64,000 nt of DNA from NCBI GenBank assembly GCA_021810635.1, contig JAJZIH010000002.1, forward strand, positions 62,001 through 126,000, written 5' to 3'. This stretch comes from Pseudomonadota bacterium (GTDB lineage: Bacteria > Pseudomonadota > Gammaproteobacteria > JAKAQQ01). The notes beneath the pieces were generated by a model, which saw only the letters and a program-made list of their open reading frames with translations, was not told the DNA's origin and searched no databases. The position numbers were made by a program, and so were the translations under genes. This document shows positions 1-64,000 of the stretch, one piece after another (position 1 is the stretch's first letter; every line of letters starts with the position of its first letter).

Positions 1-443
1 TCCGCAATCCGGCCGATCGGGATCACTGTCTGCAGTACATCGTGGCCAGCGCCCTCTTGAGAGGCCGTTTGGTCGCTCAGGACTATGAGGACGGCCCGGC
101 ATCTGATCCCTGGATCGATAGGCTCCGCTCGAAGATGCGGGTCGTCGAAAACCCGGATTTCACCCTCCGGTACTATGATCCGGAGAAGCGCTACATTGGA
201 AATGCCCTCCAGATCCACTTTCGCGAGGGACCCCCCAGCGCCCGAGTGGTGGTCGAAGTCCCGCTCGGGCATCGCGAACGGCGGGAGGAGGCCGGCCCGC
301 GGCTATCCCGCAAGTTCCGGGAGGGCTTGGCGCGGCTGGCACCCGAACGGGCACAACCAATCGCAGCTTTCTTGGATGGTCCTTGGCAGGAACAGGCCGG
401 TCGGCCGATCTCCGACCTCATGGATCTGCTGGCGACCGGTTGA
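1..443 (+). CDS. prpD: 2-methylcitrate dehydratase PrpD, C-terminal part (5' end cut by window)
   Basis: The frame is already open at base 3 and runs to a stop at 443, giving the last 146 residues of a protein that starts outside the window. The segment reads NPADRDHCLQYIVA, then a DP-IDRLRSKM stretch, RYYDPEKRYIGNAL and a C-terminal helix ending PISDLMDLLATG, all characteristic of the PrpD/MmgE family. PrpD dehydrates 2-methylcitrate to 2-methyl-cis-aconitate in the cytosolic methylcitrate cycle, which oxidises propionyl-CoA. The prpB and prpC partners would lie upstream, outside the window. The next gene starts 48 bases downstream on the same strand, so co-transcription is possible. The family call is firm; which PrpD paralogue this is cannot be settled from the fragment. 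Confidence 0.85.
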   Translation, partial: RNPADRDHCLQYIVASALLRGRLVAQDYEDGPASDPWIDRLRSKMRVVENPDFTLRYYDPEKRYIGNALQIHFREGPPSARVVVEVPLGHRERREEAGPRLSRKFREGLARLAPERAQPIAAFLDGPWQEQAGRPISDLMDLLATG

Positions 444-491
444 AACGGGAGTGGTTCGGAGAGGGGTGCCGGTGCCGCCTCGGTTCTCAGC

Positions 492-1676
492 GTGAAACTG
501 GACCCCGTTCCCCTGCCTCCCGACCTTGACCGGAACCTGGACCGGGTATCCCGCGGGATCCTGCTCTGGGATCCCCCCCTGTGTCGCTTTCTTCGCGAAC
601 AGTGTCTGGGCCATGCCCAGGGCCAGAGTCTTTTGAAGCACCGGGGCCGGCTCTACCTGTGTGTGACCAAACCGGAGGACATCGCCGAACTCCGGCATCC
701 CTCGACCGATGTCCTCGACTTATGGCCAGAAGCGTCCGTCAAGATGGCGGACATTGCCGGTCTTCGTGCGGGCAGGGCCGGAGTACAACCCGATAATTCC
801 CGGATCCCAGCTGCGGATTCCCTGCGGCTCCTTTGGCGGGAACAGTGCAGGAAACGCTGGCGTGCAGGGGTATTTCTTTCCCTTTCGCGCGAAGCCCGGG
901 AGATGGCCGATTTGCTGCTTGAGGATTTGGGGCTTATGCCGGACCCCTTTGCAGAGGACCGAAAGGTGGCCGAAGAAATCCTCGCACGGGCCCGGCAACG
1001 GGCATTTCAGGACGCCTCCAACCGCATGCAGGAGAATGGGCAGATGCGGGAACCCAAATGGCTCTGGGTCCTGCCAAGACGGGTGCCCGACAGACCGGCC
1101 GACGCAACCCTGGAGTCGATCCCATCGGCTGATGAGTTCAGGACCCGCGAACGGTTTTGGCTCAGCCAGGCAGGGGTGGAGCTGGAACTCGCCATCCTGG
1201 CGGCCCTGCTCGTTTTCGCCGAATACATGGATTCCATGACTCGTGGTCCTCCTGGCGGGCAGACCCTGGCCCCCGAATGGATCCGGTATGCACTTGAAGA
1301 ATCGTGGCGACTTTTGCCCCCCCGTTGGATCCAGGGTAGGGTCACGCGCCATGAATGCCGTCTCGGCACCGAGCGGATTCCAGCGGGCGTGGTACTCTTT
1401 TTTTGCCCCCATCTCCTCAACGGGGCAATGGATTTTGAGCATTTCGAACTCGCATCCAATCATACAGAGGTGCCCCTGCCCCGGTGTTCCGAAGGAGTCT
1501 GGGGGGAGACGATGGAGTTGCTTGGCCTGCGTACCTTGCGCGGGATCAGCGTTTTGTTCGAGGAGATCTTCGCCCATCGCCGGCTCGGGCCGGTTCCCGG
1601 ACAGGAGGACTGGCAGCTCTGGGAACGCCGGGATTCCCGTGCCTTGATCCGCGAGCTGCCTTTTCATGTGACCTGA
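492..1676 (+). CDS. Cytochrome P450-like protein lacking the heme-ligand cysteine
   Basis: This 394-residue protein has a GTG start and no clear ribosome site. It follows the P450 fold in order: an N-terminal GRLYLCVTKPEDIAEL beta-1/helix-B segment (about 53-67), a C-helix LLWREQCRKRWR (113-124), an I-helix-like AILAALLVFAEY (234-245), an ExxR motif (E270-S-W-R273) followed by LLPPRWIQGR, and IPAGVVLFFCPHLL (296-309). In functional P450s the next loop holds FGxGxRxCxG. Here the aligned stretch is PLPRCSEGVWGETMELLGLR, which puts Val336 where the thiolate cysteine belongs; the only nearby Cys is 332. The I-helix acid-alcohol pair is also absent. Heme-thiolate chemistry is therefore unlikely, and a pseudoenzyme or binding protein is inferred. 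The function is unknown. Confidence 0.65.
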   Translation: MKLDPVPLPPDLDRNLDRVSRGILLWDPPLCRFLREQCLGHAQGQSLLKHRGRLYLCVTKPEDIAELRHPSTDVLDLWPEASVKMADIAGLRAGRAGVQPDNSRIPAADSLRLLWREQCRKRWRAGVFLSLSREAREMADLLLEDLGLMPDPFAEDRKVAEEILARARQRAFQDASNRMQENGQMREPKWLWVLPRRVPDRPADATLESIPSADEFRTRERFWLSQAGVELELAILAALLVFAEYMDSMTRGPPGGQTLAPEWIRYALEESWRLLPPRWIQGRVTRHECRLGTERIPAGVVLFFCPHLLNGAMDFEHFELASNHTEVPLPRCSEGVWGETMELLGLRTLRGISVLFEEIFAHRRLGPVPGQEDWQLWERRDSRALIRELPFHVT

Positions 1677-1743
1677 TTTGGCCGACCCCGGAATTCCGCC
1701 TTTCTCCGGTACAATACAAGGCTTAGACGGAGCACGATTCCTC

Positions 1744-1795
1744 CAACGGCAAAAGGGTTGCCCCAGATTTCCGGGGTTTTTTAAGGGGGCCGTTG
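1744..1795 (+). promoter_or_regulatory. Leader hairpin / possible weak terminator before the DUF3617 gene
   Basis: A 7-bp perfect inverted repeat, CAACGGC (1744-1750) and GCCGTTG (1789-1795), encloses an inner CCCC...GGGG pair (1761-1764 and 1773-1776) that is followed by six T residues (1777-1782). The inner stem with its T run resembles a weak intrinsic terminator for the upstream P450-like gene. The outer arms could instead form a structured leader. A TACAAT (1710-1715) lies just upstream and could be a -10 element for the next gene, but I see no good -35. Confidence 0.35.
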
Positions 1796-1858
1796 AGAGA
1801 GCCGTCTGAAAAGCCGTGGGGCCATTCCATCGGACAAGATACAAGAGGAGACCATCAG

Positions 1859-2326
1859 ATGACGCATCCGAATAAAACCAGTCGGCTGGGGTGCATGAGC
1901 CGGACCGGAGGCTTGCTTCTGTTTCTATTGATGGTAGGACCGGTTTGCGCCGCACCCGCCAGTCCCTACTTCGTGCCCGGACGGTGGCGCATGCATGTCG
2001 TGACCTTGGGGATCGGTTCGACCGCGAGACAGGAAACCCAAACCACGTGTCTTGCGCGGCAGCCAAAGTCCCTGCCACCTGCGGGGTACAAGAAGTCCAT
2101 GTGTCGCGTGACGCACCATCGGATGGTTGGTAACACCCTGACCTGGGCAATGGAGTGCCGTTCCGCGAATATGGATCTGGTCAGCCATGGGCGGGTGATT
2201 TACCAGAAAACCCGGTTACAGGAATCGGTGTGGACCCGGATGAAGACACCCCTCCAGATGAGTTACCGGATTCACGTGACGGGCATCCGGATCGGGCCCT
2301 GTACCGGTGGCCACGCGCATCCTTGA
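1859..2326 (+). CDS. DUF3617-family periplasmic protein
   Basis: The start at 1859 was chosen because AAGAGGAG lies eight bases upstream. The 155-residue product has a hydrophobic export signal (TGGLLLFLLMVGPVCAAPA, about residues 14-32) and then a small domain beginning GRWRMHVVTLG. It has spaced cysteines (TTCLARQ, SMCRVTH, MECRSAN, GPCTGG) and ends in a His-rich tail. That layout, a GxW start, cysteine-bearing strands and a final segment reporting a 'G...Y...T' stretch, fits DUF3617, a family of small exported proteins of unknown role. It lies between the P450-like gene and an outer-membrane protein gene on the same strand. No catalytic motif is visible, so I do not propose a function. Confidence 0.55.
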   Translation: MTHPNKTSRLGCMSRTGGLLLFLLMVGPVCAAPASPYFVPGRWRMHVVTLGIGSTARQETQTTCLARQPKSLPPAGYKKSMCRVTHHRMVGNTLTWAMECRSANMDLVSHGRVIYQKTRLQESVWTRMKTPLQMSYRIHVTGIRIGPCTGGHAHP

Positions 2327-2465
2327 ATCTTGACCCCCGGGGGGGTGGCAAACTCTCAGTCGCAGGACTGAACCCAGGGCCGGAATTGCCAGAGTCCCTG
2401 GACGGAGGCCGCGCCCCGGCCGAATCCACCGGTCAGACCCATTGAAGAGGAGGTAAAGTCCGATT

Positions 2466-4211
2466 TTGACCGGGATGCGAAACAAAGCTCAGAGCAGGGG
2501 CAGGCAAGGAGTCGGCGTTTTCTGCTGGTGGCTGGTTTGGACCCTGTTGATGCCGGTTGCCCATGCCTACTCCTTGCCGGGGTTTCATGTGCGAGAGCCT
2601 GCCAGTTGCCTCGTGTTGCTGCCGACAGGGCTTTCGCCCGTTGCCGGTCCCTGGTATGCCGCCGACCAGTGGGCCTGGTTTGCGCGGCATCATTACCGGG
2701 TGGGCCGGATCCGGATCCGGGTGGTCAATGTTTTCGACATCTCACGTCCCGGCGAAGACACCTGGTATGCGAGGCTTGCCAACTTCATCCATATCAAAAC
2801 GCGTCCGGCTGTGGTCCGTGCCGAACTGCTCTTCAAGACAGGAGGGCCCGTGAAGGCCCGTACCCTCTATGAAACGGAACGCAACCTCCTTGCGCTTCCA
2901 TTCGTACGCATCGTGATCGTTGTGCCGGATGGCTGTCACGGACGCGTGGTCAACGTGCGGGTCATCGAGAAAGATGCCTGGACACTCAAAGCGAACGTTC
3001 AGTTCACCCACGTTGGGGGACAAAGCGAGTTCCACTACAACATCAAGGATACAGACTTTCTCGGACTCGGCAAGATACTTGCGGTGGGTTGGGAGAAAAC
3101 CTTCGAACAGACTGGGACTCTCTTTACCTATGAGGATCCGGCCATTCTGGGGAGCCACTGGACCGGGCTTGCCCAATACGATCATTACTCGGATGGCTTT
3201 CTCAAGGAGCTGACGGTCGGCCGGCCCTTCTACCGGGACCGTGATCCGTGGGCGTTGACTTTTACCGGAACCTCCCAACAGGAAAACCTCGACTTCTTCG
3301 AAAACGATACCCTGGCCGAGAGTGTACCCACCCGGATCGATGATTTCGCCGTCGACTACGGACATCTGATTGCTTTCTCACACGATACGGGGGAGCGCTT
3401 CTTCGTCGGTTGGAGCCGACAGTCGGAACAGTATGGTCCTCCCACCCTGACACCCGGATATGAGGCACTTCCCCTGGTGTTCGCTGACCGCACGGAAAAC
3501 GGACCGACCGTGGGTTGGCAACTCTTCCAGGACCGGTACCGGAGCTTTGAGAATATCCGGCTCATCGATCGTGTCGAAGACTACAACCTGGGATGGACCA
3601 TCAATGCCAACTGGTCTTATGACCCTGCCTGGCTGGGCAGTCTCGGATCGTCCTCGACCTTGAATCTCTCGGTCAATACGGGAACGAGGATTTTTGGTCA
3701 TGATCTGTTTCTAGCCGCTGCCAGCTGGAGGGCCCGTCGTCAGGAGAAGGCTTGGCAGAATGAAATTGGCGAGATTGGAGGGACCTACTACAACCAGATG
3801 CTCCCGGATCAAACCTTGGTTTTCCATGGGGACTACGAGTTCGAGGTCAACCCGGACCCGGACAATCTGCTCTACATCGGCGGGATCCAGGGCCTGCGCG
3901 GGTATCCCAATTTTTTTCGGCTGGGGTCACGGCTCTGGTCGGGCACAATCGAGGATCGGATCGTGACCCCGATCGAGTTTCTGCACACGTTCGTCCTGGG
4001 GTTCGTGGTCTACGCCGACTGGGCCCGGATCGACGAACTCTCGCCATCCCGCTGGAGCCGGACCTACCAGGATGTCGGAGCGGGAATCCGGATCGGAGAC
4101 CTCCGCAGTGCCTATGGCCAGGTTTACTATCTGACGCTTGCTTTTCCGACCGTGCATGCTCCCGGAGTCCCCGTGAGTTCGATTGTCATCGGCGACATCG
4201 TCAATTTTTGA
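2466..4211 (+). CDS. Omp85/BamA-like outer-membrane beta-barrel protein with POTRA domain
   Basis: A TTG start at 2466 sits 12 bases after AGGAGG (2448-2453); an ATG at 2475 is the alternative. After a signal peptide (VFCWWLVWTLLMPVAHA) there is a POTRA-like segment in which a long helix TLYETERNLLALPFVR (about residues 137-152) precedes a VVNVRVIEKDAW strand. The rest is strand-rich barrel. It contains the loop-6 signature GLRGY (about 476-480) that defines Omp85/TpsB proteins, and it ends in aromatic Phe as outer-membrane barrels do. At 581 residues with probably one or two POTRA domains it is too short to be BamA. A specialised surface-antigen, TamA-like or other assembly/secretion barrel is more likely. 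No cargo gene is recognisable next to it. Confidence 0.75.
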   Translation: MTGMRNKAQSRGRQGVGVFCWWLVWTLLMPVAHAYSLPGFHVREPASCLVLLPTGLSPVAGPWYAADQWAWFARHHYRVGRIRIRVVNVFDISRPGEDTWYARLANFIHIKTRPAVVRAELLFKTGGPVKARTLYETERNLLALPFVRIVIVVPDGCHGRVVNVRVIEKDAWTLKANVQFTHVGGQSEFHYNIKDTDFLGLGKILAVGWEKTFEQTGTLFTYEDPAILGSHWTGLAQYDHYSDGFLKELTVGRPFYRDRDPWALTFTGTSQQENLDFFENDTLAESVPTRIDDFAVDYGHLIAFSHDTGERFFVGWSRQSEQYGPPTLTPGYEALPLVFADRTENGPTVGWQLFQDRYRSFENIRLIDRVEDYNLGWTINANWSYDPAWLGSLGSSSTLNLSVNTGTRIFGHDLFLAAASWRARRQEKAWQNEIGEIGGTYYNQMLPDQTLVFHGDYEFEVNPDPDNLLYIGGIQGLRGYPNFFRLGSRLWSGTIEDRIVTPIEFLHTFVLGFVVYADWARIDELSPSRWSRTYQDVGAGIRIGDLRSAYGQVYYLTLAFPTVHAPGVPVSSIVIGDIVNF

Positions 4212-4266
4212 GTGGAGCGGAGCGGGCAGAGAGGGAGGGTGTGTGCAGAGGAGTTCAGGAGGAAGG

Positions 4267-4675
4267 ATGACCATGAAACCTTCCATTTTAAACGATCGGA
4301 TGAGGGGGCCCGATTCTCGTGGGCGACAAGAACGCCGCTCCGGGTGAGGCTTATAAAGATTCATGCTGTCCGAAATGCTCTGCGGGTCGAGGCCCCCGAT
4401 GCGTGGAATGCTGGGGAAGGATCGGGATTCCCTCATGGCGGCCTTCGAGTACGAGGAACCCGACTCGGGTGTCCAAGGAAAGGATCCGGCAGGCCGGCCT
4501 GCGCTACCGTTGCAACGGGATTCACTCGGGCTTGTTCGAGCAGGGCTCGTCGGATTATCCGGAAAGGTCCCGTTTTCTGGCCAGCCTCTGGATGAATTCG
4601 ATCAGCCTCAACCCGGACACGCGGGTCACCACCACGTTGCGCGTGCTCCATTTCGAGAAGAGACGTGAGGTCTGA
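4267..4675 (+). pseudogene. Possible frameshifted gene between the Omp85-like gene and rsmG
   Basis: The 453-bp gap 4212-4664 has no intact gene that I recognise. AGGAGG (4257-4262) precedes ATG at 4267 and 4273, but that frame stops after about 26 codons (ending RGRQERRSG). Two other frames then look protein-like in turn. One around 4400-4480 reads MAAFEYEEPDSG. A different frame from about 4485 to 4675 has high G+C third positions and reads LRYRCNGIHSGLFEQ, then RFLASLWMNSISL. This pattern suggests one gene broken by two frameshifts, perhaps a small PilZ-like protein, but the family cannot be established. It could equally be non-coding sequence. Confidence 0.22.
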
Positions 4676-5333
4676 TCACGCTGGCGAACCGGACTCCACA
4701 GTTCCGGGGATCGGGGGAAAGCCGTTCGGGCAGCAGCTTGCATTTCATTCGGAGGAAATTCCACGAGGGACCAGGATCCGTCTGGAATCGTTTGTCGCCC
4801 TGCTTTCGGAATGGAACCGGAGCTACAACCTGGTGGGTGCCCGGGAGTGGCCCCGCCTCTGGCCGCGTCACGTCTATGACAGCCTTGCCCTCTGGCCGCT
4901 CATCGAAGGGCGTGAGGTGGTCGACATCGGAAGTGGCGCCGGCTTCCCGGGCCTGGTGCTCGCCCTGGCCGATCGCGATCGCTCTTATTGCCTGATCGAA
5001 TCCAACCGAAAAAAAGCCCTTTTCCTGAACCACGCCAAACGTCAGCTCGGCATCGACAATCTCGAAATCAGAAACCTGCGCGCGGAACGGCTGTCCCGGA
5101 AACCCCGCGACGGTCCTGCCACGCTCATGAGCCGGGCCATCGGTCCGCTCCCGTATTTTCTGGAGGTCACGGCATCCTGGTGCGACCGGGGGGATCAGTG
5201 GCTGGCGATGAAAGGTGAGTGGCCCCCTTCTGAAGGACTCACGCCGGGTGCACCATGGCATGTGGCGGCCGTCTGGCAGGTTTGGATTGATGGCTGCAAT
5301 ACCGGGCGACATGTCCTCGATCTCCGCCTCTGA
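4665..5333 (+). CDS. rsmG: 16S rRNA (guanine-527 N7)-methyltransferase RsmG (GidB)
   Basis: The 222-residue protein has the RsmG core. [20 protein letters not shown] is the conserved N-terminal helix, followed by RHVYDSLAL and the SAM-binding loop [17 protein letters not shown] (about 84-100). [13 protein letters not shown] carries the acidic residue that contacts the SAM ribose, and a motif around MSRAIGP follows. The enzyme methylates G527 of 16S rRNA in the decoding centre and its loss gives low-level streptomycin resistance. Its place just before parA-parB and the ATP synthase genes matches the usual origin-proximal order, except that mnmG is not directly upstream here. The GTG start at 4665 is the longest plausible one and its ribosome site is weak. 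Confidence 0.93.
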
Positions 5334-5437
5334 GCCCTGATTGCCCGGGCGGGTCTCTGTCCGTTCCAGTGGTTTGTCGCTCCATGTTACAGTGGGCCGG
5401 ATTGCGCACAGACCTTATTGGGGGATCGGACCGGACC

Positions 5438-6253
5438 ATGAGTCGGGTATTGGCCATTGCCAATCAAAAAGGCGGGGTTGGCAAGACCACGACCGCGATC
5501 AATCTGGCTGCTGCCCTCTCGGCCTATCGACGCCGAGTTCTTTTGGTCGACCTGGATCCCCAGGCGAATGCCACAACCGGTCTCGGGATCGACAAACGAC
5601 GTTTGCGCGCGGGCTCCGATGGGGTGCTCGGTGGAAGGACGAAACTGTCCGAGGCCTTGGTGGACGTTCCGGTACCGCCCAACCGTTTCCAGTTGTTGCC
5701 GGCCCATGCCGACCTGACGGCAACCGAAGTTTCCCTGACCCGTTCGGGCTCCGGTGAGAATCGTCTGAAACACCTGCTTCAGGGTGAAGACCCGTTCGAT
5801 GACATCCTGATCGACTGCCCGCCCGCGCTCAGCATCCTGACGGTCAACGCGCTGGTTGCATCAACTGGAGTGCTCATTCCGATCCAGTGCGAGTATTACG
5901 CGCTGGAAGGCTTGTCTTCCCTTCTCGAAACCATTCGCGGCGTGCAGCGGTCCCTCAACCCAAATCTCAGGATCGAAGGACTCCTGCGGACCATGTTCGA
6001 TGCCCGGAGCAGCCTCCACCACGAGGTCTCCTCGCAGCTGATCGTCCACTTCGGTAACGAAGTGTACCGGACGGTCATCCCGCGTAATGTCCGTCTCGCG
6101 GAAGCGCCCAGCCATGGTGTGCCCATCCAGGTCTATGATCCGGCTTCCCGTGGCGCGATGGCGTATCTGGCCCTCGCCAGCGAACAGTTGGAGCGGTTCC
6201 CCGCGACCGGTCAGGGCGCTGATAGAATGGCCGGTACCGAGCGCGAGAGGTAG
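5438..6253 (+). CDS. parA: Chromosome-partitioning ATPase ParA (Soj)
   Basis: I start the protein at ATG 5438, giving [20 protein letters not shown] at the very N terminus, as is usual for short chromosomal ParA. The in-frame extension upstream to 5369 is not needed. The deviant Walker A box KGGVGKTT lies at about residues 11-18. [13 protein letters not shown] is the A' motif and [11 protein letters not shown] is Walker B. At 271 residues and without an N-terminal HTH it is the chromosomal (Soj-like) type, not the plasmid type. ParA binds DNA non-specifically as an ATP dimer and moves ParB-parS complexes. parB follows after four bases, and rsmG precedes it by about 100 bases. Confidence 0.95.
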
Positions 6254-6257
6254 ACCC

Positions 6258-7151
6258 ATGTCGATGAAGCGCCGACCCCTGAACCGATCCTTATCGGCGA
6301 TCCTCGGACAGGAGGAAGAGTCCTCCCCCGCGCCAGAAGCTTTGGAATCGCTTCCGGTCGAATATCTCGCGCCGGGTCGCTATCAGCCCCGTCGCGACAT
6401 CCCCCGTGAGCAGTTGCTTGAGCTGGCTCAGTCCATCCGCACCCAAGGGATCTTGCAGCCGATCCTCGTGAGGCGGCTGGCCGAACCTAACCGTTACGAG
6501 ATCATTGCCGGTGAAAGACGCTGGCGCGCGGCACAGATTGCCGGCCAGCTCGAGGTGCCCGTGATCGTCCGGACGCTGGATGATGCCGCGGCCCTTCAGG
6601 TGGCCCTGATCGAGAATCTGCAGCGGACCGATCTCCTTCCCCTAGAGGAGGCCCTTGCGCTGAAACAACTCGTGACCGAGTTCCACATGACCCATGAACA
6701 GGTGGCGGAGACGGTTGGTCGCTCGCGTGCGGGAGTCACTAATCTTCTGCGGCTCCTCGACCTGCGTCCGGTTGCCCGCGAACTCCTACAATCGGGGCGT
6801 CTCGAGATGGGCCATGCCCGGGCATTGCTGTCGGTTACGGGCTCAGCGCAGGACGAGGCTGCGCGCTTCATCGTCGAACATGCGCTCAATGTACGGCAGA
6901 CGGAGCGCTATCTGAAGCGCATCCGGGGGCCACGGGAAGCGACTGGAGCGGGACCGGGTGCGGCAGGGAAAAAGCCCCGGGACGCCGACCGCCTGCGGCT
7001 TGAGCGAGAACTTTCAGAGCATCTCGGGCGGCGGGTCGAAGTCGAGACATCCGGGGTGCAGGGGAAAAACGGCCGGATGCTCATCCATTTCAGGGGACTG
7101 GATGATTTCGAGTCCTTGTTGGCGCGGCTGGGTTACCGCCGCGGGACTTGA
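6258..7151 (+). CDS. parB: Chromosome-partitioning protein ParB (Spo0J), CTPase clamp
   Basis: ATG 6258 follows GAGAGG by seven bases and yields a 297-residue protein starting MSMKRRPLNRSLSAIL. Ordered features are the YQPRRDIPREQLLELAQSI segment, the CTP-binding box GERRWRAA, the IENLQRTDLLPLEEA helix, the helix-turn-helix EQVAETVGRSRAGVTNLL that reads parS, and a C-terminal dimerisation region (FRGLDDFESLLARLGY). It loads on parS and is moved by ParA. It is probably translated with parA from one mRNA. I looked for a perfect 16-bp parS palindrome in the window and saw none. Confidence 0.95.
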   Translation: MSMKRRPLNRSLSAILGQEEESSPAPEALESLPVEYLAPGRYQPRRDIPREQLLELAQSIRTQGILQPILVRRLAEPNRYEIIAGERRWRAAQIAGQLEVPVIVRTLDDAAALQVALIENLQRTDLLPLEEALALKQLVTEFHMTHEQVAETVGRSRAGVTNLLRLLDLRPVARELLQSGRLEMGHARALLSVTGSAQDEAARFIVEHALNVRQTERYLKRIRGPREATGAGPGAAGKKPRDADRLRLERELSEHLGRRVEVETSGVQGKNGRMLIHFRGLDDFESLLARLGYRRGT

Positions 7152-7177
7152 TCGGATTGGGCTCCATACCCTAAAAT
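7148..7177 (+). promoter_or_regulatory. Candidate sigma-70 promoter of the ATP synthase operon
   Basis: TTGATC (7148-7153) and TAAAAT (7172-7177) are separated by 18 bases and lie in the only sizeable gap (82 bases) between parB and atpI. The -10 matches consensus at five of six positions and the -35 at four of six. The likely transcript start is near 7185, leaving a leader of about 50 bases with GGAGGG before the GTG of atpI. Confidence 0.5.
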
Positions 7178-7232
7178 ACGCCAATAATTGTGCTTTCCCA
7201 AACCCTGAAAGGGGGAAAAGGGAGGGCGTCCT

Positions 7233-7637
7233 GTGACTCGGGTAGGGGGGGGCATGCGGTCTTGGCTTGTCGGCCGGGCAGGCTTCACCGGGCTCCTTGT
7301 GATCGAAACGGTTCTGAGTCTTGCTGTAGGCTTAGCCGCCGCGGCACTCTCGGGGATCCATACCGGAGTGGGTTGGGCCGCAGGGGGCATTGTGCAGGTG
7401 ATCGGGAATGCCGTGCTCGGGGTTATTTTCCTTGGTGGCACACCGGGTCCCGCACACATGACCCGGTGGGTTTTCGGAGAAATCGCAAAATGGTTGGTCA
7501 TGGGCATCCTGGTGATCGGGGCGATCCAGTCGGGCTGGGCGTCAGGAATGGCGTTAGCCGGCGGTTTCTGCCTCGTTCTGGTGGCCCATGTCCTCGGGAT
7601 CAGTGTCCTTCTCATCCGGGTGGGGTCGGTATCGTGA
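7233..7637 (+). CDS. atpI: ATP synthase subunit I (AtpI)
   Basis: A GTG start with GGGAGGG upstream gives a 134-residue, very hydrophobic protein with about four membrane segments (for example LLVIETVLSLAVGLAAAAL and WLVMGILVIGAIQSGW). It is the first gene of the ATP synthase operon. AtpI is poorly conserved. In other bacteria it assists assembly of the c-ring and is not part of the finished enzyme. The assignment rests on position, size and the GFTGLL...GAAxGGxxQxxGN-like layout (GWAAGGIVQVIGN), since no catalytic residue defines the family. It is separated by 13 bases from atpB. Confidence 0.8.
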   Translation: MTRVGGGMRSWLVGRAGFTGLLVIETVLSLAVGLAAAALSGIHTGVGWAAGGIVQVIGNAVLGVIFLGGTPGPAHMTRWVFGEIAKWLVMGILVIGAIQSGWASGMALAGGFCLVLVAHVLGISVLLIRVGSVS

Positions 7638-7644
7638 GGGGTGA

Positions 7645-8409
<765 letters not shown>

Positions 8410-8429
8410 GAATGTAACACCACTTTTAA

Positions 8430-8735
<306 letters not shown>

Positions 8736-8774
8736 GGGGTGGTTGTCGGCAGGCTCTCCGCGGGAGGAAGACTG

Positions 8775-9248
8775 ATGAACCTTGACCTGACTTTCGTATC
8801 CGAAGTCCTGGCTTTCGCGCTGTTCGTCTGGATTACGATGCGCTATATCTGGCCGCCCCTGAATCAGGCCATGGCCGAACGAGAGAAAAAGATTGCCGAC
8901 GGTCTCGCTGCGGCGGAACGGGCGGTCCGCGACCTCGAATTGGCACAAAATAAGGCCGTCACCATCCTCCGGGAAGCTCACCAGGAGGCTGCAACGATCG
9001 TCGACACGGCCCAACACCGGGCTGTTCAGCTCATTGATCAGGCCCAAAAACGCGCCCAGGAACAGGCGGCGCGGATTCTGGAGCAGGGGCATCAGGAACT
9101 TGAACTTGAAGTGACGCGTGCGCGGGAGCAGCTCAAAACCCAGTTGGGTGTGCTGTCCATTGAAATTGCCCAGAAAATCCTGGAGCAGGAAATCGATCCC
9201 AGCCGGCATGTGGCGCTCCTGAGAACCGCTGCGGAGCGCCTGCAGTGA
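8775..9248 (+). CDS. atpF: F0 ATP synthase subunit b
   Basis: I use ATG 8775, which follows GGGAGGAAG by four bases; the upstream in-frame start at 8739 would add 12 residues before the membrane anchor. The 157-residue protein has one N-terminal membrane helix (VLAFALFVWITMRYIWPPL), then a long charged coiled coil rich in Ala, Glu, Lys and Arg (about residues 35-130), and the C-terminal delta-binding end. Subunit b forms the peripheral stalk with delta. Its stop overlaps the atpH start as GTGA. Confidence 0.92.
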   Translation: MNLDLTFVSEVLAFALFVWITMRYIWPPLNQAMAEREKKIADGLAAAERAVRDLELAQNKAVTILREAHQEAATIVDTAQHRAVQLIDQAQKRAQEQAARILEQGHQELELEVTRAREQLKTQLGVLSIEIAQKILEQEIDPSRHVALLRTAAERLQ

Positions 9249-9796
9249 GCCGGACCACCGCACGGCCTTATGCGCGAGCGGTCTTCGAGACTGCGGTCTC
9301 GGAAGGTCGAGTGGACGAATGGGAGCGTTTGCTGGCTGATCTCGCAGCTGTTCTGGAGCAGCCGGCAATCGGATCGATCTTGTCCCATCCGCGGGCCAGC
9401 CCGGAAGACCGGCTTGAGGTACTGGAGCTTGCTCTGGCCCGGCGGCTGGAACTCCCGGAGCGCAATTTCCTGAAGCTCCTAATTGCCTACAAGCGCTGGA
9501 GGGTGGTCGGCGATATCGCCTCCTTCTTCGCCGAGATGAAACAGCAGGCTGCGTCGGAAACCGAGTGTGAGGTGACCACGGCTTTTGCGGTCGCTGAGGC
9601 GACCCGGACGGAATGGATGGACGGATTGATGAAACGGTTGGGCCGGCGGGTCCATCTGGTTTTCCAGGTTGAGCCTGCACTGATCGGAGGGGCCCAGCTC
9701 CGGATCGGGGACCGCATCTGGGATGGATCGGTCCGCGGGCGGCTCGCTCTTCTTTCCCGGGTTTTGGCCCGCCCAATCGAGTTTTCCAGAGGTTGA
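9245..9796 (+). CDS. atpH: F1 ATP synthase subunit delta
   Basis: The GTG start overlaps the atpF stop, so the two stator genes are translationally coupled. The 183-residue protein begins with the conserved [19 protein letters not shown]-terminal domain, has the central [16 protein letters not shown] and [12 protein letters not shown] segments, and ends with the signature [20 protein letters not shown]. Delta caps the alpha3-beta3 hexamer and joins it to the b subunits of the peripheral stalk. Confidence 0.93.
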
Positions 9797-9800
9797 TCCC

Positions 9801-11354
9801 ATGAGTGATTCTGTCCAGCTCAGCCCCGCCGAAATCAGTTCCCTGCTCAGGGAGCGCATCCGTCGTTTCGAGGCTGGCGTCGATGAACGGGAAGTCGGCA
9901 CGGTTGTGAGTGTCGCCGATGGGATCGTCAAGATTTACGGGCTCAGCGGGGTCCACTACGGCGAGATGCTCGAGTTCCAGGGCGGAGTCGCGGGGCTTGC
10001 ACTTAATCTTGAACGCGATGCTATCGGGGCCGTGGTCCTCGGGAACTACGAGCAGCTGACCGAAGGGCAGGAAGTGCGTGCCACTGGGCGGATCCTCGAG
10101 GTTCCGGTCGGTCCGGATCTTTTCGGCCGGGTCGTCGATCCACTGGGTCGGCCCCTGGACGGAGGGTCGTCCATCCCCGAAACCCTGCGTGCGCCGATCG
10201 AGAAAGTCGCCCCGGGAGTCATTACCCGGCAGTCGGTGTCCCAGCCGGTCCAGACCGGGCTCAAGGCGATCGATGCGATGGTGCCGATCGGCCGCGGACA
10301 GCGGGAACTGATCATCGGGGACCGCCAGACGGGGAAGACGGCCCTGGCCATTGACACGATCATTAACCAGCGGCACACGGATCTGATCTGCGTGTACGTG
10401 GCGATCGGGCAGAAGGCCTCGAGCGTCTCCCAGGTGGTTCGCAAGCTCGAGGAACATGATGTCCTCAAGCGAACCATCGTGGTGGCCGCCACGGCGGCGG
10501 AATCTGCGGCACTGCAATTTATTGCGCCCTATGCGGGTTGCACGATGGGTGAGTATTTCCGCGATCAGGGGCAGGATGCGCTCATCGTCTATGACGATCT
10601 CACCAAACATGCCTGGGCCTACCGGCAGATTTCCCTTCTGTTGAAACGTCCACCCGGGCGCGAGGCGTATCCGGGTGATGTGTTTTATCTGCATTCCCGT
10701 CTACTCGAACGGGCGGCCCGCCTCAATGCCCAGGAGGTGGAACGGCGGACCGGGGGCCGGATCAAGGGCCGGACCGGATCGCTCACGGCCCTGCCGGTCA
10801 TCGAGACCCAGGCTGGAGACGTTTCGGCTTTCATCCCGACCAACGTCATTTCCATTACCGACGGCCAGATCTATCTGGAAAACGATCTCTTCAACGCCGG
10901 CGTCCGCCCCGCGATTAATGCGGGGCTCTCCGTCTCCCGCGTCGGTGGTGCAGCGCAGACCAAAATCATCAAGAAGCTGGGAGGCGGGGTCCGCTTTGCG
11001 CTGGCGCAGTACCGCGAACTCGCGGCCTTTTCGCAATTTGCCTCGGAACTCGATGAAACGACACGGCGCCAGCTGGAACGTGGGCAGCGGGTCATGGAGC
11101 TCATGAAGCAGAAGCAATACAGCCCACTGTCCATTGCCGAGATGGCTATTTCGCTATTCGCCGTCAACGAGGGTGATCTCGACGTGGTGCCGGTTGCTGA
11201 AATCGGTTCCTTCGAGGCCGGTCTGCACGACTTCTTCCGCGAACAGGAACCGATCCTTTATACACGGATCAATGAGACAGGAGACTACAACGACGAAGTC
11301 GCCTCCGGGCTCCGTCAGGTCATCAACCGCTATCGGAAGGAAACTGGAAACTGA
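9801..11354 (+). CDS. atpA: F1 ATP synthase subunit alpha
   Basis: ATG 9801 gives 517 residues beginning [20 protein letters not shown], which matches the alpha N terminus; the open frame upstream of it is read-through over atpH. The P-loop GDRQTGKT (about 173-180) binds the non-catalytic nucleotide, [11 protein letters not shown] is Walker B, and [17 protein letters not shown] carries the family signature with the arginine finger. Alpha alternates with beta in the F1 head. It is preceded by atpH (four-base gap) and followed by atpG (two-base gap). Confidence 0.97.
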
Positions 11355-11356
11355 CG

Positions 11357-12220
11357 ATGGCTGGCACCAAAGAAATTCGGACGCAGATTCGAAGCATCGA
11401 AAGTACCCGGAAAATCACGCGGGCGATGGAAATGGTCGCCGCCAGCAAAATCCGGCGGGTCCAGTCCCGGATGCAGGGGAGCCGGCCCTATATCGAGAGA
11501 ATCCGCCACGTGATCGGACATCTGGCCGTCCTTCGGCCCGAGTTTCCCCATCCCTTCCTGTTACCGAGACCCCGGGTGCGTGGAGTCGGTTTTTTTGTGA
11601 TCGGCAGCGACCGGGGACTCTGTGGTGGACTCAACATCAACCTGATCCGAACCGTCTGGACCGAGGCACGGAGTCTTGACAAGCAGGAAATCCCCGTCCG
11701 CTTTGCAGCCATCGGGCAGAAGGCGCTGACCGGGCTCAGACGTCTGGATGCGACTCTTGTGGCTTCGGCCACCCACCTGGGCGACCGGCCGGCTCCGGAA
11801 ATCGTGGTTGGCCCCCTGCGCGCGCTACTCGAGGATTACCGCCAGGGTCATATCGACCGGCTGATTCTGGCTTTCAACTACTTCCAGAATACGATGATCC
11901 AGAAACCCCGTCTCGTGACTCTCCTGCCGATTCCGGTCCAGCGGGACCCCGAGTTGGTCGACCACTGGGATTATCTTTATGAACCGGACAGCATCGATCT
12001 CATCGATACTTGGTTGATCCGCTATCTCGAGGCGGAAACCTACCAAGGACTTCTCGAGAACATAGCCTCCGAACAGGCAGCCCGCATGGTGGCCATGAAA
12101 AATGCTTCAGAGAATGCGGGCACACTGATTGAAACCCTGAAACTGGCCTACAACAAGGCCCGTCAGGCGGCCATTACCCGTGAAATTGCCGAAATCGTCG
12201 GAGGGGCCGCTGCGGTCTAG
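11357..12220 (+). CDS. atpG: F1 ATP synthase subunit gamma
   Basis: The 287-residue protein starts MAGTKEIRTQIRSIESTRKI, the standard gamma N-terminal helix, followed by TRAMEMVAASKIRR. It has the SDRGLCGGLN motif in the Rossmann-like central domain and ends with the long helix NASENAGTLIETLKLAYNKA and ITREIAEIVGGAAA. Gamma is the asymmetric shaft that turns inside the alpha3-beta3 head. Length and motifs are normal for a proteobacterium. Confidence 0.96.
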   Translation: MAGTKEIRTQIRSIESTRKITRAMEMVAASKIRRVQSRMQGSRPYIERIRHVIGHLAVLRPEFPHPFLLPRPRVRGVGFFVIGSDRGLCGGLNINLIRTVWTEARSLDKQEIPVRFAAIGQKALTGLRRLDATLVASATHLGDRPAPEIVVGPLRALLEDYRQGHIDRLILAFNYFQNTMIQKPRLVTLLPIPVQRDPELVDHWDYLYEPDSIDLIDTWLIRYLEAETYQGLLENIASEQAARMVAMKNASENAGTLIETLKLAYNKARQAAITREIAEIVGGAAAV

Positions 12221-12223
12221 TGA

Positions 12224-13621
<1,398 letters not shown>

Positions 13622-13627
13622 ACTCGC

Positions 13628-14053
13628 ATGGGTATGGTGATGCGGGTGGACGTGGTCAGTCTCGAATCCCCGATTTACTCCGGGGAGGCTGAGATGGTCT
13701 TTGCGCCAGCCGAACTTGGAGAGGTGGGAATTGCACCGCGCCATGCTCCCTTTTTGACCCGTCTCAAGGCTGGCGAGCTGCGGATCCAGACTCCTACGGA
13801 AACCCTCTCGCTGTTCGTGTCCGGGGGTCTTCTCGAGGTCCAGCCCCATCAAGTCATGGTTCTGGCGAACCGGACCATGCGTACGGACGAGATTGACGAA
13901 GCCAAGACCCGTGAGGCGAAGCAGGCTGCCGAAGCCTTCCTGGCGTCAAACGCGGAAGCCGTCGATGTGGCCCGTGCCGAAGCCGAGTTGGCCGAAATGG
14001 TCGAAAGATTGAAGGTTGTTGACCGGCTGAGGAAACGGGGGCAGCTTCGGTGA
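13628..14053 (+). CDS. atpC: F1 ATP synthase subunit epsilon
   Basis: The 141-residue protein begins with the beta-sandwich domain (MRVDVVSLESPIYSGEAEMV, then GEVGIAPRHAPFLTRLKAGEL). It ends in the helical hairpin (AKTREAKQAAEAFLAS, then VERLKVVDRLRKRGQ) that regulates rotation. Several ATG codons at 13628, 13634 and 13640 are possible; the family usually starts just before the first strand. Its stop overlaps the GTG of glmU. Confidence 0.93.
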   Translation: MGMVMRVDVVSLESPIYSGEAEMVFAPAELGEVGIAPRHAPFLTRLKAGELRIQTPTETLSLFVSGGLLEVQPHQVMVLANRTMRTDEIDEAKTREAKQAAEAFLASNAEAVDVARAEAELAEMVERLKVVDRLRKRGQLR

Positions 14054-15486
14054 GCGGGGGGGGGGGAGGCCATGATGCTCAGCCCGGAAATCTGCCCACG
14101 GCCGTGAAAACCAGACCCCAACGGCTTCTGGTTGTGGTTCTGGCGGCAGGAGCCGGAACCCGGATGCGCTCGTCGCGTCCCAAGGTGCTTCAGGAACTGG
14201 CGGGGCGTCCCCTCCTCGATTGGGTTTTAGAGATGGCACAGTCGCTCGGGCCGGATGAGGTCCGGGTTGTGACCGGAGCGGGCGGAGCAGAAATCCGGTC
14301 CAGGTTCGGGGAAAGTGGTGTCCGTTTCGTGGATCAGCCGGAACCGCTCGGCACCGCCCACGCGGTGGGAACGGCCCTCTCGGACGTGCCGGGTGATCCC
14401 ACCGTCCTCGTGCTGTATGGAGATGTCCCCCTACTCGAGGCTGTCGATCTTGGCGTTCTGATCAAAACGGCCGAATCCCCGGCATTGGCACTCCTGACGA
14501 CGGAGCGGTCGGATCCGGCCGGATATGGACGGATTGTCCGCGATGCGCAGGGTCAAATCCGCCGCGTCGTCGAGGAGACCGATCTTCAGGATGATGCGAT
14601 ACGGGCAATCCGCGAGGTCAATACCGGCATTCTCGCTGCTTCCGCGCAGCTATTGGCCATGCTGCTTCCCCGGATCGGAAAGCGGAACGCGCAGGGGGAG
14701 TTCTACCTGACGGATCTGGTCGAAGAGGCGCTCCGGACCGGAACGCCAGTCCATACGTGTTTGCTCCGGAGCCCGGAGAAAGCCCTGGGCGTCAACTCGG
14801 CATCGGACCTGGCGGTAGCTGAACGGACCCTGCAGGGTCGACAGGCAGCCGAACTGATGCGCCAGGGGGTCCGCATCCGGGATCCCGCGCGGTTCGACCT
14901 GCGTGGCTCGGTCGAAGCCGCATCTGAAGTCGAAATTGATGTCGGCGTGGTTCTCGAGGGCCGAATCCGCCTGGGGCGGGGCGTTCGGATTGGCCCCTAC
15001 TCGGTCCTCCGTGATGTGACACTAGGGGAGGGGACTCACGTGCTGTCCCACTGCGTCCTCGAGGGAGTCGAAACCGGGAGCCACGTCCGTATCGGTCCCT
15101 TCGCGCGCATCCGCCCATCGACCCGACTCGGCGATCACGGTCGGGTCGGCAACTTTGTCGAGGTCAAAAATAGCCGGATCGGAAATCACAGCAAGGCGAA
15201 CCACTTGGCCTATGTCGGCGATTCAGAGATCGGCGAAGACGTCAATCTGGGGGCGGGTGTCATCACCGTCAATTACGACGGAGCTGAAAAGCAGGTCACG
15301 GTCATTGAGGACGGCGCTTTTATCGGCTGTGACAGTCAGTTGATTGCGCCGGTCCGAATCGGACAGGGTTCGTTCATTGCTGCTGGAACGACCATTGTCA
15401 AGGATACACCGCCCAACCAGCTGACCCTATCCCGCACCGACCAGAAAAGCATCCCCCATTGGACGCGGCCGGTGAAGAAGACCTGA
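14050..15486 (+). CDS. glmU: Bifunctional GlmU: N-acetylglucosamine-1-P uridyltransferase / glucosamine-1-P acetyltransferase
   Basis: The first half is a nucleotidyltransferase with the signature LAAGAGTRMRSSRPKVLQ and TAHAV, followed by the GDVPLL metal-site motif. The second half is a left-handed beta-helix of hexapeptide repeats. Its acetyltransferase site contains HLAYVGDSEIGEDVNLGAG and VNYDGAEKQ. GlmU makes UDP-GlcNAc for peptidoglycan and lipopolysaccharide. The GTG at 14050 overlaps the atpC stop as GTGA and adds a glycine-rich tail (SGGGGGHDAQPG). A second GTG at 14104 gives a protein closer to the usual 455 residues, and I cannot decide between them. Confidence 0.95.
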   Translation: MSGGGGGHDAQPGNLPTAVKTRPQRLLVVVLAAGAGTRMRSSRPKVLQELAGRPLLDWVLEMAQSLGPDEVRVVTGAGGAEIRSRFGESGVRFVDQPEPLGTAHAVGTALSDVPGDPTVLVLYGDVPLLEAVDLGVLIKTAESPALALLTTERSDPAGYGRIVRDAQGQIRRVVEETDLQDDAIRAIREVNTGILAASAQLLAMLLPRIGKRNAQGEFYLTDLVEEALRTGTPVHTCLLRSPEKALGVNSASDLAVAERTLQGRQAAELMRQGVRIRDPARFDLRGSVEAASEVEIDVGVVLEGRIRLGRGVRIGPYSVLRDVTLGEGTHVLSHCVLEGVETGSHVRIGPFARIRPSTRLGDHGRVGNFVEVKNSRIGNHSKANHLAYVGDSEIGEDVNLGAGVITVNYDGAEKQVTVIEDGAFIGCDSQLIAPVRIGQGSFIAAGTTIVKDTPPNQLTLSRTDQKSIPHWTRPVKKT

Positions 15487-15488
15487 GC

Positions 15489-17339
15489 ATGTGTGGGATT
15501 ATTGGAGCGGTTTCAAAAGACGATGTCGTGCCGGTTCTATTGGAAGGATTGAAGCGGCTTGAATACCGGGGTTACGATTCGGCCGGTCTTGCCGTTCTGG
15601 ACGGTGACAACCATCTTGCCCGCAGACGCCGCCAGGGCAAGGTGGCCCTTCTGGCTGATGAAATCTTGCAACATCCCTGTGCCGGTATGATCGGTATCGC
15701 CCATACCCGCTGGGCGACGCATGGGGTTCCCTCGGAAGCGAATGCTCACCCCCATCGTTCGCATGGGATCGCGCTTGTCCACAACGGCATTATCGAAAAC
15801 CACGAGTCACTGAGACAGGAACTGGAGTCCCGGGGTTACCGCTTCGAATCCGATACCGATACCGAGACGGTGGCCCATCTCATTCACTCCATCCGGAAAG
15901 AACGACCGGATCTTTGCTCCGCAGTGCTCGAAGCCCAGCGCTGTCTGAAAGGAGCGTATGCCCTTTTGATCCTGGACGAAGGGTCTCCGGATGTGCTCAT
16001 CGCATTGCGGATGGGTTCCCCTATGGTGATCGGGTTCGGGCGCAGGGCAACCTACGTCGCCTCCGATGTCACGGCCCTGCTGCCCCTGACGCAGGATTTT
16101 CTTTTTCTCGAGGATTATGAGGTCTCCGAGTTGCGCGTGCCGGATGATTCACGGCCGTCCTGTCGCGTCTGGTCGGGAGCCGGGACTCCGATCGAGCGGC
16201 CTCCGACACGGATCACATTGGTTCCAAATGCTGCCGAACGTGGAACGTTCCGTCATTTCATGTTGAAAGAGATCCATGAACAACCACGAGCCGTCGCTGA
16301 GACCCTCGAACAGCGTATTTCCAGAGAACATATCCTGGAATCTGCTCTGGGCTACAGGACCCGTGAAATTCTGCCCCAGGTGAAAGCCGTCCACCTCGTG
16401 GCGTGCGGATCCAGTTATCACGCCGGGCTTGTCGCCCGACAATGGTTTGAGAGACTGGCCCAGGTTCCGGCAGCCGTGGAGATTGCGAGTGAGTATCGCT
16501 ATCGACCCCTCTGCCTGCCGGAGGGCACTCTCCTGGTGGGAATTTCCCAGTCCGGGGAGACCGCGGATACTCTGGCAGCGTTTCGTCGTGCCAAGACCAT
16601 GCCGTACGTTGGTTGTCTGGCGATTTGTAATGTTGCTGAAAGTGCCATGATGCGGGAAGCCGAGCTCGGTCTTTTAACCCGGGCCGGCCCCGAGATCGGA
16701 GTGGCATCCACCAAGGCTTTTGTCACCCAGCTCACCCTCTTGTTATGGCTGAGTCTGGGGCTGGCCAAGTCAAGGGGACTTTTGACGGAAGACTTGGAGA
16801 AGAAGGCCGTGATGGAATTGAGACATCTTCCGGCTCTGCTGGAGAGACTGCTCGGACTGGACTCCGAAATCTGCAACTGGGCACGACTCCTGACCCAATA
16901 TGATCACGCTTTGTACGTTGCCCGCGAGATGCATGAGCCGATTGCACGGGAGGGGGCACTCAAGCTCAAGGAGATCGCCTATATTCAGGCGGAGAGTTAT
17001 CCTGCAGGCGAACTCAAGCACGGCCCACTGGCCTTGATTGACCCAAAGATGGCAGTCATCGGTCTGATTCCGGATAATCACCTGACAGACAAGATGAAGT
17101 CCAATCTGGAGGTCATCCGGGCACGTGATGGCCACCTGTTCCTGGTGGCGGACCCGGGACTCGAGATTTTAGAGGGGAAAAATGTTCACGTGCTTCGTCT
17201 TCCAGAGGGACCGGCCGAGTTCACGTCTCCCATTGCCTATACGCTGCCTCTGCAGCTACTAGCCTACCATGTGGCCATCTTGCGAAATCATGATGTGGAT
17301 CAGCCTCGAAACCTGGCTAAATCAGTCACGGTTGAGTGA
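15489..17339 (+). CDS. glmS: Glutamine-fructose-6-phosphate aminotransferase (isomerizing) GlmS
   Basis: The start is fixed at ATG 15489 because the mature enzyme must begin MCGIIGAV: Cys2 is the glutaminase nucleophile after Met removal. Further features are GYDSAGLAVL, THGVPSEANAHPH and, in the sugar-isomerase half, GSSYHAG and GISQSGETADTL. An IASEYRYR segment and the C-terminal DQPRNLAKSVTVE complete the match. At 616 residues it is full length. It forms glucosamine-6-phosphate, the substrate two steps before GlmU. Its highly conserved 3' end is also the recognition sequence used by Tn7 elements. No ribozyme-like leader fits in the two bases between glmU and glmS. Confidence 0.97.
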   Translation: MCGIIGAVSKDDVVPVLLEGLKRLEYRGYDSAGLAVLDGDNHLARRRRQGKVALLADEILQHPCAGMIGIAHTRWATHGVPSEANAHPHRSHGIALVHNGIIENHESLRQELESRGYRFESDTDTETVAHLIHSIRKERPDLCSAVLEAQRCLKGAYALLILDEGSPDVLIALRMGSPMVIGFGRRATYVASDVTALLPLTQDFLFLEDYEVSELRVPDDSRPSCRVWSGAGTPIERPPTRITLVPNAAERGTFRHFMLKEIHEQPRAVAETLEQRISREHILESALGYRTREILPQVKAVHLVACGSSYHAGLVARQWFERLAQVPAAVEIASEYRYRPLCLPEGTLLVGISQSGETADTLAAFRRAKTMPYVGCLAICNVAESAMMREAELGLLTRAGPEIGVASTKAFVTQLTLLLWLSLGLAKSRGLLTEDLEKKAVMELRHLPALLERLLGLDSEICNWARLLTQYDHALYVAREMHEPIAREGALKLKEIAYIQAESYPAGELKHGPLALIDPKMAVIGLIPDNHLTDKMKSNLEVIRARDGHLFLVADPGLEILEGKNVHVLRLPEGPAEFTSPIAYTLPLQLLAYHVAILRNHDVDQPRNLAKSVTVE

Positions 17340-17358
17340 TGGCCCTGATAAACTCGTG

Positions 17359-17798
17359 TTGTGTAAAAAGCAAATAAAGTGCTTTACTGACTAAAAGCTG
17401 ACTGCAACCCTGAAGTGCAGCTTCAGCCGGCGTCAAGAGTGGGCAAGCTCATTGGTCGCAATGCTTCTCTGGCCGGCAGGCCGGAGAGGAGCACAGAGGA
17501 GACGGCCCTAAACGGCTGGTTGCCGAGATTCAGACTGACGGTGGTGATCCCCAGGCGATCGAAACGAACTCGATCGACAGATCACTGACCCTCATCATTG
17601 AAGGAGTAGCAACCTTTGGCCCCACGTCTGCCGCGCGCGGGTTTTATCCCACGAAAGAGGTTGCCCATCTGAGCCGCCGTCACCTCCAGGGCATCTGTGC
17701 CTGGGGCAAGGACCCAGCCCACCACCGAGCCCGGGAAGCTCTGGCTGGGCAGTTTCAGGTCGCCTATCTGAAATTCAACAAACCAATTTTTTACACAA
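17359..17798. mobile_element. Decayed inverted-repeat element directly downstream of glmS
   Basis: The 601-bp gap 17340-17940 contains an exact 11-bp inverted repeat, TTGTGTAAAAA at 17359-17369 and TTTTTACACAA at 17788-17798, bounding 440 bp that starts 19 bases after the glmS stop. The outward flank GATAAACTCG (17347-17356) extends a resemblance to the ends of IS256-family elements as I remember them. I see no target-site duplication and no recognisable transposase. Inside, one plus-strand frame (17414-17836) stays open for about 140 codons without a start codon and contains GFYPTKEVAHLSRRHLQG. The minus strand has a comparable frame with one internal stop. The AT-rich right end contrasts with its neighbours. 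A deletion derivative or miniature element is the best guess. Confidence 0.4.
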
Positions 17799-17940
17799 TT
17801 TTTATGTCGTCACGATACTTTTTTGCAGTTGGATGAAAATCAGAGGTTTAAATTGACTCCCATGTCCGGCTTTTGGAATCCATAAATCGATGGTCCGGTT
17901 TAACTATGCATGTGAAAAACGGTTGCAAGGCTTCTGAATC

Positions 17941-18033
17941 ATGGTCGCTGTCTATCTGATCAGCATACTGGGTTTTTTTGCTGTATCAATCGAAATCGTC
18001 TGGCTGCTGGATCGATTGAGGAGAAAGAAATGA
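17941..18033 (+). CDS. Small membrane protein coupled to kdpF
   Basis: ATG 17941 opens a 30-codon frame whose product begins MVAVYLISILGFFAVSIEIV and ends RLRRKK: one hydrophobic helix followed by a positively charged tail, as expected for an inner-membrane peptide with its C terminus in the cytoplasm. Its TGA overlaps the kdpF ATG (ATGA at 18030-18033), so translation would be coupled to kdpF. kdpF itself overlaps kdpA in the same way. The ribosome site (CAAGG) is weak. No standard kdp subunit matches; I recall unnamed small ORFs at this position in other kdp operons. The call rests on overlap, composition and position. Confidence 0.5.
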   Translation: MVAVYLISILGFFAVSIEIVWLLDRLRRKK

Positions 18034-18122
18034 CCCCGTTCATCTGGATCGGCTTGATCATCGGCATCGGACTATGCATTTATCTCCTGGTTTTCCTGAT
18101 TGATCCGGAGCGATTCCTATGA
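18030..18122 (+). CDS. kdpF: Potassium-transporting ATPase small subunit KdpF
   Basis: A 30-residue hydrophobic peptide begins MTPFIWIGLIIGIGL and ends VFLIDPERFL. It has one membrane helix and the PERF ending typical of KdpF. GAGGAGAAAG lies just upstream of its ATG at 18030. Its TGA overlaps the kdpA ATG. KdpF stabilises the KdpFABC complex in the membrane by packing against KdpA. Confidence 0.88.
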   Translation: MTPFIWIGLIIGIGLCIYLLVFLIDPERFL

Positions 18123-19876
18123 TGGTCACCCTTGTGCTGACCGCGCTGGTGCTGATCGTCACCATTGCGCTGGCCATTCCTCTGGGGTATTACATGCACC
18201 GGGTGTATTCCGGCGAGGAGTTTTGGGCACGTCGGATGCTGGGGCCTCTGGAAAGATTCCTGTACAAGATTTCCGGCATTCGTCAGAACGAGGAAATGGA
18301 CTGGAAGCGTTACGCCACCGCGCTTTTGATATTCAACCTGCTGGGTGGGATTTTCCTTTACGGTCTGCTTCTGTTACAGGGGATTCTCCCGCTGAACCCT
18401 GAACATTTCGCCGGGGTCCCCGGAGGATCGGCTTTCAATACGGCCGTCAGCTTCGTCACCAACACCAACTGGCAGGATTATGCCGGGGAATCCACCCTGA
18501 GTTATCTCGCCCAGATGCTGGGGCTGACCGTGCAGAACTTCCTTTCGGCTGCGGTGGGTATCACCCTGGTTCTCCCCATCATCCGAGGGATTGTCCGGCA
18601 GAAAACGGACGGGCTGGGCAATTTCTGGGTGGACCTGACCCGCACCGTGCTCTATGTATTGTTGCCGTTATCGACTCTCCTGGGGTTCGTTTTCATGGAG
18701 CAGGGAGTTGTGCAGACCCTGGCGCCATACGTCCATGCCCATCTTATCGACCCGTTCAACTGGCATGGACGGAAGATCTTTCATCAGATCATTGCGCTTG
18801 GACCGGTGGCCTCGCAGGAAGTGATCAAACAGCTGGGCAACAATGGAGGGGGGTTCTTTAACGCCAATTCCGCCCATCCCTTCGAAAACCCGACCGCGCT
18901 CACCAACTTTCTACAGATGGTAAGCATGATTCTCATTCCGACGGCTCTGGTTTTCCTGTTCGGGCACATGACCCAGTCACGTCGCACCGCATGGGCCATT
19001 CTCGTGGCGATGTTAATTTTGTTCGTTCCCTTGACCCTGGTGAGCGAGTCTTTCGAACTGGCTGGGAACCCCCAACTGACCGCGCTGCATGTTGCTCAGG
19101 CCAACCGTCCAAGCCTGGCCGGCGGGGGCAACTTGGAAGGAGTGGAGGACCGCTTCGGGAGCGGCGCATCGGCCCTGTTCGCCAGCATTGCAACTGCAAC
19201 ATCCACGGGGGCGGCTAACTCCGCCTATGATTCCCTGATGCCCCTATCCGGTGGGGTCAATCTGTTCTTCATGCAGATGGGGGAAACCGTTTTCGGCGGC
19301 GTGGGGACCGGACTGGCCACCATGCTGGCGTTCATGGTTTTCGCGGTTTTTCTGGGTGGACTCATGGTGGGACGCACGCCGGAGCTGCTTGGGAAAAAAA
19401 TCGAATCTTTCGAGACCAAGATGGCGTCACTGTCGATTCTGGTCATGCCCCTGCTGGTTCTGGTCGGAACGGCGATCGCCGTGAGCACGGCGGCGGGCCG
19501 CGCCGGTGTTTTTAATCCGGGGGCTCATGGGTTCAGTGAAATTCTGTATGCAGTCACCAGCTCAGCCAACAACAATGGCAGTGCTTTTGGTGGCCTGGGC
19601 GCCGATACCCGCTTTTACAACCTCCTGACCGGGTTTTGCATGTTGATCGGACGCTACTGGTCTTACCTGCCCCTCTTGGCGATGGCAGGTTCATTGTCCA
19701 GGAAACAGAAAGTGCCTGCGGGCGCCGGGACTCTTGTAACCCATACTCCCATTTTCATCAGTTTGCTGGTGGGCGTCATTCTCCTGTTCGGTGCCCTCAA
19801 TTTCTTCCCCGCACTGGCACTGGGTCCGATTGCGGAACAGTTGGTGCCAGTGGCCACCCATTTGTTGGTTCGGTGA
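18119..19876 (+). CDS. kdpA: K+-transporting ATPase subunit A (KdpA), K+ channel-like subunit
   Basis: The 585-residue membrane protein has the family landmarks NTAVSFVTNTNWQDYAGE, LTVQNFLSAAVG, LGNNGGGFFNANSAHPFENP, SANNNGSAFGGL, and the corresponding STGAANSAYDS loop. These include the degenerate selectivity-filter glycines that bind K+. KdpA belongs to the superfamily of K+ transporters with four pseudo-repeats and imports K+ at the cost of ATP hydrolysed by KdpB. The start ATG 18119 overlaps the kdpF stop. Length and motifs are normal. Confidence 0.97.
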   Translation: MMVTLVLTALVLIVTIALAIPLGYYMHRVYSGEEFWARRMLGPLERFLYKISGIRQNEEMDWKRYATALLIFNLLGGIFLYGLLLLQGILPLNPEHFAGVPGGSAFNTAVSFVTNTNWQDYAGESTLSYLAQMLGLTVQNFLSAAVGITLVLPIIRGIVRQKTDGLGNFWVDLTRTVLYVLLPLSTLLGFVFMEQGVVQTLAPYVHAHLIDPFNWHGRKIFHQIIALGPVASQEVIKQLGNNGGGFFNANSAHPFENPTALTNFLQMVSMILIPTALVFLFGHMTQSRRTAWAILVAMLILFVPLTLVSESFELAGNPQLTALHVAQANRPSLAGGGNLEGVEDRFGSGASALFASIATATSTGAANSAYDSLMPLSGGVNLFFMQMGETVFGGVGTGLATMLAFMVFAVFLGGLMVGRTPELLGKKIESFETKMASLSILVMPLLVLVGTAIAVSTAAGRAGVFNPGAHGFSEILYAVTSSANNNGSAFGGLGADTRFYNLLTGFCMLIGRYWSYLPLLAMAGSLSRKQKVPAGAGTLVTHTPIFISLLVGVILLFGALNFFPALALGPIAEQLVPVATHLLVR

Positions 19877-19885
19877 GGTTGACCT

Positions 19886-21952
19886 ATGAGTTTATCGCGG
19901 GCACATAAAGCTCCCGGATTGGATTGGAAGCGCCAGATCCGGGGAGCCATGAGCGACAGCGTACGAATGCTGTCTCCGCAGAAGCAGTGGCACAACCCCG
20001 TGATGTTTGTAGTCTACATCGGTTCCTGGCTCGTGATGGCGCTTTTTTTACGCGATCTGCTTGACCGCTCCTCTCAGGCCATGTTTACTGGTGTGATTGA
20101 CCTTTGGCTCTGGCTGACCCTCCTGTTTGCCAATTTTGCCGAGGCCTTAGCCGAACGGCAGGGGCAGGCACAAGCCGATAGCCTGAGGCAAACCCGACAG
20201 GAGGTCCGGGCCAAGAAGCTGGCCAAACCCGTCCAGGGAGCCCCCTATCAGGAAGTCGCCGGAGCCAGCCTGCATAAAGGAGACTTCGTGCTTGTCGAAG
20301 CGGGCGATATCCTTCCGGCCGATGGAGAGGCCGTACGCGGTGTGGCCGCCGTCGACGAAAGTGCCATCACCGGTGAGAGCGCTCCCGTGATCCGCGAGGG
20401 TGGGGGAGACCACAGTGCCGTGACGGGCGGTACCCGGGTCATTTCCGACTGGCTGATTATCCGGGTGACGGGAGAGTCCGGAAACTCGTTTCTCGACCGC
20501 ATGATTGCCATGGTGGAGAGTTCCTCACGCCGCAAGACGCCTAATGAAATTGCGCTCAGCATTCTCCTGGTCGTTCTGACTCTCGTATTTTTAGTGGTGA
20601 CCATGAGTCTCTATTCCTTCTCTTGGTATAGCGTTCACGATGCCACCCATTCTGGGCACGTCATCAGGGTGACCATTTTGGTTGCCTTGCTGGTCTGTCT
20701 CATTCCAACGACGATCGGTGCCCTGCTTCCGGCGATCGGGATCGCCGGCATCATGCGCCTTCTGCGGGCGAATGTCGTCGCCACATCAGGTCGTGCAATC
20801 GAAGCGGCTGGTGACGTGGACGTGCTGCTGCTCGACAAGACGGGAACCATCACCTATGGCAATCGTGAGGCCACTGCGTTCTACCCGGTCCCTGGCATCA
20901 CGGAGGAGCAACTGGCTGTCGTGGCTAGGAGAGCCTCCATGGCGGATGATACGCCCGAGGGGAAAAGTCTAGTGACCCTGGCTCAAAGGAGGTTCCCGAC
21001 ACTGACGGACCCGTTACCGGCCGATGCGAAACCGATTGCATTCAGTGCGGAAACGCGTATGAGTGGGTTGGATTGGGCGGGGATCCAGCTGCGCAAGGGA
21101 GCGCCGGATTCGATGAGGGAATGGGTGCGTTCCCTGAATGGGGTCTGGCCGGATGAGCTTTCGGTCGCCATCGAAAAGATTGCCGGGCGGGGGGCCACCC
21201 CGCTCGTGGTTTGTGAGAATGGCCACACCTTGGGAGTCGTGGAGCTCAAGGATATCGTCAAGGGCGACATCAAGACGCGCTTTGCCCAGTTGCGAGAAAT
21301 GGGAATCCGAACGGTCATGATCACGGGAGATAATCCCCTCACGGCTGCCTCCATTGCCGCGGAAGCCGGTGTCGACGACTTCATCGCAGAGGCCAAGCCC
21401 GAAACCAAACTCTCATGCATCCGGAAATACCAAGCCGAAGGCTATATGCTGGCCATGACCGGGGATGGGACCAATGACGCGCCGGCCCTCGCCCAAGCCG
21501 ACGTCGGACTGTGCATGGCCAGTGGAACCCAGGCAGCCCGTGAGGCCGCCAACATGGTGGATTTGGATTCGAACCCGACCAAGCTGCTCGAAATCGTCCG
21601 GATCGGGAAACAGCTTCTGATGACCCGGGGTGCCCTCACCACGTTCAGTGTGGCCAATGACGTGGCCAAATACTTTGCCATTATCCCGGCCGCGTTTGTA
21701 TCCACCTACCCCCAGCTGGAAGCGTTGAATATCATGGAACTGAGTTCCCCCCGGCACGCGATCCTGGCAGCCGTCATCTTCAACGCCATCATTATCCCGC
21801 TGCTCGTCCCCTTGGCGCTCAAGGGGATCAAGTTTCGGGCCGATTCGGCCCAGCGACTTCTTCGTCGCAACGTTTGGATCTATGGCCTGGGGGGCATCAT
21901 CGCCCCATTCATCGGCATCAAGCTGATCGATGTTTTGCTGACGATGCTTTAA
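19886..21952 (+). CDS. kdpB: K+-transporting P-type ATPase subunit B (KdpB)
   Basis: This 688-residue P-type ATPase has the actuator motif AITGESAPV and the phosphorylation site [13 protein letters not shown], with the aspartate at about residue 316. It also has the nucleotide-binding segment LRKGAPDSM and the hinge [18 protein letters not shown]. The membrane part includes [18 protein letters not shown]. KdpB hydrolyses ATP to drive K+ uptake through KdpA. A nine-base gap separates it from kdpA. No truncation or missing catalytic residue is visible. Confidence 0.98.
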
Positions 21953-21965
21953 GTAGGGGTGATCC

Positions 21966-22571
21966 ATGCTCAGAGATCTCAAGACTGCCTTGTTGCTTTT
22001 CCTGTTTCTGGCCGTGATGACCGGGTGTATTTACCCATTGGCCATGACCGTTATTGGACAGGCCGTGTTCCCCCATCAGGCCAACGGTTCCCTGCTGCGA
22101 ATGCGGGGGCAGGTGGTCGGATCCTCACTGATCGGGCAATATTTCCGGGAGCGTCGCTACTTTTGGAGCCGGCCTTCCGCGACCAGCCCCGTTCCTGATG
22201 ATGCCGCCGCTTCAGGCGCTTCCAACCTGGGTCCGGACAACCCCGAGTTGCTGAAACACGTGCAGGACCGTATCGGGCGGCTTCGCCGGGCGGATCCGCA
22301 TGCACGCGGTCCCGTTCCCGTTGACTTGGTCACCTCTTCCGGGAGTGGCCTCGACCCGGATATCAGTCTCGCAGCGGCAAACTACCAGCTGCCCCGAGTC
22401 GCCCAGGCGGGCGGAATCTCGGGGAGTATCCTGCGTCAGCTGATCCGTGACAACACGATCAAGCCCGTGGGCGGATTCATCGGTGAGCCGGTTGTGGATG
22501 TGGTCCGGCTTGATCTGGCCTTGGACCGGATCTATTCTTCCAAGCATCGGTCAGTGAAAACGCCTCAATAA
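21966..22571 (+). CDS. kdpC: K+-transporting ATPase subunit C (KdpC)
   Basis: The 201-residue protein has one N-terminal membrane helix (ALLLFLFLAVMTGCIYPLAM) and a periplasmic domain with the conserved segments GQYFRERRYFWSRPSAT, PVPVDLVTSSGSGLDPDIS and AANYQLPRVAQ. The GEPVVDVVRLDLALD ending is also typical. KdpC is the accessory subunit of KdpFABC that helps ATP use. It closes the structural operon. The sensor KdpD and regulator KdpE, often next, are not in this window. Confidence 0.95.
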   Translation: MLRDLKTALLLFLFLAVMTGCIYPLAMTVIGQAVFPHQANGSLLRMRGQVVGSSLIGQYFRERRYFWSRPSATSPVPDDAAASGASNLGPDNPELLKHVQDRIGRLRRADPHARGPVPVDLVTSSGSGLDPDISLAAANYQLPRVAQAGGISGSILRQLIRDNTIKPVGGFIGEPVVDVVRLDLALDRIYSSKHRSVKTPQ

Positions 22572-22645
22572 CCACCAAAGGATCCCCCGACCATGGGTAG
22601 GCGTCAGACTGTCATTCGGATCCGGCTTTTTGTTGACAAAAGTCC

Positions 22646-23818
22646 ATGATCCGCCGTGGCCGCATGACTCGACGCCGCATCGGCTGGGAGAGGATTTTGC
22701 TGATCGGGGCTTTGTCCTTCGGCATCCGTTCCGCATACCCGGCACCGCTGCCCATGCCCGCGATGAGCGGGCCCCTCACCGCGCTCGCGCCTTTCCACTT
22801 CAGTGCGGGTCCCTTGGGCCAACTGGATATTTCCGGTGTCATGAGTGGCTTGGGGGTCTGGCAGGACAACCCAGCCCCCGGAGATCACGCATTCCGGGCC
22901 GATATCAGCAATGCCCAAGTGTTTATCCAGAAAACACATGGGTTTTTCCAGTTTTTCCTGCAGGCGGGGGCCTATGATCTGCCCGCCCTGGGCACACCGT
23001 TTCTCTCCACGGGGAACACGGTCAGTGAATATTACGGGGCGCTCCCTCAAGCCTTTCTGAAGATCGTCCCTTCCCGGAATTTTTCGATCCAGGCCGGTAA
23101 ACTGCCCACGCTGATTGGCGCCGAATACACCTTTACTTTCGAAAACATGAACATCGAGCGCGGGTTGCTGTGGAATCAGGAGAATGCCGTCGAGCGCGGA
23201 GTCCAGGTCAACTACAGTGGGGGACCCTTTGAGGCTTCACTGCAGTGGGGAGACGGGTTTTATTCGAACCGCTTCAACTGGATTTCAGGATCGCTTTCCT
23301 ACGCCATTAACTCAGCAAGCAGTGTGAGCTTTGTGGGCATGGGCAATGCTGGCCAGACGGATTACTCCACTCCGGCGACTCCGCTGGACCAGAACAACAG
23401 CGACCTCCTGAGCCTGGTCTATACCTACAGTTCGAACGCGTGGGTGATCCAGCCCTATCTCCAGTACACGTCCGTACCAGCGAATCCGTTGATCGGCGTG
23501 CACCGGGAGGCCTCGACGCGCGGAGCTGCGCTGCTGATGAGTGACCGGATCGCCCCCCATTTTTTCCTGGCCGCCCGCATCGAGTATATCGCCAGCACAG
23601 GGAATGCCCGTGATGGGGCTGCGAATCTCCTGTACGGTCCCGGCAGCAAGGCTTGGTCCCTGACTTTCACGCCAACCTGGGAGGACCAGGGATTTTTTGC
23701 CCGTGCCGAGTTTTCCTTTGTGCAGGTTCTCGATGAAACTTCGGGTGATGGATTCGGCTTTCAGGGGAACCGTCCGAGCCAGGCCAGGGCTCTTCTCGAA
23801 ACGGGCTTCCTGTTCTAG
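22646..23818 (+). CDS. Outer-membrane beta-barrel porin (porin-2-like), kdp-linked
   Basis: The 390-residue protein has an N-terminal signal-like segment and then amphipathic strands alternating aromatic and glycine residues (for example GFFQFFLQAGAYDLP and RNFSIQAGKLPTLIGAEYTF). It ends in Phe (LLETGFLF), the barrel-assembly signature. Its features (a QAGKLPTLIG strand, then ENMNIERGLLWN and PFEASLQWGDGF) fit the BBP2 family of putative porins. It follows kdpC by 74 bases on the same strand, so it may serve solute or K+ entry for the Kdp pump; that link is inference. A TTGACA at 22635-22640 lacks a matching -10. ATG 22646 and 22664 are both possible starts. Confidence 0.65.
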   Translation: MIRRGRMTRRRIGWERILLIGALSFGIRSAYPAPLPMPAMSGPLTALAPFHFSAGPLGQLDISGVMSGLGVWQDNPAPGDHAFRADISNAQVFIQKTHGFFQFFLQAGAYDLPALGTPFLSTGNTVSEYYGALPQAFLKIVPSRNFSIQAGKLPTLIGAEYTFTFENMNIERGLLWNQENAVERGVQVNYSGGPFEASLQWGDGFYSNRFNWISGSLSYAINSASSVSFVGMGNAGQTDYSTPATPLDQNNSDLLSLVYTYSSNAWVIQPYLQYTSVPANPLIGVHREASTRGAALLMSDRIAPHFFLAARIEYIASTGNARDGAANLLYGPGSKAWSLTFTPTWEDQGFFARAEFSFVQVLDETSGDGFGFQGNRPSQARALLETGFLF

Positions 23819-23868
23819 GTCCGCCTCAGGATGGGCATCCGCCACGACCCAGCTTTCTCGGGTTCCGG

Positions 23869-24567
23869 TTAAAGCGCCTGGCGGAAGGTGAGATTGATGC
23901 GCTGGGCCCCGGTCACCGGATGATGCCCGGGTGCGAGTCGGGCGATGCCGTGGAAAACGTATCGAGAGGCGCCTCCCCAGACAAAGACGTCGCCATGGTG
24001 GAGCCGAAAGTGTTCCACGGGATCACGACGTTTGATTCCTCCAAAAAGGAAAGTGGCCGGAAGTCCGAGTGATACCGAGACGATCGGTGCGGATCCATCC
24101 CGTTCGTCACGATCTTGGTGGAGGGACAGTCCGCTGCCCGGGCGGTAGCCATTCACCAGGCAGACATCGGGGTGGAAGCCCGGAAACCCTGCCTGATCGG
24201 CCGCGGCTTCAGCTAGTTCCCTGAAAATGGCCGGCAGGGGTGGCCACGGATGACCGGTCATTGGGTCCCTGTCCGTATACCGGTAGCCTCGCCGATCGCT
24301 GATCCAGCCGGTTGTGCCGCAGTTGCTCATCGCCACCGACATGCGGCGTCCGCCGGGTGTTTCCATGTGCCGAAAGGGTGCCAGCGCCAAGATCTGCCCG
24401 AGTGCGCCCATGAGCTCGTCTCCACGCCCTAGGGCCATGCCCATGAAGAGGATGGCCCCTTCCCGTACGGACCATGGGCCGTGTGGAATGACCGGACTTC
24501 CGGGGAAGAGTCCCCCCCATCCGTTGGCCGGATTTTCGGGGGTTGGGGTTGGCGCAGCTCCGGCCAT
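23869..24567 (-). CDS. alkB: DNA alkylation-repair dioxygenase AlkB
   Basis: The 232-residue protein shows the Fe(II)/2-oxoglutarate site LSLHQDRDE, giving His150 and Asp152, with the distal His206 in RYVFHGIAR. The 2-oxoglutarate-binding arginines are Arg223 and Arg229 in QRINLTFR. MSVAMSNCG, GWISDRRGYRY and PGSGLSLHQDRDE follow the E. coli AlkB order. It removes 1-methyladenine and 3-methylcytosine lesions by oxidative demethylation. It starts only 20 bases after the rpoD stop on the same strand and is probably read through from rpoD, which would be an unusual partner. Confidence 0.93.
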   Translation of the reverse strand: MAGAAPTPTPENPANGWGGLFPGSPVIPHGPWSVREGAILFMGMALGRGDELMGALGQILALAPFRHMETPGGRRMSVAMSNCGTTGWISDRRGYRYTDRDPMTGHPWPPLPAIFRELAEAAADQAGFPGFHPDVCLVNGYRPGSGLSLHQDRDERDGSAPIVSVSLGLPATFLFGGIKRRDPVEHFRLHHGDVFVWGGASRYVFHGIARLAPGHHPVTGAQRINLTFRQAL

Positions 24568-24587
24568 GCAACCGGGAGAAGCCGCCC

Positions 24588-26459
24588 TCAGAACTCCTCG
24601 ATGAAGCTCTTCAGGCGGGACGCCCGGGAGGGATGACGCAGCTTCCGGAGGGCCTTGGCCTCAATCTGCCGGATCCGTTCGCGTGTGACATCGAACTGCC
24701 GACCAACTTCCTCGAGGGTATGGTCGGTGTTCATGTCAATGCCGAAGCGCATCCGGAGCACTTTTGCTTCACGAGGGGTTAACGTGGCCAGCACGGAGTG
24801 GGTGGTATTGCGAAGGCTGTCGGATGTCGCCTGCTCGATCGGTGCCGGCATGTTGAGGTCTTCGAGGAAATCCCCGAGATGGGAATCCTCGTCATCACTC
24901 ACCGGGGTTTCCATGGAAATCGGTTCCTTCGCGATCCGCATCACCTTCCGAACCTTGTCTTCCGGCATCTCCATGCGCTTGGCCAGTTCTTCCGGTGTGG
25001 GTTCGCGCCCCTTTTCCTGGAGCAGCTGCCGGGAAATCCGGTTGAGCTTGTTGATCGTCTCGATCATGTGGACCGGGATGCGGATGGTCCGGGCCTGGTC
25101 CGCGATGGATCGGGTAATGGCCTGACGAATCCACCAGGTCGCGTATGTCGAAAACTTATAGCCGCGGCGATATTCGAATTTATCGACGGCCTTCATCAGG
25201 CCGATGTTGCCTTCCTGAATCAGGTCCAGAAACTGGAGCCCTCGGTTGGTATACTTCTTCGCGATCGAAATCACGAGACGCAGATTGGCTTCAACCATTT
25301 CCTTCTTGGCGCGCCGGGCCTTGGTTTCACCCATCATCAGCTGCCGGTAGATTTCCTTGATGTCGGCGACTTTGAGGTGATGGGCTTCCTCGATCGCGAT
25401 CAGCTGTTCCTGGAGCCTGTGAATCTCAGGGCGAACTTCCCGCAGCGCCGCTGACCATTTGCGTTTGGCACGGATGTGCGCGTCAATCCATGTGAGGGCG
25501 GTTTCCCGTTGGGGAAACGTCTTGATGAAGTCCCGCTTGGGCATGCCCGCCCGGTCGACACAGAACCGCATGATCTCGCGCTCAATCTGGCGGATGACAT
25601 TGATGGTTTCTTTCAGGCTGCGCGTCAGGAGATCCATGGCTCTGGGGGTGAGCCGAAACCGCTGCAGCTCGGTCGCCGTTTGTGCGAGCATCCGCAAGGA
25701 GCGTTCATCGCGCTTTTTAGCCAGTGCGCGAGAGGACCGTAAATGGGCTTTCTCGAGCTTGTGGACCATTTCGGCTGCCAGTTCGGGACTGGGGCCGAGA
25801 ACCAGCAGATCATCCTCGGAGACCACCGGGTCCAAGTCTTCCTCATCCGCTTCGTCACTGGTGCCCGCGGGTTCGGCGCCGATCTCCATGAGCGGGATGG
25901 GTTCCGCATGGTCGTCGGACAGGGGCGCTCCGCTTACCGGATCCCGAAATCCCTGGATCAGTTCTGCAAGCTTGATTTGGCCCGCCGTGACCTGCCGGTA
26001 TTCCTCGATGAAGCGGCTGATGACTCCCGGAAATGTGGCGAGGGCCGCGTATTTCTGGTTGAGGCCTTCCTCGATGCGTTTGGCGATTCCGATCTCGCCC
26101 TCGCGGGTTAGGAGGTTGACCTGTCCCATCTCGCGCATGTACATCCGAACGGGATCGGTGGTCCGGCCGAAAGCCGAGTCGACCGAAGCCAGCGCAGCGG
26201 CCGCCTCTTCCATGGCCTCATCGTCCTCGTTGACCTGGTGGTCGGACAGAAGGAGAAGCTCGAGGGCCGCGTCCGGCGGGGAGTCATGGACCATGATACC
26301 CATGTCGTTGATGACCGAGATGATCTCATCCAGCTGCTCGGCGTCGATAATATCCCGGGGCAGGAAATCATTGACCTCGCTATAGGTCAGGTAACCTTGC
26401 TCCTTGCCTTTGGCGATGAGCTGGCGGAGTTGGATGTTCCGATCGTCACTCTCACTCAT
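24588..26459 (-). CDS. rpoD: Primary sigma factor RpoD (sigma-70)
   Basis: The 623-residue protein contains region 1.1 ([11 protein letters not shown]), region 1.2 ([20 protein letters not shown]) and a long non-conserved acidic insert. The core follows: region 2 reads [40 protein letters not shown] and [20 protein letters not shown]. Region 3 includes [15 protein letters not shown], and region 4 reads [14 protein letters not shown] and [20 protein letters not shown]. The final helix carries the -35 binding residues. It is the housekeeping sigma factor and the last classical gene of the macromolecular-synthesis operon. The start is the conserved MSESD at 26459. Confidence 0.98.
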
Positions 26460-26514
26460 GGGTAGGTGTACCTGGAGTTGGGATGGCTAACCCGGAGGTC
26501 GGGTGGAACTGCTA

Positions 26515-26557
26515 ATTATAACCCAACCGGCCGGTTCGACTGTTCCGGGGGTTGGGT
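26515..26557 (-). promoter_or_regulatory. Candidate rpoD promoter with adjacent hairpin, between dnaG and rpoD
   Basis: On the minus strand a perfect TATAAT (26520 to 26515) lies 56 bases before the rpoD start. It directly follows a 7-bp inverted repeat, ACCCAAC and GTTGGGT (26521-26527 and 26551-26557), that surrounds a GC-rich loop. I see no good -35 at 16-18 bases. The hairpin could be a terminator or processing site after dnaG, as is known between these genes in E. coli, with the promoter restarting rpoD. Confidence 0.4.
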
Positions 26558-26563
26558 GCTCCG

Positions 26564-28285
26564 CTAGGAAGACTTCAGATTCGATTCAAGTAACTGAAAT
26601 TCCTTTTTTTCTTCGCTCGAGAGGGGGCGGGTCCGGGATAGGTCGAGAAGGGTCTGGAGGCGTTTCTGGGTGGTGGCTTGGGACCGGATTTTGGCGATCA
26701 GTCCTAGCGTTTCAGTCCGGTTGGCCTGGGCATCGAGGAGCGGGGCCTGCCCGAAAAGCCGCTCCATGAGATCACCGGTCGGGCTATCCCGGAATAGCTC
26801 GAGCAGGCGGCCCGTGGTGAGATTTTCATGGATCCTGGCGGCTGACTGGAGATTTTTTATATGTTCGAGGCCCGGCAGCCCGATCTCGTCGAGCTCGGAC
26901 TCCGGAGGCAGCAGGGTGATCAGGTCGGGTTGGTGCAGGAGATGCAGGAACAGCTGCCGCACGATCCCGCCGCGACCGACCGGAACCCGCGAGCCGGGCT
27001 TTGGTGTCGCTCTCGCTGGTCGGGTGGGTGCAGCCGGCCGGAGGAGAACCTGCCCCAGTTTGAAGTGCCCGGCCAGTTCTTCCCGCAACAGTTCCCGGTA
27101 GACGGGGTCTTCGATTAGTTGGAGAAGCCGCTGAGCCTCTCCCGCCAGGCTGGCCCGGGTTTCCACTTCCTTGCCTGGAAAGCGCTTTTCGAGTGCGTCA
27201 CGCACCGATTCCGACAGGCGATGCCCGCGCTCGAGGCGCACCCGGAAGTCCTCGGCTCCCGCCCCCCGGACAAAGCTGTCCGGATCCTGGTTTGCCGGGA
27301 GTCCGACGAAACGGAAGTGACGCCCGGCACGCGCCAGCGGCAGGACCAGTTCGAGGGCCCGGTATGAGGCGCGCCGACCTGCGGCGTCGCCATCGAAGCA
27401 GAAAATGACTTCCGGGATGTAGCGAATCATTTTCTGCAGCTGATCGGTTGTCAGCGAAGTTCCCAGAGTGGCCACGGTCTCGGGAAAGCCGGCCTGCGAC
27501 AAGGCCATGGCATCGAGATAGCCTTCGACCAGAATCAGCCGGTCGGGCCGACCGGGACTTTGACGGGCCTCGTACCACCCGTAAAGTTCCCATCCCTTGT
27601 GAAACAGAAGGGATTCCGGGGAGTTCAGGTACTTCGGCGTTTCCTGCACGAGTGTGCGTCCCCCGAATCCGATGACCTCCCCGCGCAGGTTCCGGATCGG
27701 GAACATGAGCCGATCATGGAACCGATCCGTGCGTTCGGATACAAGCCCGAGGAGTTTGAGAAGCTTGACCCGTTCGCCGTCGTTTCTCCAGCGGGTGAGC
27801 AACGGAGAGCCCGCCGGGGCATACCCCAGACGGAACCGCCGGGCCGTCTCCGGAAGGATCCCGCGTTCATCGAGGTAGCGGCGAGCGGGATCGGAGGCCG
27901 CGAGCGCCGCTTCGTACACACCGGCCACCTCCTCGGTCAGGGACAGCGCGGCCGAACGCAGCGGATCCGCGTCCGATGCGGCATGGTCTGGCATTTCAAG
28001 ACCCAGGCGGGTGGCCAGCGCTTCAACCGCTTCCGGAAAGCTGGATCGGTCGTAGGCCATGAGGAACCCGATGGCACTTCCATGGGCTCCGCAACCAAAA
28101 CAGTGATAGAACTGCTTGCTCGGGCTGACGGTGAAAGAGGGAGTCCGTTCCTCATGAAACGGGCAGCGGCCGGTGAAATCGCGCCCAGCCTTCTTGAGGG
28201 TGACCCGTTCGGCCACCAGCGCAACCAGATCGGTCCGCGCCAGCAGATCATCGATGAAACCCTGAGGAATGCGACCCGGATTCAT
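26564..28285 (-). CDS. dnaG: DNA primase DnaG
   Basis: The 573-residue protein begins with the zinc-binding domain CPFHEERTPSFTVSPSKQFY followed by HCFGCGAHG (a CHC2 finger: Cys, His, Cys, Cys). It continues with the RNA-polymerase core and its LRGEVIGFGGR strand, and the TOPRIM acidic cluster (ILVEGYLDAMAL and FCFDGDAAGRRAS). The C-terminal helicase-binding part is poorly conserved. DnaG makes RNA primers at the replication fork. It is the middle gene of the operon rpsU-yqeY-dnaG-rpoD. Start ATG 28285 gives NPGRIPQGFIDDLLARTDLV, normal for DnaG. Confidence 0.97.
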   Translation of the reverse strand: MNPGRIPQGFIDDLLARTDLVALVAERVTLKKAGRDFTGRCPFHEERTPSFTVSPSKQFYHCFGCGAHGSAIGFLMAYDRSSFPEAVEALATRLGLEMPDHAASDADPLRSAALSLTEEVAGVYEAALAASDPARRYLDERGILPETARRFRLGYAPAGSPLLTRWRNDGERVKLLKLLGLVSERTDRFHDRLMFPIRNLRGEVIGFGGRTLVQETPKYLNSPESLLFHKGWELYGWYEARQSPGRPDRLILVEGYLDAMALSQAGFPETVATLGTSLTTDQLQKMIRYIPEVIFCFDGDAAGRRASYRALELVLPLARAGRHFRFVGLPANQDPDSFVRGAGAEDFRVRLERGHRLSESVRDALEKRFPGKEVETRASLAGEAQRLLQLIEDPVYRELLREELAGHFKLGQVLLRPAAPTRPARATPKPGSRVPVGRGGIVRQLFLHLLHQPDLITLLPPESELDEIGLPGLEHIKNLQSAARIHENLTTGRLLELFRDSPTGDLMERLFGQAPLLDAQANRTETLGLIAKIRSQATTQKRLQTLLDLSRTRPLSSEEKKEFQLLESNLKSS

Positions 28286-28311
28286 TCCCTGAAGACTGGG
28301 TTGGGGGTGGG

Positions 28312-28758
28312 TTAGCCAGTCAGCCGGGTTTTGACCTCGGCGCTGACCTGGGCGAGATCCGCACGGCCCGCGAGCTCGGCCTTGAGCCGGCTCATGACGC
28401 GGCCGATGTCCTGCGGCTTCTGGGCATGGGTTTCGGCGATGGCGCGGTCGATGACGGCCAGAAGTTCGGCCCCCTCCAGCCGGGGCGGAAGGTAGGCGGA
28501 AACCACGCGGATTTCCTCTTCGGCAGCCTGGGCCTGCGGTTCGCGACTGGCGTTACGAAAGGCTGCGGCCGATTCTTCATGCTGCCGGATCAATTTGGTG
28601 AGAACCTGGATGACTTCGGCGTCGTTGAGGCTCCTCCGTTCGTCAACCTCGCGGCGGCGGATGGCCGCCAAGGCATAGCGGAGAGTCGTCACGCGGACCG
28701 TATCCCGCGATTTCAGCGCCTGCTTGATGTCGTCGGCCAGCTGGGACGAAATCGACAT
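28312..28758 (-). CDS. yqeY: GatB/YqeY domain protein (YqeY)
   Basis: The 148-residue protein is the stand-alone GatB/YqeY fold: KQALKSRDTVRVTTLRYALA, LNDAEVIQVLTKLIRQHEES, and AAEEEIRVVSAYLPP near the middle. A GRVMSRLKAEL helix completes it. Proteins of this family resemble the tail domain of the Asp/Glu-tRNA amidotransferase B subunit and are thought to bind tRNA or assist the amidotransferase, though the cell role of YqeY is not settled. It lies between rpsU (eight-base gap) and dnaG (26-base gap), an arrangement known in many proteobacteria. Confidence 0.9.
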   Translation of the reverse strand: MSISSQLADDIKQALKSRDTVRVTTLRYALAAIRRREVDERRSLNDAEVIQVLTKLIRQHEESAAAFRNASREPQAQAAEEEIRVVSAYLPPRLEGAELLAVIDRAIAETHAQKPQDIGRVMSRLKAELAGRADLAQVSAEVKTRLTG

Positions 28759-28766
28759 ACTGGGAT

Positions 28767-28982
28767 TTAGTGGGTGCGAAGCGCCCGAACACTGTCGCGG
28801 GCGTTCTTCTTGACGTATCGCTTGACGGCAGCCGCACGGCGCCGCTTCCGTTCCTGAGTCGGTTTCTCATAAAACTCCCGACGCCGGAGTTCCGAGAGGA
28901 TTCCGGCCTTTTCGCACGCGCGCTTGAAGCGCCGCAACGCGGCGTCGAAATGCTCATTTTCTTTGACGCGGATGGTCGGCAT
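28767..28982 (-). CDS. rpsU: 30S ribosomal protein S21
   Basis: The 71-residue basic protein starts [20 protein letters not shown] and continues [20 protein letters not shown], ending with a Lys/Arg-rich tail. It matches bS21 at standard length. S21 sits on the platform of the 30S subunit near the anti-Shine-Dalgarno end of 16S rRNA. It is the first gene of the operon that includes dnaG and rpoD, and is transcribed away from tsaD. Confidence 0.97.
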
Positions 28983-29032
28983 GGGAATCGGGCATGCTCC
29001 TCGGTTGGGACAGTCTCAACGGTGAACGTGGT

Positions 29033-29061
29033 ATTTTACCCGAGAATATCCATGAAGCCAA
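29033..29061 (-). promoter_or_regulatory. Candidate sigma-70 promoter of the rpsU-dnaG-rpoD operon
   Basis: On the minus strand TTGGCT (29061 to 29056) and TAAAAT (29038 to 29033) are 17 bases apart. They match consensus at four and five positions and lie 50 bases before the rpsU start codon. The gap to the divergent tsaD is only 88 bases, so the two genes share the same promoter region. Confidence 0.55.
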
Positions 29062-29070
29062 GGCCCCCCG

Positions 29071-30102
29071 GTGCACCTTCTTGCCCTGGAAACGTCGTGT
29101 GACGAGACCGCCGTTGCGCTTTATGGCCAGCACGGGCTTGAGGATCACCTGGTGCACAGCCAGACGGATGTCCATGCCCGTTATGGCGGGGTGGTGCCGG
29201 AGTTGGCCTCCCGGGACCACGGACGGCACCTTTTGCCCCTCGTGGAGAAACTTCTCGTGAGGGCCGGCCTGGCTCCCGGCAGCCTCTCGGCACTGGCCGT
29301 GACCCTGGGTCCGGGATTGCCTGGTGCCCTGCATGTGGGGCAGGCCTTCGGCCAGGGCCTGGCTTATGCCCTGGGGATTCCCCTGATCGGTATCCATCAT
29401 CTCGAAGCCCATCTCTTTTCCGCCGGTCTCGGGCCGGAGCCCCCAGATCTCCCCTTTGTGGCGCTCTTGGTTTCGGGCGGGCACAGCGAGCTCGTGCGGG
29501 TGGATGGGCTGGGTTGCTACACGCTTCTCGGGGCGACCCGAGACGATGCGGCAGGAGAGGCATTCGACAAGGTGGCCCAACTGCTCGGGCTACCCTATCC
29601 CGGGGGGCCTGAGCTGGCTGCACTGGCGGAGACAGGGCAGCCCGAACGATTCCGGTTGCCGCGGCCCATGCTGGACCAACCCGGCTGCGAGATGAGCTTC
29701 AGTGGCCTCAAGACAGCAGTTCTTCGCGCCCTCCGACAGATCGAGACGCCGACAGGCCGGGACCGTGCCGACCTGGCTGCCGCTTTCGAGATTGCGGTGG
29801 TCGAGGTGCTGGTCGAAAAATCTTGGCGTGCCCTCGCGGAAACGGGCGGTTCCAGGCTGGTGGTGGCGGGTGGTGTCAGTGCCAACCGGCGGTTGCGTGA
29901 TGCCCTCGGCGCACGCGCCGCTGGCACGGCAGTCCGCGTCTTTTTCCCGCCCCTTGAGTTCTGCACCGATAATGCCGCCATGGTTGCTCATGTCGCCTGG
30001 CTTCGGTGGCAGGCCGGCGAACGTTCCTTGGCCGGTGGGTCCGTCCGGACCCGCTGGCCCCTCGAATCGCTCAGGCCACCGCGCTTCAACCCTGACCCTT
30101 GA
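29071..30102 (+). CDS. tsaD: tRNA N6-threonylcarbamoyladenosine (t6A) transferase TsaD
   Basis: The 343-residue protein starts MHLLALETSCDETAVALY, the signature N terminus. It has ITWC-independent metal-site histidines in IGIHHLEAH and a VSGGHSELV strand. The GATRDDAAGEAFDKVA segment carries the conserved aspartate that contacts substrate, and VAGGVSANRRLR is the ATP-site motif. With TsaB, TsaC and TsaE it makes t6A37 in ANN-decoding tRNAs. GTG 29071 was used as start because the family begins right at this motif. The divergent arrangement with rpsU is widespread. Confidence 0.96.
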   Translation: MHLLALETSCDETAVALYGQHGLEDHLVHSQTDVHARYGGVVPELASRDHGRHLLPLVEKLLVRAGLAPGSLSALAVTLGPGLPGALHVGQAFGQGLAYALGIPLIGIHHLEAHLFSAGLGPEPPDLPFVALLVSGGHSELVRVDGLGCYTLLGATRDDAAGEAFDKVAQLLGLPYPGGPELAALAETGQPERFRLPRPMLDQPGCEMSFSGLKTAVLRALRQIETPTGRDRADLAAAFEIAVVEVLVEKSWRALAETGGSRLVVAGGVSANRRLRDALGARAAGTAVRVFFPPLEFCTDNAAMVAHVAWLRWQAGERSLAGGSVRTRWPLESLRPPRFNPDP

Positions 30103-30114
30103 ATGGAGATTTTC

Positions 30115-30552
30115 ATGCCCGACCGAGTATTCATCCGCGGGCTGGCTCTGGAAACCCAGATCGGCATTCATGCCCACGAGAAACCCCTGCGCCAGCGGCT
30201 CATTCTCCATCTCGAAATGTCAGCTGCACTAACGGCCTCGGCCCGGAGCGGGAGGATCGAGGAAACGATCGACTACCGATCCGTTGCCGAGCGCATCCAG
30301 GCCGTGGTCCGCGGACGCTCCTTTGCCCTGGTCGAAACTGTTGCGGAAGCCGTTGCGACCCTCGTTCTCACGGAGTATCCGGTACGGAAGGTGTTGGTCG
30401 AGCTCGAGAAACCAGGAGCCATTCGGGGGGCGGACCGGGTGGGTGTCATGATCGAACGCGAAGCCACCTCCACCTCAGACACCGATGCTCCGCCCTCCGT
30501 CGACGGGGATGACTGCTCCGGTCACGTAGGGGGCATCCCGGACCAGAAATAG
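30115..30552 (+). CDS. folB: Dihydroneopterin aldolase FolB
   Basis: I use ATG 30115, preceded by GGAG six bases upstream; an ATG at 30103 is in frame but lacks a site. The 145-residue protein has MPDRVFIRGLALETQIGIHA, the active-site glutamate in IGIHAHEKPLRQRLIL, ETIDYRSVAERIQ and ALVETVAEAVA. A VLVELEKPGAI strand follows. FolB cleaves dihydroneopterin to the hydroxymethyl pterin in folate synthesis. Its last 26 codons lie over the 3' end of the opposing pteridine-reductase-like gene. That tail (SGHVGGIPDQK) is not conserved in the family and is probably an overrun created by the overlap. Confidence 0.9.
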   Translation: MPDRVFIRGLALETQIGIHAHEKPLRQRLILHLEMSAALTASARSGRIEETIDYRSVAERIQAVVRGRSFALVETVAEAVATLVLTEYPVRKVLVELEKPGAIRGADRVGVMIEREATSTSDTDAPPSVDGDDCSGHVGGIPDQK

Positions 30553-31239
30553 CACCGCTTTCGCAACATCATCGACGGATCCCATGCGGCGGAGCGGTGT
30601 GCGGGCCAGAATCTTCTGTTGCAGGGATTCCGGAATGCCGGATGCCTGCCACAGGATGGTTCCTGGAGCCACCGCATTGACCCGCACCTCGGGCGCGAGT
30701 TCTCGTGCAAGGGCCCGCGTCAGCATTTCGAGCCCGGCCTTGGCGGCTCCATAGATGAGATGGTCACGAAGGGGTTTGCGGGCATGGATATCGACCAGAT
30801 TGACAATGGACCCACGTCGTTCCCGGAGAGCTTCCGCCGAGGCGCGGATCAGAAAAAGTGGCGCCTTGAGGTTGGTCCCCATGAGGTCCTCCCAGGCCTC
30901 TTCGGATAGGGAGGCAAGCGGGGTGGGATAGAAACTCGAGGCATTGTTGACGAGGATGTCGAGCCGGCCCCAGAACGACCGCGCGGACGCGGCCATGTCC
31001 GTCAGATGGGCGGTCTCGAGAAGGTTGCCTCGAAGCGTACGGGCGGTCTCCGGGCGGATCCGGTTCAGGGTGTCAGCCAACTCTCGTGCCTCGGTCTCCG
31101 AACGGTGGTAGTGAAGGACGACACGGGTTCCCGAGGCGTGAAGCGTACGGGCGATGGCAGCACCGATACGCCGTCCCGCCCCGGTGATCAGAGCAACCGG
31201 GCAGTCGGAAGAGTCAGTGCGTGATGCGTGCGGGTGCAT
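30475..31239 (-). CDS. Pteridine reductase-like short-chain dehydrogenase (FolM type)
   Basis: The 254-residue SDR has the NADPH-binding loop ALITGAGRRIGAAIA (TGxxRRIG is typical of pteridine reductases). It also has ILVNNASSFYPTPL and the catalytic YGAAKAGLEMLTRALA (YxxxK). The DIHARKPLRDHLIY segment replaces the usual Ser region, and VAPGTILW follows. Members reduce dihydrobiopterin or dihydrofolate and are often called FolM. The neighbouring folB, which is convergent and overlaps its end by 78 bases, supports a folate or pterin role. Substrate is inferred. No folK or folE is seen nearby. Confidence 0.8.
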   Translation of the reverse strand: MHPHASRTDSSDCPVALITGAGRRIGAAIARTLHASGTRVVLHYHRSETEARELADTLNRIRPETARTLRGNLLETAHLTDMAASARSFWGRLDILVNNASSFYPTPLASLSEEAWEDLMGTNLKAPLFLIRASAEALRERRGSIVNLVDIHARKPLRDHLIYGAAKAGLEMLTRALARELAPEVRVNAVAPGTILWQASGIPESLQQKILARTPLRRMGSVDDVAKAVLFLVRDAPYVTGAVIPVDGGRSIGV

Positions 31240-31372
31240 GTTTCGGACTGTAGACGCGGATTGCTAGCATAACGCAACCTCATGGAGAACCGGAACCCAC
31301 CCGAAAGGGTATGCCCCGGGCCGTCCGTGGTCTGCTTTGCACCAACCGCCGGAATCCGGGTAGCATCCCTTG

Positions 31373-32542
31373 ATGAAAACGGAAATCCTGACTCCACTCC
31401 CCGAACTCACCGAGCAGCAGGCCGGCCATTGTGCGAAAGCACGAGAGGCCTTGGGGCAGATGGAACGAGCCCTGGGACCGATCTATTTCGACCGCTATAT
31501 GGACTTCGTTCTCTACGACGCGCGGCTCGGCTATTACCAGATCGCTGCGGAAACCATCGGCCCTGCCGGGGATTTCGTTACCCTTCCGGAATCAACCCCC
31601 CTCTTTGCCCGAACGCTCGCGTCCGTTGCGGCCGACCTGTTCCGCGCGGGTCTGTCCCGAAACCTCATCGAGGTCGGACCGGGCACGGGTCGTCTGTCAC
31701 TGGCGATGTCCCGTGAGCTTTTGCGGCTCGGATGCGTACCTGACCGGCACCTTCTGCTCGAACCCAACCTTTTCCAGAGGGGGAGGCAGGAGGCCCTTTG
31801 GGCCCAGAAGGCCATTCCCGGGATCCCGTTGCCCGAATGGCTCGACCAGCTTCCCGTGGAGGGCTGGTCCGGGTTTCTGGTTCTGAACGAGATTGTTGAT
31901 GCCTGGCCGGTTGCCCTCATGGAAAAAGCCGCATCCGGATGGTTTGAGTGGGGGGTGGGAGTTACGGACGGAGCGCTGTCCTGGCGCAGGCTCCCGCTGC
32001 GGTCTCCGACGCGGGAGATGCTCGAGACCCTGGAATCCGAATGCGGCACCCTGCCGGTTCCTTACCGGACGGAGTGGAACCGGTCTCTCGGGGTGCGCCT
32101 GCGGGCGATCCTCACGGGTTGCCGTGAGGGTTGTGCGATGGTGATCGACTATGGATACCCCAAGCGTCTTTATTATCACCCGGAGCGATGCCGGGGTACC
32201 CTGGCTTGTTATCTGGACCACCGCACCCATGCGGATCCCCTCTACGCGCCTGGAGCTCAGGACATCACTGCCATGGTGGATTTCACGGCTCTGGCCGAGG
32301 CCATGGAAGGAGTTGGCTGGACCCTGGCCGGGTTTGCGCGTCTGGCGCCTTTTGTCCTAGTCGCGGGCGCTTGGGAAGAAGCAGACTTGGACGGGCACAC
32401 GCGCCAGCAGTGGATCCAAGACGTTCTGCGCCTCACCGGGCCAGAAGAGGCCGGCGAACTGTTTCGGGTCATGATGTGCACGAAGGGGCAGGTTCCGTTG
32501 TGGCCGGGCTGGACCCAGTGCGATGAAAGCGACCGGTTGTGA
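31373..32542 (+). CDS. MidA/NDUFAF7-family SAM-dependent methyltransferase
   Basis: Start ATG 31373 was chosen over the in-frame TTG 31370. The 389-residue protein contains YFDRYMDFVLYDARLGYYQ, the GDFVTLPE loop, and the SAM site LIEVGPGTGRLSLAMSREL. It also has LVLNEIVDAWPV and the later MVIDYGYPKRLYYHPER. This is the PF02636 (DUF185) family. In mitochondria the homologue NDUFAF7 dimethylates an arginine of a complex I subunit. The bacterial target is not established. It is divergent from the SDR gene and converges on ubiB with nine bases between stops. Confidence 0.85.
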   Translation: MKTEILTPLPELTEQQAGHCAKAREALGQMERALGPIYFDRYMDFVLYDARLGYYQIAAETIGPAGDFVTLPESTPLFARTLASVAADLFRAGLSRNLIEVGPGTGRLSLAMSRELLRLGCVPDRHLLLEPNLFQRGRQEALWAQKAIPGIPLPEWLDQLPVEGWSGFLVLNEIVDAWPVALMEKAASGWFEWGVGVTDGALSWRRLPLRSPTREMLETLESECGTLPVPYRTEWNRSLGVRLRAILTGCREGCAMVIDYGYPKRLYYHPERCRGTLACYLDHRTHADPLYAPGAQDITAMVDFTALAEAMEGVGWTLAGFARLAPFVLVAGAWEEADLDGHTRQQWIQDVLRLTGPEEAGELFRVMMCTKGQVPLWPGWTQCDESDRL

Positions 32543-32551
32543 GCGTTCCGT

Positions 32552-34177
32552 TCAGCGTGGCCGCCACCAGAGAAAGGCCAGCATGAGCCCGGATAGAACA
32601 AGCAGTACGGGACCCACCGGTTCCGGCGATAGGCCAAGCGGAACCCAGACAAGACCGGATGCGAGCACGAGCCCTGCAATGGCCAGGCGGACGGGGAATG
32701 GGGGGGCGGGGGCACGGGTCTTTTCGGCGGATTCCCTGTGGGCCATGGGGCCATCCGCCTCATTACGAGCCAGCCGGTGGGGCGCTTCGTCCAGCCAGGT
32801 TTGCAGGGCCCATGAAAGAGCCGGCCAGTTCTCGATGCCATGGTGCAGGAGACTGATGGGACTGACCTGCTGGCGCATCCAGCGCTCCAGCAGCGGCTTG
32901 CTGGATTTCCAGAGATCGAGGTCCGGATCGAGCTGGCGGCCCAGTCCTTCCACAGCGATCAGGGTTTTCTGTAGGAGTACGAGTTCGGGCTTGAGGTCGA
33001 CATTGAAGCGGCGGGCCGTCTGGAACAGCCGGATCAGCAGTTGCCCCAACGAAATCTCCTTGAGCGGGCGGTTGAAGATCGGTTCGCAGACGCTCCGGAT
33101 CGCGCCCTCCAGTTCATCCAGCGGGGTATGGGGGGGCACCCAGCCAGAGAGCAGATGAAGCTTGGCGACCTGGCGGTAGTCGCGGTTGAAGAAGGCCAGA
33201 AAGTTGGCCGCCAAGTAGTGCCGATCTTCTTCGGTCAGCGTCCCCATGATGCCAAAGTCGACCGCCAAGTAGCGGGGATGACCGGGGTCACGGGCATCGA
33301 CGAACAGATTGCCGGGGTGCATGTCGGCGTGGAAAAAATTATCCCGGAAGACCTGCGTGAAGAAGATCGAGACTCCCCGTTGCGCCAGTTCCTTGAAATC
33401 CACGCCGTGGGCCCGCAGCCCGGCAAAATCATGAATGGGGATGCCGTAGATCCGTTCCATGACCATGACCCGTTCACGGGTGAGTTCCCAGACGACCTCG
33501 GGAACCCCGAGAAAAGGGCTGTCCTGGAAATTGTGCCGGAGCTGGCTTGCGTGTCCAGCTTCCTGCAGCAGGTTGAGTTCATCGTGAAGCGTCTGGGCAA
33601 ACTTGGCCACGATGGCCCGGGGGTGGAGATGGACTCCAGGTGCCCAGTTGCGTTCGACCCAAAACGCCAGACGGTCGAGCAGAATGAGATCCCGCTTGAT
33701 GAGCCGTTCAATCCCGGGCCGGATGATCTTGATGACGACGTCGCGTCCATCGTGGAGGCGGGCGGCATGGACCTGGGCGATCGAGGCGGAGGCGAGTGGA
33801 ATCTCATCGAAAGAGGAGAGATGGCGCCCCAGCGGTTCCCTCCATGCGGCTTCGACGGCCACCCGGGCCAGTGCGCCCGGGAAAGGCGGGACCTGGTCCT
33901 GCAGTTTCGTGAGCTCGTCGATGAAGTCCCGGGGCAGAAGGTCACTCCGGGTGGAGAGCAACTGGCCGAACTTCACGTAGAGCGGGCCCAGTTCCTCAAG
34001 GGCCAGCCGGAGACGGATGGCCAGTGGGGTTTTGCGGAGCTTCCAGTGCCAGGGCAGGAGCCGTCGCAGGGGCCGCACATGGTGCAGGGGAGTCCATTCG
34101 AACAAGAGATCATCAAGACCATGCTTGATCAGAATCCATTGGATCCAGATGAGCCGTAGCCAGTTGCCGATGCTCAT
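32552..34177 (-). CDS. ubiB: Ubiquinone biosynthesis ATPase/kinase-like protein UbiB
   Basis: The 541-residue protein shows the UbiB/ADCK family pattern: GPLYVKFGQLLSTRSDLLP (KxGQ motif), LPRDFIDELTKLQD, and IASASIAQVH-like ASASIAQVHAA. The VVIKIIRPGI lysine, NFFHADMHPGNLFVD and LAVDFGIMG complete the kinase fold, and two C-terminal membrane helices (AIAGLVLASGLVWVPLGL and PVLLVLSGLMLAFLWW) anchor it. UbiB is required for coenzyme Q synthesis in the UbiIHGFEJK assembly and has an atypical kinase/ATPase fold. Its ATG overlaps the ubiJ stop. Confidence 0.96.
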   Translation of the reverse strand: MSIGNWLRLIWIQWILIKHGLDDLLFEWTPLHHVRPLRRLLPWHWKLRKTPLAIRLRLALEELGPLYVKFGQLLSTRSDLLPRDFIDELTKLQDQVPPFPGALARVAVEAAWREPLGRHLSSFDEIPLASASIAQVHAARLHDGRDVVIKIIRPGIERLIKRDLILLDRLAFWVERNWAPGVHLHPRAIVAKFAQTLHDELNLLQEAGHASQLRHNFQDSPFLGVPEVVWELTRERVMVMERIYGIPIHDFAGLRAHGVDFKELAQRGVSIFFTQVFRDNFFHADMHPGNLFVDARDPGHPRYLAVDFGIMGTLTEEDRHYLAANFLAFFNRDYRQVAKLHLLSGWVPPHTPLDELEGAIRSVCEPIFNRPLKEISLGQLLIRLFQTARRFNVDLKPELVLLQKTLIAVEGLGRQLDPDLDLWKSSKPLLERWMRQQVSPISLLHHGIENWPALSWALQTWLDEAPHRLARNEADGPMAHRESAEKTRAPAPPFPVRLAIAGLVLASGLVWVPLGLSPEPVGPVLLVLSGLMLAFLWWRPR

Positions 34178-34764
34178 GGGATGGAGGGGCCTCCCGGCCG
34201 ATGGATCCGGGCCGAACCTTCGAGAGCCTCCAGATGGGCCGCAAGTTGCCTGAGTTCCGACTGCCAGAGCGAAAAGCGTTCCGGACCGACCCCGAATCCG
34301 GCCCGTTCCAGGCCACTTCGGGCGAGCCTGGCCAGCCGTGCCCCGTTTTTCCGGAAAATAGATTCACTGCGATCCAGGGTGCGGGACAGCCAGTCTCCTG
34401 GAGGGTCGCCCAGAATGGCTCTGAACCAGGATCCTCGCTCCCGCGGCAGATGACGGATCAGTTCATCGAGCGTCTGGGCAAACCCGAGGTCGCCTTCGAA
34501 CTGGAGGGTCGGTTCGGCCCGGCCCCGAATCCGGGCCATGAAATCCCCGAGCGTGCCCCGGAGAATGAGGTCGCCCCGCCTCCCGGAGCTCGGCTCGAGA
34601 CGGACTCCAAGATGGTGGAAAACAAGGAGGATCGACCAGTCGAGATCGATGATTTCCACGGTCAGGCCGCGCCCCGCAAGCCGGTCCCGCAAGTCCGTCC
34701 GGGCAAAGACAGGTTCCAGGATCCGATCAACCAGGAACTCGACGGGGCGGGGGGGGAGATTCAT
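34174..34764 (-). CDS. ubiJ: Ubiquinone biosynthesis accessory factor UbiJ (SCP2 domain)
   Basis: I place the start at ATG 34764, because it overlaps the ubiE stop (ATGA) as the other junctions of this operon do; the longer frame to 34803 is less likely. The 196-residue protein has an N-terminal SCP2 sterol-carrier fold (LTVEIIDLDWSILLVF, then GTLGDFMARIRG and LQFEGDLGFAQTLDELIR) and a helical C terminus. UbiJ binds lipid substrate for the Ubi complex. Its position between ubiE and ubiB is the classical gammaproteobacterial arrangement, which supports the call more strongly than the divergent sequence. Confidence 0.88.
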   Translation of the reverse strand: MNLPPRPVEFLVDRILEPVFARTDLRDRLAGRGLTVEIIDLDWSILLVFHHLGVRLEPSSGRRGDLILRGTLGDFMARIRGRAEPTLQFEGDLGFAQTLDELIRHLPRERGSWFRAILGDPPGDWLSRTLDRSESIFRKNGARLARLARSGLERAGFGVGPERFSLWQSELRQLAAHLEALEGSARIHRPGGPSIP

Positions 34765-35513
34765 AGCCGGTAGCCCCGATGCAGGGCCACGATTCCCTGG
34801 CATAGGTTGAAGTAGTCCACCCGGGCCAGCCCGGACTCCCGCATCATGCGCTTCAGGGTCTCTTGGTCCGGGTGGCGACGGATCGATTCGGCGAGATACC
34901 GATAACTGGATTCGTCCCGGGCGATCCAGCGGCCGAGACGCGGCAGGATCGCAAAGGAATAGGCATCGTAAAGCCGCCGGAGGACCTGCCCCTTCGCGTG
35001 AGAAAACTCGAGTATCAGGACTGAACCGCCGACCCGGAGGACCCGATGGATTTCACCGAGCGCCTTGTCGGGGTGCGTCATGTTGCGCAGGCCGAACGCC
35101 AGCGTGACGAGGTCGAAATGGCCCGAGGGGAACGGCAGTTGCTCGGCGTCGGCCTGGACGTAGAGACTGGCATGAGGCCGGGCTGGCGGGTTCCGCCGCG
35201 CCCGACCCCGGTCCAACATGATGGGATTGATGTCCGAGGCAATGAGTTCTGCCTGCGGCCCATATCGCCGGCGCAGGATTTGTACGAGATCTCCCGTTCC
35301 GGAAGCGAGGTCCAGGATACGCGGTGCCGGATGGGCCGGCCCGATGGCCCCGAGAAACGACTTCCACACCCGGTGTAGACCGAAGGACATCAGGTCGTTC
35401 ATGAGATCATAGCGGGGGGCAACCGACTCAAAGACCTGCCGCACCCGGCGGGTTTTTTCTTCCGGGGTGACCGTTTCGAATCCGAAATGGGTTGAAGCCT
35501 CTGGAGGGATCAT
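34761..35513 (-). CDS. ubiE: Ubiquinone/menaquinone C-methyltransferase UbiE
   Basis: The 250-residue protein has FGFETVTPEEKTRRVRQVFE, RYDLMNDLMSFGLHRVWK, the SAM loop LDLASGTGDLVQ, ADAEQLPFPSGHFDLVTLAF, GLRNMTHPDKALGEIHRVLR and EFSHAKGQVLRRLYDAYSF. It is a clear UbiE. It C-methylates the benzoquinone intermediate in ubiquinone synthesis. It starts at 35513, overlapping the stop of the DUF971 gene by four bases, and ends by overlapping ubiJ. Confidence 0.97.
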   Translation of the reverse strand: MIPPEASTHFGFETVTPEEKTRRVRQVFESVAPRYDLMNDLMSFGLHRVWKSFLGAIGPAHPAPRILDLASGTGDLVQILRRRYGPQAELIASDINPIMLDRGRARRNPPARPHASLYVQADAEQLPFPSGHFDLVTLAFGLRNMTHPDKALGEIHRVLRVGGSVLILEFSHAKGQVLRRLYDAYSFAILPRLGRWIARDESSYRYLAESIRRHPDQETLKRMMRESGLARVDYFNLCQGIVALHRGYRL

Positions 35514-35887
35514 CGAGAATCCTCACGGGTCGGAATCTGCACCGATTCGAGATGGTGCTGGTACCGGGCCCAGCGCTCGGCCCGCGTTTCACCGAGGTCG
35601 CGCAGGAAATCATAGGCATAAATGCCGCTGTCATGCCCATCCTCGAAGGCGATGCGGATCGCATAGCGGCCCACGGTCTCGAGCGAGCGGATGCGGAGGG
35701 TCGGCAGGACCCGGATCCAGAGCCGCGGATCCTGCCCGATGGCTGCGCCGGTTTCCGCCGATGGACTGAAGATGCGCAGGTAATCGCTCGGAAGGTTGAA
35801 AGAGGCGCCGTCGCTGAAACGGATCGCCAGGCCGGTCCGGTTGCGGTCCAGTCGGATTTCTTCGGGGGTGGTCCGGGAGGAACTCAT
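35510..35887 (-). CDS. DUF971 protein (gamma-butyrobetaine-hydroxylase-like N-terminal domain)
   Basis: ATG 35887 overlaps the xthA stop and begins a 125-residue protein: TPEEIRLDRNRTGLAIRFSD, then LPSDYLRIFSPSAE, GRYAIRIAFEDGHDSGIYAY and LRDLGETRAERW. This matches the DUF971 family of 100-130-residue proteins, which share the N-terminal domain of gamma-butyrobetaine hydroxylase and are often placed before ubiE. The role is unproven. Conserved gene order with the ubi genes suggests help in quinone synthesis or Fe-S metabolism. Confidence in family is high, in function low. Confidence 0.85.
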   Translation of the reverse strand: MSSSRTTPEEIRLDRNRTGLAIRFSDGASFNLPSDYLRIFSPSAETGAAIGQDPRLWIRVLPTLRIRSLETVGRYAIRIAFEDGHDSGIYAYDFLRDLGETRAERWARYQHHLESVQIPTREDSR

Positions 35888-36660
35888 GGCTCGAGCTCGA
35901 CCCATACCGGTACATGATCCGAGGGCCGGGTGTGGTGACGGATACCGGTATCGATTCCGGCTTCCTGGAGGTGCGGAATGAGTGCCTGTGACAGCAGAAT
36001 GAGATCAATCCTGAGGCCTTCATTGCGCCGCAGGGCCGCGCCCCGGTAGTCCCACCAGGAGTAGATCGGCTCCGCCGGATGCATGAGCCGGAAGGCGTCC
36101 CGGAACCCGAGTCGCTCGAGGGCCCGAAGGGCGTCTCTCGCCCGGGCGTCGGTCAAAACCGAGTCCTGCCAGGCCTCGGGGTCATGGACATCCAAGTCGG
36201 CTGGTGCAATGTTGAAATCCCCGAGGAGCGCAATTTTAGGGTGTTTCGGAAGCAGGGATTCGATGTGCGTGGTCAGTTGGTCGTACCAGGCGAGCTTGTA
36301 GGAGAACTTCGCTGACTGCAAGGATTCCCCATTCGGCGCGTAGATGTCGATGAGATAAAAGCCTTCTGGGATCCATGCGGACAGGTAACGGCAGTCCTGG
36401 ATGAGGGAGGGGGGTGCGGTCTCCGCGGGCTCCGATAACGGGGTCCGGCTGAGGAGCGCAACGCCGTTGTAGGACGGCTGGCCCGAGGAGAGAGTGCAAT
36501 AGCCGAGGCTCCCAAAGGCCTCACGGGGGAAATCCGCATCGACAACCTTGGTTTCCTGTAACGCCAGGACGCCAACCGGACGCTGGTAGAGCCAGTCCCG
36601 GATCTGTTCCAATCGGGCTCGTACCGAATTGACGTTCCAACTGGCCAGGGTGATCGACAT
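35884..36660 (-). CDS. xthA: Exodeoxyribonuclease III (ExoIII/AP endonuclease)
   Basis: The start at ATG 36660 gives 258 residues with the family N terminus SITLASWNVNSVRARLEQI; the open frame upstream of it is read-through. Motifs are LALQETKV (metal-binding Glu), YNGVALLSR, GDFNIAPADLDVHDP (Asn/Asp of the active site) and SDHVPVWVEL (catalytic Asp-His). It cleaves 5' of abasic sites and degrades 3' ends of duplex DNA. It is the first gene of the minus-strand chain that runs through DUF971 to ubiB. Confidence 0.95.
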   Translation of the reverse strand: MSITLASWNVNSVRARLEQIRDWLYQRPVGVLALQETKVVDADFPREAFGSLGYCTLSSGQPSYNGVALLSRTPLSEPAETAPPSLIQDCRYLSAWIPEGFYLIDIYAPNGESLQSAKFSYKLAWYDQLTTHIESLLPKHPKIALLGDFNIAPADLDVHDPEAWQDSVLTDARARDALRALERLGFRDAFRLMHPAEPIYSWWDYRGAALRRNEGLRIDLILLSQALIPHLQEAGIDTGIRHHTRPSDHVPVWVELEP

Positions 36661-36744
36661 AGGAAGGTCGGGGGGCAAGAAAAGCCATTTTAGCGTGTCC
36701 CACCCGGCGGAGCCGGGAGCGCCGGCAAACACCCAGGGCCGGGT

Positions 36745-36772
36745 TTGCTGCCCGTGGCCAGTCTGGTAGACT
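36745..36772 (+). promoter_or_regulatory. Candidate sigma-70 promoter of the Skp/OmpH-like gene
   Basis: TTGCTG (36745-36750) and TAGACT (36767-36772) are separated by 16 bases, about 90 bases ahead of the start codon. Each matches consensus at four of six positions. The gap 36661-36864 between xthA and this gene holds no other feature that I can see. Confidence 0.4.
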
Positions 36773-36864
36773 AGAGTGGGCTCAAGGAGCGCCTGCAAAA
36801 CTCTGGGGCTCCTTTGAAGATCCGTGACCTCTGAGATCCATGATTCCTCGCGACAGCTGGAGCA

Positions 36865-37413
36865 ATGAAATCCATGCGTACCGTGCGTCAAACCACCGTC
36901 ATCATTACCTTGATCGCCGCTTTGGGAACCGGGGTGTTCGCCCTGAAGCCTGCTGACGCCCAATCCGAGAAGATCGGCGTCATCAACCTGCTCTACATTG
37001 TTGCCAACTCCACCGAAGGGAAGGCGGCCGCGCTCAAGCTCAAAAGCTATGTGAAAGGCCAGGCCACGGCATTCAAGCGGGCACAGGACCGGGTGCACCT
37101 CGAAGAGACGCTGCTCCACAAGAACCTCCCGCACGAGACCAAGGCGGAGCAGAAGAAAAACATTGCCGCTTTCCAGCGCGGTGAGCTGGCGCTCCGGAAT
37201 CTGTACGAGAAGACCCATTCGCGTATCGAGGCCAAACGTGTGGCGCTCCTGAACCCCATCCGCACCCGCCTTCTGGCGCTGATCAAGGGATATGCCAAGG
37301 CGCATGGGTTTGCGATCATTTTCGATACGGCGGAGGGAACCGTCTACGCGGAGCCCCACTACGACCTGACTCTTCTGATCCTCAAGATCTTCAATCAGAA
37401 GACAGCTGGCTGA
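36865..37413 (+). CDS. OmpH/Skp-like periplasmic chaperone
   Basis: The 182-residue protein has a signal peptide (VIITLIAALGTGVFALKPADA), then the Skp layout: an N-terminal strand IGVINLLYIV, a long Lys/Ala/Glu-rich helix pair (about residues 60-140) and a C-terminal return segment GYAKAHGFAIIFDTAEGTVY. LILKIF is the end. Skp-type trimers hold unfolded outer-membrane proteins in the periplasm. It is not in the usual bamA-skp-lpxD context and its sequence is divergent, so it may be a second, specialised homologue. GGAG precedes the ATG. Confidence 0.75.
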   Translation: MKSMRTVRQTTVIITLIAALGTGVFALKPADAQSEKIGVINLLYIVANSTEGKAAALKLKSYVKGQATAFKRAQDRVHLEETLLHKNLPHETKAEQKKNIAAFQRGELALRNLYEKTHSRIEAKRVALLNPIRTRLLALIKGYAKAHGFAIIFDTAEGTVYAEPHYDLTLLILKIFNQKTAG

Positions 37414-37439
37414 CCAGTCCTCGGGACCTTTTGGGTCTC

Positions 37440-38003
37440 CTAGTGCCCTCCCTCTGAACGGACAAAGATTGCGGGCCCGAGATCCGCGCAATGCTTCCGG
37501 AGCAGGGGAGCGAGATCGACCCCCAGGGCTTTGCCGTGGATGCGGATGACGCGATCCGGCCAGCGGACCGACAGGGAAACCAGCCGGATACATGAAGTGC
37601 CGAGTCCGGGCAGTCCCTCGGGCTGGGTATCCACCTCGTAGGCGCGCCCGGGATCGAAAGGGCCTTGGACGCGCAACACGAGTGCCCAGGGATGGTTGTT
37701 TCTGGGGTCACGTCGAAGCAGCCCGAGGCTGTTATAGGCGAGATAGACGAACCGGATTTCACTGATCGGGCGCGGGCTCGTATTGATGAAGGTCACATCG
37801 ATGGGGACAACAAGTTGGTGCTCGGGATTCCGGAGCACGCCCGGCAGGGTGACCTGATAGATCCAGATCGGGCTTTCCCGGGTCTGCGCGGACTGGATTT
37901 CCGAGTGAAACGCACGAACCGGGCTGACCGCACATCCGGACGAGAAAAGCACTCCTCCTGAAAGGATCACCGAACTTGCGATCTGCCAGATCCGTTCCCA
38001 CAT
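37440..38003 (-). CDS. Predicted lipoprotein, unknown function
   Basis: The 187-residue protein carries a lipobox (ILSGGVLFSSGCAVSP, with Cys24 as the lipidation site). It then has an immunoglobulin-like strand pattern (LVVPIDVTFINTSPRPISEI, FVYLAYNSLGLLRRD and RVQGPFDPGRAYEVD). It resembles small lipoproteins with a strand-rich fold that are encoded near envelope genes, but I do not recognise the family. It converges on the Skp-like gene, 26 bases apart, and diverges from the PRMT-like gene. Confidence 0.55.
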   Translation of the reverse strand: MWERIWQIASSVILSGGVLFSSGCAVSPVRAFHSEIQSAQTRESPIWIYQVTLPGVLRNPEHQLVVPIDVTFINTSPRPISEIRFVYLAYNSLGLLRRDPRNNHPWALVLRVQGPFDPGRAYEVDTQPEGLPGLGTSCIRLVSLSVRWPDRVIRIHGKALGVDLAPLLRKHCADLGPAIFVRSEGGH

Positions 38004-38085
38004 AGCCAGCGCTCCGGCCCGCTTTTTATCATAATGGTACAGAGTCCGCCGTCAAGCAAGGGCTCCAGGCCGGGGAACCCGTTCC

Positions 38086-39078
38086 ATGTTGATCGACTAC
38101 CATCGCCGTCTCGCAGCAGACAGTGTCCGCAACGAGGCGTTCCGCCAGGCGCTTGAACGGACGATCCGCCCTGGCGCGACCCGGGTGGCGGACCTCGGTT
38201 CCGGTACCGGCTGGCTGGGCTTCATGTCCGATGTCCTGGGAGCCCGTTCCACCACCCTTTATGAGCGGGAGGTCTCTCTGGCGCATCTCTCGGCGTCGCT
38301 GGCGCGTCGCAACCGTCTTTCCGGGATCGAGGTTTTCGCCGAGGATTCGAGGGCGATACTGGATCCGGAGCCAGTCGATCTCGTGGTTTCCGAAACCCTC
38401 GGCAACCTTGGACTTGAAGAGGGAATTGGCGAGATCCTGTGGGACGCCCGGCGGTTTCTGGCCCCGGGCGGGATCCGCATACCGAGTACGCTCGCTCTTT
38501 ATGTTCGACCGGTCGGGGGCGACCGTTTCTGGGCCGAACTCGACCCCTGGAGCACCGGCGGATCGGGGCTCGACCTTGCGCCACTCAGTGAACTCAGCCG
38601 CCAGAATCTCTATGTACGCAGTTTCATTCCGGCCGATTTCGCCGGGATCCCCTCCGCCCGCATCTGGGACCGGGTCGATTTCGGGACCCGCTACCGGACC
38701 CGGAGACGATGCCGGGTGGACTGGTGCTTTGAACAGGAGAGATGGGTTTTCGGCTTCGCCCTGTGGTGGGTTGCCGGCCTCATCGACGGGGTAGCCCTCT
38801 CGACCGCACCCGAATCCCACCCCACCCACTGGGAACAGATTTTCGCACCCGTTTTGCAGCCTGTCCGGCTGGCCGCTGGCGAGGGGCTGGGGCTCGAGAT
38901 CAATGCCCGCTTTTCGGAACGGACCGGCGTTGGTTTTGCATGGACAGTTCATGCACCGCGGGGGATCCAGAGCCTTTCAATCCGGAAAGGTGATCTGGAA
39001 CGTCCGATGCCCACCCTGGCCCGGATCGGGAGCCATCGCGCCACCACCAAAACCCACAGGCGGGATTTTCGATCATGA
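38086..39078 (+). CDS. PRMT-like class I SAM-dependent methyltransferase
   Basis: The 330-residue protein has SAM motif I VADLGSGTGWLGF (about 34-46), an acidic residue in TTLYEREVSLAH, and then the double-E-type loop SETLGNLGLEEGIGEIL, with Glu103 and Glu111/Glu112. A C-terminal beta-barrel half ends in a THW motif (HPTHWEQIF, Thr247-Trp249). Motif I, double-E and THW are the hallmarks of protein arginine methyltransferases. Bacterial PRMT-like proteins exist but substrates are rarely known. Its stop overlaps the start of the amino-acid permease gene (ATGA), suggesting co-expression. A few other methyltransferases share this fold, so arginine as substrate is inference. Confidence 0.65.
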   Translation: MLIDYHRRLAADSVRNEAFRQALERTIRPGATRVADLGSGTGWLGFMSDVLGARSTTLYEREVSLAHLSASLARRNRLSGIEVFAEDSRAILDPEPVDLVVSETLGNLGLEEGIGEILWDARRFLAPGGIRIPSTLALYVRPVGGDRFWAELDPWSTGGSGLDLAPLSELSRQNLYVRSFIPADFAGIPSARIWDRVDFGTRYRTRRRCRVDWCFEQERWVFGFALWWVAGLIDGVALSTAPESHPTHWEQIFAPVLQPVRLAAGEGLGLEINARFSERTGVGFAWTVHAPRGIQSLSIRKGDLERPMPTLARIGSHRATTKTHRRDFRS

Positions 39079-40451
39079 GCGCAGAGCCCGTACGGGAAAA
39101 AGCCGGTCTGGTGAGGCGCCTTGGCCCTTTCACGGGGGTCATGGTGGTTTTAGGCATCGTGATCGGAACCGGGCTCTACCGGGTCCCTTCGCTGGTGGCT
39201 CTCGATGTCCACTCGACGGTCCTGTTCTACGGAGTCTGGATCGTGGGTGGAGGCATCGCTCTCTGCGGCGCGCTGTCGGTGGCGGAACTCGCGGCTCTCT
39301 ATCCTTATGCTGGCGGTCTTTACGTCTACATCCGGGAAGCCTTCGGCGCGCTTCCGGCTTTCCTGTTCGGCTGGATGTGGCTTCTGACCGACCCGATTTC
39401 CTGGGCCGCCCAGTCGCTGATCTTTTCCGAATACCTGGCGACTTTCCTGCCAATGGGGAATGTGGCGCGTCACGTGGCTTCTGCAGCCCTAATTGCCGGC
39501 GTGGCCCTGATCCAGATCCGCTCGGTCGGGATGGGGGCCCGGGTTCAGGACTTTTTCGGCTCGATCAAGCTGGTGACGCTCCTCGTCCTCGGATTCCTGC
39601 TCTGGTTCTGGGTGCATCCGGCCACAGCAGCAGTCCGCTCCTCCCACGTTCCGGCCACCGCCGCAGCCCCCGATGTTTTCGGCGGATTGATGCTGGCGCT
39701 CCTTGCGGTACTCTGGGCCTATGACGGTTGGGAAAACCTGACCGCGCTGTCGGGCGAAATGCGTGAACCGGAGCGAAACCTGCCGCTCTCGCTGATCATC
39801 GGAACGCTCCTCGTCCTCGCCCTCTACCTCGGCATCAACGGGGGATATCTCCACATTCTGTCCCTGTCCGGGGTGGCCGCCCACCCATCCGTGGCCGTTG
39901 CCTCGCTGGCGTCGTTCGGGAGTTTGTTCGCCACCATTTCCGTCGCTCTTCTTGTCATGGTTTCTGTCCTGGGATCGCTGAATGGAAGTGTTATGTCCGA
40001 CCCACGGGTGTTTTTCGCCATGGCCGAGGACGGATTGTTTTTCCGGAGAGTCGGGCGCGCCCATCGCCGGTTCCACACGCCCCATGTGGCGATCCTCATG
40101 GATGCTATTCTGGCCATCGTTTTTGTCTCGTTCCGGAGCTTCGCCGATTTGGCTGCTGCCTATGTTCTTGGGATCTGGCCGTTCCTCATGCTGGCTGTCC
40201 TCGGATTATTCTGGCTCCGCCGGAAGCGTCCTCATCTGGAACGCCCCTACCGGGTCTGGGGCTATCCCTGGGTACCGGGAATTTTCATTCTGGCTTCCAT
40301 CCTGGTGCTTCTGGGAGCCCTGTGGCAGAAACCGTTTGACGTACTCGTGAGCCTGGGCCTGACTCTGGTCGGGATCCCGGTCTACTGGACCTGGCAACGC
40401 ACCCATCGGCGCTTGCTCGAAAGCCGGTTGGAACCGGAACCCCCGGCCTAG
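39075..40451 (+). CDS. APC-superfamily amino-acid permease
   Basis: The 458-residue protein has about twelve membrane helices. It starts with the APC signature RRLGPFTGVMVVLGIVIGTG, continues with GGIALCGALSVAELAALYPY and AGGLYVYIREAFG, then LWAYDGWENLTALSGEMREP and GSLNGSVMSDPRVFFAMAED. These match the LAT/glycoprotein-associated-type branch, which carries neutral amino acids. Substrate cannot be read from sequence. It is translationally coupled to the PRMT-like gene and converges on phzF, whose stop shares four bases with its own. Confidence 0.85.
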   Translation: MSAEPVREKAGLVRRLGPFTGVMVVLGIVIGTGLYRVPSLVALDVHSTVLFYGVWIVGGGIALCGALSVAELAALYPYAGGLYVYIREAFGALPAFLFGWMWLLTDPISWAAQSLIFSEYLATFLPMGNVARHVASAALIAGVALIQIRSVGMGARVQDFFGSIKLVTLLVLGFLLWFWVHPATAAVRSSHVPATAAAPDVFGGLMLALLAVLWAYDGWENLTALSGEMREPERNLPLSLIIGTLLVLALYLGINGGYLHILSLSGVAAHPSVAVASLASFGSLFATISVALLVMVSVLGSLNGSVMSDPRVFFAMAEDGLFFRRVGRAHRRFHTPHVAILMDAILAIVFVSFRSFADLAAAYVLGIWPFLMLAVLGLFWLRRKRPHLERPYRVWGYPWVPGIFILASILVLLGALWQKPFDVLVSLGLTLVGIPVYWTWQRTHRRLLESRLEPEPPA

Positions 40452-41254
40452 GAACATCCGCCGTCGATCAGGATTTCCCCCCGGAGATAGAGGCGGCAAT
40501 CCCCCTCGAGATGGACCCGTTCGCCGCGCCGTTCCCCGCTGAGCTCGCCACCGCGAAGCGAACATTGCCGGGCATTCAGTACTTGACGGCCCAGCCGTTC
40601 GGACCAGTAGGGGATGAGCAGGCCATGGGCGGAGCCTGTGACCGGGTCCTCCGGGATGCCGATCGAAGGGGCAAAGTAGCGTGAAACGAAATCATGACTG
40701 ATGCCCGGAGCGCTGATGATGACATCCCGCGGATCCAGGGCTATGAGCCCCGCGAAATCCGGTTTGGCCTGTTCCACATCCTCGGGGTTTTCGAGAATGA
40801 CGACGAGATGACGACGGTTGCCGAAGCAGGTTCCCGCGGCGGACGGAAGGCCGAGGCAAGCCAGAAGGCGTCCGGAGAGATCTTGGGCAAGTGGATGACC
40901 GAGTCCGATTGCCGGTAGATCCAGTGCGTATCGCGTCCCGGCGCGTTCGACGCGGAGACGGCCGCCTGCGGTCTCGAATTCGACCTGGCGGCGTTCCGCA
41001 TCAAGGGTGAGGAGCACAAAGCCGGTCGCCATCGTGGCATGTCCGCAGAGTGGAACTTCGGTGCGGGGGGAAAACCACCGCAGGGGGGTGGGGTTTCGCC
41101 CCATGATGCAGTAAGCGGTTTCAGGACACCGGTTTTCCTCGGCAATGGCCAACAGGAGTTCATCCGGCAGCCAGTCGCTCAGGGGGCAGACCGCTGCTGG
41201 ATTTCCCCGGAACAGCTCCGAGGTGAAAACATCAACGTGATAAACCGGAATCAT
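40448..41254 (-). CDS. PhzF-family isomerase-like protein
   Basis: Start ATG 41254 (eight bases after AGGAG) is preferred over GTG 41263. The 268-residue protein begins IPVYHVDVFTSELFRGNPAA and has the catalytic glutamate in CPETAYCI. It also has WFSPRTEVPLCGHATMATGF, then FVSRYFAPSIGIPEDPVTGS and the final LRGEILIDGG. These are PhzF/YddE signatures. The family isomerises small acids; PhzF itself acts in phenazine synthesis, but no phenazine genes are nearby, so the substrate is unknown. It is probably a housekeeping YddE-like member. Confidence 0.88.
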   Translation of the reverse strand: MIPVYHVDVFTSELFRGNPAAVCPLSDWLPDELLLAIAEENRCPETAYCIMGRNPTPLRWFSPRTEVPLCGHATMATGFVLLTLDAERRQVEFETAGGRLRVERAGTRYALDLPAIGLGHPLAQDLSGRLLACLGLPSAAGTCFGNRRHLVVILENPEDVEQAKPDFAGLIALDPRDVIISAPGISHDFVSRYFAPSIGIPEDPVTGSAHGLLIPYWSERLGRQVLNARQCSLRGGELSGERRGERVHLEGDCRLYLRGEILIDGGCS

Positions 41255-41300
41255 CGGGTGCACTCCTGGATGACGGAGAGAAAAGGTCGGTTGATGCGGA

Positions 41301-41924
41301 TTACGGGTGGGGGTTCCAGATGGATTCGAGAAGGATCCTCAGTTTCGGCAGGGTCTCCCCTTCGAACCAGGGGTGCTTGCGGAACCACAGCCGGTTGCGG
41401 GGTGAGGGATGCGGGAGCATGAAAAATCGGGGTAGCCAGCGGTCCGCGCGGGAAACGGTCTCCGTGACACTCAGCGTGCGTGTTTCAGGCTCGTACAGAT
41501 GGTGGGCGTAATGGCCGATCAGGAGAGTGAGCTGACGGTTCGGGAGTGCCTTCAGAAGGGGCTCACGCCAGCGGGCCGCACATTCCGGTCGTGGCGGGAG
41601 GTCCCCGTCGGGGCCTCTCCCCGGATAGCAGAACCCGACCGGTAGGATGGCCACAACCGTCGGGTCGTAAAAGCACACCCGGCCGATTTGCAGCCACCGG
41701 CGCAGGGTGTCGCCGCTCGGATCATTCCACGGAATCCCCGACCGATGGACCCGAAGCCCCGGAGCCTGCCCGACAATGAGGAGGCGTGCCTGCGGATGGG
41801 CCCGCACGACGGGACGCGGTTCGGGGATCCGCCCCGCGCAATCGTGACATTGCCGGACCTGTCCCATGAGGAGATCGAAGGGGCTCGGTCGGGATTCCTT
41901 GACGACTGGGCTGGATTCCGTCAT
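41301..41924 (-). CDS. Uracil-DNA glycosylase-family protein
   Basis: I start at ATG 41924 (207 residues); an alternative GTG at 41978 would lie beyond a TACAAT that may be its -10 promoter element. Motif A is LIVGQAPGLRVHRSGIPWND and motif B is HPSPRN (here LPHPSPRNRLW). A CxxC (QCHDCAG) sits before motif A. The family hydrolyses uracil or related lesions from DNA. The members that share the WNDPSGDTLRRWL segment are common in proteobacteria and need testing for specific activity. It follows phzF with 46 bases between. Confidence 0.8.
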   Translation of the reverse strand: MTESSPVVKESRPSPFDLLMGQVRQCHDCAGRIPEPRPVVRAHPQARLLIVGQAPGLRVHRSGIPWNDPSGDTLRRWLQIGRVCFYDPTVVAILPVGFCYPGRGPDGDLPPRPECAARWREPLLKALPNRQLTLLIGHYAHHLYEPETRTLSVTETVSRADRWLPRFFMLPHPSPRNRLWFRKHPWFEGETLPKLRILLESIWNPHP

Positions 41925-41998
41925 CGGTGGATGGGCGGAGAGGCGAAGTGCCTCACTCCCGAGCGGAGATTGTAGCACCCGGACCGCGCGCGGATCTC

Positions 41999-44947
41999 TT
42001 AGAACTGGCTGGTCAGGTCGAGATACAGAAAACGCCCTGGAATGTCATAGATCGAGGGATCGTAACTGTCAATGACCGCATTGGTCGAAACGGGAGGATT
42101 GCGGCCGAACAGATTGCGGATTCCGAAGCGGATCTCCGACCGCAAGGCCCTGAGATCGTAGCCGACCTGGACGTCGGTATAAAACATGCTACCGAGCACG
42201 TTCCGGGAGAGTGCGTTGTCTTGGTAGTCCGGTTGGGAGCAAAGACCGAGGGTGGTCAGACTCTCCGGCGTCCCATTCAGGAAATCGCTGCAGGACTCGG
42301 AGAGTGGGCTGATGTATCGAAAATCGATGCTGCCTTCATAGGGGCCACGGTTCCAGTCAATCACGTAGGTGGCCTTGAGGCGCGGAACGCCCAGGGGGAA
42401 GGAGGTGCCTCCCCGTTCCACTCCCACCAGGTTGGTGACATCGGTCCCCGAAGGGAAGGCGGGTGAGGTGAGTTCATAGTTGTGGACCCAGCTCACCATC
42501 AGGCTGGCGGTGAAGTTGCCGATGGAAGTGGAAGGGAGGCGGTATTCGGCGAGCCCATCGATGCCGTCGGTCATGATCCCGCCGAGGTTGGCATCCGTAT
42601 TGTTGATCGATTGAATGACCCCATCCGAGGCGCGGGTGATGCGGGTGCAGTCCAGGGGGTTGCCCAACTGGTAGCAGCCGTTCAGGACTTCCTGTGCACC
42701 GGGTGCGCCGATCGCCTGGTTGATCGTGATGCGGTAATAGTCGGCCTCGACTTCGAGCGGGAACCCGGGGGGTGTCCAGACGAATCCGAGGGTGCGGTTG
42801 ATGGCGGTTTCGGGCTGGAGGGCGGGATTTCCTCCTGTCAGCTCCTCGACCGTTGATTCCGGCTGGACATAGGAAGTGGGAACGCCGGCCGCTGCACAGG
42901 CGTGCTGTACATCAAGCGGGGCATTTGCGGCAGCGTAATTGCTGCACGGATCAGAGACCGGCACGAGTTCGTCGATCAGGGCGGCACTCGTTTCATGGAG
43001 GTCCGGCGTGCGAAAGCTCTGTCCCCATACCGCACGGATGGTCCAGGCGCGGTTGATCTGGTCGTGCAGGGCGATCTGGGTGAGCTGAACCGGTCCAAAC
43101 GTGTTGTAGTGAGAGTACCGGTGGGTGACATCCAGGCCGAACCGGTTGAACCCGGGCACTTTCCGGAGGATGGGCAGGCGCAGGGTGGCATAGACCGAAT
43201 TGGTGGCGTAGCTGCCAACGGTCGGTAGCACCGGAATACCGGGGCTCGCACTGTCCTCCCCAGCTTGGGCGATCGGATTCGGACTCGAGTTTCCCGCATG
43301 GTCCCTGAACTGGTACCCCGCCTCAATCCGCAACCGGCCCGCACCGTCATTCCAGAGGCCGGGTGAGGAGACATTGGCGCCGATGATCCGCTGGGTATTG
43401 TTGATGGAGTTGACCTCGGTAAACCCGACGTACTTCAGCATGGCCGCTGTGATGGTTCCCGGACCGCCGAACAGGTCGAGCGGGACACAGCCAGGCTGGG
43501 AAGCACAGACAGTCGGTGCGGACAGGGCAAACGCCAGATGAGAAAGATTGAAGCGTCCATAGTTTGTATCGGTCACGTCATTTTCACTGTAGGTCACATA
43601 GGCATTCCAGAGCCAGGGTGCGGACTGGGAGCCGAAAATCCCCCTGACTTCCGTGGACAGCCGCAGCATGTTGACCTGTTCCGTGAGGAGCAGCGGGCCG
43701 TCTTCAAGCATGGCCCTGCCCAGGGAGATCAGGTTGGCATTGGGCCCGCTTGAATCCAGCGCCGTGCCGAACGGGTTGTAGGCCTGGTTGGATGCAATGT
43801 TGATGCCCAGGCCGTTTTTTCCCAGGATGAGCAGAGGAGGGGCCGATTGCTGGGAGGAATCGCGCCGGTTGTAGAAAGCCGAAAAGGTCCAGGTGAGACG
43901 CCGGTTGATGTGGTGAAAGCCGTGGATATAGAAACTGGTCCGTTCCTGCGGTTCGAGGAGCTGGTTGAAGGGGGCTGGATTGAAGAGATCGGCGCTGGTA
44001 AAGGGCGTGAAATCGGCGAGACTCGATCCGCTGGTTCCCGGAAGGTGGGTCAGGTCACAGAGGGGTTTCCCCCCTGAGGTCGGGCAGAGGGAGGATTGGG
44101 TGAGTGGGCCACTTGTGGGGACGAACTCGAAGGTGCCCTGCGGAGTGGCGAGACTGCCGCGCGTGACGCCGGTTCCGGCAATCGGTTCGCTCGAGATATT
44201 CCGGTCGCCCGCTGGAATGGGGGCTTGGTTGAAGTAGGTGAAACCGAAGATCATGCCGCTGTTTTTCGACGCCGTGCCGGTGGAGAAGGAGAGTCCCTGG
44301 GTTGCGCCCCCCCAGTTTCCGTCACCTTGGTAGATGCCGTCATAGAGGGACAGGGTCGATCCGTGGTAGGCGCGGCGCGTGATGATGTTGACGACGCCCG
44401 CGATGGCTCCCGAACCGTAGCGGGCGCCGCCGTTGGCATCGAAGATTTCAATCCGACGCACGAGGGCCAGCGGAATGCTGTTGAGGTCGACATCACCCTT
44501 GAGACCGCTGACCCAGCGCTTGCCGTTGACCAGAACGAGCACCCGGTTATGGCCCAGGCTGTGGAGGCTTACGTTGGCTTCCCCACCGTTTGTAAACTGG
44601 CTCGTGAAGGCACTGGACGAACTGGCGGCGGAGCCGTCGAAGGAGAGGCGTGAGATCACCTGACCGATCGTGACGTACCCTTCGCTGCTCAACGCCCGTC
44701 CCCGGATGACGTAAATGGGAGTTGGGGTTTCGGCGGAGGTGGTGACGAGGCTGGACCCGGTCACGCGGATGCGCACGAGATGGGTCACCCGGGAGGCAGG
44801 TTTGACCGGGTGGGCTGACGCATGCCGCGGATGGTGGGGCGGACGAGTCTGTGCGATGGCCAAGACCGGAAACAGGACTGCCAGAACCAAAAAGCCGGAG
44901 AGGGGCAAGACCGGGTGCGGGAGCCGGCTGGGGTGGAGTAACGGCAT
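41999..44947 (-). CDS. TonB-dependent outer-membrane receptor
   Basis: The 982-residue protein has a signal peptide (LSGFLVLAVLFPVLAIA) and an N-terminal His/Pro-rich stretch. The plug domain follows (VRIRVTGSSLVTTSAETPTP, EGYVTIGQVISRL, NRVLVLVNGKRWVSG, SIPLALVRRIEIFDANGGAR and GAIAGVVNIITRR). A 22-strand barrel follows and ends in Phe. The plug motifs match TonB-dependent receptors of the Xanthomonas type. No clear TonB box is seen, so the coupling route is unconfirmed. It lies downstream of the OprD-like gene (125 bases) on the same strand and may share its control. The substrate is unknown. Confidence 0.93.
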   Translation of the reverse strand: MPLLHPSRLPHPVLPLSGFLVLAVLFPVLAIAQTRPPHHPRHASAHPVKPASRVTHLVRIRVTGSSLVTTSAETPTPIYVIRGRALSSEGYVTIGQVISRLSFDGSAASSSSAFTSQFTNGGEANVSLHSLGHNRVLVLVNGKRWVSGLKGDVDLNSIPLALVRRIEIFDANGGARYGSGAIAGVVNIITRRAYHGSTLSLYDGIYQGDGNWGGATQGLSFSTGTASKNSGMIFGFTYFNQAPIPAGDRNISSEPIAGTGVTRGSLATPQGTFEFVPTSGPLTQSSLCPTSGGKPLCDLTHLPGTSGSSLADFTPFTSADLFNPAPFNQLLEPQERTSFYIHGFHHINRRLTWTFSAFYNRRDSSQQSAPPLLILGKNGLGINIASNQAYNPFGTALDSSGPNANLISLGRAMLEDGPLLLTEQVNMLRLSTEVRGIFGSQSAPWLWNAYVTYSENDVTDTNYGRFNLSHLAFALSAPTVCASQPGCVPLDLFGGPGTITAAMLKYVGFTEVNSINNTQRIIGANVSSPGLWNDGAGRLRIEAGYQFRDHAGNSSPNPIAQAGEDSASPGIPVLPTVGSYATNSVYATLRLPILRKVPGFNRFGLDVTHRYSHYNTFGPVQLTQIALHDQINRAWTIRAVWGQSFRTPDLHETSAALIDELVPVSDPCSNYAAANAPLDVQHACAAAGVPTSYVQPESTVEELTGGNPALQPETAINRTLGFVWTPPGFPLEVEADYYRITINQAIGAPGAQEVLNGCYQLGNPLDCTRITRASDGVIQSINNTDANLGGIMTDGIDGLAEYRLPSTSIGNFTASLMVSWVHNYELTSPAFPSGTDVTNLVGVERGGTSFPLGVPRLKATYVIDWNRGPYEGSIDFRYISPLSESCSDFLNGTPESLTTLGLCSQPDYQDNALSRNVLGSMFYTDVQVGYDLRALRSEIRFGIRNLFGRNPPVSTNAVIDSYDPSIYDIPGRFLYLDLTSQF

Positions 44948-45072
44948 AAGGGGGTCCTTAAAACGGGCTGGGCCCCCTTCGGCGTCGGGTGGCGCTCTTG
45001 GTGGGCGAATTGGAAGTTAGAATCCGGGGCGCCCGGTTTAGTTCCCTGTTGCGACCGTGTCTGAGGACTAGT

Positions 45073-46428
45073 CTAAAATCGGTACTGGAGCATGAGACGC
45101 TCGTAGAGGAAGGTTCCGAGATGTGGGGCCCCGTATTGCCCGTCGAGGCCGGTCACGATGCCCAGCCGGTTGCGCACCGACAGGCCCCGCCAGGGACCTT
45201 CGGCAAACCAGGTCAGGTCGATGTCCGTTTCGTGCGTGTCGGGGTAGACCGGGGTGGTCCAGTAGCCAGCCTCGCTCAGGATTACCCGGAAGGATGGCCC
45301 AAAGAACTGAGTCCAGGCCAGTTTGAGCGCCTGTCCGGGACCCTTTTCGACCAGGCCGGCCGCCATGGAGGTGGTGTAGAGGGGATCGGTCGCATATCCG
45401 GAAGTGTAGGGTGAGACGACGGATCCGTTCCGGAAGCCGGAAACCTCTTCCGGGATGCGGTCATAGCTCAGGATCCAGCGGCCGGACCCGAGCCCCAGAC
45501 CAATCTCCGCCCCGTACACCGAGCTCGACACGGGAACCCCGAAGGCCGTGGAATGGCCACTCCACTCACGGAGGCCCTGTACCCCGACGATGAAAAAAAC
45601 CGGGCCGGACAACGGGAGATGAAGGACCCCGCTGCCGTAGAACATCTGGGCAAAGTCGTAGAAGTGGTAGTACCAGAGATCGGTCCGGAGCGCCTTCAGG
45701 GCCCAGGTGGAACCCAAGGCCAGCGTGCCCGGGTTCGAGGTCCCGCCCACTGCCGCATCAGGTGTGCCTCCGTATATTTCATCCACCCCGGCGGAATTGT
45801 AGAGGTTGGTGGCCGAAAACCGGGAGGAGGTCCGGCTCTTCCACCGAAACTCGCGAATGGCTTCAAGCGTCCAGCCCGGTGTCGGATTCCAGCGTCCGAA
45901 GAGACCTTCGTAGGTTGCCGGAATCAGGCGGGAGTCCGAGGATCCCATCCAAGGCGTGTCGAGCCTGAAGGCCCCACCACCGATCTGGAAGCCCGCTTGC
46001 TGATAGGTCAGGTAGGCCTGGCCCAGACTCTGAATGGAGTGGGTTCCGAAAAGGGTGGTATCCAGGGCCCGATACTCCATTTGGGAGTTGTTGATCCCGA
46101 ACAGGTCGGTTGCCACATAGAAACTGGCGTATCCCCGCCAGTGACCGCCAAACTGACGCGAACGGAAGTTGAACAGACCGGCTAGGCCGTTGGCATGCTG
46201 GTCGGATGGTGCCGAAAGGCTTTCGTACCAGCGGGCAAAATCGTAGTCGCGGAAGCGGCCGGTCAGTGTGCCGATGTTGCCGAGTGCAAAGCGGTGATGG
46301 CGGGATTTCGGCGTGGTCCGGGCCATGACGCATGGAATGCCGACCACCCATGCGATGGCGAGGACCCAGAGGAGAGTGCGTCCGGCTCCGTGGGGTCGGG
46401 GCGGATTGTTGTTGGAATGGTGAGACAT
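45073..46428 (-). CDS. OprD-like outer-membrane porin
   Basis: ATG 46428 (preceded by CAGGGAAT) gives a 451-residue protein with a signal peptide (LLWVLAIAWVVGIPCVMA). The first strand is GNIGTLTGRFRDYDFARWY, and DTPWMGSSDSRLIPATYEG follows. The latter is the strand that marks the OprD family. It ends LQYRF, a barrel terminus. OprD-type channels pass small charged substrates such as basic amino acids or carboxylates. The longer frame to 46491 is less likely because a PhoB-box-like promoter covers that region. Confidence 0.82.
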   Translation of the reverse strand: MSHHSNNNPPRPHGAGRTLLWVLAIAWVVGIPCVMARTTPKSRHHRFALGNIGTLTGRFRDYDFARWYESLSAPSDQHANGLAGLFNFRSRQFGGHWRGYASFYVATDLFGINNSQMEYRALDTTLFGTHSIQSLGQAYLTYQQAGFQIGGGAFRLDTPWMGSSDSRLIPATYEGLFGRWNPTPGWTLEAIREFRWKSRTSSRFSATNLYNSAGVDEIYGGTPDAAVGGTSNPGTLALGSTWALKALRTDLWYYHFYDFAQMFYGSGVLHLPLSGPVFFIVGVQGLREWSGHSTAFGVPVSSSVYGAEIGLGLGSGRWILSYDRIPEEVSGFRNGSVVSPYTSGYATDPLYTTSMAAGLVEKGPGQALKLAWTQFFGPSFRVILSEAGYWTTPVYPDTHETDIDLTWFAEGPWRGLSVRNRLGIVTGLDGQYGAPHLGTFLYERLMLQYRF

Positions 46429-46457
46429 CGGATTCCCTGGGTTTCGGAAACGTGACA

Positions 46458-46491
46458 ACGATAAGTCGTCATCATGACAAAGTTGTGACAT
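46458..46491 (-). promoter_or_regulatory. PhoB box and -10 element upstream of the OprD-like porin
   Basis: On the minus strand the sequence reads ATGTCAC-AACT-TTGTCAT (46491 to 46474): two 7-base half-sites on an 11-base period, as in the PhoB consensus CTGTCAT-AAAA-CTGTCAY. After ten bases comes TATCGT (46463 to 46458), in the place of a -10. A further TTGTCAC (46459 to 46453) falls on the same 11-base phase. The start codon of the porin is 30 bases downstream of the -10, leaving a leader of about 23 bases. Confidence 0.6.
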
Positions 46492-46670
46492 GGGAAGCCG
46501 AATCTTGCGGAACGTCTCGCGGAGGTCATGGCCACGAAGTGACAGGCGCGTCTTGGACAGGGGGCATGCTAGGATGGACGCGACTCCACCAGACCGATCT
46601 GCTGCCGCATTTTGCGGAAGAGGTGAAGTTGGGCCGGGGCCTCCATCGTTGCCGCCATGAGGAGAGTGAC

Positions 46671-49454
46671 GTGAAATCTCCGAAAACCCTATCGATCCTT
46701 GCCCTGTGTGGGGCCATTGGCCTCGCTCCGGTGTCCGGTGTCCACGCGACGCAGGTTCCCAACCGCCGGAATGTGACCGGACCAGTCGTGGTGCGCGAGG
46801 TCAATGCCGCCCGGTTCTCGCATGTCCTGCCGACCGGACGCATCGTCTCTCCGCGTGGACGGATTCAGGGCACCCCCAATTTCGTCACGGCTCTCCTGCC
46901 CTGGGGACCTGATGTGGCGGTTCTCAACAACGGAGCCACCCGTTTCCAGGATCTCACCCTGTATGCCGCTCGGTCACTGGAGGAGGTTGCGCGTCTCGTG
47001 GCGATGAAAGGACCGGTTGCGGATTTGAAGGGAACCGTGGCCGCCATCGGGCATCAGAGTTTCTTTCAGGGGATGGCACTCGGTGTCCGGGGGAGGCGTC
47101 TTTTCGTGGCGGGAGGGGTGAGCGACGATGTATTGGCCCTCGTCCGGCAGGGTGGCCATGTCGTGGTTCTCCGGCGTTACCCCTTGACCTGGCAGCCCTT
47201 CCAGAGTCGGCAGTACCCTTATCACTACGCCGGGCATCACGCGGGTTCTGCCCGTCTTTTCTACCCGGACGCCGTTGCCGCGGGTCCGCACGGCCGCCAT
47301 CTGTTCGCGAGCGGCCTTCTGGCCAACAGCCTCGCACGGATCAATCTCCGGAGCGGCCACGTCCGCTACCTTAATGTGGGCCCGTACCCATACGCCCTGG
47401 CCTTTGCCGATCACGGGAAGAGGCTTGTCGTGAGCCTCTGGGGAAGCAACCGGGTGGCTGTGGTGGAGCCCCGTCGCATGGGGCTCGCCGGCACGGTCCG
47501 GCTCGGTCCGCCGACCGGACCCGGTAACACCCGGGCCGGGATCCATCCCACGGCGCTGGTCGCCATTCGCGGGACTCCCAATGTGCTGGTGGCCCTGTCT
47601 AACGTGGACCGGGTGGTCCGGGTGAATGTCCGCTCACTCCGGGAGACGGGGGAACTGGAAGACAGCCCCTATCCCGGTGCGCCTCCCGGTAGCTATCCCG
47701 ATGCCCTGGCCGTTTCCAAGGGGCGGATTTTTGTGGCGAACGCGGGTAACAACGACATTGCCGTGTTTTCCCTCGGAAGCGGCAAGCCGCTCGGACTCAT
47801 CCCCACCGGATGGTACCCAACGTCGCTGGCGATCCGGGGCGGGGCGCTCTATATCGCTTCCGCCAAGGGTCTGGGTTCAGGCCCCAACGTCGAGCACCAA
47901 TGGGTGGGTGACATGATGGGCGGGCTCGTGCAGAAGGTCGACCTCGACGAACTGTCACGGCACGGATCCGGATGGACCCGGGATGTCCTCCGCGATGACG
48001 GTTTTACGGAGGCGCAGCGCACGGAGCGCCATCGGGCCGATGGGCAGATCGCCCGCTGGTTGCGTCAGCGTATCCGGTATGTGGTCTTTATCCTGAGGGA
48101 AAACAAGACGTTCGACGAGGACTTTGGGGATTATGGCCCGGCCGGCCGGTGGGCCGACCCTCATCTCGATCTTTTCGGTCCGCGGGAGCTCCCCAATCTC
48201 TACGACCTGGCCCATCGGGGGACCCTGTTCGTGAACTTTATGGCGGACGGCGAAGTGACCGCACAGGGCCACCAGTGGACGACTGCGGCATCGGATTCCG
48301 ATTTCGTGCAACGGACCTGGCCGGAATACTATTCGGGTCGGGGACTGGTCGCCAACCCCGGCTGGACGCAATCGCTGATTCCGGGTGGGGCGACGGGGAC
48401 GGGAGGTGTGCCCCTCGGGGTGGACAACCCATATGCCATCTACGAGAACCTTTCGGCACTGGGTGCTTGGTCCAACCCCTGGATCAGCTATCCGGGCCGC
48501 CTGTTTCTTTTCAACGATCTGCTCGACCACCGAGTGTCTTTCGAGGATTTCGGCGAGTTTGTTTCGCGGTCCGAAGCGGGGAACATCTCCCCGGCCATGC
48601 ACCGGCACCTGGCCATGCGTGTGCCAGGATGGGACCGGATGCTGCTCGATACATTCCGCGAGCACCGGGCCGTGGCTTGGCTCAAGGCCCATACGGGGGC
48701 CCGCTTCCCCCATTTCATCTACATCTGGCTGCCGGATGACCATACGGCCGGCCGCTCTCCCTGCTATTACACACCCGACTATTATGTTGCCAACAACGAT
48801 TACGCGACCGCCCGCTTCATCCATTACCTGTCCACCACCCCCCAGTGGAGGCACATGGTGGTGTTTATGACGGAAGACGATGCCCAATCCGGTGCGGATC
48901 ACATCAATGCCCACCGGACCCTGGCTCTCGCGGTAGGCCCGTGGGTGAAGAGAGGCCACCTCGAAACGCACCTTTACTCCCAGGTCAATCTTTTGAAGAC
49001 TGTGGAGGCGATCTTTGGTCTCCCCCCCCTGTCGCAGTGGGATCAGAATGCACGCGTCTTTTCCGGTCTGTGGACGCGCCATCCGGATTTTGCCCGTACC
49101 CCGGTTCTGCCGATGCGGATCCGGATGGCCTTCAATGCAGGGGCCTGCAGCCATTACACACTGATGCGCCAGGAAGCCGGAGCCCATGGCCATCGTTTGC
49201 CGCCTAACTGGAAGGCCTGGTACCGGTCCCGTCAGCTACCCCGCACCGGATCCGGCAACGGGTCGATTCCGGATCCCCGGGAGGCCTATTCACCCACCAC
49301 CCTGCTCAAGGTCCCCGGACCGGAACAGATGAAGCAGGAATGGGTGGCCAGCAAGGGCGTGAAGTCCTACGCGGCGGTTATGGCCTACCTCAAGCACTAT
49401 GCCGCCCGCCGGAAGGCTCCCGTGTCGGCCTACGAGGGTGGAGGGGGGCATTAG
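46671..49454 (+). CDS. Beta-propeller (YncE-like) / phosphoesterase fusion, secreted
   Basis: The GTG at 46671 (AGGAG six bases upstream) yields 927 residues with a signal peptide (TLSILALCGAIGLAPVSGVHA). About residues 60-440 form YVTN/YncE-type propeller repeats (for example NRVAVVEPRRMGLAGTV and NNDIAVFSLGSGKPLGLIPT). From about 465 onward there is a phosphoesterase-family domain (PF04185) with VVFILRENKTFDEDFGDYG, HQWTTAASDS, YIWLPDDHTAG and FMTEDDAQSGADHINAHRTL. The catalytic acidic, threonine and histidine residues are present. Related proteins hydrolyse phosphate esters such as phosphatidylcholine. The Pho-box promoter beside it suggests phosphate scavenging. The substrate is unproven. 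Confidence 0.85.
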   Translation: MKSPKTLSILALCGAIGLAPVSGVHATQVPNRRNVTGPVVVREVNAARFSHVLPTGRIVSPRGRIQGTPNFVTALLPWGPDVAVLNNGATRFQDLTLYAARSLEEVARLVAMKGPVADLKGTVAAIGHQSFFQGMALGVRGRRLFVAGGVSDDVLALVRQGGHVVVLRRYPLTWQPFQSRQYPYHYAGHHAGSARLFYPDAVAAGPHGRHLFASGLLANSLARINLRSGHVRYLNVGPYPYALAFADHGKRLVVSLWGSNRVAVVEPRRMGLAGTVRLGPPTGPGNTRAGIHPTALVAIRGTPNVLVALSNVDRVVRVNVRSLRETGELEDSPYPGAPPGSYPDALAVSKGRIFVANAGNNDIAVFSLGSGKPLGLIPTGWYPTSLAIRGGALYIASAKGLGSGPNVEHQWVGDMMGGLVQKVDLDELSRHGSGWTRDVLRDDGFTEAQRTERHRADGQIARWLRQRIRYVVFILRENKTFDEDFGDYGPAGRWADPHLDLFGPRELPNLYDLAHRGTLFVNFMADGEVTAQGHQWTTAASDSDFVQRTWPEYYSGRGLVANPGWTQSLIPGGATGTGGVPLGVDNPYAIYENLSALGAWSNPWISYPGRLFLFNDLLDHRVSFEDFGEFVSRSEAGNISPAMHRHLAMRVPGWDRMLLDTFREHRAVAWLKAHTGARFPHFIYIWLPDDHTAGRSPCYYTPDYYVANNDYATARFIHYLSTTPQWRHMVVFMTEDDAQSGADHINAHRTLALAVGPWVKRGHLETHLYSQVNLLKTVEAIFGLPPLSQWDQNARVFSGLWTRHPDFARTPVLPMRIRMAFNAGACSHYTLMRQEAGAHGHRLPPNWKAWYRSRQLPRTGSGNGSIPDPREAYSPTTLLKVPGPEQMKQEWVASKGVKSYAAVMAYLKHYAARRKAPVSAYEGGGGH

Positions 49455-49503
49455 GCCAACCCGGGGCGAAGTCAACCGAAGGAAAACGGTGACGTTTCCC
49501 GAT

Positions 49504-49529
49504 ACGCACCAAATGGTGCGTGCTATCAT
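49504..49529 (+). promoter_or_regulatory. Palindrome overlapping an extended -10 promoter for the SlyB-like gene
   Basis: A 7-bp perfect inverted repeat, ACGCACC-AAAT-GGTGCGT (49504-49521), is followed at once by TGCTATCAT (49521-49529), an extended -10 (TGn plus TATCAT). The layout suggests a dimeric repressor site that would block the promoter. No regulator gene lies next to it. Confidence 0.4.
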
Positions 49530-49567
49530 TCCCTCTGGTATCCGGCAGTTGGGAAACGAGGCTTTTT

Positions 49568-50056
49568 ATGATGCGTAAGTTAATGATTTTACTGGCTTTG
49601 ATGGGGGTCGTGGTGGTTGCTGGCTGTGCCAGTAACCTGGGAGGCAGCTCCTATTACCGGGGTGAGGCGCGGGTCATCCAACGCGTACGCCTTGGCACGC
49701 TGGTTGCGGTCCGTTTTGTCACCCTTTCGGGGGGGCAGGCACGTGGGCAGATCACGAACGGCGATATTGGAACGGTGGTCGGCGGGGTTGCCGGCGGGAT
49801 TGCAGGCAGTGCGATTGGCGGCGGTCGGGGGGCGGCACTGGCGACGGTCGGGGGGGTGGTGCTCGGTGCCATTGCCGGACATGCCATCGGACATTCAACC
49901 GGGAAGGTTCCTGGAGTTCAGCTGACGGTACGTCTGGACAGTGGCCGTCTGATAGCCATCGTACAACAGCAGGGCCATACCTCCTGGGCCAGCGGTGAGC
50001 GCGTTCAGGTGCTCTATTCTCCGGACGGCATTGTCCGCGTCCAACCGCTCAACTGA
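49568..50056 (+). CDS. Glycine-zipper outer-membrane lipoprotein (SlyB/Pcp-like)
   Basis: ATG 49568 begins MMRKLMILLALMGVVVVAGC, a lipoprotein signal with Cys20 as lipid anchor (ATG 49571 gives the same with one residue less). A glycine-zipper region VVGGVAGGIAGSAIGGG and VVLGAIAGHAIGHSTG follows (about residues 75-117), then a strand pair with VQVLYSPDGIVRVQPLN. This is the SlyB/Pcp-type family of about 160 residues. SlyB is a PhoPQ-regulated envelope-stress lipoprotein in enteric bacteria; nothing here shows that control. Confidence 0.82.
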   Translation: MMRKLMILLALMGVVVVAGCASNLGGSSYYRGEARVIQRVRLGTLVAVRFVTLSGGQARGQITNGDIGTVVGGVAGGIAGSAIGGGRGAALATVGGVVLGAIAGHAIGHSTGKVPGVQLTVRLDSGRLIAIVQQQGHTSWASGERVQVLYSPDGIVRVQPLN

Positions 50057-50305
50057 ACTGCGGTCTGCCGGGACCCTGTGGAAACGGATACGCGCAGTGC
50101 TCCCGATGAGAGGGTTGGAATGCCGTTTGATGCGGGGGGCGGGCGTAACCAGCCGAAGCCCCGAGTGGATGCATGGCTGATTCGTCGGTGACTGACCCGT
50201 ATCCGCCCGTCCGTCGGGAGACGGCATTGGGACGCGCGTTGGAAGGAGAGCGCACATGGATCACGGAGGTTGACCCGATGGGGGCATGGGGTGAAGGCTG
50301 GCCCT

Positions 50306-51736
50306 TCAAAGCGGAGGAGGGGAAATGTCGTCGATCACGTTAAATTGCCCGGCGGCGGCGATCTTTTCCTGAGGGGTCCGGCGCAAACGCCACCCGACGA
50401 TCCCGAGACAGAGAAGGATGAAGAGGGGGGCCAATGCGAGTCGGGGCGAAGGCGGAACCAGGGTCAGGATCATGGCAGCGGCGATGAGCAATGTGGCCGT
50501 TCCCGGAATTACCCAATGCAGGAGCCAATGGCTTCGCCCCGTTCTGCGGGAGAACGGTCCGAGCGCACAGTTGGCCACGATGTGGCCTAGAAAGAGTCCC
50601 AGGCTGCTCAGGGTGATGAGCAGAATGTAGCCGTGGAAAGGACCCAACCAGAAGCCGGCAGCCAGGGAGACGGCAGCGGCTGCGATCGTGGTCGCGATCA
50701 GGGCCAGCGAGGGATTGCGCCGCGCATCGGTCCGGCCGAACCGCTCTGGAAACACGACACCGTCCCGGCCCAACGCAAAAATCATCCGTGCGCAGCTGAG
50801 CAGGGGGGCCAGGCTCCCGGCGAGCATCGAGTTCGCAATGAGCAGGAGGATGAGCCAGGCCAGGGTGGTCGAGTGGAGGACCTCCTGTACGAGAATGGCA
50901 CCCGGCACGAGCGACCGGGCGAAGCTGCCCATTCGGGTATAGCCCCAAGCCACCGTCAGTGCATAGGCCATGAGCAGGAACAGGACTGACGAGAAGAGGA
51001 AAGCCGCGATGACGGCCTGCCGGATGCGCTTTTGGGGAGACCGGGTTTCCTCGCCCAGGGCGACGGCCGCCGAAGAGCCGGAAACAGCAAACATGGCGAT
51101 CAGGACCCCGTGTCCGAAGCCGCTCAGGCCGCCTTTGGCCCAGAGGGGATTCAGGACCTGCCAGGTCACGGGGTGCGGGGAGTCGACGATCAGCAGGATC
51201 GACAGGATGAACAGAACGATGATTTCGGCGGTTCCTGTCCAGACCGCGTAACGCAATGAGGGGCGGATACCTTTGAGTGCCAGCAGCAGGACCACTCCAT
51301 AAAACAGGAGAGTGACCGGCCACCAGAGCCATCCCGGAGCAGCGATGCCCAGGAAGTGACGGAGGACTCCGGGGAGGAAGACGCCACCCACGAAAACGGT
51401 GGCATTGGTCAGGATGTTGAAGTAGGAAATCAGGAACAGGAAGGCGCCATAAATGGCCCAGCGGCTTCCCAGTCCTTGGGCAATGTAGCTGTAAAACCCG
51501 CCGGCCGAGGCGATCGACTTGGCGAACTGGAGCGTGGTATTGATCATGAGTCCGGCCGTGATGACGCCGGCGAGCATGGCGAGCGGTAGCGCACCCTGAG
51601 CATAGACGGCGGCACCGGTCAGGGTCGCTGCCATGGCCCCTGCCGGGGCGATCAGCGAGATCGACTGGTAAGTCAGCTGCCAGAAGCCGACCGCATCACG
51701 GTCCAGCGTCTGTGATCCGGTGCCGTTCCGACGCAT
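50306..51736 (-). CDS. APC-superfamily amino-acid permease
   Basis: The 476-residue protein has about twelve to fourteen membrane helices and the APC N terminus (LTYQSISLIAPAGAMAATLT). GGFYSYIAQGLG, VSGSSAAVALGEETRSPQKR and FALGRDGVVFPERFG with NPSLALIATT mark the family. It is divergent from the other APC permease at 39075 and probably transports a different amino acid or peptide-derived substrate. It lies just downstream of the S10 carboxypeptidase gene (26 bases), which may supply amino acids to it. Confidence 0.85.
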   Translation of the reverse strand: MRRNGTGSQTLDRDAVGFWQLTYQSISLIAPAGAMAATLTGAAVYAQGALPLAMLAGVITAGLMINTTLQFAKSIASAGGFYSYIAQGLGSRWAIYGAFLFLISYFNILTNATVFVGGVFLPGVLRHFLGIAAPGWLWWPVTLLFYGVVLLLALKGIRPSLRYAVWTGTAEIIVLFILSILLIVDSPHPVTWQVLNPLWAKGGLSGFGHGVLIAMFAVSGSSAAVALGEETRSPQKRIRQAVIAAFLFSSVLFLLMAYALTVAWGYTRMGSFARSLVPGAILVQEVLHSTTLAWLILLLIANSMLAGSLAPLLSCARMIFALGRDGVVFPERFGRTDARRNPSLALIATTIAAAAVSLAAGFWLGPFHGYILLITLSSLGLFLGHIVANCALGPFSRRTGRSHWLLHWVIPGTATLLIAAAMILTLVPPSPRLALAPLFILLCLGIVGWRLRRTPQEKIAAAGQFNVIDDISPPPL

Positions 51737-51762
51737 GCCCGTTTCTCTTCCAGAACCAGTCT

Positions 51763-53301
51763 TTAGTGGTGATCCGGGGCAAGAACCTCGTGGTAGAACT
51801 GGATCAGGTTGCGGTCGAGGTGCGCGAGGGTCGCCGGGTGCAGGTAGAGCATGTGCCCGGAGTGGTAGAAGTGAAAATGAACCCGCGCCATGAGCGCGTG
51901 AGGTAGCTTCATGTGGGCAAAATCGAACTCAGTCTTGTAGAACGGGGTTGCAAGATCGAAATAGCCGTTGCCGGAGAAGATCTGGAGATAGGGGTTTTTC
52001 CTCATCGCATCCGCCAGATTGGGGGCGACGTCGGGCAGGGGCCAGGCGTACCGCGTGCCTGGGAAACGGTGGTTCCAGTTCCATTTCCGTATGACTTGGC
52101 CGTTCATGATCCGATAGGGACGATGGGCCACGTAATGCAAGCGGTCCCGGACGTACGCATTGAACGCCGCCGTGAAAGCGGGGGAGACGGCGGCCATGAG
52201 TGCGCCATAGTCGGGAAACTCCTCGGCACCGTCACGGTTGATCCCGGTGAAGCGGGCATCGAGCCGGCCGATGAACCGTTCATGCCCCTGGTTTCTCAGC
52301 AGCTGGGCGCGGAAACGGCTGGGGGTCACCCGCAGGTGGACCGCTGCGAGAAAGCGGGTGCTCAGGCCCGTATATTCATGGAGCTTGGCCAGTACGGCGG
52401 CCTTTCTGGCCGGGCTGAGGCGGCTTCCCTGGAAAAGCGCATAGGCGTAAGAGGTGCGCGCAAACCGTTCGACTTTTCGGATGAGGGGGGCGAGATGCGC
52501 CGGATGCTCGGGCAGGACGTGGTGATACCAGGCAACAGCGGTGTAGGAGGGCAGGTAGGTCACGTAACGCAGATCCGTACCCGGCCAGGAATCCCCGTAG
52601 TTCAGGATGGAGGACAGGAGGATCACGCCATTGCAGGTGATGCCCTGCCCCTCCAGATAGTCCACGAGATTGGCCGACCGGGTTGTCCCGTAGCTTTCCC
52701 CGAGCAAGAACTTGGGCGAGTTCCAGCGGTTGTTCTGGCTGATATAGTGCTCGATGAACTGCCCGAAGGAGCGCACGTCGGCATCAACCCCCCAGAAGCC
52801 CTTGTTCCGCCCCACTCCAACGACGTGGCTGTATCCGGTGCCAACTGCGTCGATGAACACCAGATCGGTGACCGGCAACAGACTCGACGGACTGGAAATC
52901 ACGCGGTAGGGTGGGGGTGGAGTGACCCGGGCATTGGCCGTGACGGCTCGTACGGCACCGAGTCCGCCCATGAGCAGCCAGACCGTGGAAGAGCCGGGGC
53001 CGCCGTTGTAGACGAAGGTGATCGGCCGCTGGGAGGGATGGCGGACGCCGGAACGGGTATAGGCCACGTAAAACATGCTGGCCGTCGGCTGGTTCTTGCG
53101 GTTCTTGAGAATGAGGGTACCTGCGGTTGCGGTATAGGGAATGCGGTGGCCATCCACCACGACCACGCCGTGGCTGACACTGCGCCGGGCCCGGATCGGT
53201 TGGGCAGGGAAGGCAGGATGCCGGGCCGGCAGGTGTGCCCAGGCTCCTGTGGAAGTCATGCTCAGAATGGCCAAGAGACCGGCTTTGCCGAGTTGACGCA
53301 T
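51763..53301 (-). CDS. Secreted serine carboxypeptidase, family S10
   Basis: The start at ATG 53301 has a strong AGGAGG six bases upstream; the longer frame is not needed. Of 512 residues, the first about 22 are a signal peptide (KAGLLAILSMTSTGAWA). The catalytic triad is intact: Ser203 in FLLGESYGTTRSANL, Asp449 in SGNGYFDLATPF and His483 in FYHSGHMLYL. GGPGSSTVWLLMGGLG is the oxyanion-hole region. S10 enzymes remove C-terminal amino acids and work at acidic pH, so a role in peptide use in an acidic periplasm or medium fits. It pairs with the APC permease downstream. Confidence 0.88.
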   Translation of the reverse strand: MRQLGKAGLLAILSMTSTGAWAHLPARHPAFPAQPIRARRSVSHGVVVVDGHRIPYTATAGTLILKNRKNQPTASMFYVAYTRSGVRHPSQRPITFVYNGGPGSSTVWLLMGGLGAVRAVTANARVTPPPPYRVISSPSSLLPVTDLVFIDAVGTGYSHVVGVGRNKGFWGVDADVRSFGQFIEHYISQNNRWNSPKFLLGESYGTTRSANLVDYLEGQGITCNGVILLSSILNYGDSWPGTDLRYVTYLPSYTAVAWYHHVLPEHPAHLAPLIRKVERFARTSYAYALFQGSRLSPARKAAVLAKLHEYTGLSTRFLAAVHLRVTPSRFRAQLLRNQGHERFIGRLDARFTGINRDGAEEFPDYGALMAAVSPAFTAAFNAYVRDRLHYVAHRPYRIMNGQVIRKWNWNHRFPGTRYAWPLPDVAPNLADAMRKNPYLQIFSGNGYFDLATPFYKTEFDFAHMKLPHALMARVHFHFYHSGHMLYLHPATLAHLDRNLIQFYHEVLAPDHH

Positions 53302-53437
53302 GGTGCACCTCCTGCTTGGGCCCAGTGAGGGCCGTGGCGGCTGTGGTTGGGGATGGGCCGGGAGGCAGGGGGCGTCCGGCACACGCCCGCTATCCTATAG
53401 CACCGGCGTACGGATGCCAAATCCGTTGGTGGGCGGA

Positions 53438-54043
53438 TCAGAGGATCGAGGTGACCCTCCAGGGGGCCCTTGATCCGATAAAACCGTCCTGCACGATGAG
53501 CGAATGATGGCCAACCCGGAAAAGAGACCGGCGGGCCCAAAACCAGGGAGGGAGCCGGCCGAGCTGTATACGGGCCGCTTCATAGAGCGGGTGTCCGGTC
53601 CGCACATGGGCGATTTCGAGGCGAATCCGCTGGCCTCGTTTTTCTCCAAACAGGCGGTCACCGAGTGGAGTCGTTCCCAGTTGAACCAGCCAGGGCTCCT
53701 CATCGAGTGTTTCGTCTGGAATCACGGTCGAGGCGAATACCCAAGGTTCCGAGTCCGAAAAAAAGGCGACCTCCCGACGCAGACCGGAAACGGAACCGGT
53801 CGACCCGAGAAGATGAATCTCCTCGGCATCGAGGGCGGTGCGTACTTCAAGGAAGGGGACCAGCCGGAGGTGTTCCCCCGCCCATTTCCTGAGCTTTGCG
53901 GTGAGAGAGCCCTCATCGGTGAGCCACGGCCAGACCGGATCCCCACGGGCACCGCTCCACCAGTCGGGATGATGCCACCCGCCGGTCAACGAAGATTGTG
54001 CTCTCATGACAAGCGAGGGTTCATGGTCAGCCGTGGGAAGCAA
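53438..54043 (-). CDS. ubiC: Chorismate lyase UbiC
   Basis: The 201-residue protein has the UbiC layout: WPWLTDEGSLTAKLRKWAG, GLRREVAFFSDSEPWVFA, STVIPDETLDE, LGTTPLGDRLFGEK and WARRSLFRVGHHSLIVQ. In characterised UbiC the C-terminal signature carries a catalytic Glu (T-E-L-F-L); here the matching stretch is VQDGFIG, so Asp takes its place. UbiC converts chorismate to 4-hydroxybenzoate, the first committed step of ubiquinone synthesis. The TTG start at 54043 is uncertain, and ATG 54007 is possible. It follows recG after 59 bases, and ubiA is not here. Confidence 0.85.
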   Translation of the reverse strand: MLPTADHEPSLVMRAQSSLTGGWHHPDWWSGARGDPVWPWLTDEGSLTAKLRKWAGEHLRLVPFLEVRTALDAEEIHLLGSTGSVSGLRREVAFFSDSEPWVFASTVIPDETLDEEPWLVQLGTTPLGDRLFGEKRGQRIRLEIAHVRTGHPLYEAARIQLGRLPPWFWARRSLFRVGHHSLIVQDGFIGSRAPWRVTSIL

Positions 54044-54102
54044 AGGGATAGGCTCTGAACTTGGGCATTATAGCCGTAGAAAAAGGGTCATTGGCTTGGG
54101 TT

Positions 54103-56214
54103 TCAGGCGCTGCCGAAACGCAGGTCCCCCCCCAGCCAGCGCTCGACCAGGGAGTCGACGGCCTGTGGATTTTCATCGGCCAGTCTTCTCGCGGCTTCCG
54201 GGAGGAGGGCCAGCAGGTCCCGATCCCGGTAGAGTTCGGCGATCCGGAAAGTCAGCCCCCCACTCTGCCGGGCTCCCCAGATCTCGCCCGGACCCCTGAT
54301 TTCAAGGTCGCGCTCCGCAATCCAGAATCCGTCGCTGCTTTGCCGCAGGACCTCAAGGCGCGACCGGGCATCGGGGGTCAGGTTTTCGTATATCAAAAGG
54401 CACTGCCCGCTGTGTGATCCCCGGCCGATACGGCCACGCAACTGGTGCAACTGCAAAAGACCGAGCCGTTCCGCACCATCGATCACCATGACCGTGGCCT
54501 CCGGGATGTCGACTCCCACTTCGACGATCGTGGTGGTGACGAGAACCTGAAACCGCCCTTCCCGGAATCCATCGATCAGTTGTTGCCGTTCGGCCCCGCC
54601 AATCCGGCCATGCAAGAGTCCCACCGGAAAACCGGGAAGGGCTTTCCGGAGTTCATCGAAAGCCGTTTCTGCCGCACGGCCGCCGGAGCCCTCATTTTCC
54701 TCGATTTTTGGGCAGACCCAGAAAATCCGCTGTCCTGCCTCGCACAGGGCCCGCAGCCGATGCATGATTTCGGTACGCCGTTCGGCCGGGAAAATCGTGG
54801 TGGTGATGCCTTGGCGTCCCGGTGGCAATTCATCCAGGCGGGATTGGTCGAGCCCGGCGTACAGGGACATGGCCAGGGTGCGGGGGATTGGCGTGGCGGT
54901 CATGATGAGCTGGTGGGGGCGCAGCCCGGAGCCCTTGTTGACGAGGTCCAGGCGCTGTTCGACGCCGAAACGGTGCTGTTCATCGATGATGACCGTCAGC
55001 AGCCGACCAAAGGCGACTTCCCTCTGGAACAGGTTCTGGGTGCCGAGGACCACACAGGGTGTGCCTGCAGCCAGTGGCTCCAGTATGGAGCGCCGCTGGC
55101 TTCGTGAAGAACGGGAAGCCAGTTTCAGCACCGGTTGGCACAGCGGAGCCAGGAATCTTTGAAAAGTGGCGTGATGCTGTTCGACGAGGAGTTCGGTCGG
55201 AGCCATCACGGCCAACTGTCCCTGGTTGGTCAGGGTGGCCCAGGCGGTCAGGATCGCAACCAGCGTCTTGCCAGAGCCGACATCCCCCTGGAGGAGACGC
55301 AGCATGGGTTTTGTCCGTACGAGATCGGAGGCAATTTCATGCCAGGCGCGCTGTTGGGCCCGGGTCAGTCTCCAGGGCAAGGTCTCGAGGAAATGTTCCA
55401 ACGGTTTGGCGTGGATGGTGAGGGGCTGGCTCTGCGCCCCCTCCCAGTCCATACGGATTTTCTGCACGGAAAGGGCATGGGCGAGTAGCTCTTCGAAGGC
55501 CAGTCGCCGCTGGAAGGGAGCGAGCCATTTCCCAAGGGCTTCTGCGTGGAGACCGGCTGGAGGCTGGTGGACGCCCCTCAGGGCTTCGAAAAGACTGCAG
55601 GATGCCCAGGGCCGGGTCAGTGCGGGAGGGAGGAGATCGGTCAGTTCGAGCCGGTTGTGGGCCATGAGATCAAGTGCTGCCGCGATCAATTGTTCCTGTG
55701 GACGCGATCCTAACCCGGCCCGTTTGGCATAAACCGCGGTCAGACAGGGCTTGAGCGGGGGCAGGCTGCCTTTGAAAACGCGGTATCGCGGGTGGATGAA
55801 CTCCCGGCCCAGTCCGCCATCCCGCAGGATGCCGTAGGCACGGACGATGAGGCCGCGCTTGAGACCGGTGTACTGGGAGTTGTAGAAGTGGAAAAACCGC
55901 AAGTGCAAATGCCCGCTGCCATCGGCAATGCGGCACAGAAGCTGACGACGGGGGGTGTAACGGATATCGGTCAGTTCAACCGTTCCCTGGACCAGCGCCG
56001 CCTGGCCCGGGACCAGTGCCCCGATGGGAATCACCCGGGTTTCATCCTCGTAGCGCAGAGGGAGATCGAAGAGGAGGTCTTCAATTCCACGGAATCCCAG
56101 TCGGACGATTTCCGCCAGGAACGACTCGCGGTCCCGTGGGATCCGTTGGCGGATTCGAGGCGGCTCGTGCCGGTCCGCTTCCACTCCGGATTCAATCCCG
56201 TTGCGCCGGCGCAT
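54103..56214 (-). CDS. recG: ATP-dependent DNA helicase RecG
   Basis: The 703-residue protein starts at ATG 56214, whose ribosome site is weak, and overlaps the end of the S9 gene by 23 bases. After a wedge domain (LFDLPLRYEDETRVIPIGAL, VQGTVELTDIRYTPRRQLLC, HLHLRFFHFYNSQY) come the helicase motifs LLQGDVGSGKTLVAILTAW, MAPTELLVEQH, VVLGTQNLFQ, IDEQHRFGVEQRL and TATPIPRTLAMS. The VTTTIVEVGVDIPEATVMVI strand and QLRGRIGRGSHSGQC close the second lobe. RecG remodels stalled forks and Holliday junctions. Length matches E. coli RecG. It lies upstream of ubiC. Confidence 0.95.
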   Translation of the reverse strand: MRRRNGIESGVEADRHEPPRIRQRIPRDRESFLAEIVRLGFRGIEDLLFDLPLRYEDETRVIPIGALVPGQAALVQGTVELTDIRYTPRRQLLCRIADGSGHLHLRFFHFYNSQYTGLKRGLIVRAYGILRDGGLGREFIHPRYRVFKGSLPPLKPCLTAVYAKRAGLGSRPQEQLIAAALDLMAHNRLELTDLLPPALTRPWASCSLFEALRGVHQPPAGLHAEALGKWLAPFQRRLAFEELLAHALSVQKIRMDWEGAQSQPLTIHAKPLEHFLETLPWRLTRAQQRAWHEIASDLVRTKPMLRLLQGDVGSGKTLVAILTAWATLTNQGQLAVMAPTELLVEQHHATFQRFLAPLCQPVLKLASRSSRSQRRSILEPLAAGTPCVVLGTQNLFQREVAFGRLLTVIIDEQHRFGVEQRLDLVNKGSGLRPHQLIMTATPIPRTLAMSLYAGLDQSRLDELPPGRQGITTTIFPAERRTEIMHRLRALCEAGQRIFWVCPKIEENEGSGGRAAETAFDELRKALPGFPVGLLHGRIGGAERQQLIDGFREGRFQVLVTTTIVEVGVDIPEATVMVIDGAERLGLLQLHQLRGRIGRGSHSGQCLLIYENLTPDARSRLEVLRQSSDGFWIAERDLEIRGPGEIWGARQSGGLTFRIAELYRDRDLLALLPEAARRLADENPQAVDSLVERWLGGDLRFGSA

Positions 56215-58264
56215 GGACCGGTGGATAGACGGGCATGAGGGTCCGATCCAGGAAAGCCACGATCGTCCGCCAAATCCGTGTGCGGGTCTGGGGTCCGGTG
56301 AAGTGCCAACCTTGTGTCGGCTCTTCCATGATCTGGACCGGAATCGAGTGTTTGCGGAGGATTGAAACGAAACGATCTTCCCCGCTGGAAGGATCCAGCG
56401 AATCCCGACCCCCCTCAACCAGGAAAACCGGTGCGCGCACGGACTGGGCATGGGCGAGGGGCGACTCGGACTCAAGATGGTGACGGCCGAGCACCGTCTC
56501 CAGGAACCACCGGCCGAAGGGCGTTCGCCACAACCGGTCTGCAGGACTTTTCAGCGAGGGCAAGCGGTAGATCCCATCCAGACTCACGATCGCACGGACC
56601 CGTTTGGGGTGTTCGGCCCCAAGCATGAGGGCCGCATATCCGCCGTAGCCGTGCCCGGCCAAGGCCAGCTTCCCATCCGGGATCTTGTGCTGCCGGGCAG
56701 CCCAGCGAACAGCTGCCCAGACTCCCTTGAGCATGGCCCCTCCCCATTGCCGGTACCCCAGCCTGCGCCAGCCTCTCCCCCGCCCAAAGGAACCCGGATA
56801 GTCCACTTCCATGACCACGAAGCCGTGGCGCGTGAGTTCCTGCAGGCGTGGATCAAAGCGCCAACGCATGCCTTCCCGGAAGGGATGGCCATGGATCCAG
56901 ACGACCAGACCCTTCCGCGCGCTGACCGCCCTGTGCGGGAAAGCCAGGTAAACCGGTTCTTGCAGTCGGTGCCAGGGGACGAGGAACGCGTGCCAGCGGG
57001 ACAGTGCGGGAGGTGCTATTTCCGGCTGAACGCTCATGAGGTAGCGCAGGAGATGGCGTTTGGGGTTGAAGAGGTAGTATTCCCCCGGATTACGGTCTCC
57101 TCTCACCCGAACCAAGACCGTGGAATGATTGTGGTCGACACTCAGAATGTTGATCCGCTGGTTGCGGAAGACCGGAGCTAGCAACCGGAGCCATTCGGCT
57201 TCGGGGTTTTTCGGGGCGATCACGACCCAGTGTGGCTTCCGGACCCCCACCCAGACGGCATAGATCCGTCCGGAGGGAGCCCGGGCAATCCGGCGGATGT
57301 CGTTGCTGGGGTCCACGTAGAGACGGGTCTCCTTCCTGGTGCCGGGATTTACGTCGTAGAGCCCGAGGGTGCCGTAGTGACTGGCCCTGAGGAGGTAAAA
57401 ACGGCGGTTACCGGGCAGGAAGCCCAAAGGTCTGATACCGGATGCCGGGCCCGAGCCTTCGAGCAGGAAACTCAGGTTCTTCCATTCCAGAGTATGGGGT
57501 TCCCGGAACCATAACTCGGTCCGTCCCGTGAGGGCGTTTGTACCGAAGGCCAGACGCACGTGTCCATCGTTGTCGGGGAGCAACTGTCCGTTGGTCATTG
57601 GACTGTGGATTCCGCGTAGCAAGTGTCCAGTCCGGACGTTCAAGATTTCGGCTTCCGGCGCAAGATCGGCGGAGGAATAGCGCTCGACGACCATCCGGTC
57701 TGGGTCATGGTCGAACGGGGACAGGATCAGGTAGATGGCGACGTTGACCTCCAGACGGTGCTTTCGGTAGCCGGCGAGGAGGTGGCTTTGCGCACGGTGA
57801 TGGATCAGGTGAATGGCCCAAATCTCTCCGCTTCGGAGAGTTCTGCGGTAGCCCGGCAGCTTGACCCGGGTGGTGACCAAGAGGGTCCGGGATCCGGCCC
57901 ATCTCAGGTGATTGATCCGGCTTTCGCGAACCAGGTGCAAACGCTGGTCGTAGCGGGGCATCCTCAGGTTGAGGAGCGCGAGGCCTTCCTGCCGGGCATC
58001 GCGAAAGTAACCAGCAATGGCCAGCCAGTGACCGTTGGGGGAAAGCCTGGCATGGGTGGCACGGGAGTTGGCGAAGCCGGATGCCAGGGGGGGGATGGCT
58101 GCTTTTCCCCTCCGTGCAAATCCGGCACCGGAGGCGGGTAGTAGACAGATTGCCAGGAGGCTCCAGAGTCCCAGGGCCCGTGGGGTGATATGAACCGGAA
58201 ATCGACAGGTTGAATATTCAGCCGAAGCGGATCTTGCTTTCAAGGTTGGTGCGGGAATCGGCAT
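56192..58264 (-). CDS. S9-family prolyl-oligopeptidase homologue with catalytic Ser replaced by Gly
   Basis: The 690-residue protein has a hydrophobic signal-like stretch (LGLWSLLAICLLPASG), a beta-propeller half (about residues 80-440) and an alpha/beta-hydrolase C-terminal half: VVWIHGHPFREGMRWRFDPR, VMEVDYPGSFGRGRGWRR, then LALAGHGYGGYAALMLGAEH. S9 enzymes have GGSYGG or GxSxGG at that position, and here Gly539 replaces the nucleophilic serine. A histidine (His654 in QGWHFTG) and an acidic site (VEGGRDSLDP) remain. It should be inactive as a serine peptidase. Both ends overlap neighbours: 47 bases with the PilT-like gene and 23 with recG. The start is uncertain. Confidence 0.75.
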   Translation of the reverse strand: MPIPAPTLKARSASAEYSTCRFPVHITPRALGLWSLLAICLLPASGAGFARRGKAAIPPLASGFANSRATHARLSPNGHWLAIAGYFRDARQEGLALLNLRMPRYDQRLHLVRESRINHLRWAGSRTLLVTTRVKLPGYRRTLRSGEIWAIHLIHHRAQSHLLAGYRKHRLEVNVAIYLILSPFDHDPDRMVVERYSSADLAPEAEILNVRTGHLLRGIHSPMTNGQLLPDNDGHVRLAFGTNALTGRTELWFREPHTLEWKNLSFLLEGSGPASGIRPLGFLPGNRRFYLLRASHYGTLGLYDVNPGTRKETRLYVDPSNDIRRIARAPSGRIYAVWVGVRKPHWVVIAPKNPEAEWLRLLAPVFRNQRINILSVDHNHSTVLVRVRGDRNPGEYYLFNPKRHLLRYLMSVQPEIAPPALSRWHAFLVPWHRLQEPVYLAFPHRAVSARKGLVVWIHGHPFREGMRWRFDPRLQELTRHGFVVMEVDYPGSFGRGRGWRRLGYRQWGGAMLKGVWAAVRWAARQHKIPDGKLALAGHGYGGYAALMLGAEHPKRVRAIVSLDGIYRLPSLKSPADRLWRTPFGRWFLETVLGRHHLESESPLAHAQSVRAPVFLVEGGRDSLDPSSGEDRFVSILRKHSIPVQIMEEPTQGWHFTGPQTRTRIWRTIVAFLDRTLMPVYPPVHAPAQRD

Positions 58265-59273
58265 AGTTCAGCCCTGTCTTGAGGTCAATGATGCCATTCC
58301 GGTAGAGCTGGTAAAGCGCCGTATCGAACGTTTGCATGCCGATTTCATGGCTGGACTCCATGGCTTCACGCAAAATACCGAGTTCTCCCTTGTGAATCAA
58401 GTCCGCGATATGGGGGGTGTTGAGCAGAACTTCGACCGCGGCGACCAGTTTCGCATCGACATTGGGGACCAGCCGCTGGGCGATGATGGCCCGCATCGTG
58501 GCCGCAAGGTCGGTGAGCACCAGTCGGCGGGCCGGTTCGGGGTAGAGGTTCAGGATCCGTTCCAGTGTCTGGTAGGCATTGCTCGTGTGTAGCGTGGCCA
58601 GGGTCAGGTGGCCGGTTGCCGCCATCTCGATCGCAGCGGACATCGTTTCAGAATCACGGATTTCTCCGATCAGAAGAACGTCCGGGGTCGCGCGTAGCGC
58701 GCTGCGCAACGCATCCGCATAGCTCAGGACATCGTTGCCGATCTCGCGCTGGTTGATGATCGACAGGCGGTTCTCGTAGACATACTCGATCGGATCCTCG
58801 ATTGTGAGAATGTGATCCGCCTGCTGGGTGTTCCGGTAGTCGATCAGGGAGGCCAGGGTTGTGGATTTCCCGGCGCCTGTCGCCCCCACGACGAGAACGA
58901 GTCCCCTGGGTACCAGGACCAGCTCCTTGAGAACTGCCGGCAATCCCAGCGTATCCAACTCGGGGACCTTGATCGGAATCAAGCGGATGGCCATGGCCAC
59001 CCGTCCGCGCTCGAGAAATACATTCACCCGATAGCGGCCGACCCCGACGATTTCCATGGGGAACTCGGCCTGGTGCCGGTTCTCGAACTGGTTGATCAGC
59101 CTCTCCGTCATGATCCCCAGGGCTGCTTCCCGGATCATCGACTCATCGATTGGCGTCCGTCCGACCGACAGGAGTTTTCCCTGTACCCGGAGCTTGATGG
59201 GCGCGTCCGTGGTCAGGTACAGGTCCGAAGCGAATCGTTCGGCCATGAGGCGCAGGTAGGGTTCAATGTTCAT
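58218..59273 (-). CDS. PilT/PilU-family type IV pilus ATPase, third paralogue
   Basis: The 351-residue protein is a PilT-like ATPase: LYLTTDAPIKLRVQGKL, LVLVVGATGAGKSTTLASLI (Walker A), ILTIEDPIEYVYEN (Asp box), LRATPDVLLIGEIRDSETM (Walker B) and ATGHLTLATLHTSNAYQTL (His box). It ends in the conserved MQTFDTALYQLY region. All catalytic residues are present. It is shorter than PilU and differs from PilT at the C terminus, so it is a third retraction-type ATPase of unknown job. It lies 41 bases after pilU and overlaps the S9 gene. Confidence 0.88.
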   Translation of the reverse strand: MNIEPYLRLMAERFASDLYLTTDAPIKLRVQGKLLSVGRTPIDESMIREAALGIMTERLINQFENRHQAEFPMEIVGVGRYRVNVFLERGRVAMAIRLIPIKVPELDTLGLPAVLKELVLVPRGLVLVVGATGAGKSTTLASLIDYRNTQQADHILTIEDPIEYVYENRLSIINQREIGNDVLSYADALRSALRATPDVLLIGEIRDSETMSAAIEMAATGHLTLATLHTSNAYQTLERILNLYPEPARRLVLTDLAATMRAIIAQRLVPNVDAKLVAAVEVLLNTPHIADLIHKGELGILREAMESSHEIGMQTFDTALYQLYRNGIIDLKTGLNYADSRTNLESKIRFG

Positions 59274-59314
59274 GGTTGCGCCTCCGGACGGAACGTGGAC
59301 GGATTGATAGGGGA

Positions 59315-60490
59315 TTATTTCCCGAGTCCGAGTGATCTCTGCAGCGGGGTTTCTGGTTCCGACAAATGCAGCTGATCGAGTTCGGAATCGTCCGGCTTCG
59401 CGGCCCTTTTGCTTTCCAGTTTGATACGCAGACGCAATTCATTCTGGGAATCGGCGTTGCGAAGTGCCTCCTCGTAGCTGATGCTCCCGCTTTCATAAAG
59501 GTCAAAAATCGCCTGGTCGAAGGTTTGCATGCCGGCGTTGACTGACTTGCCCATCAATTCCTTGAGTTCGGCAACCTCACCCTTGAAGATCAGATCGGCG
59601 GCCAGCGGCGTGTTGATCAAAATTTCCATGGCCGCTACACGGCCGGTTCCACTGGCGCGACGAAGCAGGCGTTGAGAGACCATGGCCTTGAGATTCAGCG
59701 AAAGATCCATGAGTAATTGCTGGCGGCGTTCCTTGGGATAGAGATTGATGATCCGGTCAAGGGCCTGGTTGGCATTGTTGGCATGCAGGGTGCTGAGGCA
59801 CAGATGGCCGGTTTCGGCGAACTCGACGGCATAGCCCATGGTTTCTGGATCCCGGATCTCCCCGATTAAAATGACATCCGGCGCCTGTCGCAGCGTGTTC
59901 TTGAGAGCCGCACCCCAGGATTCGGTGTCCACTCCGAGCTCACGCTGGGTCACCAGACAGGAGCCGTGTCCGTGAACATATTCGATCGGATCCTCGATGG
60001 TCACGATATGGTCATGGGCAGTTGCATTCCGGTGGTGGAGCATCGCCGCCAGGGTGGTGGATTTCCCGGAACCGGTTGCGCCGACGACCAGCACGAGGCC
60101 GCGCTTGGTGAGCGAGATGTCCTCAAGGATCCGGGGCAACTCGAGTTCAGCAACCGTCGGTACCTGGGTATTGATGGTCCGGAGAACGGCGCCAAGCCGT
60201 CCCTGTTCGACATAGGCGCTGACCCTGAATCGGCCGATGCCCTTCGGTGCAATGGCAAAACTGATTTCCTTGGTGGCGTCAAACTCCCGTGACTGCCGGT
60301 CGTTGAAAAGAGCCCTGACGATCACGCTGGATTGCTCGGCGGTGAAGGGACGGTCTGAGACCGGTTTGACTTCGCCGTCAATTTTCATGGCAGGTGGAAA
60401 ATCGGCCGCGATGAATAGGTCCGAAGCCCGGCGCTGGGTCATGATCCGCAACAGATCATGGACGAATTTGATGGCTTGTTCACGATCCAC
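59315..60490 (-). CDS. pilU: Type IV pilus retraction ATPase PilU
   Basis: The 391-residue protein has VVGATGSGKSTTLAAMLHHR, VTIEDPIEYVHGHG, LRQAPDVILIGEIRDPETM and AETGHLCLSTLHANNANQAL. Its C-terminal extension (YEEALRNADSQNELRLRIKL, then a Lys- and Asp-rich tail) is the mark of PilU rather than PilT. PilU works with PilT to power pilus retraction in twitching motility and surface sensing. It follows pilT after only 12 bases, as in other gammaproteobacteria. Confidence 0.93.
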   Translation of the reverse strand: MDREQAIKFVHDLLRIMTQRRASDLFIAADFPPAMKIDGEVKPVSDRPFTAEQSSVIVRALFNDRQSREFDATKEISFAIAPKGIGRFRVSAYVEQGRLGAVLRTINTQVPTVAELELPRILEDISLTKRGLVLVVGATGSGKSTTLAAMLHHRNATAHDHIVTIEDPIEYVHGHGSCLVTQRELGVDTESWGAALKNTLRQAPDVILIGEIRDPETMGYAVEFAETGHLCLSTLHANNANQALDRIINLYPKERRQQLLMDLSLNLKAMVSQRLLRRASGTGRVAAMEILINTPLAADLIFKGEVAELKELMGKSVNAGMQTFDQAIFDLYESGSISYEEALRNADSQNELRLRIKLESKRAAKPDDSELDQLHLSEPETPLQRSLGLGK

Positions 60491-60502
60491 GGAAGATCCC
60501 CC

Positions 60503-61564
60503 TTAGGCAAACTGCTCTTTGTTGGTCGCTTTGATGCGGGCCTGTTCCCGCGTAATGATTCCCCGGCGGAGCATTTCGGTCAGACATTGATCCAGGGTTT
60601 GCATGCCGTAAGTCTGTCCGGTCTGGATGGCCGAATACATCTGGGCCACCTTATTTTCACGAATCAGGTTGCGAATCGCGGGAGTTGCCGTCATGATCTC
60701 ATAGGCGGCGACTCGGCCGCCTCCGGCTTTTTTGAGGAGGGTCTGTGAGATGACTGCCTGCAAGGATTCGGAAAGCATCGTTCGGACCATTTCTTTCTCG
60801 GCAGCCGGGAAAACGTCAACGATGCGGTCGATGGTTTTGGCAGCCGAGCTCGTGTGTAGGGTCGCAAAAACCAGATGCCCGGTTTCGGCTGCCGTCAGGG
60901 CCAAGCGGATGGTTTCGAGATCTCGCATTTCGCCAACCAGGATCACATCCGGATCTTCACGCAGCCCGGCCCGCAGGGCCTCCGCAAACCCGAGGGCGTG
61001 TTCGTGGATTTCCCGCTGATTGATGATGCACTTCTTGGACTGGTGCACAAACTCGATCGGGTCCTCGATCGTGAGAATGTGGGACATGACCGACTCGTTC
61101 ACATGGTTGATCATGGCCGCGAGTGTTGTCGACTTTCCTGAACCGGTTGGCCCGGTGACCAAAACGAGTCCGCGCGGCCGTAGCACGAGCTCCTTGAAGG
61201 TCGAAGGACTGGCGAGTTCTTCCAGGGTCTGGACGTTGGAAGGAATGGTGCGAAATACAGCGCCCGGCCCCCGTCTCTGGTTGAATGCGTTGACGCGGAA
61301 ACGGGCCAAGTCACTGATTTCAAACGAAAAATCGCAATCCAGAAATTCTTCGAAGTGCTTTCGTTGCTTATCATTCATAATGTCATAGATCATGTCGTGA
61401 ACTTTTTTTTCGTCGAGGGGGGGCAGATTGATCCGCCGGATATCGCCGTCGACACGGATCATCGGAGGTTCGCCGGCCGAAATATGGAGATCGGAGGCGT
61501 GGTTTCGCACGCCGAACGTCAGCAATTGGGCGATATCAAGGATGGGAACGGCTTCTTCGGGCAT
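60503..61564 (-). CDS. pilT: Type IV pilus retraction ATPase PilT
   Basis: The 353-residue protein from ATG 61564 has the PilT core: LLTFGVRNHASDLHISAGEP, LVTGPTGSGKSTTLAAMINH, ILTIEDPIEFVHQSKKC, LREDPDVILVGEMRDLETI and ETGHLVFATLHTSSAAKTID. The PilT-specific C-terminal helix ATPAIRNLIRENKVAQM completes it. It is the motor for pilus retraction. The longer frame to 61702 would overlap the start of proC on the other strand and is not supported. It is the first gene of the minus-strand pilT-pilU chain. Confidence 0.95.
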   Translation of the reverse strand: MPEEAVPILDIAQLLTFGVRNHASDLHISAGEPPMIRVDGDIRRINLPPLDEKKVHDMIYDIMNDKQRKHFEEFLDCDFSFEISDLARFRVNAFNQRRGPGAVFRTIPSNVQTLEELASPSTFKELVLRPRGLVLVTGPTGSGKSTTLAAMINHVNESVMSHILTIEDPIEFVHQSKKCIINQREIHEHALGFAEALRAGLREDPDVILVGEMRDLETIRLALTAAETGHLVFATLHTSSAAKTIDRIVDVFPAAEKEMVRTMLSESLQAVISQTLLKKAGGGRVAAYEIMTATPAIRNLIRENKVAQMYSAIQTGQTYGMQTLDQCLTEMLRRGIITREQARIKATNKEQFA

Positions 61565-61612
61565 GCTCGAGTTACCTGGATCGACGTCAGGGCACCTTAA
61601 AGGTATAGCGAA

Positions 61613-62497
61613 GTGACGCGAACGGCAAGCCATCCCCCCCCCACGGACCCGGATGCCCCGAACCGGAGTCCGGTGAAATTGGCGGTTCTCGGGGCGGGGC
61701 ATCTCGGGAGCGCCTGTATCGCCGGCCTTTTGCGAAGCGGCTGGAGCCCGTCCCGACTGCGGATTGCGGAAACCGATCCCGGACGACGGAAGCGGATTGA
61801 AGCGGAATCGGGGGCCTTCGTGTCAGATGAGGTCGGGGCTGTGGTCGCCGAATCCGATCTGATCCTGGTGGCGGTCCGGCCTGGTTCTCTGCGGGAGGCG
61901 CTTGTGGCAGCTGCTCCCCATCTGGTGGACCGGCCCCGGCTGCTCGTGAGTTTTGCAGCCGGCATTCCGACCGAGTTGCTTCGCCGGTGGTGTGGCGGGG
62001 CAACGGTGGTGGCTCGGGCCATGCCCAACCTAGCAGTTGCCCTGAATCAGGGAGCGATCGCCGTGTTTGCTCCGGACCTCGATCCTGTGGTGCGCCTGGA
62101 TCTCGAAGAACTGCTTGGTCGGCTGGGGCGGCTCTACTGGCTGGAATCCGAGAAGTGGATGGACGGAATCACGGCGCTGGCCGGGAGCGGCCCGGCATAC
62201 TTTTTCCACTTCATGGAGTGCCTCAAGAATGCGGCCGTCACGCTGGGCATGGAGCCTGGTCTCGCGACCGATCTCGTGCTGCAAACCGGACGGGGTAGCC
62301 TGGAGCTTGCCTCCCGGGCCGAAGGGGAATTCGGGCGCTTGCGGGACGAAGTGGCTTCTCCGGGCGGAACCACGTCTGCCGCGCTGGAACAGTTCCGGCA
62401 CCAGGGCTTCGAGCAGGCCGTCACCCGGGCCCTGGGGGCGGCATGGAGACGGGGAGCTGAGCTTGCACAACAGGTCCGGGAGGAGGTGCCATCGTGA
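61613..62497 (+). CDS. proC: Pyrroline-5-carboxylate reductase ProC
   Basis: The 294-residue protein has the N-terminal nucleotide-binding loop VKLAVLGAGHLGSACIAGLL, LVAVRPGSLREAL, SFAAGIPTELL and VARAMPNLAVALNQGA. The signature near the C terminus is ITALAGSGPAYFFHFMECL, and the SPGGTTSAALEQF segment is diagnostic for ProC. It reduces pyrroline-5-carboxylate to proline. GTG 61673 would give a shorter product that starts at the Rossmann strand and may be the true start; the first 20 residues are Pro-rich and not conserved. Its stop overlaps yggT by four bases. Confidence 0.93.
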   Translation: MTRTASHPPPTDPDAPNRSPVKLAVLGAGHLGSACIAGLLRSGWSPSRLRIAETDPGRRKRIEAESGAFVSDEVGAVVAESDLILVAVRPGSLREALVAAAPHLVDRPRLLVSFAAGIPTELLRRWCGGATVVARAMPNLAVALNQGAIAVFAPDLDPVVRLDLEELLGRLGRLYWLESEKWMDGITALAGSGPAYFFHFMECLKNAAVTLGMEPGLATDLVLQTGRGSLELASRAEGEFGRLRDEVASPGGTTSAALEQFRHQGFEQAVTRALGAAWRRGAELAQQVREEVPS

Positions 62498-63054
62498 TCC
62501 TGCACTGGTCCAGCGCCTTGCTTTTCCTGGTGAATTTTCTGTTCACCATCGGTGTCCTGCTTTTCCTTTCCCGGTTTGCCATGAGCTGGGGGGCCCTCGA
62601 TTTTTCCCATCCCGTGGTGCAGAGCATTGGCCGGCTGACTTGGCCGGTCCTGCGGCCGCTCTACCATTGGACCGGGAGACATGCTTTGCGCCGAGACTGG
62701 TGGAGCCTCATCGTCGCTGTGGTACTTTGCGGGTTCGATGTCGCCATCCTGGCCGGAATTGCAGGCCAGTCGCTCTCCGGAGGCATGCTCGCACTGGCGG
62801 CGCTGGTCAAATGCACAACGCTGTTGGATGATTTCTACATTTTTACCCTGATCGTCGGAGCGCTCATGAGCTGGATTCAGCCTCCCTACATCCAGCATCC
62901 CGTGGCCAGTTTTCTCCATGCCATCAATGAACCGATTCTGAGGCCCTTGCGTCGCCTGATCCCGGTGACCGGTGGACTCGACCTTTCCACTGTGCTGGCG
63001 CTCGTGATCCTGTTTTTCATCAACATTCTTCTGCCGTCTGTTCGGGTGGGGTGA
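62494..63054 (+). CDS. yggT: YggT family integral membrane protein
   Basis: The GTG start overlaps the proC stop. The 186-residue protein is a duplicated YggT domain with several membrane helices (VNFLFTIGVLLFLSRFAMSW, LIVAVVLCGFDVAILAGIAG and a C-terminal LALVILFFINILLP). It has NP-like loops (HPVASFLHAINEPILRPLRR) that mark the family. YggT proteins are of unknown function, possibly linked to osmotic or division processes. proC-yggT is a common order in proteobacteria. Confidence 0.88.
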   Translation: MILHWSSALLFLVNFLFTIGVLLFLSRFAMSWGALDFSHPVVQSIGRLTWPVLRPLYHWTGRHALRRDWWSLIVAVVLCGFDVAILAGIAGQSLSGGMLALAALVKCTTLLDDFYIFTLIVGALMSWIQPPYIQHPVASFLHAINEPILRPLRRLIPVTGGLDLSTVLALVILFFINILLPSVRVG

Positions 63055-63155
63055 AGACCCACGTGGGGCGATCTCGGGGCGGTTCTACCTTTCCGGCGCC
63101 GGTTATGATACATTCCGCTACGTTGCTCTCTCTTTCCGTAACCCTAGAGGAACTT

Positions 63156-63479
63156 ATGGCAAGCAATAATCAGACCTCCAAACCACTCACCAAAAGCGAG
63201 ATTGTCCGGACAATTTCCGAGGAGACGAGCCTGACGCGCAAGCAGGTCGGTGCCGTTTTCGATACGTTTGAGGGGTTGATCAAGAAAAGCCTCGGCAAAC
63301 GGGGGCCGGGAGTGTTCGTCATGCCCGGAATCCTGAAGATCAAGCAGGTTCATAAGCCGGCGGTCAAAGCCCGCAAGGGGACGAATCCCTTTACGGGTGA
63401 GCCCACGACCTTCAAGGCCCGACCGGCTCGCAACATCGTCAAGGTTCAGGCACTCAAAAAGCTCAAGGACATGGTCTGA
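63156..63479 (+). CDS. HU-family DNA-binding protein
   Basis: ATG 63156 with AGAGG five bases upstream gives a 107-residue protein. A lysine-rich N terminus (ASNNQTSKPLTKSEIV) leads into the HU dimer core: LTRKQVGAVFDTFEGLIKKS, then PGVFVMPGILKIKQVHKPAV. The DNA-binding arm carries ARKGTNPFTGEPTTFKARPA, and RNIVKVQALKKLKDMV ends the protein. The longer upstream frame to 63051 lacks support. HU is a nucleoid protein that bends DNA. The N-terminal extension and the GINPFTGE-like arm resemble xanthomonad-type HU proteins more than IHF. Confidence 0.9.
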   Translation: MASNNQTSKPLTKSEIVRTISEETSLTRKQVGAVFDTFEGLIKKSLGKRGPGVFVMPGILKIKQVHKPAVKARKGTNPFTGEPTTFKARPARNIVKVQALKKLKDMV

Positions 63480-63480
63480 A

Positions 63481-63516
63481 AAATAAAATCCCCATCGGCT
63501 TTCCCCGATGGGGATT
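63481..63516 (-). terminator. Intrinsic terminator of the hydrolase gene, shared with the HU gene
   Basis: A 12-bp perfect stem (AATCCCCATCGG at 63487-63498 and its complement at 63505-63516) with a 6-base loop lies between two convergent genes. On the minus strand the stem is followed by TTTTATTTTT (reading down from 63490), the classical U-tract, so it terminates the hydrolase gene. On the plus strand, for HU, the stem has no T run downstream and would act only weakly. Confidence 0.75.
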
Positions 63517-63571
63517 GCGATGAAGTGATCCCAGCGGCCCGGTGCAGAAACGGGCCGATGGGGTTGGTTTT

Positions 63572-64000
63572 TCAGGTTGAGGATGAAACACGGGGGTGGG
63601 TACGCTCGGCCAGAAAGCGGCTGACGGTCGATCTGAGCCGGCCCAGTTGTCCGTGGAAGAAGTGGGTGACTTCAGGCCAGAGTTCAAAGACAGGATGTCC
63701 GGGCAGCTCCCGGCTCCAGGCAGTCACGGCCGCCGCCGGGACGATTTCGTCGGATTCCCCCTGAATGATCAGCCACGGACAGGTTGGAAGCCGGTCGGGT
63801 GCCATCGTCAAGTGGGGAACCGGTGGGGCGATGGTGACCAGCGCGGAAGACTTGAGTTCGAGTGCGCTCTGGATGGCGAGACCGGCTCCAAATGAGAACC
63901 CGAGAAGCCAGAGTTCTGGCGCAGGGCCCCACTGTGCGCGTGCCCAAGTCACGATGGAATGGACGTCAGCGAGTTCACCTACCCCCTCCCCATAGCGGCC
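63572..64000 (-). CDS. Alpha/beta hydrolase (dienelactone hydrolase / serine aminopeptidase type), 5' end beyond window
   Basis: The frame is open to the window edge, so the N terminus is missing. The visible 142 residues read GRYGEGVGELADVHSIVTWA, then LWLLGFSFGAGLAIQSA with the nucleophile elbow GFSFG. They continue with LPTCPWLIIQGESDEIVPAA, giving the acid residue Asp, and PEVTHFFHG, giving the catalytic His. All triad elements are present. The order GxGES...GFSFGA and QGESDEIV is that of small hydrolases (KynB/YjfP/2-hydroxymuconic-type) whose substrates vary. It converges on the HU gene. Confidence 0.8.
   Translation of the reverse strand, partial: GRYGEGVGELADVHSIVTWARAQWGPAPELWLLGFSFGAGLAIQSALELKSSALVTIAPPVPHLTMAPDRLPTCPWLIIQGESDEIVPAAAVTAWSRELPGHPVFELWPEVTHFFHGQLGRLRSTVSRFLAERTHPRVSSST

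Follow-up and report, generated by a model that had tools for sequence, protein, structure and literature searches.

We analysed a window of 64,000 nucleotides from the genome of a Pseudomonadota bacterium; it is a portion of a 174-kb contig, and the draft genome from which it derives measures 1.88 Mb and is 86.77% complete. Two genes lie in tandem on the forward strand at the locus of interest: one for a 330-aa PRMT-type SAM-dependent methyltransferase (38086..39078, ATG start), recognized by sequence and fold matches, and one for a 458-aa amino-acid permease of the APC superfamily, LAT-type (39075..40451, ATG start), recognized by the PF13520 profile and by its LAT/xCT relatives. As the first-pass annotation had stated, the methyltransferase stop overlaps the permease start, and this can be read directly in the sequence: the permease ATG (39075-39077) and the methyltransferase TGA (39076-39078) lie in a shared ATGA of 4 nt (39075..39078, forward strand). 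The methyltransferase frame is open for 17 codons further upstream (347 vs 330 aa); this alternative start was rejected, as the additional stretch is unconserved in the family. Upstream, and divergent from the methyltransferase gene, is a reverse-strand ORF of 187 aa lacking a Pfam match (37440-38003), and downstream, convergent with the permease gene, is a reverse-strand PhzF-like gene (40448-41263). By Pfam scan, an OmpH-like protein is also among the neighbours of the methyltransferase gene in the window. The 187-aa ORF occupies the same place in four other genomes of the family (L011, L012, L013, L014). A scan of the window for RNA genes, tRNAs and tandem repeats found none, and scans for promoters and terminators returned consensus matches and nothing more.

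The assignment of the enzyme as PRMT-type is well supported by sequence comparison and by the predicted fold. In a phmmer search against solved structures its best relative is zebrafish PRMT2 (E 2.3e-16, residues 5-290), a match which, judged from the sequence, is far beyond chance. The same search recovers 79 distinct solved-structure sequences at E <= 1; almost all of the best 60 of these are named PRMTs, PRMT2 being followed by PRMT6, CARM1, PRMT8, 9, 3, 1, 5 and 7, with the PRMT5 chains matching over about residues 80-291. The Pfam scores of the window protein fall under the gathering thresholds (PRMT5_C 27.6 vs 30.3; PRMT5 19.6 vs 22.9; PRMT_C 18.8 vs 27), and an NCBIfam search with it returned no PRMT name; of the 23 members of the clade described below, 22 match PRMT_C at E <= 0.001, at best with E 2.3e-14. 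Purifying selection acts on the gene, with dN/dS at 0.18 against the copy from the same genus and 0.14-0.17 in four pairs within two sister genera, the overall range of 0.14-0.18 being that of the five least saturated pairs. A match to the PADLOC defence model mad2 (E 2.7e-7) was rejected because it is limited to the common SAM-binding domain, covering residues 16-132 only. With regard to mobile elements, no relative of the methyltransferase was found in the viral contigs or plasmids searched; the best row in BFVD is a methyltransferase of an uncultured Caudovirales phage (TM 0.58-0.61).

The available text of PMC12925635 lists six core motifs for PRMTs, together with an N-terminal YFxxY in type I and PLxxN in type II enzymes. 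All six motifs of that list can be placed in the window protein, post-I by its acidic residue alone. Motif I, of consensus VLD/VGxGxG, is VADLGSGTG (residues 34-42; 38185..38211, forward strand); this predicted SAM-binding element has Asp36, Gly38, Gly40 and Gly42 invariant in 23/23 relatives. The acidic residue of post-I is Glu60, which 21 of the 23 relatives share and the other 2 replace by Asp; the V/I-x-G/A part of the V/I-x-G/A-x-D/E consensus is unmatched (TTLYE). Motif II is present as VDLV (residues 97-100), a conservative variant of E/K/VDII, and motif III (LK/xxGxxxP) as LAPGGIRIP (residues 125-133), with Gly129 and Pro133 invariant in all 23. The double-E loop (SETLGNLGLEEGI, residues 102-114; 38389..38427, forward strand) holds Glu103 and Glu112, both invariant in 23/23, which are nine residues apart in sequence as in the PRMT double-E loop and align with the Glu pair of PRMT2. 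The THW loop, THWEQ (residues 247-251; 38824..38838, forward strand), is likewise invariant across the 23. Asp12, Arg15, the three motif-I glycines, Glu103, Glu112 and Thr247-His248-Trp249 are all kept in every relative. In the accessible portion of PMC8619983 the double-E glutamates of PRMTs are described as neutralising the guanidinium, and the role of the THW loop is likewise described. The combination of motif I, a double-E loop with Glu103 and a THW motif in a single bacterial protein, on which the first-pass annotation was built, is hence found in full; of the two candidates it gave for the second glutamate, 111 and 112, the alignment with PRMT2 and the invariance of Glu112 favour the latter, position 111 being Asp in 2/23 relatives.

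The YFxxY motif was sought at the N-termini of the 23 aligned relatives and found in none (0/23), these proteins beginning 4-10 residues before the column of His6; ahead of residue 6 there is no type II PLxxN motif either. Because both are absent, we file the window protein neither as type I nor as type II. Among the ten more distant rows of alignment A3, two PRMT-fold proteins (L054 1480-2607 and L056 1456-2586) have Asp/Tyr at the two Glu sites, lack THW and carry a C-terminal extension; since both glutamates and THW are gone in them, these motifs can be lost, and their conservation throughout the clade is therefore informative. A same-class PRMT (L052 1483-2439) is nearer the classical kind, with SEWMGHCLFYEAM, THWDQ and, six residues ahead of the His column, a Tyr.

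An AlphaFold2 model of the methyltransferase built from 33 sequences has a mean pLDDT of 91.3 and a pTM of 0.87, and falls below a pLDDT of 50 at residues 306-308 and 313-330 only; it replaces an earlier, poor model on 7 sequences (pLDDT 66.8), in which residues 105-131, the double-E region, were below 50. The model contains a Rossmann domain, a β-barrel and an arm region. Its 50 best Foldseek matches are all PRMT4, 6 or 2. VIA-align, run over the top 1000 Foldseek chains, ranks PRMT1 highest (Z 32.7 and rmsd 2.2, with 297 residues aligned over model residues 2-302), and all of its 50 best matches are PRMTs; matches that differ by no more than one Z unit count as ties, which leaves the PRMT subtype unreadable from their order. 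The arm-like region between the barrel strands (about residues 145-200; 38518..38685, forward strand) aligns with PRMT2 free of any large deletion and is modelled with helices at 147-152, 165-171 and 182-185; from this we infer that it functions as the PRMT dimerization arm. The first-pass annotation had named the lack of a PRMT barrel as a finding that would refute it; the barrel is present in the model, so that the PRMT reading stands; with the sequence match and the fold taken together, it is borne out more strongly than the first-pass annotation had claimed.

On sequence grounds, a compact PRMT clade lacking YFxxY spans several bacterial phyla. The methyltransferase is matched at E <= 0.001 in 10 of 56 genomes, its own included, 8 of which belong to its own family; within the order, 8/9 genomes carry it, the exception (G002) being an 85%-complete draft. 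When GTDB genome contigs were scanned with an alignment of 7 rows, 55 pattern matches came up. Relatives are encoded at 23 of these loci; 7 of them repeat the family contigs, and the other 16 lie in the phyla over which the clade is spread, Pseudomonadota, Planctomycetota, Myxococcota and Peregrinibacteriota (Peribacteria). Among these are two named strains of Pseudomonadota: Fontimonas thermophila DSM 23609 and Sinimarinibacterium flocculans DSM 104150. A sample of 398 genomes from the phylum has 31 with a match at E <= 1e-15, and those inspected include PRMT-like proteins of other kinds, some of them behind TPR-like repeats; ten of the 30 non-own matches were taken into alignment A3 and the tree, and 20 were left out (frame not found, long fusions, or for brevity). 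One locus (L017), its gene cut by a contig end, was omitted from alignments A1-A3. In the maximum-likelihood tree of 33 rows the window protein falls in a clade of 24 rows (support 99/97); the seven family rows group together (98/94), and a long branch (1.76) leads to the g2 rows. Alignment A3 and the tree comprise no eukaryotic sequences, the origin of the clade being outside their scope. At four loci (L058, L060, L067, L070) PRMT-like domains appear, by eye, to be fused behind TPR-like repeats.

The permease is matched by PF13520 (AA_permease_2; E 9.7e-53, 180 bits vs curated 27) and, below the curated cut-off, by TIGR00911 (E 4.2e-62); its solved relatives are LAT/xCT chains (E down to 4.1e-56). 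Its gene adjoins that of the methyltransferase in 6/6 assessable genomes of the family, that is, those whose contig extends beyond the methyltransferase gene (G001 and G007 have contigs that break off within it); in G002 neither gene was found. The pair runs in the same direction in four genomes (G000, G004, G006, G008), where the spacing is -4 to +1 nt, and is convergent with overlapping 3' ends in G003 and G005. The methyltransferase start in G003 overlaps an FtsX-type gene, which is preceded by an ABC ATPase gene, and the corresponding start region in G005 is nearly identical in sequence. Between UbiE and the pair there are 2.6 kb in the window, as against 43-45 kb in G003 and G005: the pair has therefore stayed together through rearrangement, and nothing else speaks as strongly for a link between the two genes. 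In the G004 permease, one in-frame TGA is reported within the matched stretch (L081, G004:C45:43688-45016); this is likely the match overrunning the permease stop codon (gene end L013 7701).

The gene overlap alone had led the first-pass annotation to suggest that the permease may be modified by the enzyme, or that an imported amino acid may be its substrate. The adjacency in six of six genomes means that a link stays possible; against it, the overlap is of an ordinary kind, with 6 of the 33 same-strand pairs of the window overlapping as tightly by a rough gene call, and the pairing, seen in one small family only, has been reshuffled within it. A search for an APC relative around 16 loci outside the family, in most cases covering about 8 kb to either side, found none; in turn, a 99%-complete genome (G048) has a permease 52% identical to that of the window, yet no PRMT match. 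A partner shared across lineages was also sought: the neighbours of 17 loci were listed and 20 proteins scanned, 17 of these with a Pfam match, and none is common to the lineages, the kinds encountered being an MFS transporter, FtsX, an ABC ATPase, urocanase, a sigma factor, a thioesterase, FeoB, MdoG and others. We conclude that the permease gene is probably an operon neighbour of the methyltransferase gene, a functional link between the products being possible and weakly supported.

Arginine methylation is regarded as mainly eukaryotic, and PRMT-type enzymes are little studied in bacteria. The window protein is like the eukaryotic type I PRMTs (PRMT1, PRMT2, CARM1/PRMT4, PRMT6, PRMT8) in its Rossmann domain, barrel and arm region, and shares with them motif I, a Glu pair at the same spacing and THWxQ; the structural similarity of the model reaches Z 31-33 over about 300 residues. 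The two differ in that identity is about 20-23%, the N-terminal YFxxY is missing from the window protein and its double-E loop reads SETLGN where type I PRMTs have SEWMGY. With PRMT5 (type II) it shares weak Pfam matches (PRMT5_C and PRMT5) and chain matches by sequence; unlike PRMT5 it keeps THW, and the large N-terminal domain of PRMT5 is too big for a protein of 330 aa. In bacteria, arginine methylation has been reported, sparsely, in the available texts of PMC8466066 and PMC10117894, the former concerning a topic other than a PRMT. Bacterial arginine methyltransferases also include the predicted PRMTs of Legionella pneumophila and the arginine methyltransferase Rv1988 (PMC10117894), which that text, as far as it is accessible, discusses among enzymes aimed at the host; compared by description, the window gene has nothing host-related in view, and it belongs to an uncultivated bacterium. 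SznE/StzE, too, are bacterial and act on the arginine guanidino group (PMC11705231, in part); here again the comparison is by description, and whereas they are part of the streptozotocin biosynthetic cluster, no cluster is seen beside the window gene. Searches of the open literature, with most subscription papers outside their scope, returned no study of the clade or of a bacterial PRMT-permease pair.

The results computed here, which comprise the homology, the fold, the conservation of the active-site residues, the purifying selection and the gene overlap, make it likely that the window gene encodes a catalytically competent compact PRMT which acts on arginine, most likely in a cytosolic protein or peptide, with the permease as its probable operon neighbour. 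In such an enzyme SAM would be bound in the Rossmann domain, the arginine guanidinium would be held between Glu103 and Glu112, beside the THW loop, and one or more methyl groups would be passed to a guanidino nitrogen. The arm, seen in a single-chain model, would probably mediate dimerisation. In its own lineage the gene is probably co-transcribed with that of the LAT-type amino-acid transporter, presumably an importer. A substrate with an RGG tail was sought in the own genome (86.77% complete) using one narrow pattern, a series of three RG codon pairs with single-residue spacing, and none was convincing: there were 10 matches vs 4 in the reversed control, and the 8 of these 10 frames inspected by eye are mostly short open stretches, none of them RGG-tail-like. 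Given the incomplete genome and the narrow pattern, this negative is a weak one.

The main rival to protein or peptide arginine methylation, unlikely in our estimation, is that the enzyme works in the manner of SznE/StzE and methylates free arginine or some other small guanidino compound, the permease moving substrate or product. The consistent adjacency of the permease gene in the family accords with it, the missing N-terminal segment could open the pocket more, and SznE/StzE set a bacterial precedent in that they make N-omega-methyl-L-arginine (PMC11705231, in the text available). However, the genes beside the methyltransferase in the window (OmpH-like, 187-aa ORF, PhzF-like) include no biosynthetic ones, no neighbour is common to the clade, and the G048 permease occurs in a genome lacking a PRMT match. 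We regard as improbable a PRMT fold devoid of methyl-arginine activity, either serving another SAM-dependent methyl acceptor or being an inactive regulatory relative: YFxxY is indeed absent, the relatives L054 and L056 lack the glutamates, and an inactive PRMT, TbPRMT3, is known, but the accessible text of PMC8226133 has TbPRMT3 losing the double-E and THW residues, both of which the window clade keeps in 23/23.

Methylation of the co-encoded permease, with regulation of transport as its outcome, is quite improbable. Besides the overlap or 1-nt gap in four genomes and the adjacency in six, it draws on the permease sequences: 13 columns are Arg in 6/6 family permeases, 12 of them being also Arg in both outside relatives, and the remaining one, permease Arg15 near the N-terminus, is Lys in both, one of which is that of G048. 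The Arg/Lys exchange is, however, conservative, with just two outgroup sequences compared; two genomes have the pair in convergent orientation, the PRMT gene overlapping an FtsX-type gene in G003 and probably in G005; tight overlaps are common in the window; and no similar permease was found at the 16 outside loci. To the more specific scheme in which the clade makes methyl-arginine in bacterial proteins and the importer is here a target, switched via methylation of its cytosolic Arg15, we give very little credence.

The favoured reading, a compact PRMT acting on protein or peptide arginine, belongs to a known kind, the PRMT family. With the catalytic residues conserved across bacterial phyla, named strains included, the question of native bacterial methyl-arginine becomes directly testable; should a core devoid of YFxxY prove active, it would reveal how small a part of a PRMT suffices. 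Elsewhere in the window a second APC permease gene (50306-51736, reverse strand) adjoins a gene for an S10-like peptidase (51763-53382, reverse strand), and an S9 peptidase gene lies at 56192-58264; together these suggest peptide and amino-acid use.

Follow-up and report, generated by a model that had tools for sequence, protein, structure and literature searches.

The locus and the encoded protein

The window, i.e., the whole stretch of 64,000 nucleotides analyzed here, carries on its minus strand an open reading frame of 690 open codons, which was identified as the gene of a putative S9-family pseudopeptidase positioned between a pilT-type ATPase gene and recG. The following features were distinguished at this locus:

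58218–59273, minus strand: upstream neighbour, pilT-type ATPase gene, 351 aa (PF00437; synteny)
56192–58264, minus strand: putative S9-family pseudopeptidase gene, 690 aa (ORF and translation, PF00326, AF2 model, Foldseek)
58115–58264, minus strand: N-terminal extension and probable signal peptide, hydrophobic LGLWSLLAICLLPASGAGFA (translation, by eye)
56990–58069, minus strand: beta-propeller domain, residues about 66–425 (strand-rich part of the AF2 model)
56237–56971, minus strand: alpha/beta-hydrolase domain, residues about 432–676 (AF2 model; PF00326 at 468–676)
56882–56893, minus strand: HGHP, residues 458–461, replacing HGGP (alignment)
56648–56650, minus strand: nucleophile codon GGC, Gly539 (GHGYGG) replacing Ser (sequence; 32-homologue alignment)
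56402–56404, minus strand: Asp621, triad acid, kept (GGRD; nearly invariant alignment column)
56306–56308, minus strand: Trp653 at the catalytic-His column (GWHF versus GHGF or GHRF; alignment)
56303–56305, minus strand: His654, adjoining the catalytic column and not the triad His (alignment)
54103–56214, minus strand: downstream neighbour, recG (PF00270, PF19833, PF17191; synteny)

The frame of the S9 gene starts within the upstream pilT-type gene, the overlap amounting to 47 bases, and at its other end it probably reaches about 20 bases into recG. Upstream of the S9 gene, three consecutive pilT-type (PF00437) ATPase genes are encoded between positions 58218 and 61702 (minus strand), which is one above the usual pilT–pilU pair. 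A further ORF nearby (51763–53382, minus strand) resembles S10 serine carboxypeptidases, its Ser, Asp, and His segments appearing normal by eye.

Membership of the protein in family S9 is evident from homology, since residues 468–676 match Pfam Peptidase_S9 (PF00326, E=6.3e-24, score above the gathering cut-off), and the combination of a propeller with an alpha/beta-hydrolase domain was recovered in the AF2 model and by Foldseek. The model of the 690-aa protein, calculated from an alignment of 32 sequences, reached a mean pLDDT of 83.3 and a pTM of 0.84, with low pLDDT values for residues 1–53. The top Foldseek matches in the PDB were 8wt1, 5l8s, and other S9/acylaminoacyl peptidases (E down to 1e-28), which, together with the model, bears out the complete fold proposed in the preliminary description of this DNA. 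By sequence, the nearest solved structure is 5l8s, an acylaminoacyl-type S9 peptidase (E=1.7e-18). Likeness to the acylaminoacyl/S9C-type peptidases (5l8s, 1ve6, 5yzm, and 8wt1) is thus apparent in the best sequence match (5l8s) and in the best structural matches (8wt1 and 5l8s); DPP4-type entries ranked lower, and the protein was not placed in S9B. Judged by eye, the hydrophobic N-terminus is typical of a signal peptide, and the protein is probably exported to the periplasm. The leaders of the orthologues are likewise short and hydrophobic, with AEA at the end.

Active-site residues among the homologues

The codon at positions 56650–56648 was confirmed as GGC, placing Gly539 of the GHGYGG motif at the nucleophile elbow of the confidently modelled hydrolase, between strand 533–538 and helix 540–551. 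Accordingly, the Ser in GxSxGG, by which an active S9 peptidase is recognized, is absent from the window protein. Across the 32 aligned homologues, the nucleophile column holds Ser in 25 and Gly in 7 sequences. The Gly carriers comprise the window protein, three proteins of the sister genus g3 (L005 and L006 with GTGYGG, L007 with GSGYGG), and three more distant homologues of a second sister genus, g2 (L011 and L012 with GEGLGA, L019 with GRGTGG). Ser occupies this column also in active-looking paralogues encoded in the same genomes as the Gly proteins. The three g3 proteins originate from separate MAG records, are 52–55% identical to the window protein, and are syntenic with it, the order being pilT-type ATPases, S9 gene, and then recG in the window and in the g3 genomes. 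All three keep the Gly, so that the replacement of the nucleophile is conserved in four out of four syntenic orthologues (hereafter, the core proteins).

The catalytic-His column corresponds to residue 653, which is His in 29 of the 32 rows and Trp in the window protein (QGWHF), this exchange being known from a single genome; the three g3 orthologues are among the rows with His (QGHRF). The preliminary description had taken His654 for the remaining catalytic His, which proved wrong for the window protein, though the catalytic His does remain in the g3 orthologues; its statement that the acidic region remains holds, as Asp621 is kept at the acid column. Hence, one of three triad residues is present in the window protein (Asp621) and two of three in the g3 orthologues (Asp and His). 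Further motifs of the core proteins have changed as well: HGGP, found in all 25 Ser homologues, reads H[GD]HP in all four, RGSGGYG became PGSFG[SR]G, and EGHGF became QGHRF or QGWHF. In the g2 homologues, Ser, Asp, and the GHxF motif are all lost; the single His that L012 shows in the catalytic-His column is part of VHGS and seems to have been aligned there by chance.

An alignment-based scan of genome contigs found solely the three g3 MAGs, a single-protein scan of genome contigs found nothing, and no further member at E<=1e-80 was detected in a phylum sample of 398 genomes. Relatives were not found in viral contigs or phage records, and plasmid matches were limited to distant S9 peptidases (24–28% identical). 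In the search report, two S9 homologues of another order (L063 and L064) contained one in-frame stop each. In two further genomes of the window's own genus (G001 and G002), recG and the corresponding pilT gene are also missing from the assemblies; therefore, the absence of the S9 gene there was not counted as a loss. The stem branches of the Gly proteins are long (1.3 and 2.19 changes per column), and for this reason two questions addressed to the tree stay unsure, namely the single origin of the Gly, which is weakly supported (79/94), and the grouping of the core proteins with pilT-linked active S9 peptidases, neither established nor rejected at a p-AU of 0.066.

The genomic neighbourhood differs in g2, where recG directly follows the pilT-type gene and the Gly homologue lies elsewhere, away from this site. 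In L042 (2344–4635), an S10-like ORF was also noticed a few kb away from the Gly homologue. Nine S9 loci of family f41 (L008/L053, L054, and L056–L062), belonging to a different order of the same class, adjoin the same pilT-type ATPases and feature a normal nucleophile, so the pilT neighbourhood is not specific to the inactive form. The f41 proteins are 25–30% identical to the window protein over most of its length and are encoded at the same position next to the pilT-type ATPases; unlike the window protein, they possess an intact GxSYGG, Asp, and His, and recG is not adjacent in the examined locus (L044). The literature provided no link between prolyl-oligopeptidase-family proteins and pilT, apart from a proteomics paper that merely holds both words.

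Selection and domain constraint

None of the seven Gly carriers contains an internal stop. Nei–Gojobori dN/dS values among the three g3 orthologues ranged between 0.16 and 0.17, indicating purifying selection, and those for the window protein against g3 between 0.23 and 0.29, with synonymous sites close to saturation. The rest of the protein has therefore not decayed, as the preliminary description had maintained.

As a matched control, the active-looking, full-triad S9 paralogue (L013–L015) of the same three g3 genomes was compared over the same genome pairs, which share genomes and are not independent comparisons. In the propeller, the divergence of the pseudoenzyme equalled that of the active paralogue (Fisher p 0.46–0.93). 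The hydrolase domain, on the other hand, differed at 53–63 of 245 positions in the pseudoenzyme versus 21–24 of 248 in the paralogue, corresponding to a 2.3–2.8-fold higher divergence (Fisher p 1.6e-4 to 3e-6 per pair). Dividing hydrolase by propeller divergence gave 0.37–0.42 for the active paralogue and 0.53–0.77 for other active sets, compared to 0.95–1.24 for the g3 pseudoenzymes, 1.06–1.12 for the window protein against g3, and 1.73–2.02 for the g2 homologues. The extra constraint on the catalytic domain is lost, while the gene is not decaying.

Within the hydrolase domain of the core proteins, the shell around the former active site is the best-conserved part, 32 of its 43 columns being invariant versus 81 of 202 in the remaining domain (p=4e-5). 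This pattern favours a pocket that may have been retained, the alternative being a folding requirement.

Possible roles and known counterparts

Taken together, the window protein has very probably lost its peptidase activity. The preliminary description regarded it as a pseudoenzyme with a likely binding or signalling function. The former part is well supported because orthologues share the Gly, further motifs of the active site are altered, and the hydrolase domain has been released from its extra constraint under maintained purifying selection; the latter stands as a reasonable reading only, for which the conserved shell of the former active site gives the ground. We consider it fairly probable that the gene encodes an exported two-domain, S9C-like (acylaminoacyl-peptidase-like) protein which lost peptidase activity and was kept as a non-catalytic protein, with substrate-like peptides or tails docking in the old cleft. 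Catalysis would have been abolished by Gly539 at the nucleophile and, in the window genome, additionally by the exchange of the triad His for Trp653. The cleft of the former active site, remodelled and lying between propeller and hydrolase, would still admit and bind substrate-like peptides or protein tails, making the protein a peptide-binding or sequestering factor of the periplasm. Both the lack of activity and the use of the pocket as a binding site are what we infer from these observations. It counts against this explanation that the g3 proteins keep Asp and His, the Ser alone being missing there.

The main rival, which we regard as possible but clearly the less favoured, is that of a scaffold or a structural or regulatory subunit which uses its propeller and surface to bind either an active S9 peptidase or some other protein of the envelope, the old active site being irrelevant. 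Precedents are DPP6 and DPP10, which act as channel subunits (PMC4350108), and a potential partner exists in g3, where the active-looking paralogue L013–L015 is encoded as well. In g2, moreover, none of the triad motifs survives and the hydrolase domain has diverged at about twice the rate of the propeller, so that there the propeller carries the constraint and the balance tips to a propeller-based role. For the window and g3, however, conservation within the hydrolase domain is highest in the former active-site shell, and neither the window's genome nor G001 and G002 yielded the close active paralogue (these genomes are only 85–89% complete), so that the paralogue is not a general partner. 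A periplasmic peptide- or protein-binding role via the remodelled cleft is the explanation we favour.

A stepwise scenario was judged rather unlikely. According to it, an exported S9 peptidase encoded together with type IV pilus retraction-type ATPases would have turned into a non-catalytic binding or scaffold protein by losing first the Ser, then the His, and then the Asp and the constraint on the hydrolase domain, the propeller being the lasting functional part in a pilus- or envelope-linked role.

Catalysis by another route, using a different serine, or water in the cavity left by the Gly, together with the kept Asp, is improbable. Besides Asp621 and the His maintained in g3, Ser561 might be named for it, as all four core proteins have this residue, whereas most other rows of the 32-sequence alignment have Gly there. 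Nevertheless, the residue adjoining Gly539 varies among the core proteins (His, Thr, Thr, and Ser), which means that a conserved neighbouring nucleophile is lacking; Ser492 and Ser601, in turn, do not vary in any of the 32 sequences, whether or not the nucleophile is normal. A shift of the nucleophile to another serine, looked for in this alignment, was not found, and no conserved substitute was evident. The Trp at the His column in the window protein and the lost extra constraint on the hydrolase domain also argue against such activity.

It is very improbable that the gene is decaying on its way out, with a lesion inherited throughout the family. The long stem branches of the Gly proteins and the further triad losses in two genera would fit such a course, but intact frames in all seven carriers, dN/dS values of 0.16–0.29, and a propeller as constrained as that of the active paralogue do not. 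Finally, a sequencing or assembly error at the one codon, conceivable in a draft assembly where a Ser codon such as AGC is one base away from GGC, was ruled out, as was chance, because three orthologues, each assembled as a separate MAG, likewise have Gly there, accompanied by other active-site changes.

Non-peptidase homologues are listed by MEROPS in many peptidase families, and for S9 pseudopeptidases whose role is known, the best documentation comes from animals (DPP6/DPP10). A limited literature search, with subscription journals mostly outside its range, yielded no description of a bacterial S9 pseudopeptidase. For the non-catalytic binding protein favoured here, the closest counterpart in kind is human DPP10, which carries Gly instead of the catalytic Ser (GKGYGG), lacks activity, and serves as a Kv4 channel subunit (PMC4350108). 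DPP10 (DPPY), placed with DPP6 in S9B, shares with the window protein the propeller and alpha/beta-hydrolase domains, an intact fold, a near-identical elbow (GKGYGG there, GHGYGG here), and the non-catalytic state proposed for the latter (PMC4350108, PMC4873792). Unlike the window protein, DPP10 is a membrane-anchored S9B Kv4 subunit keeping His and Asp; the window protein, in turn, is bacterial, probably periplasmic, and S9C-like, and its triad His is lost as well. As it is nearer to the S9C enzymes, the resemblance is one of kind and does not imply membership in the DPP6/DPP10 group; the shared Ser-to-Gly exchange is a parallel and no evidence for common descent of the pseudoenzymes. The DPP10 of the fly, a channel subunit that is at the same time an active peptidase (PMC4873792), shows that catalysis and a non-catalytic role can occur together before catalysis is lost.

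Compared to the S9C-type enzymes with their Ser-His-Asp triad, the window protein has both Ser and His replaced and the HGGP and EGHGF motifs altered, and the automatic name 'S9 family peptidase' would mislead for ORF 56192–58264. Because this bacterial set is accompanied by active-looking paralogues from the same genomes as well as by intact homologues at loci of the same type elsewhere, the loss of catalysis becomes directly comparable with a matched control.
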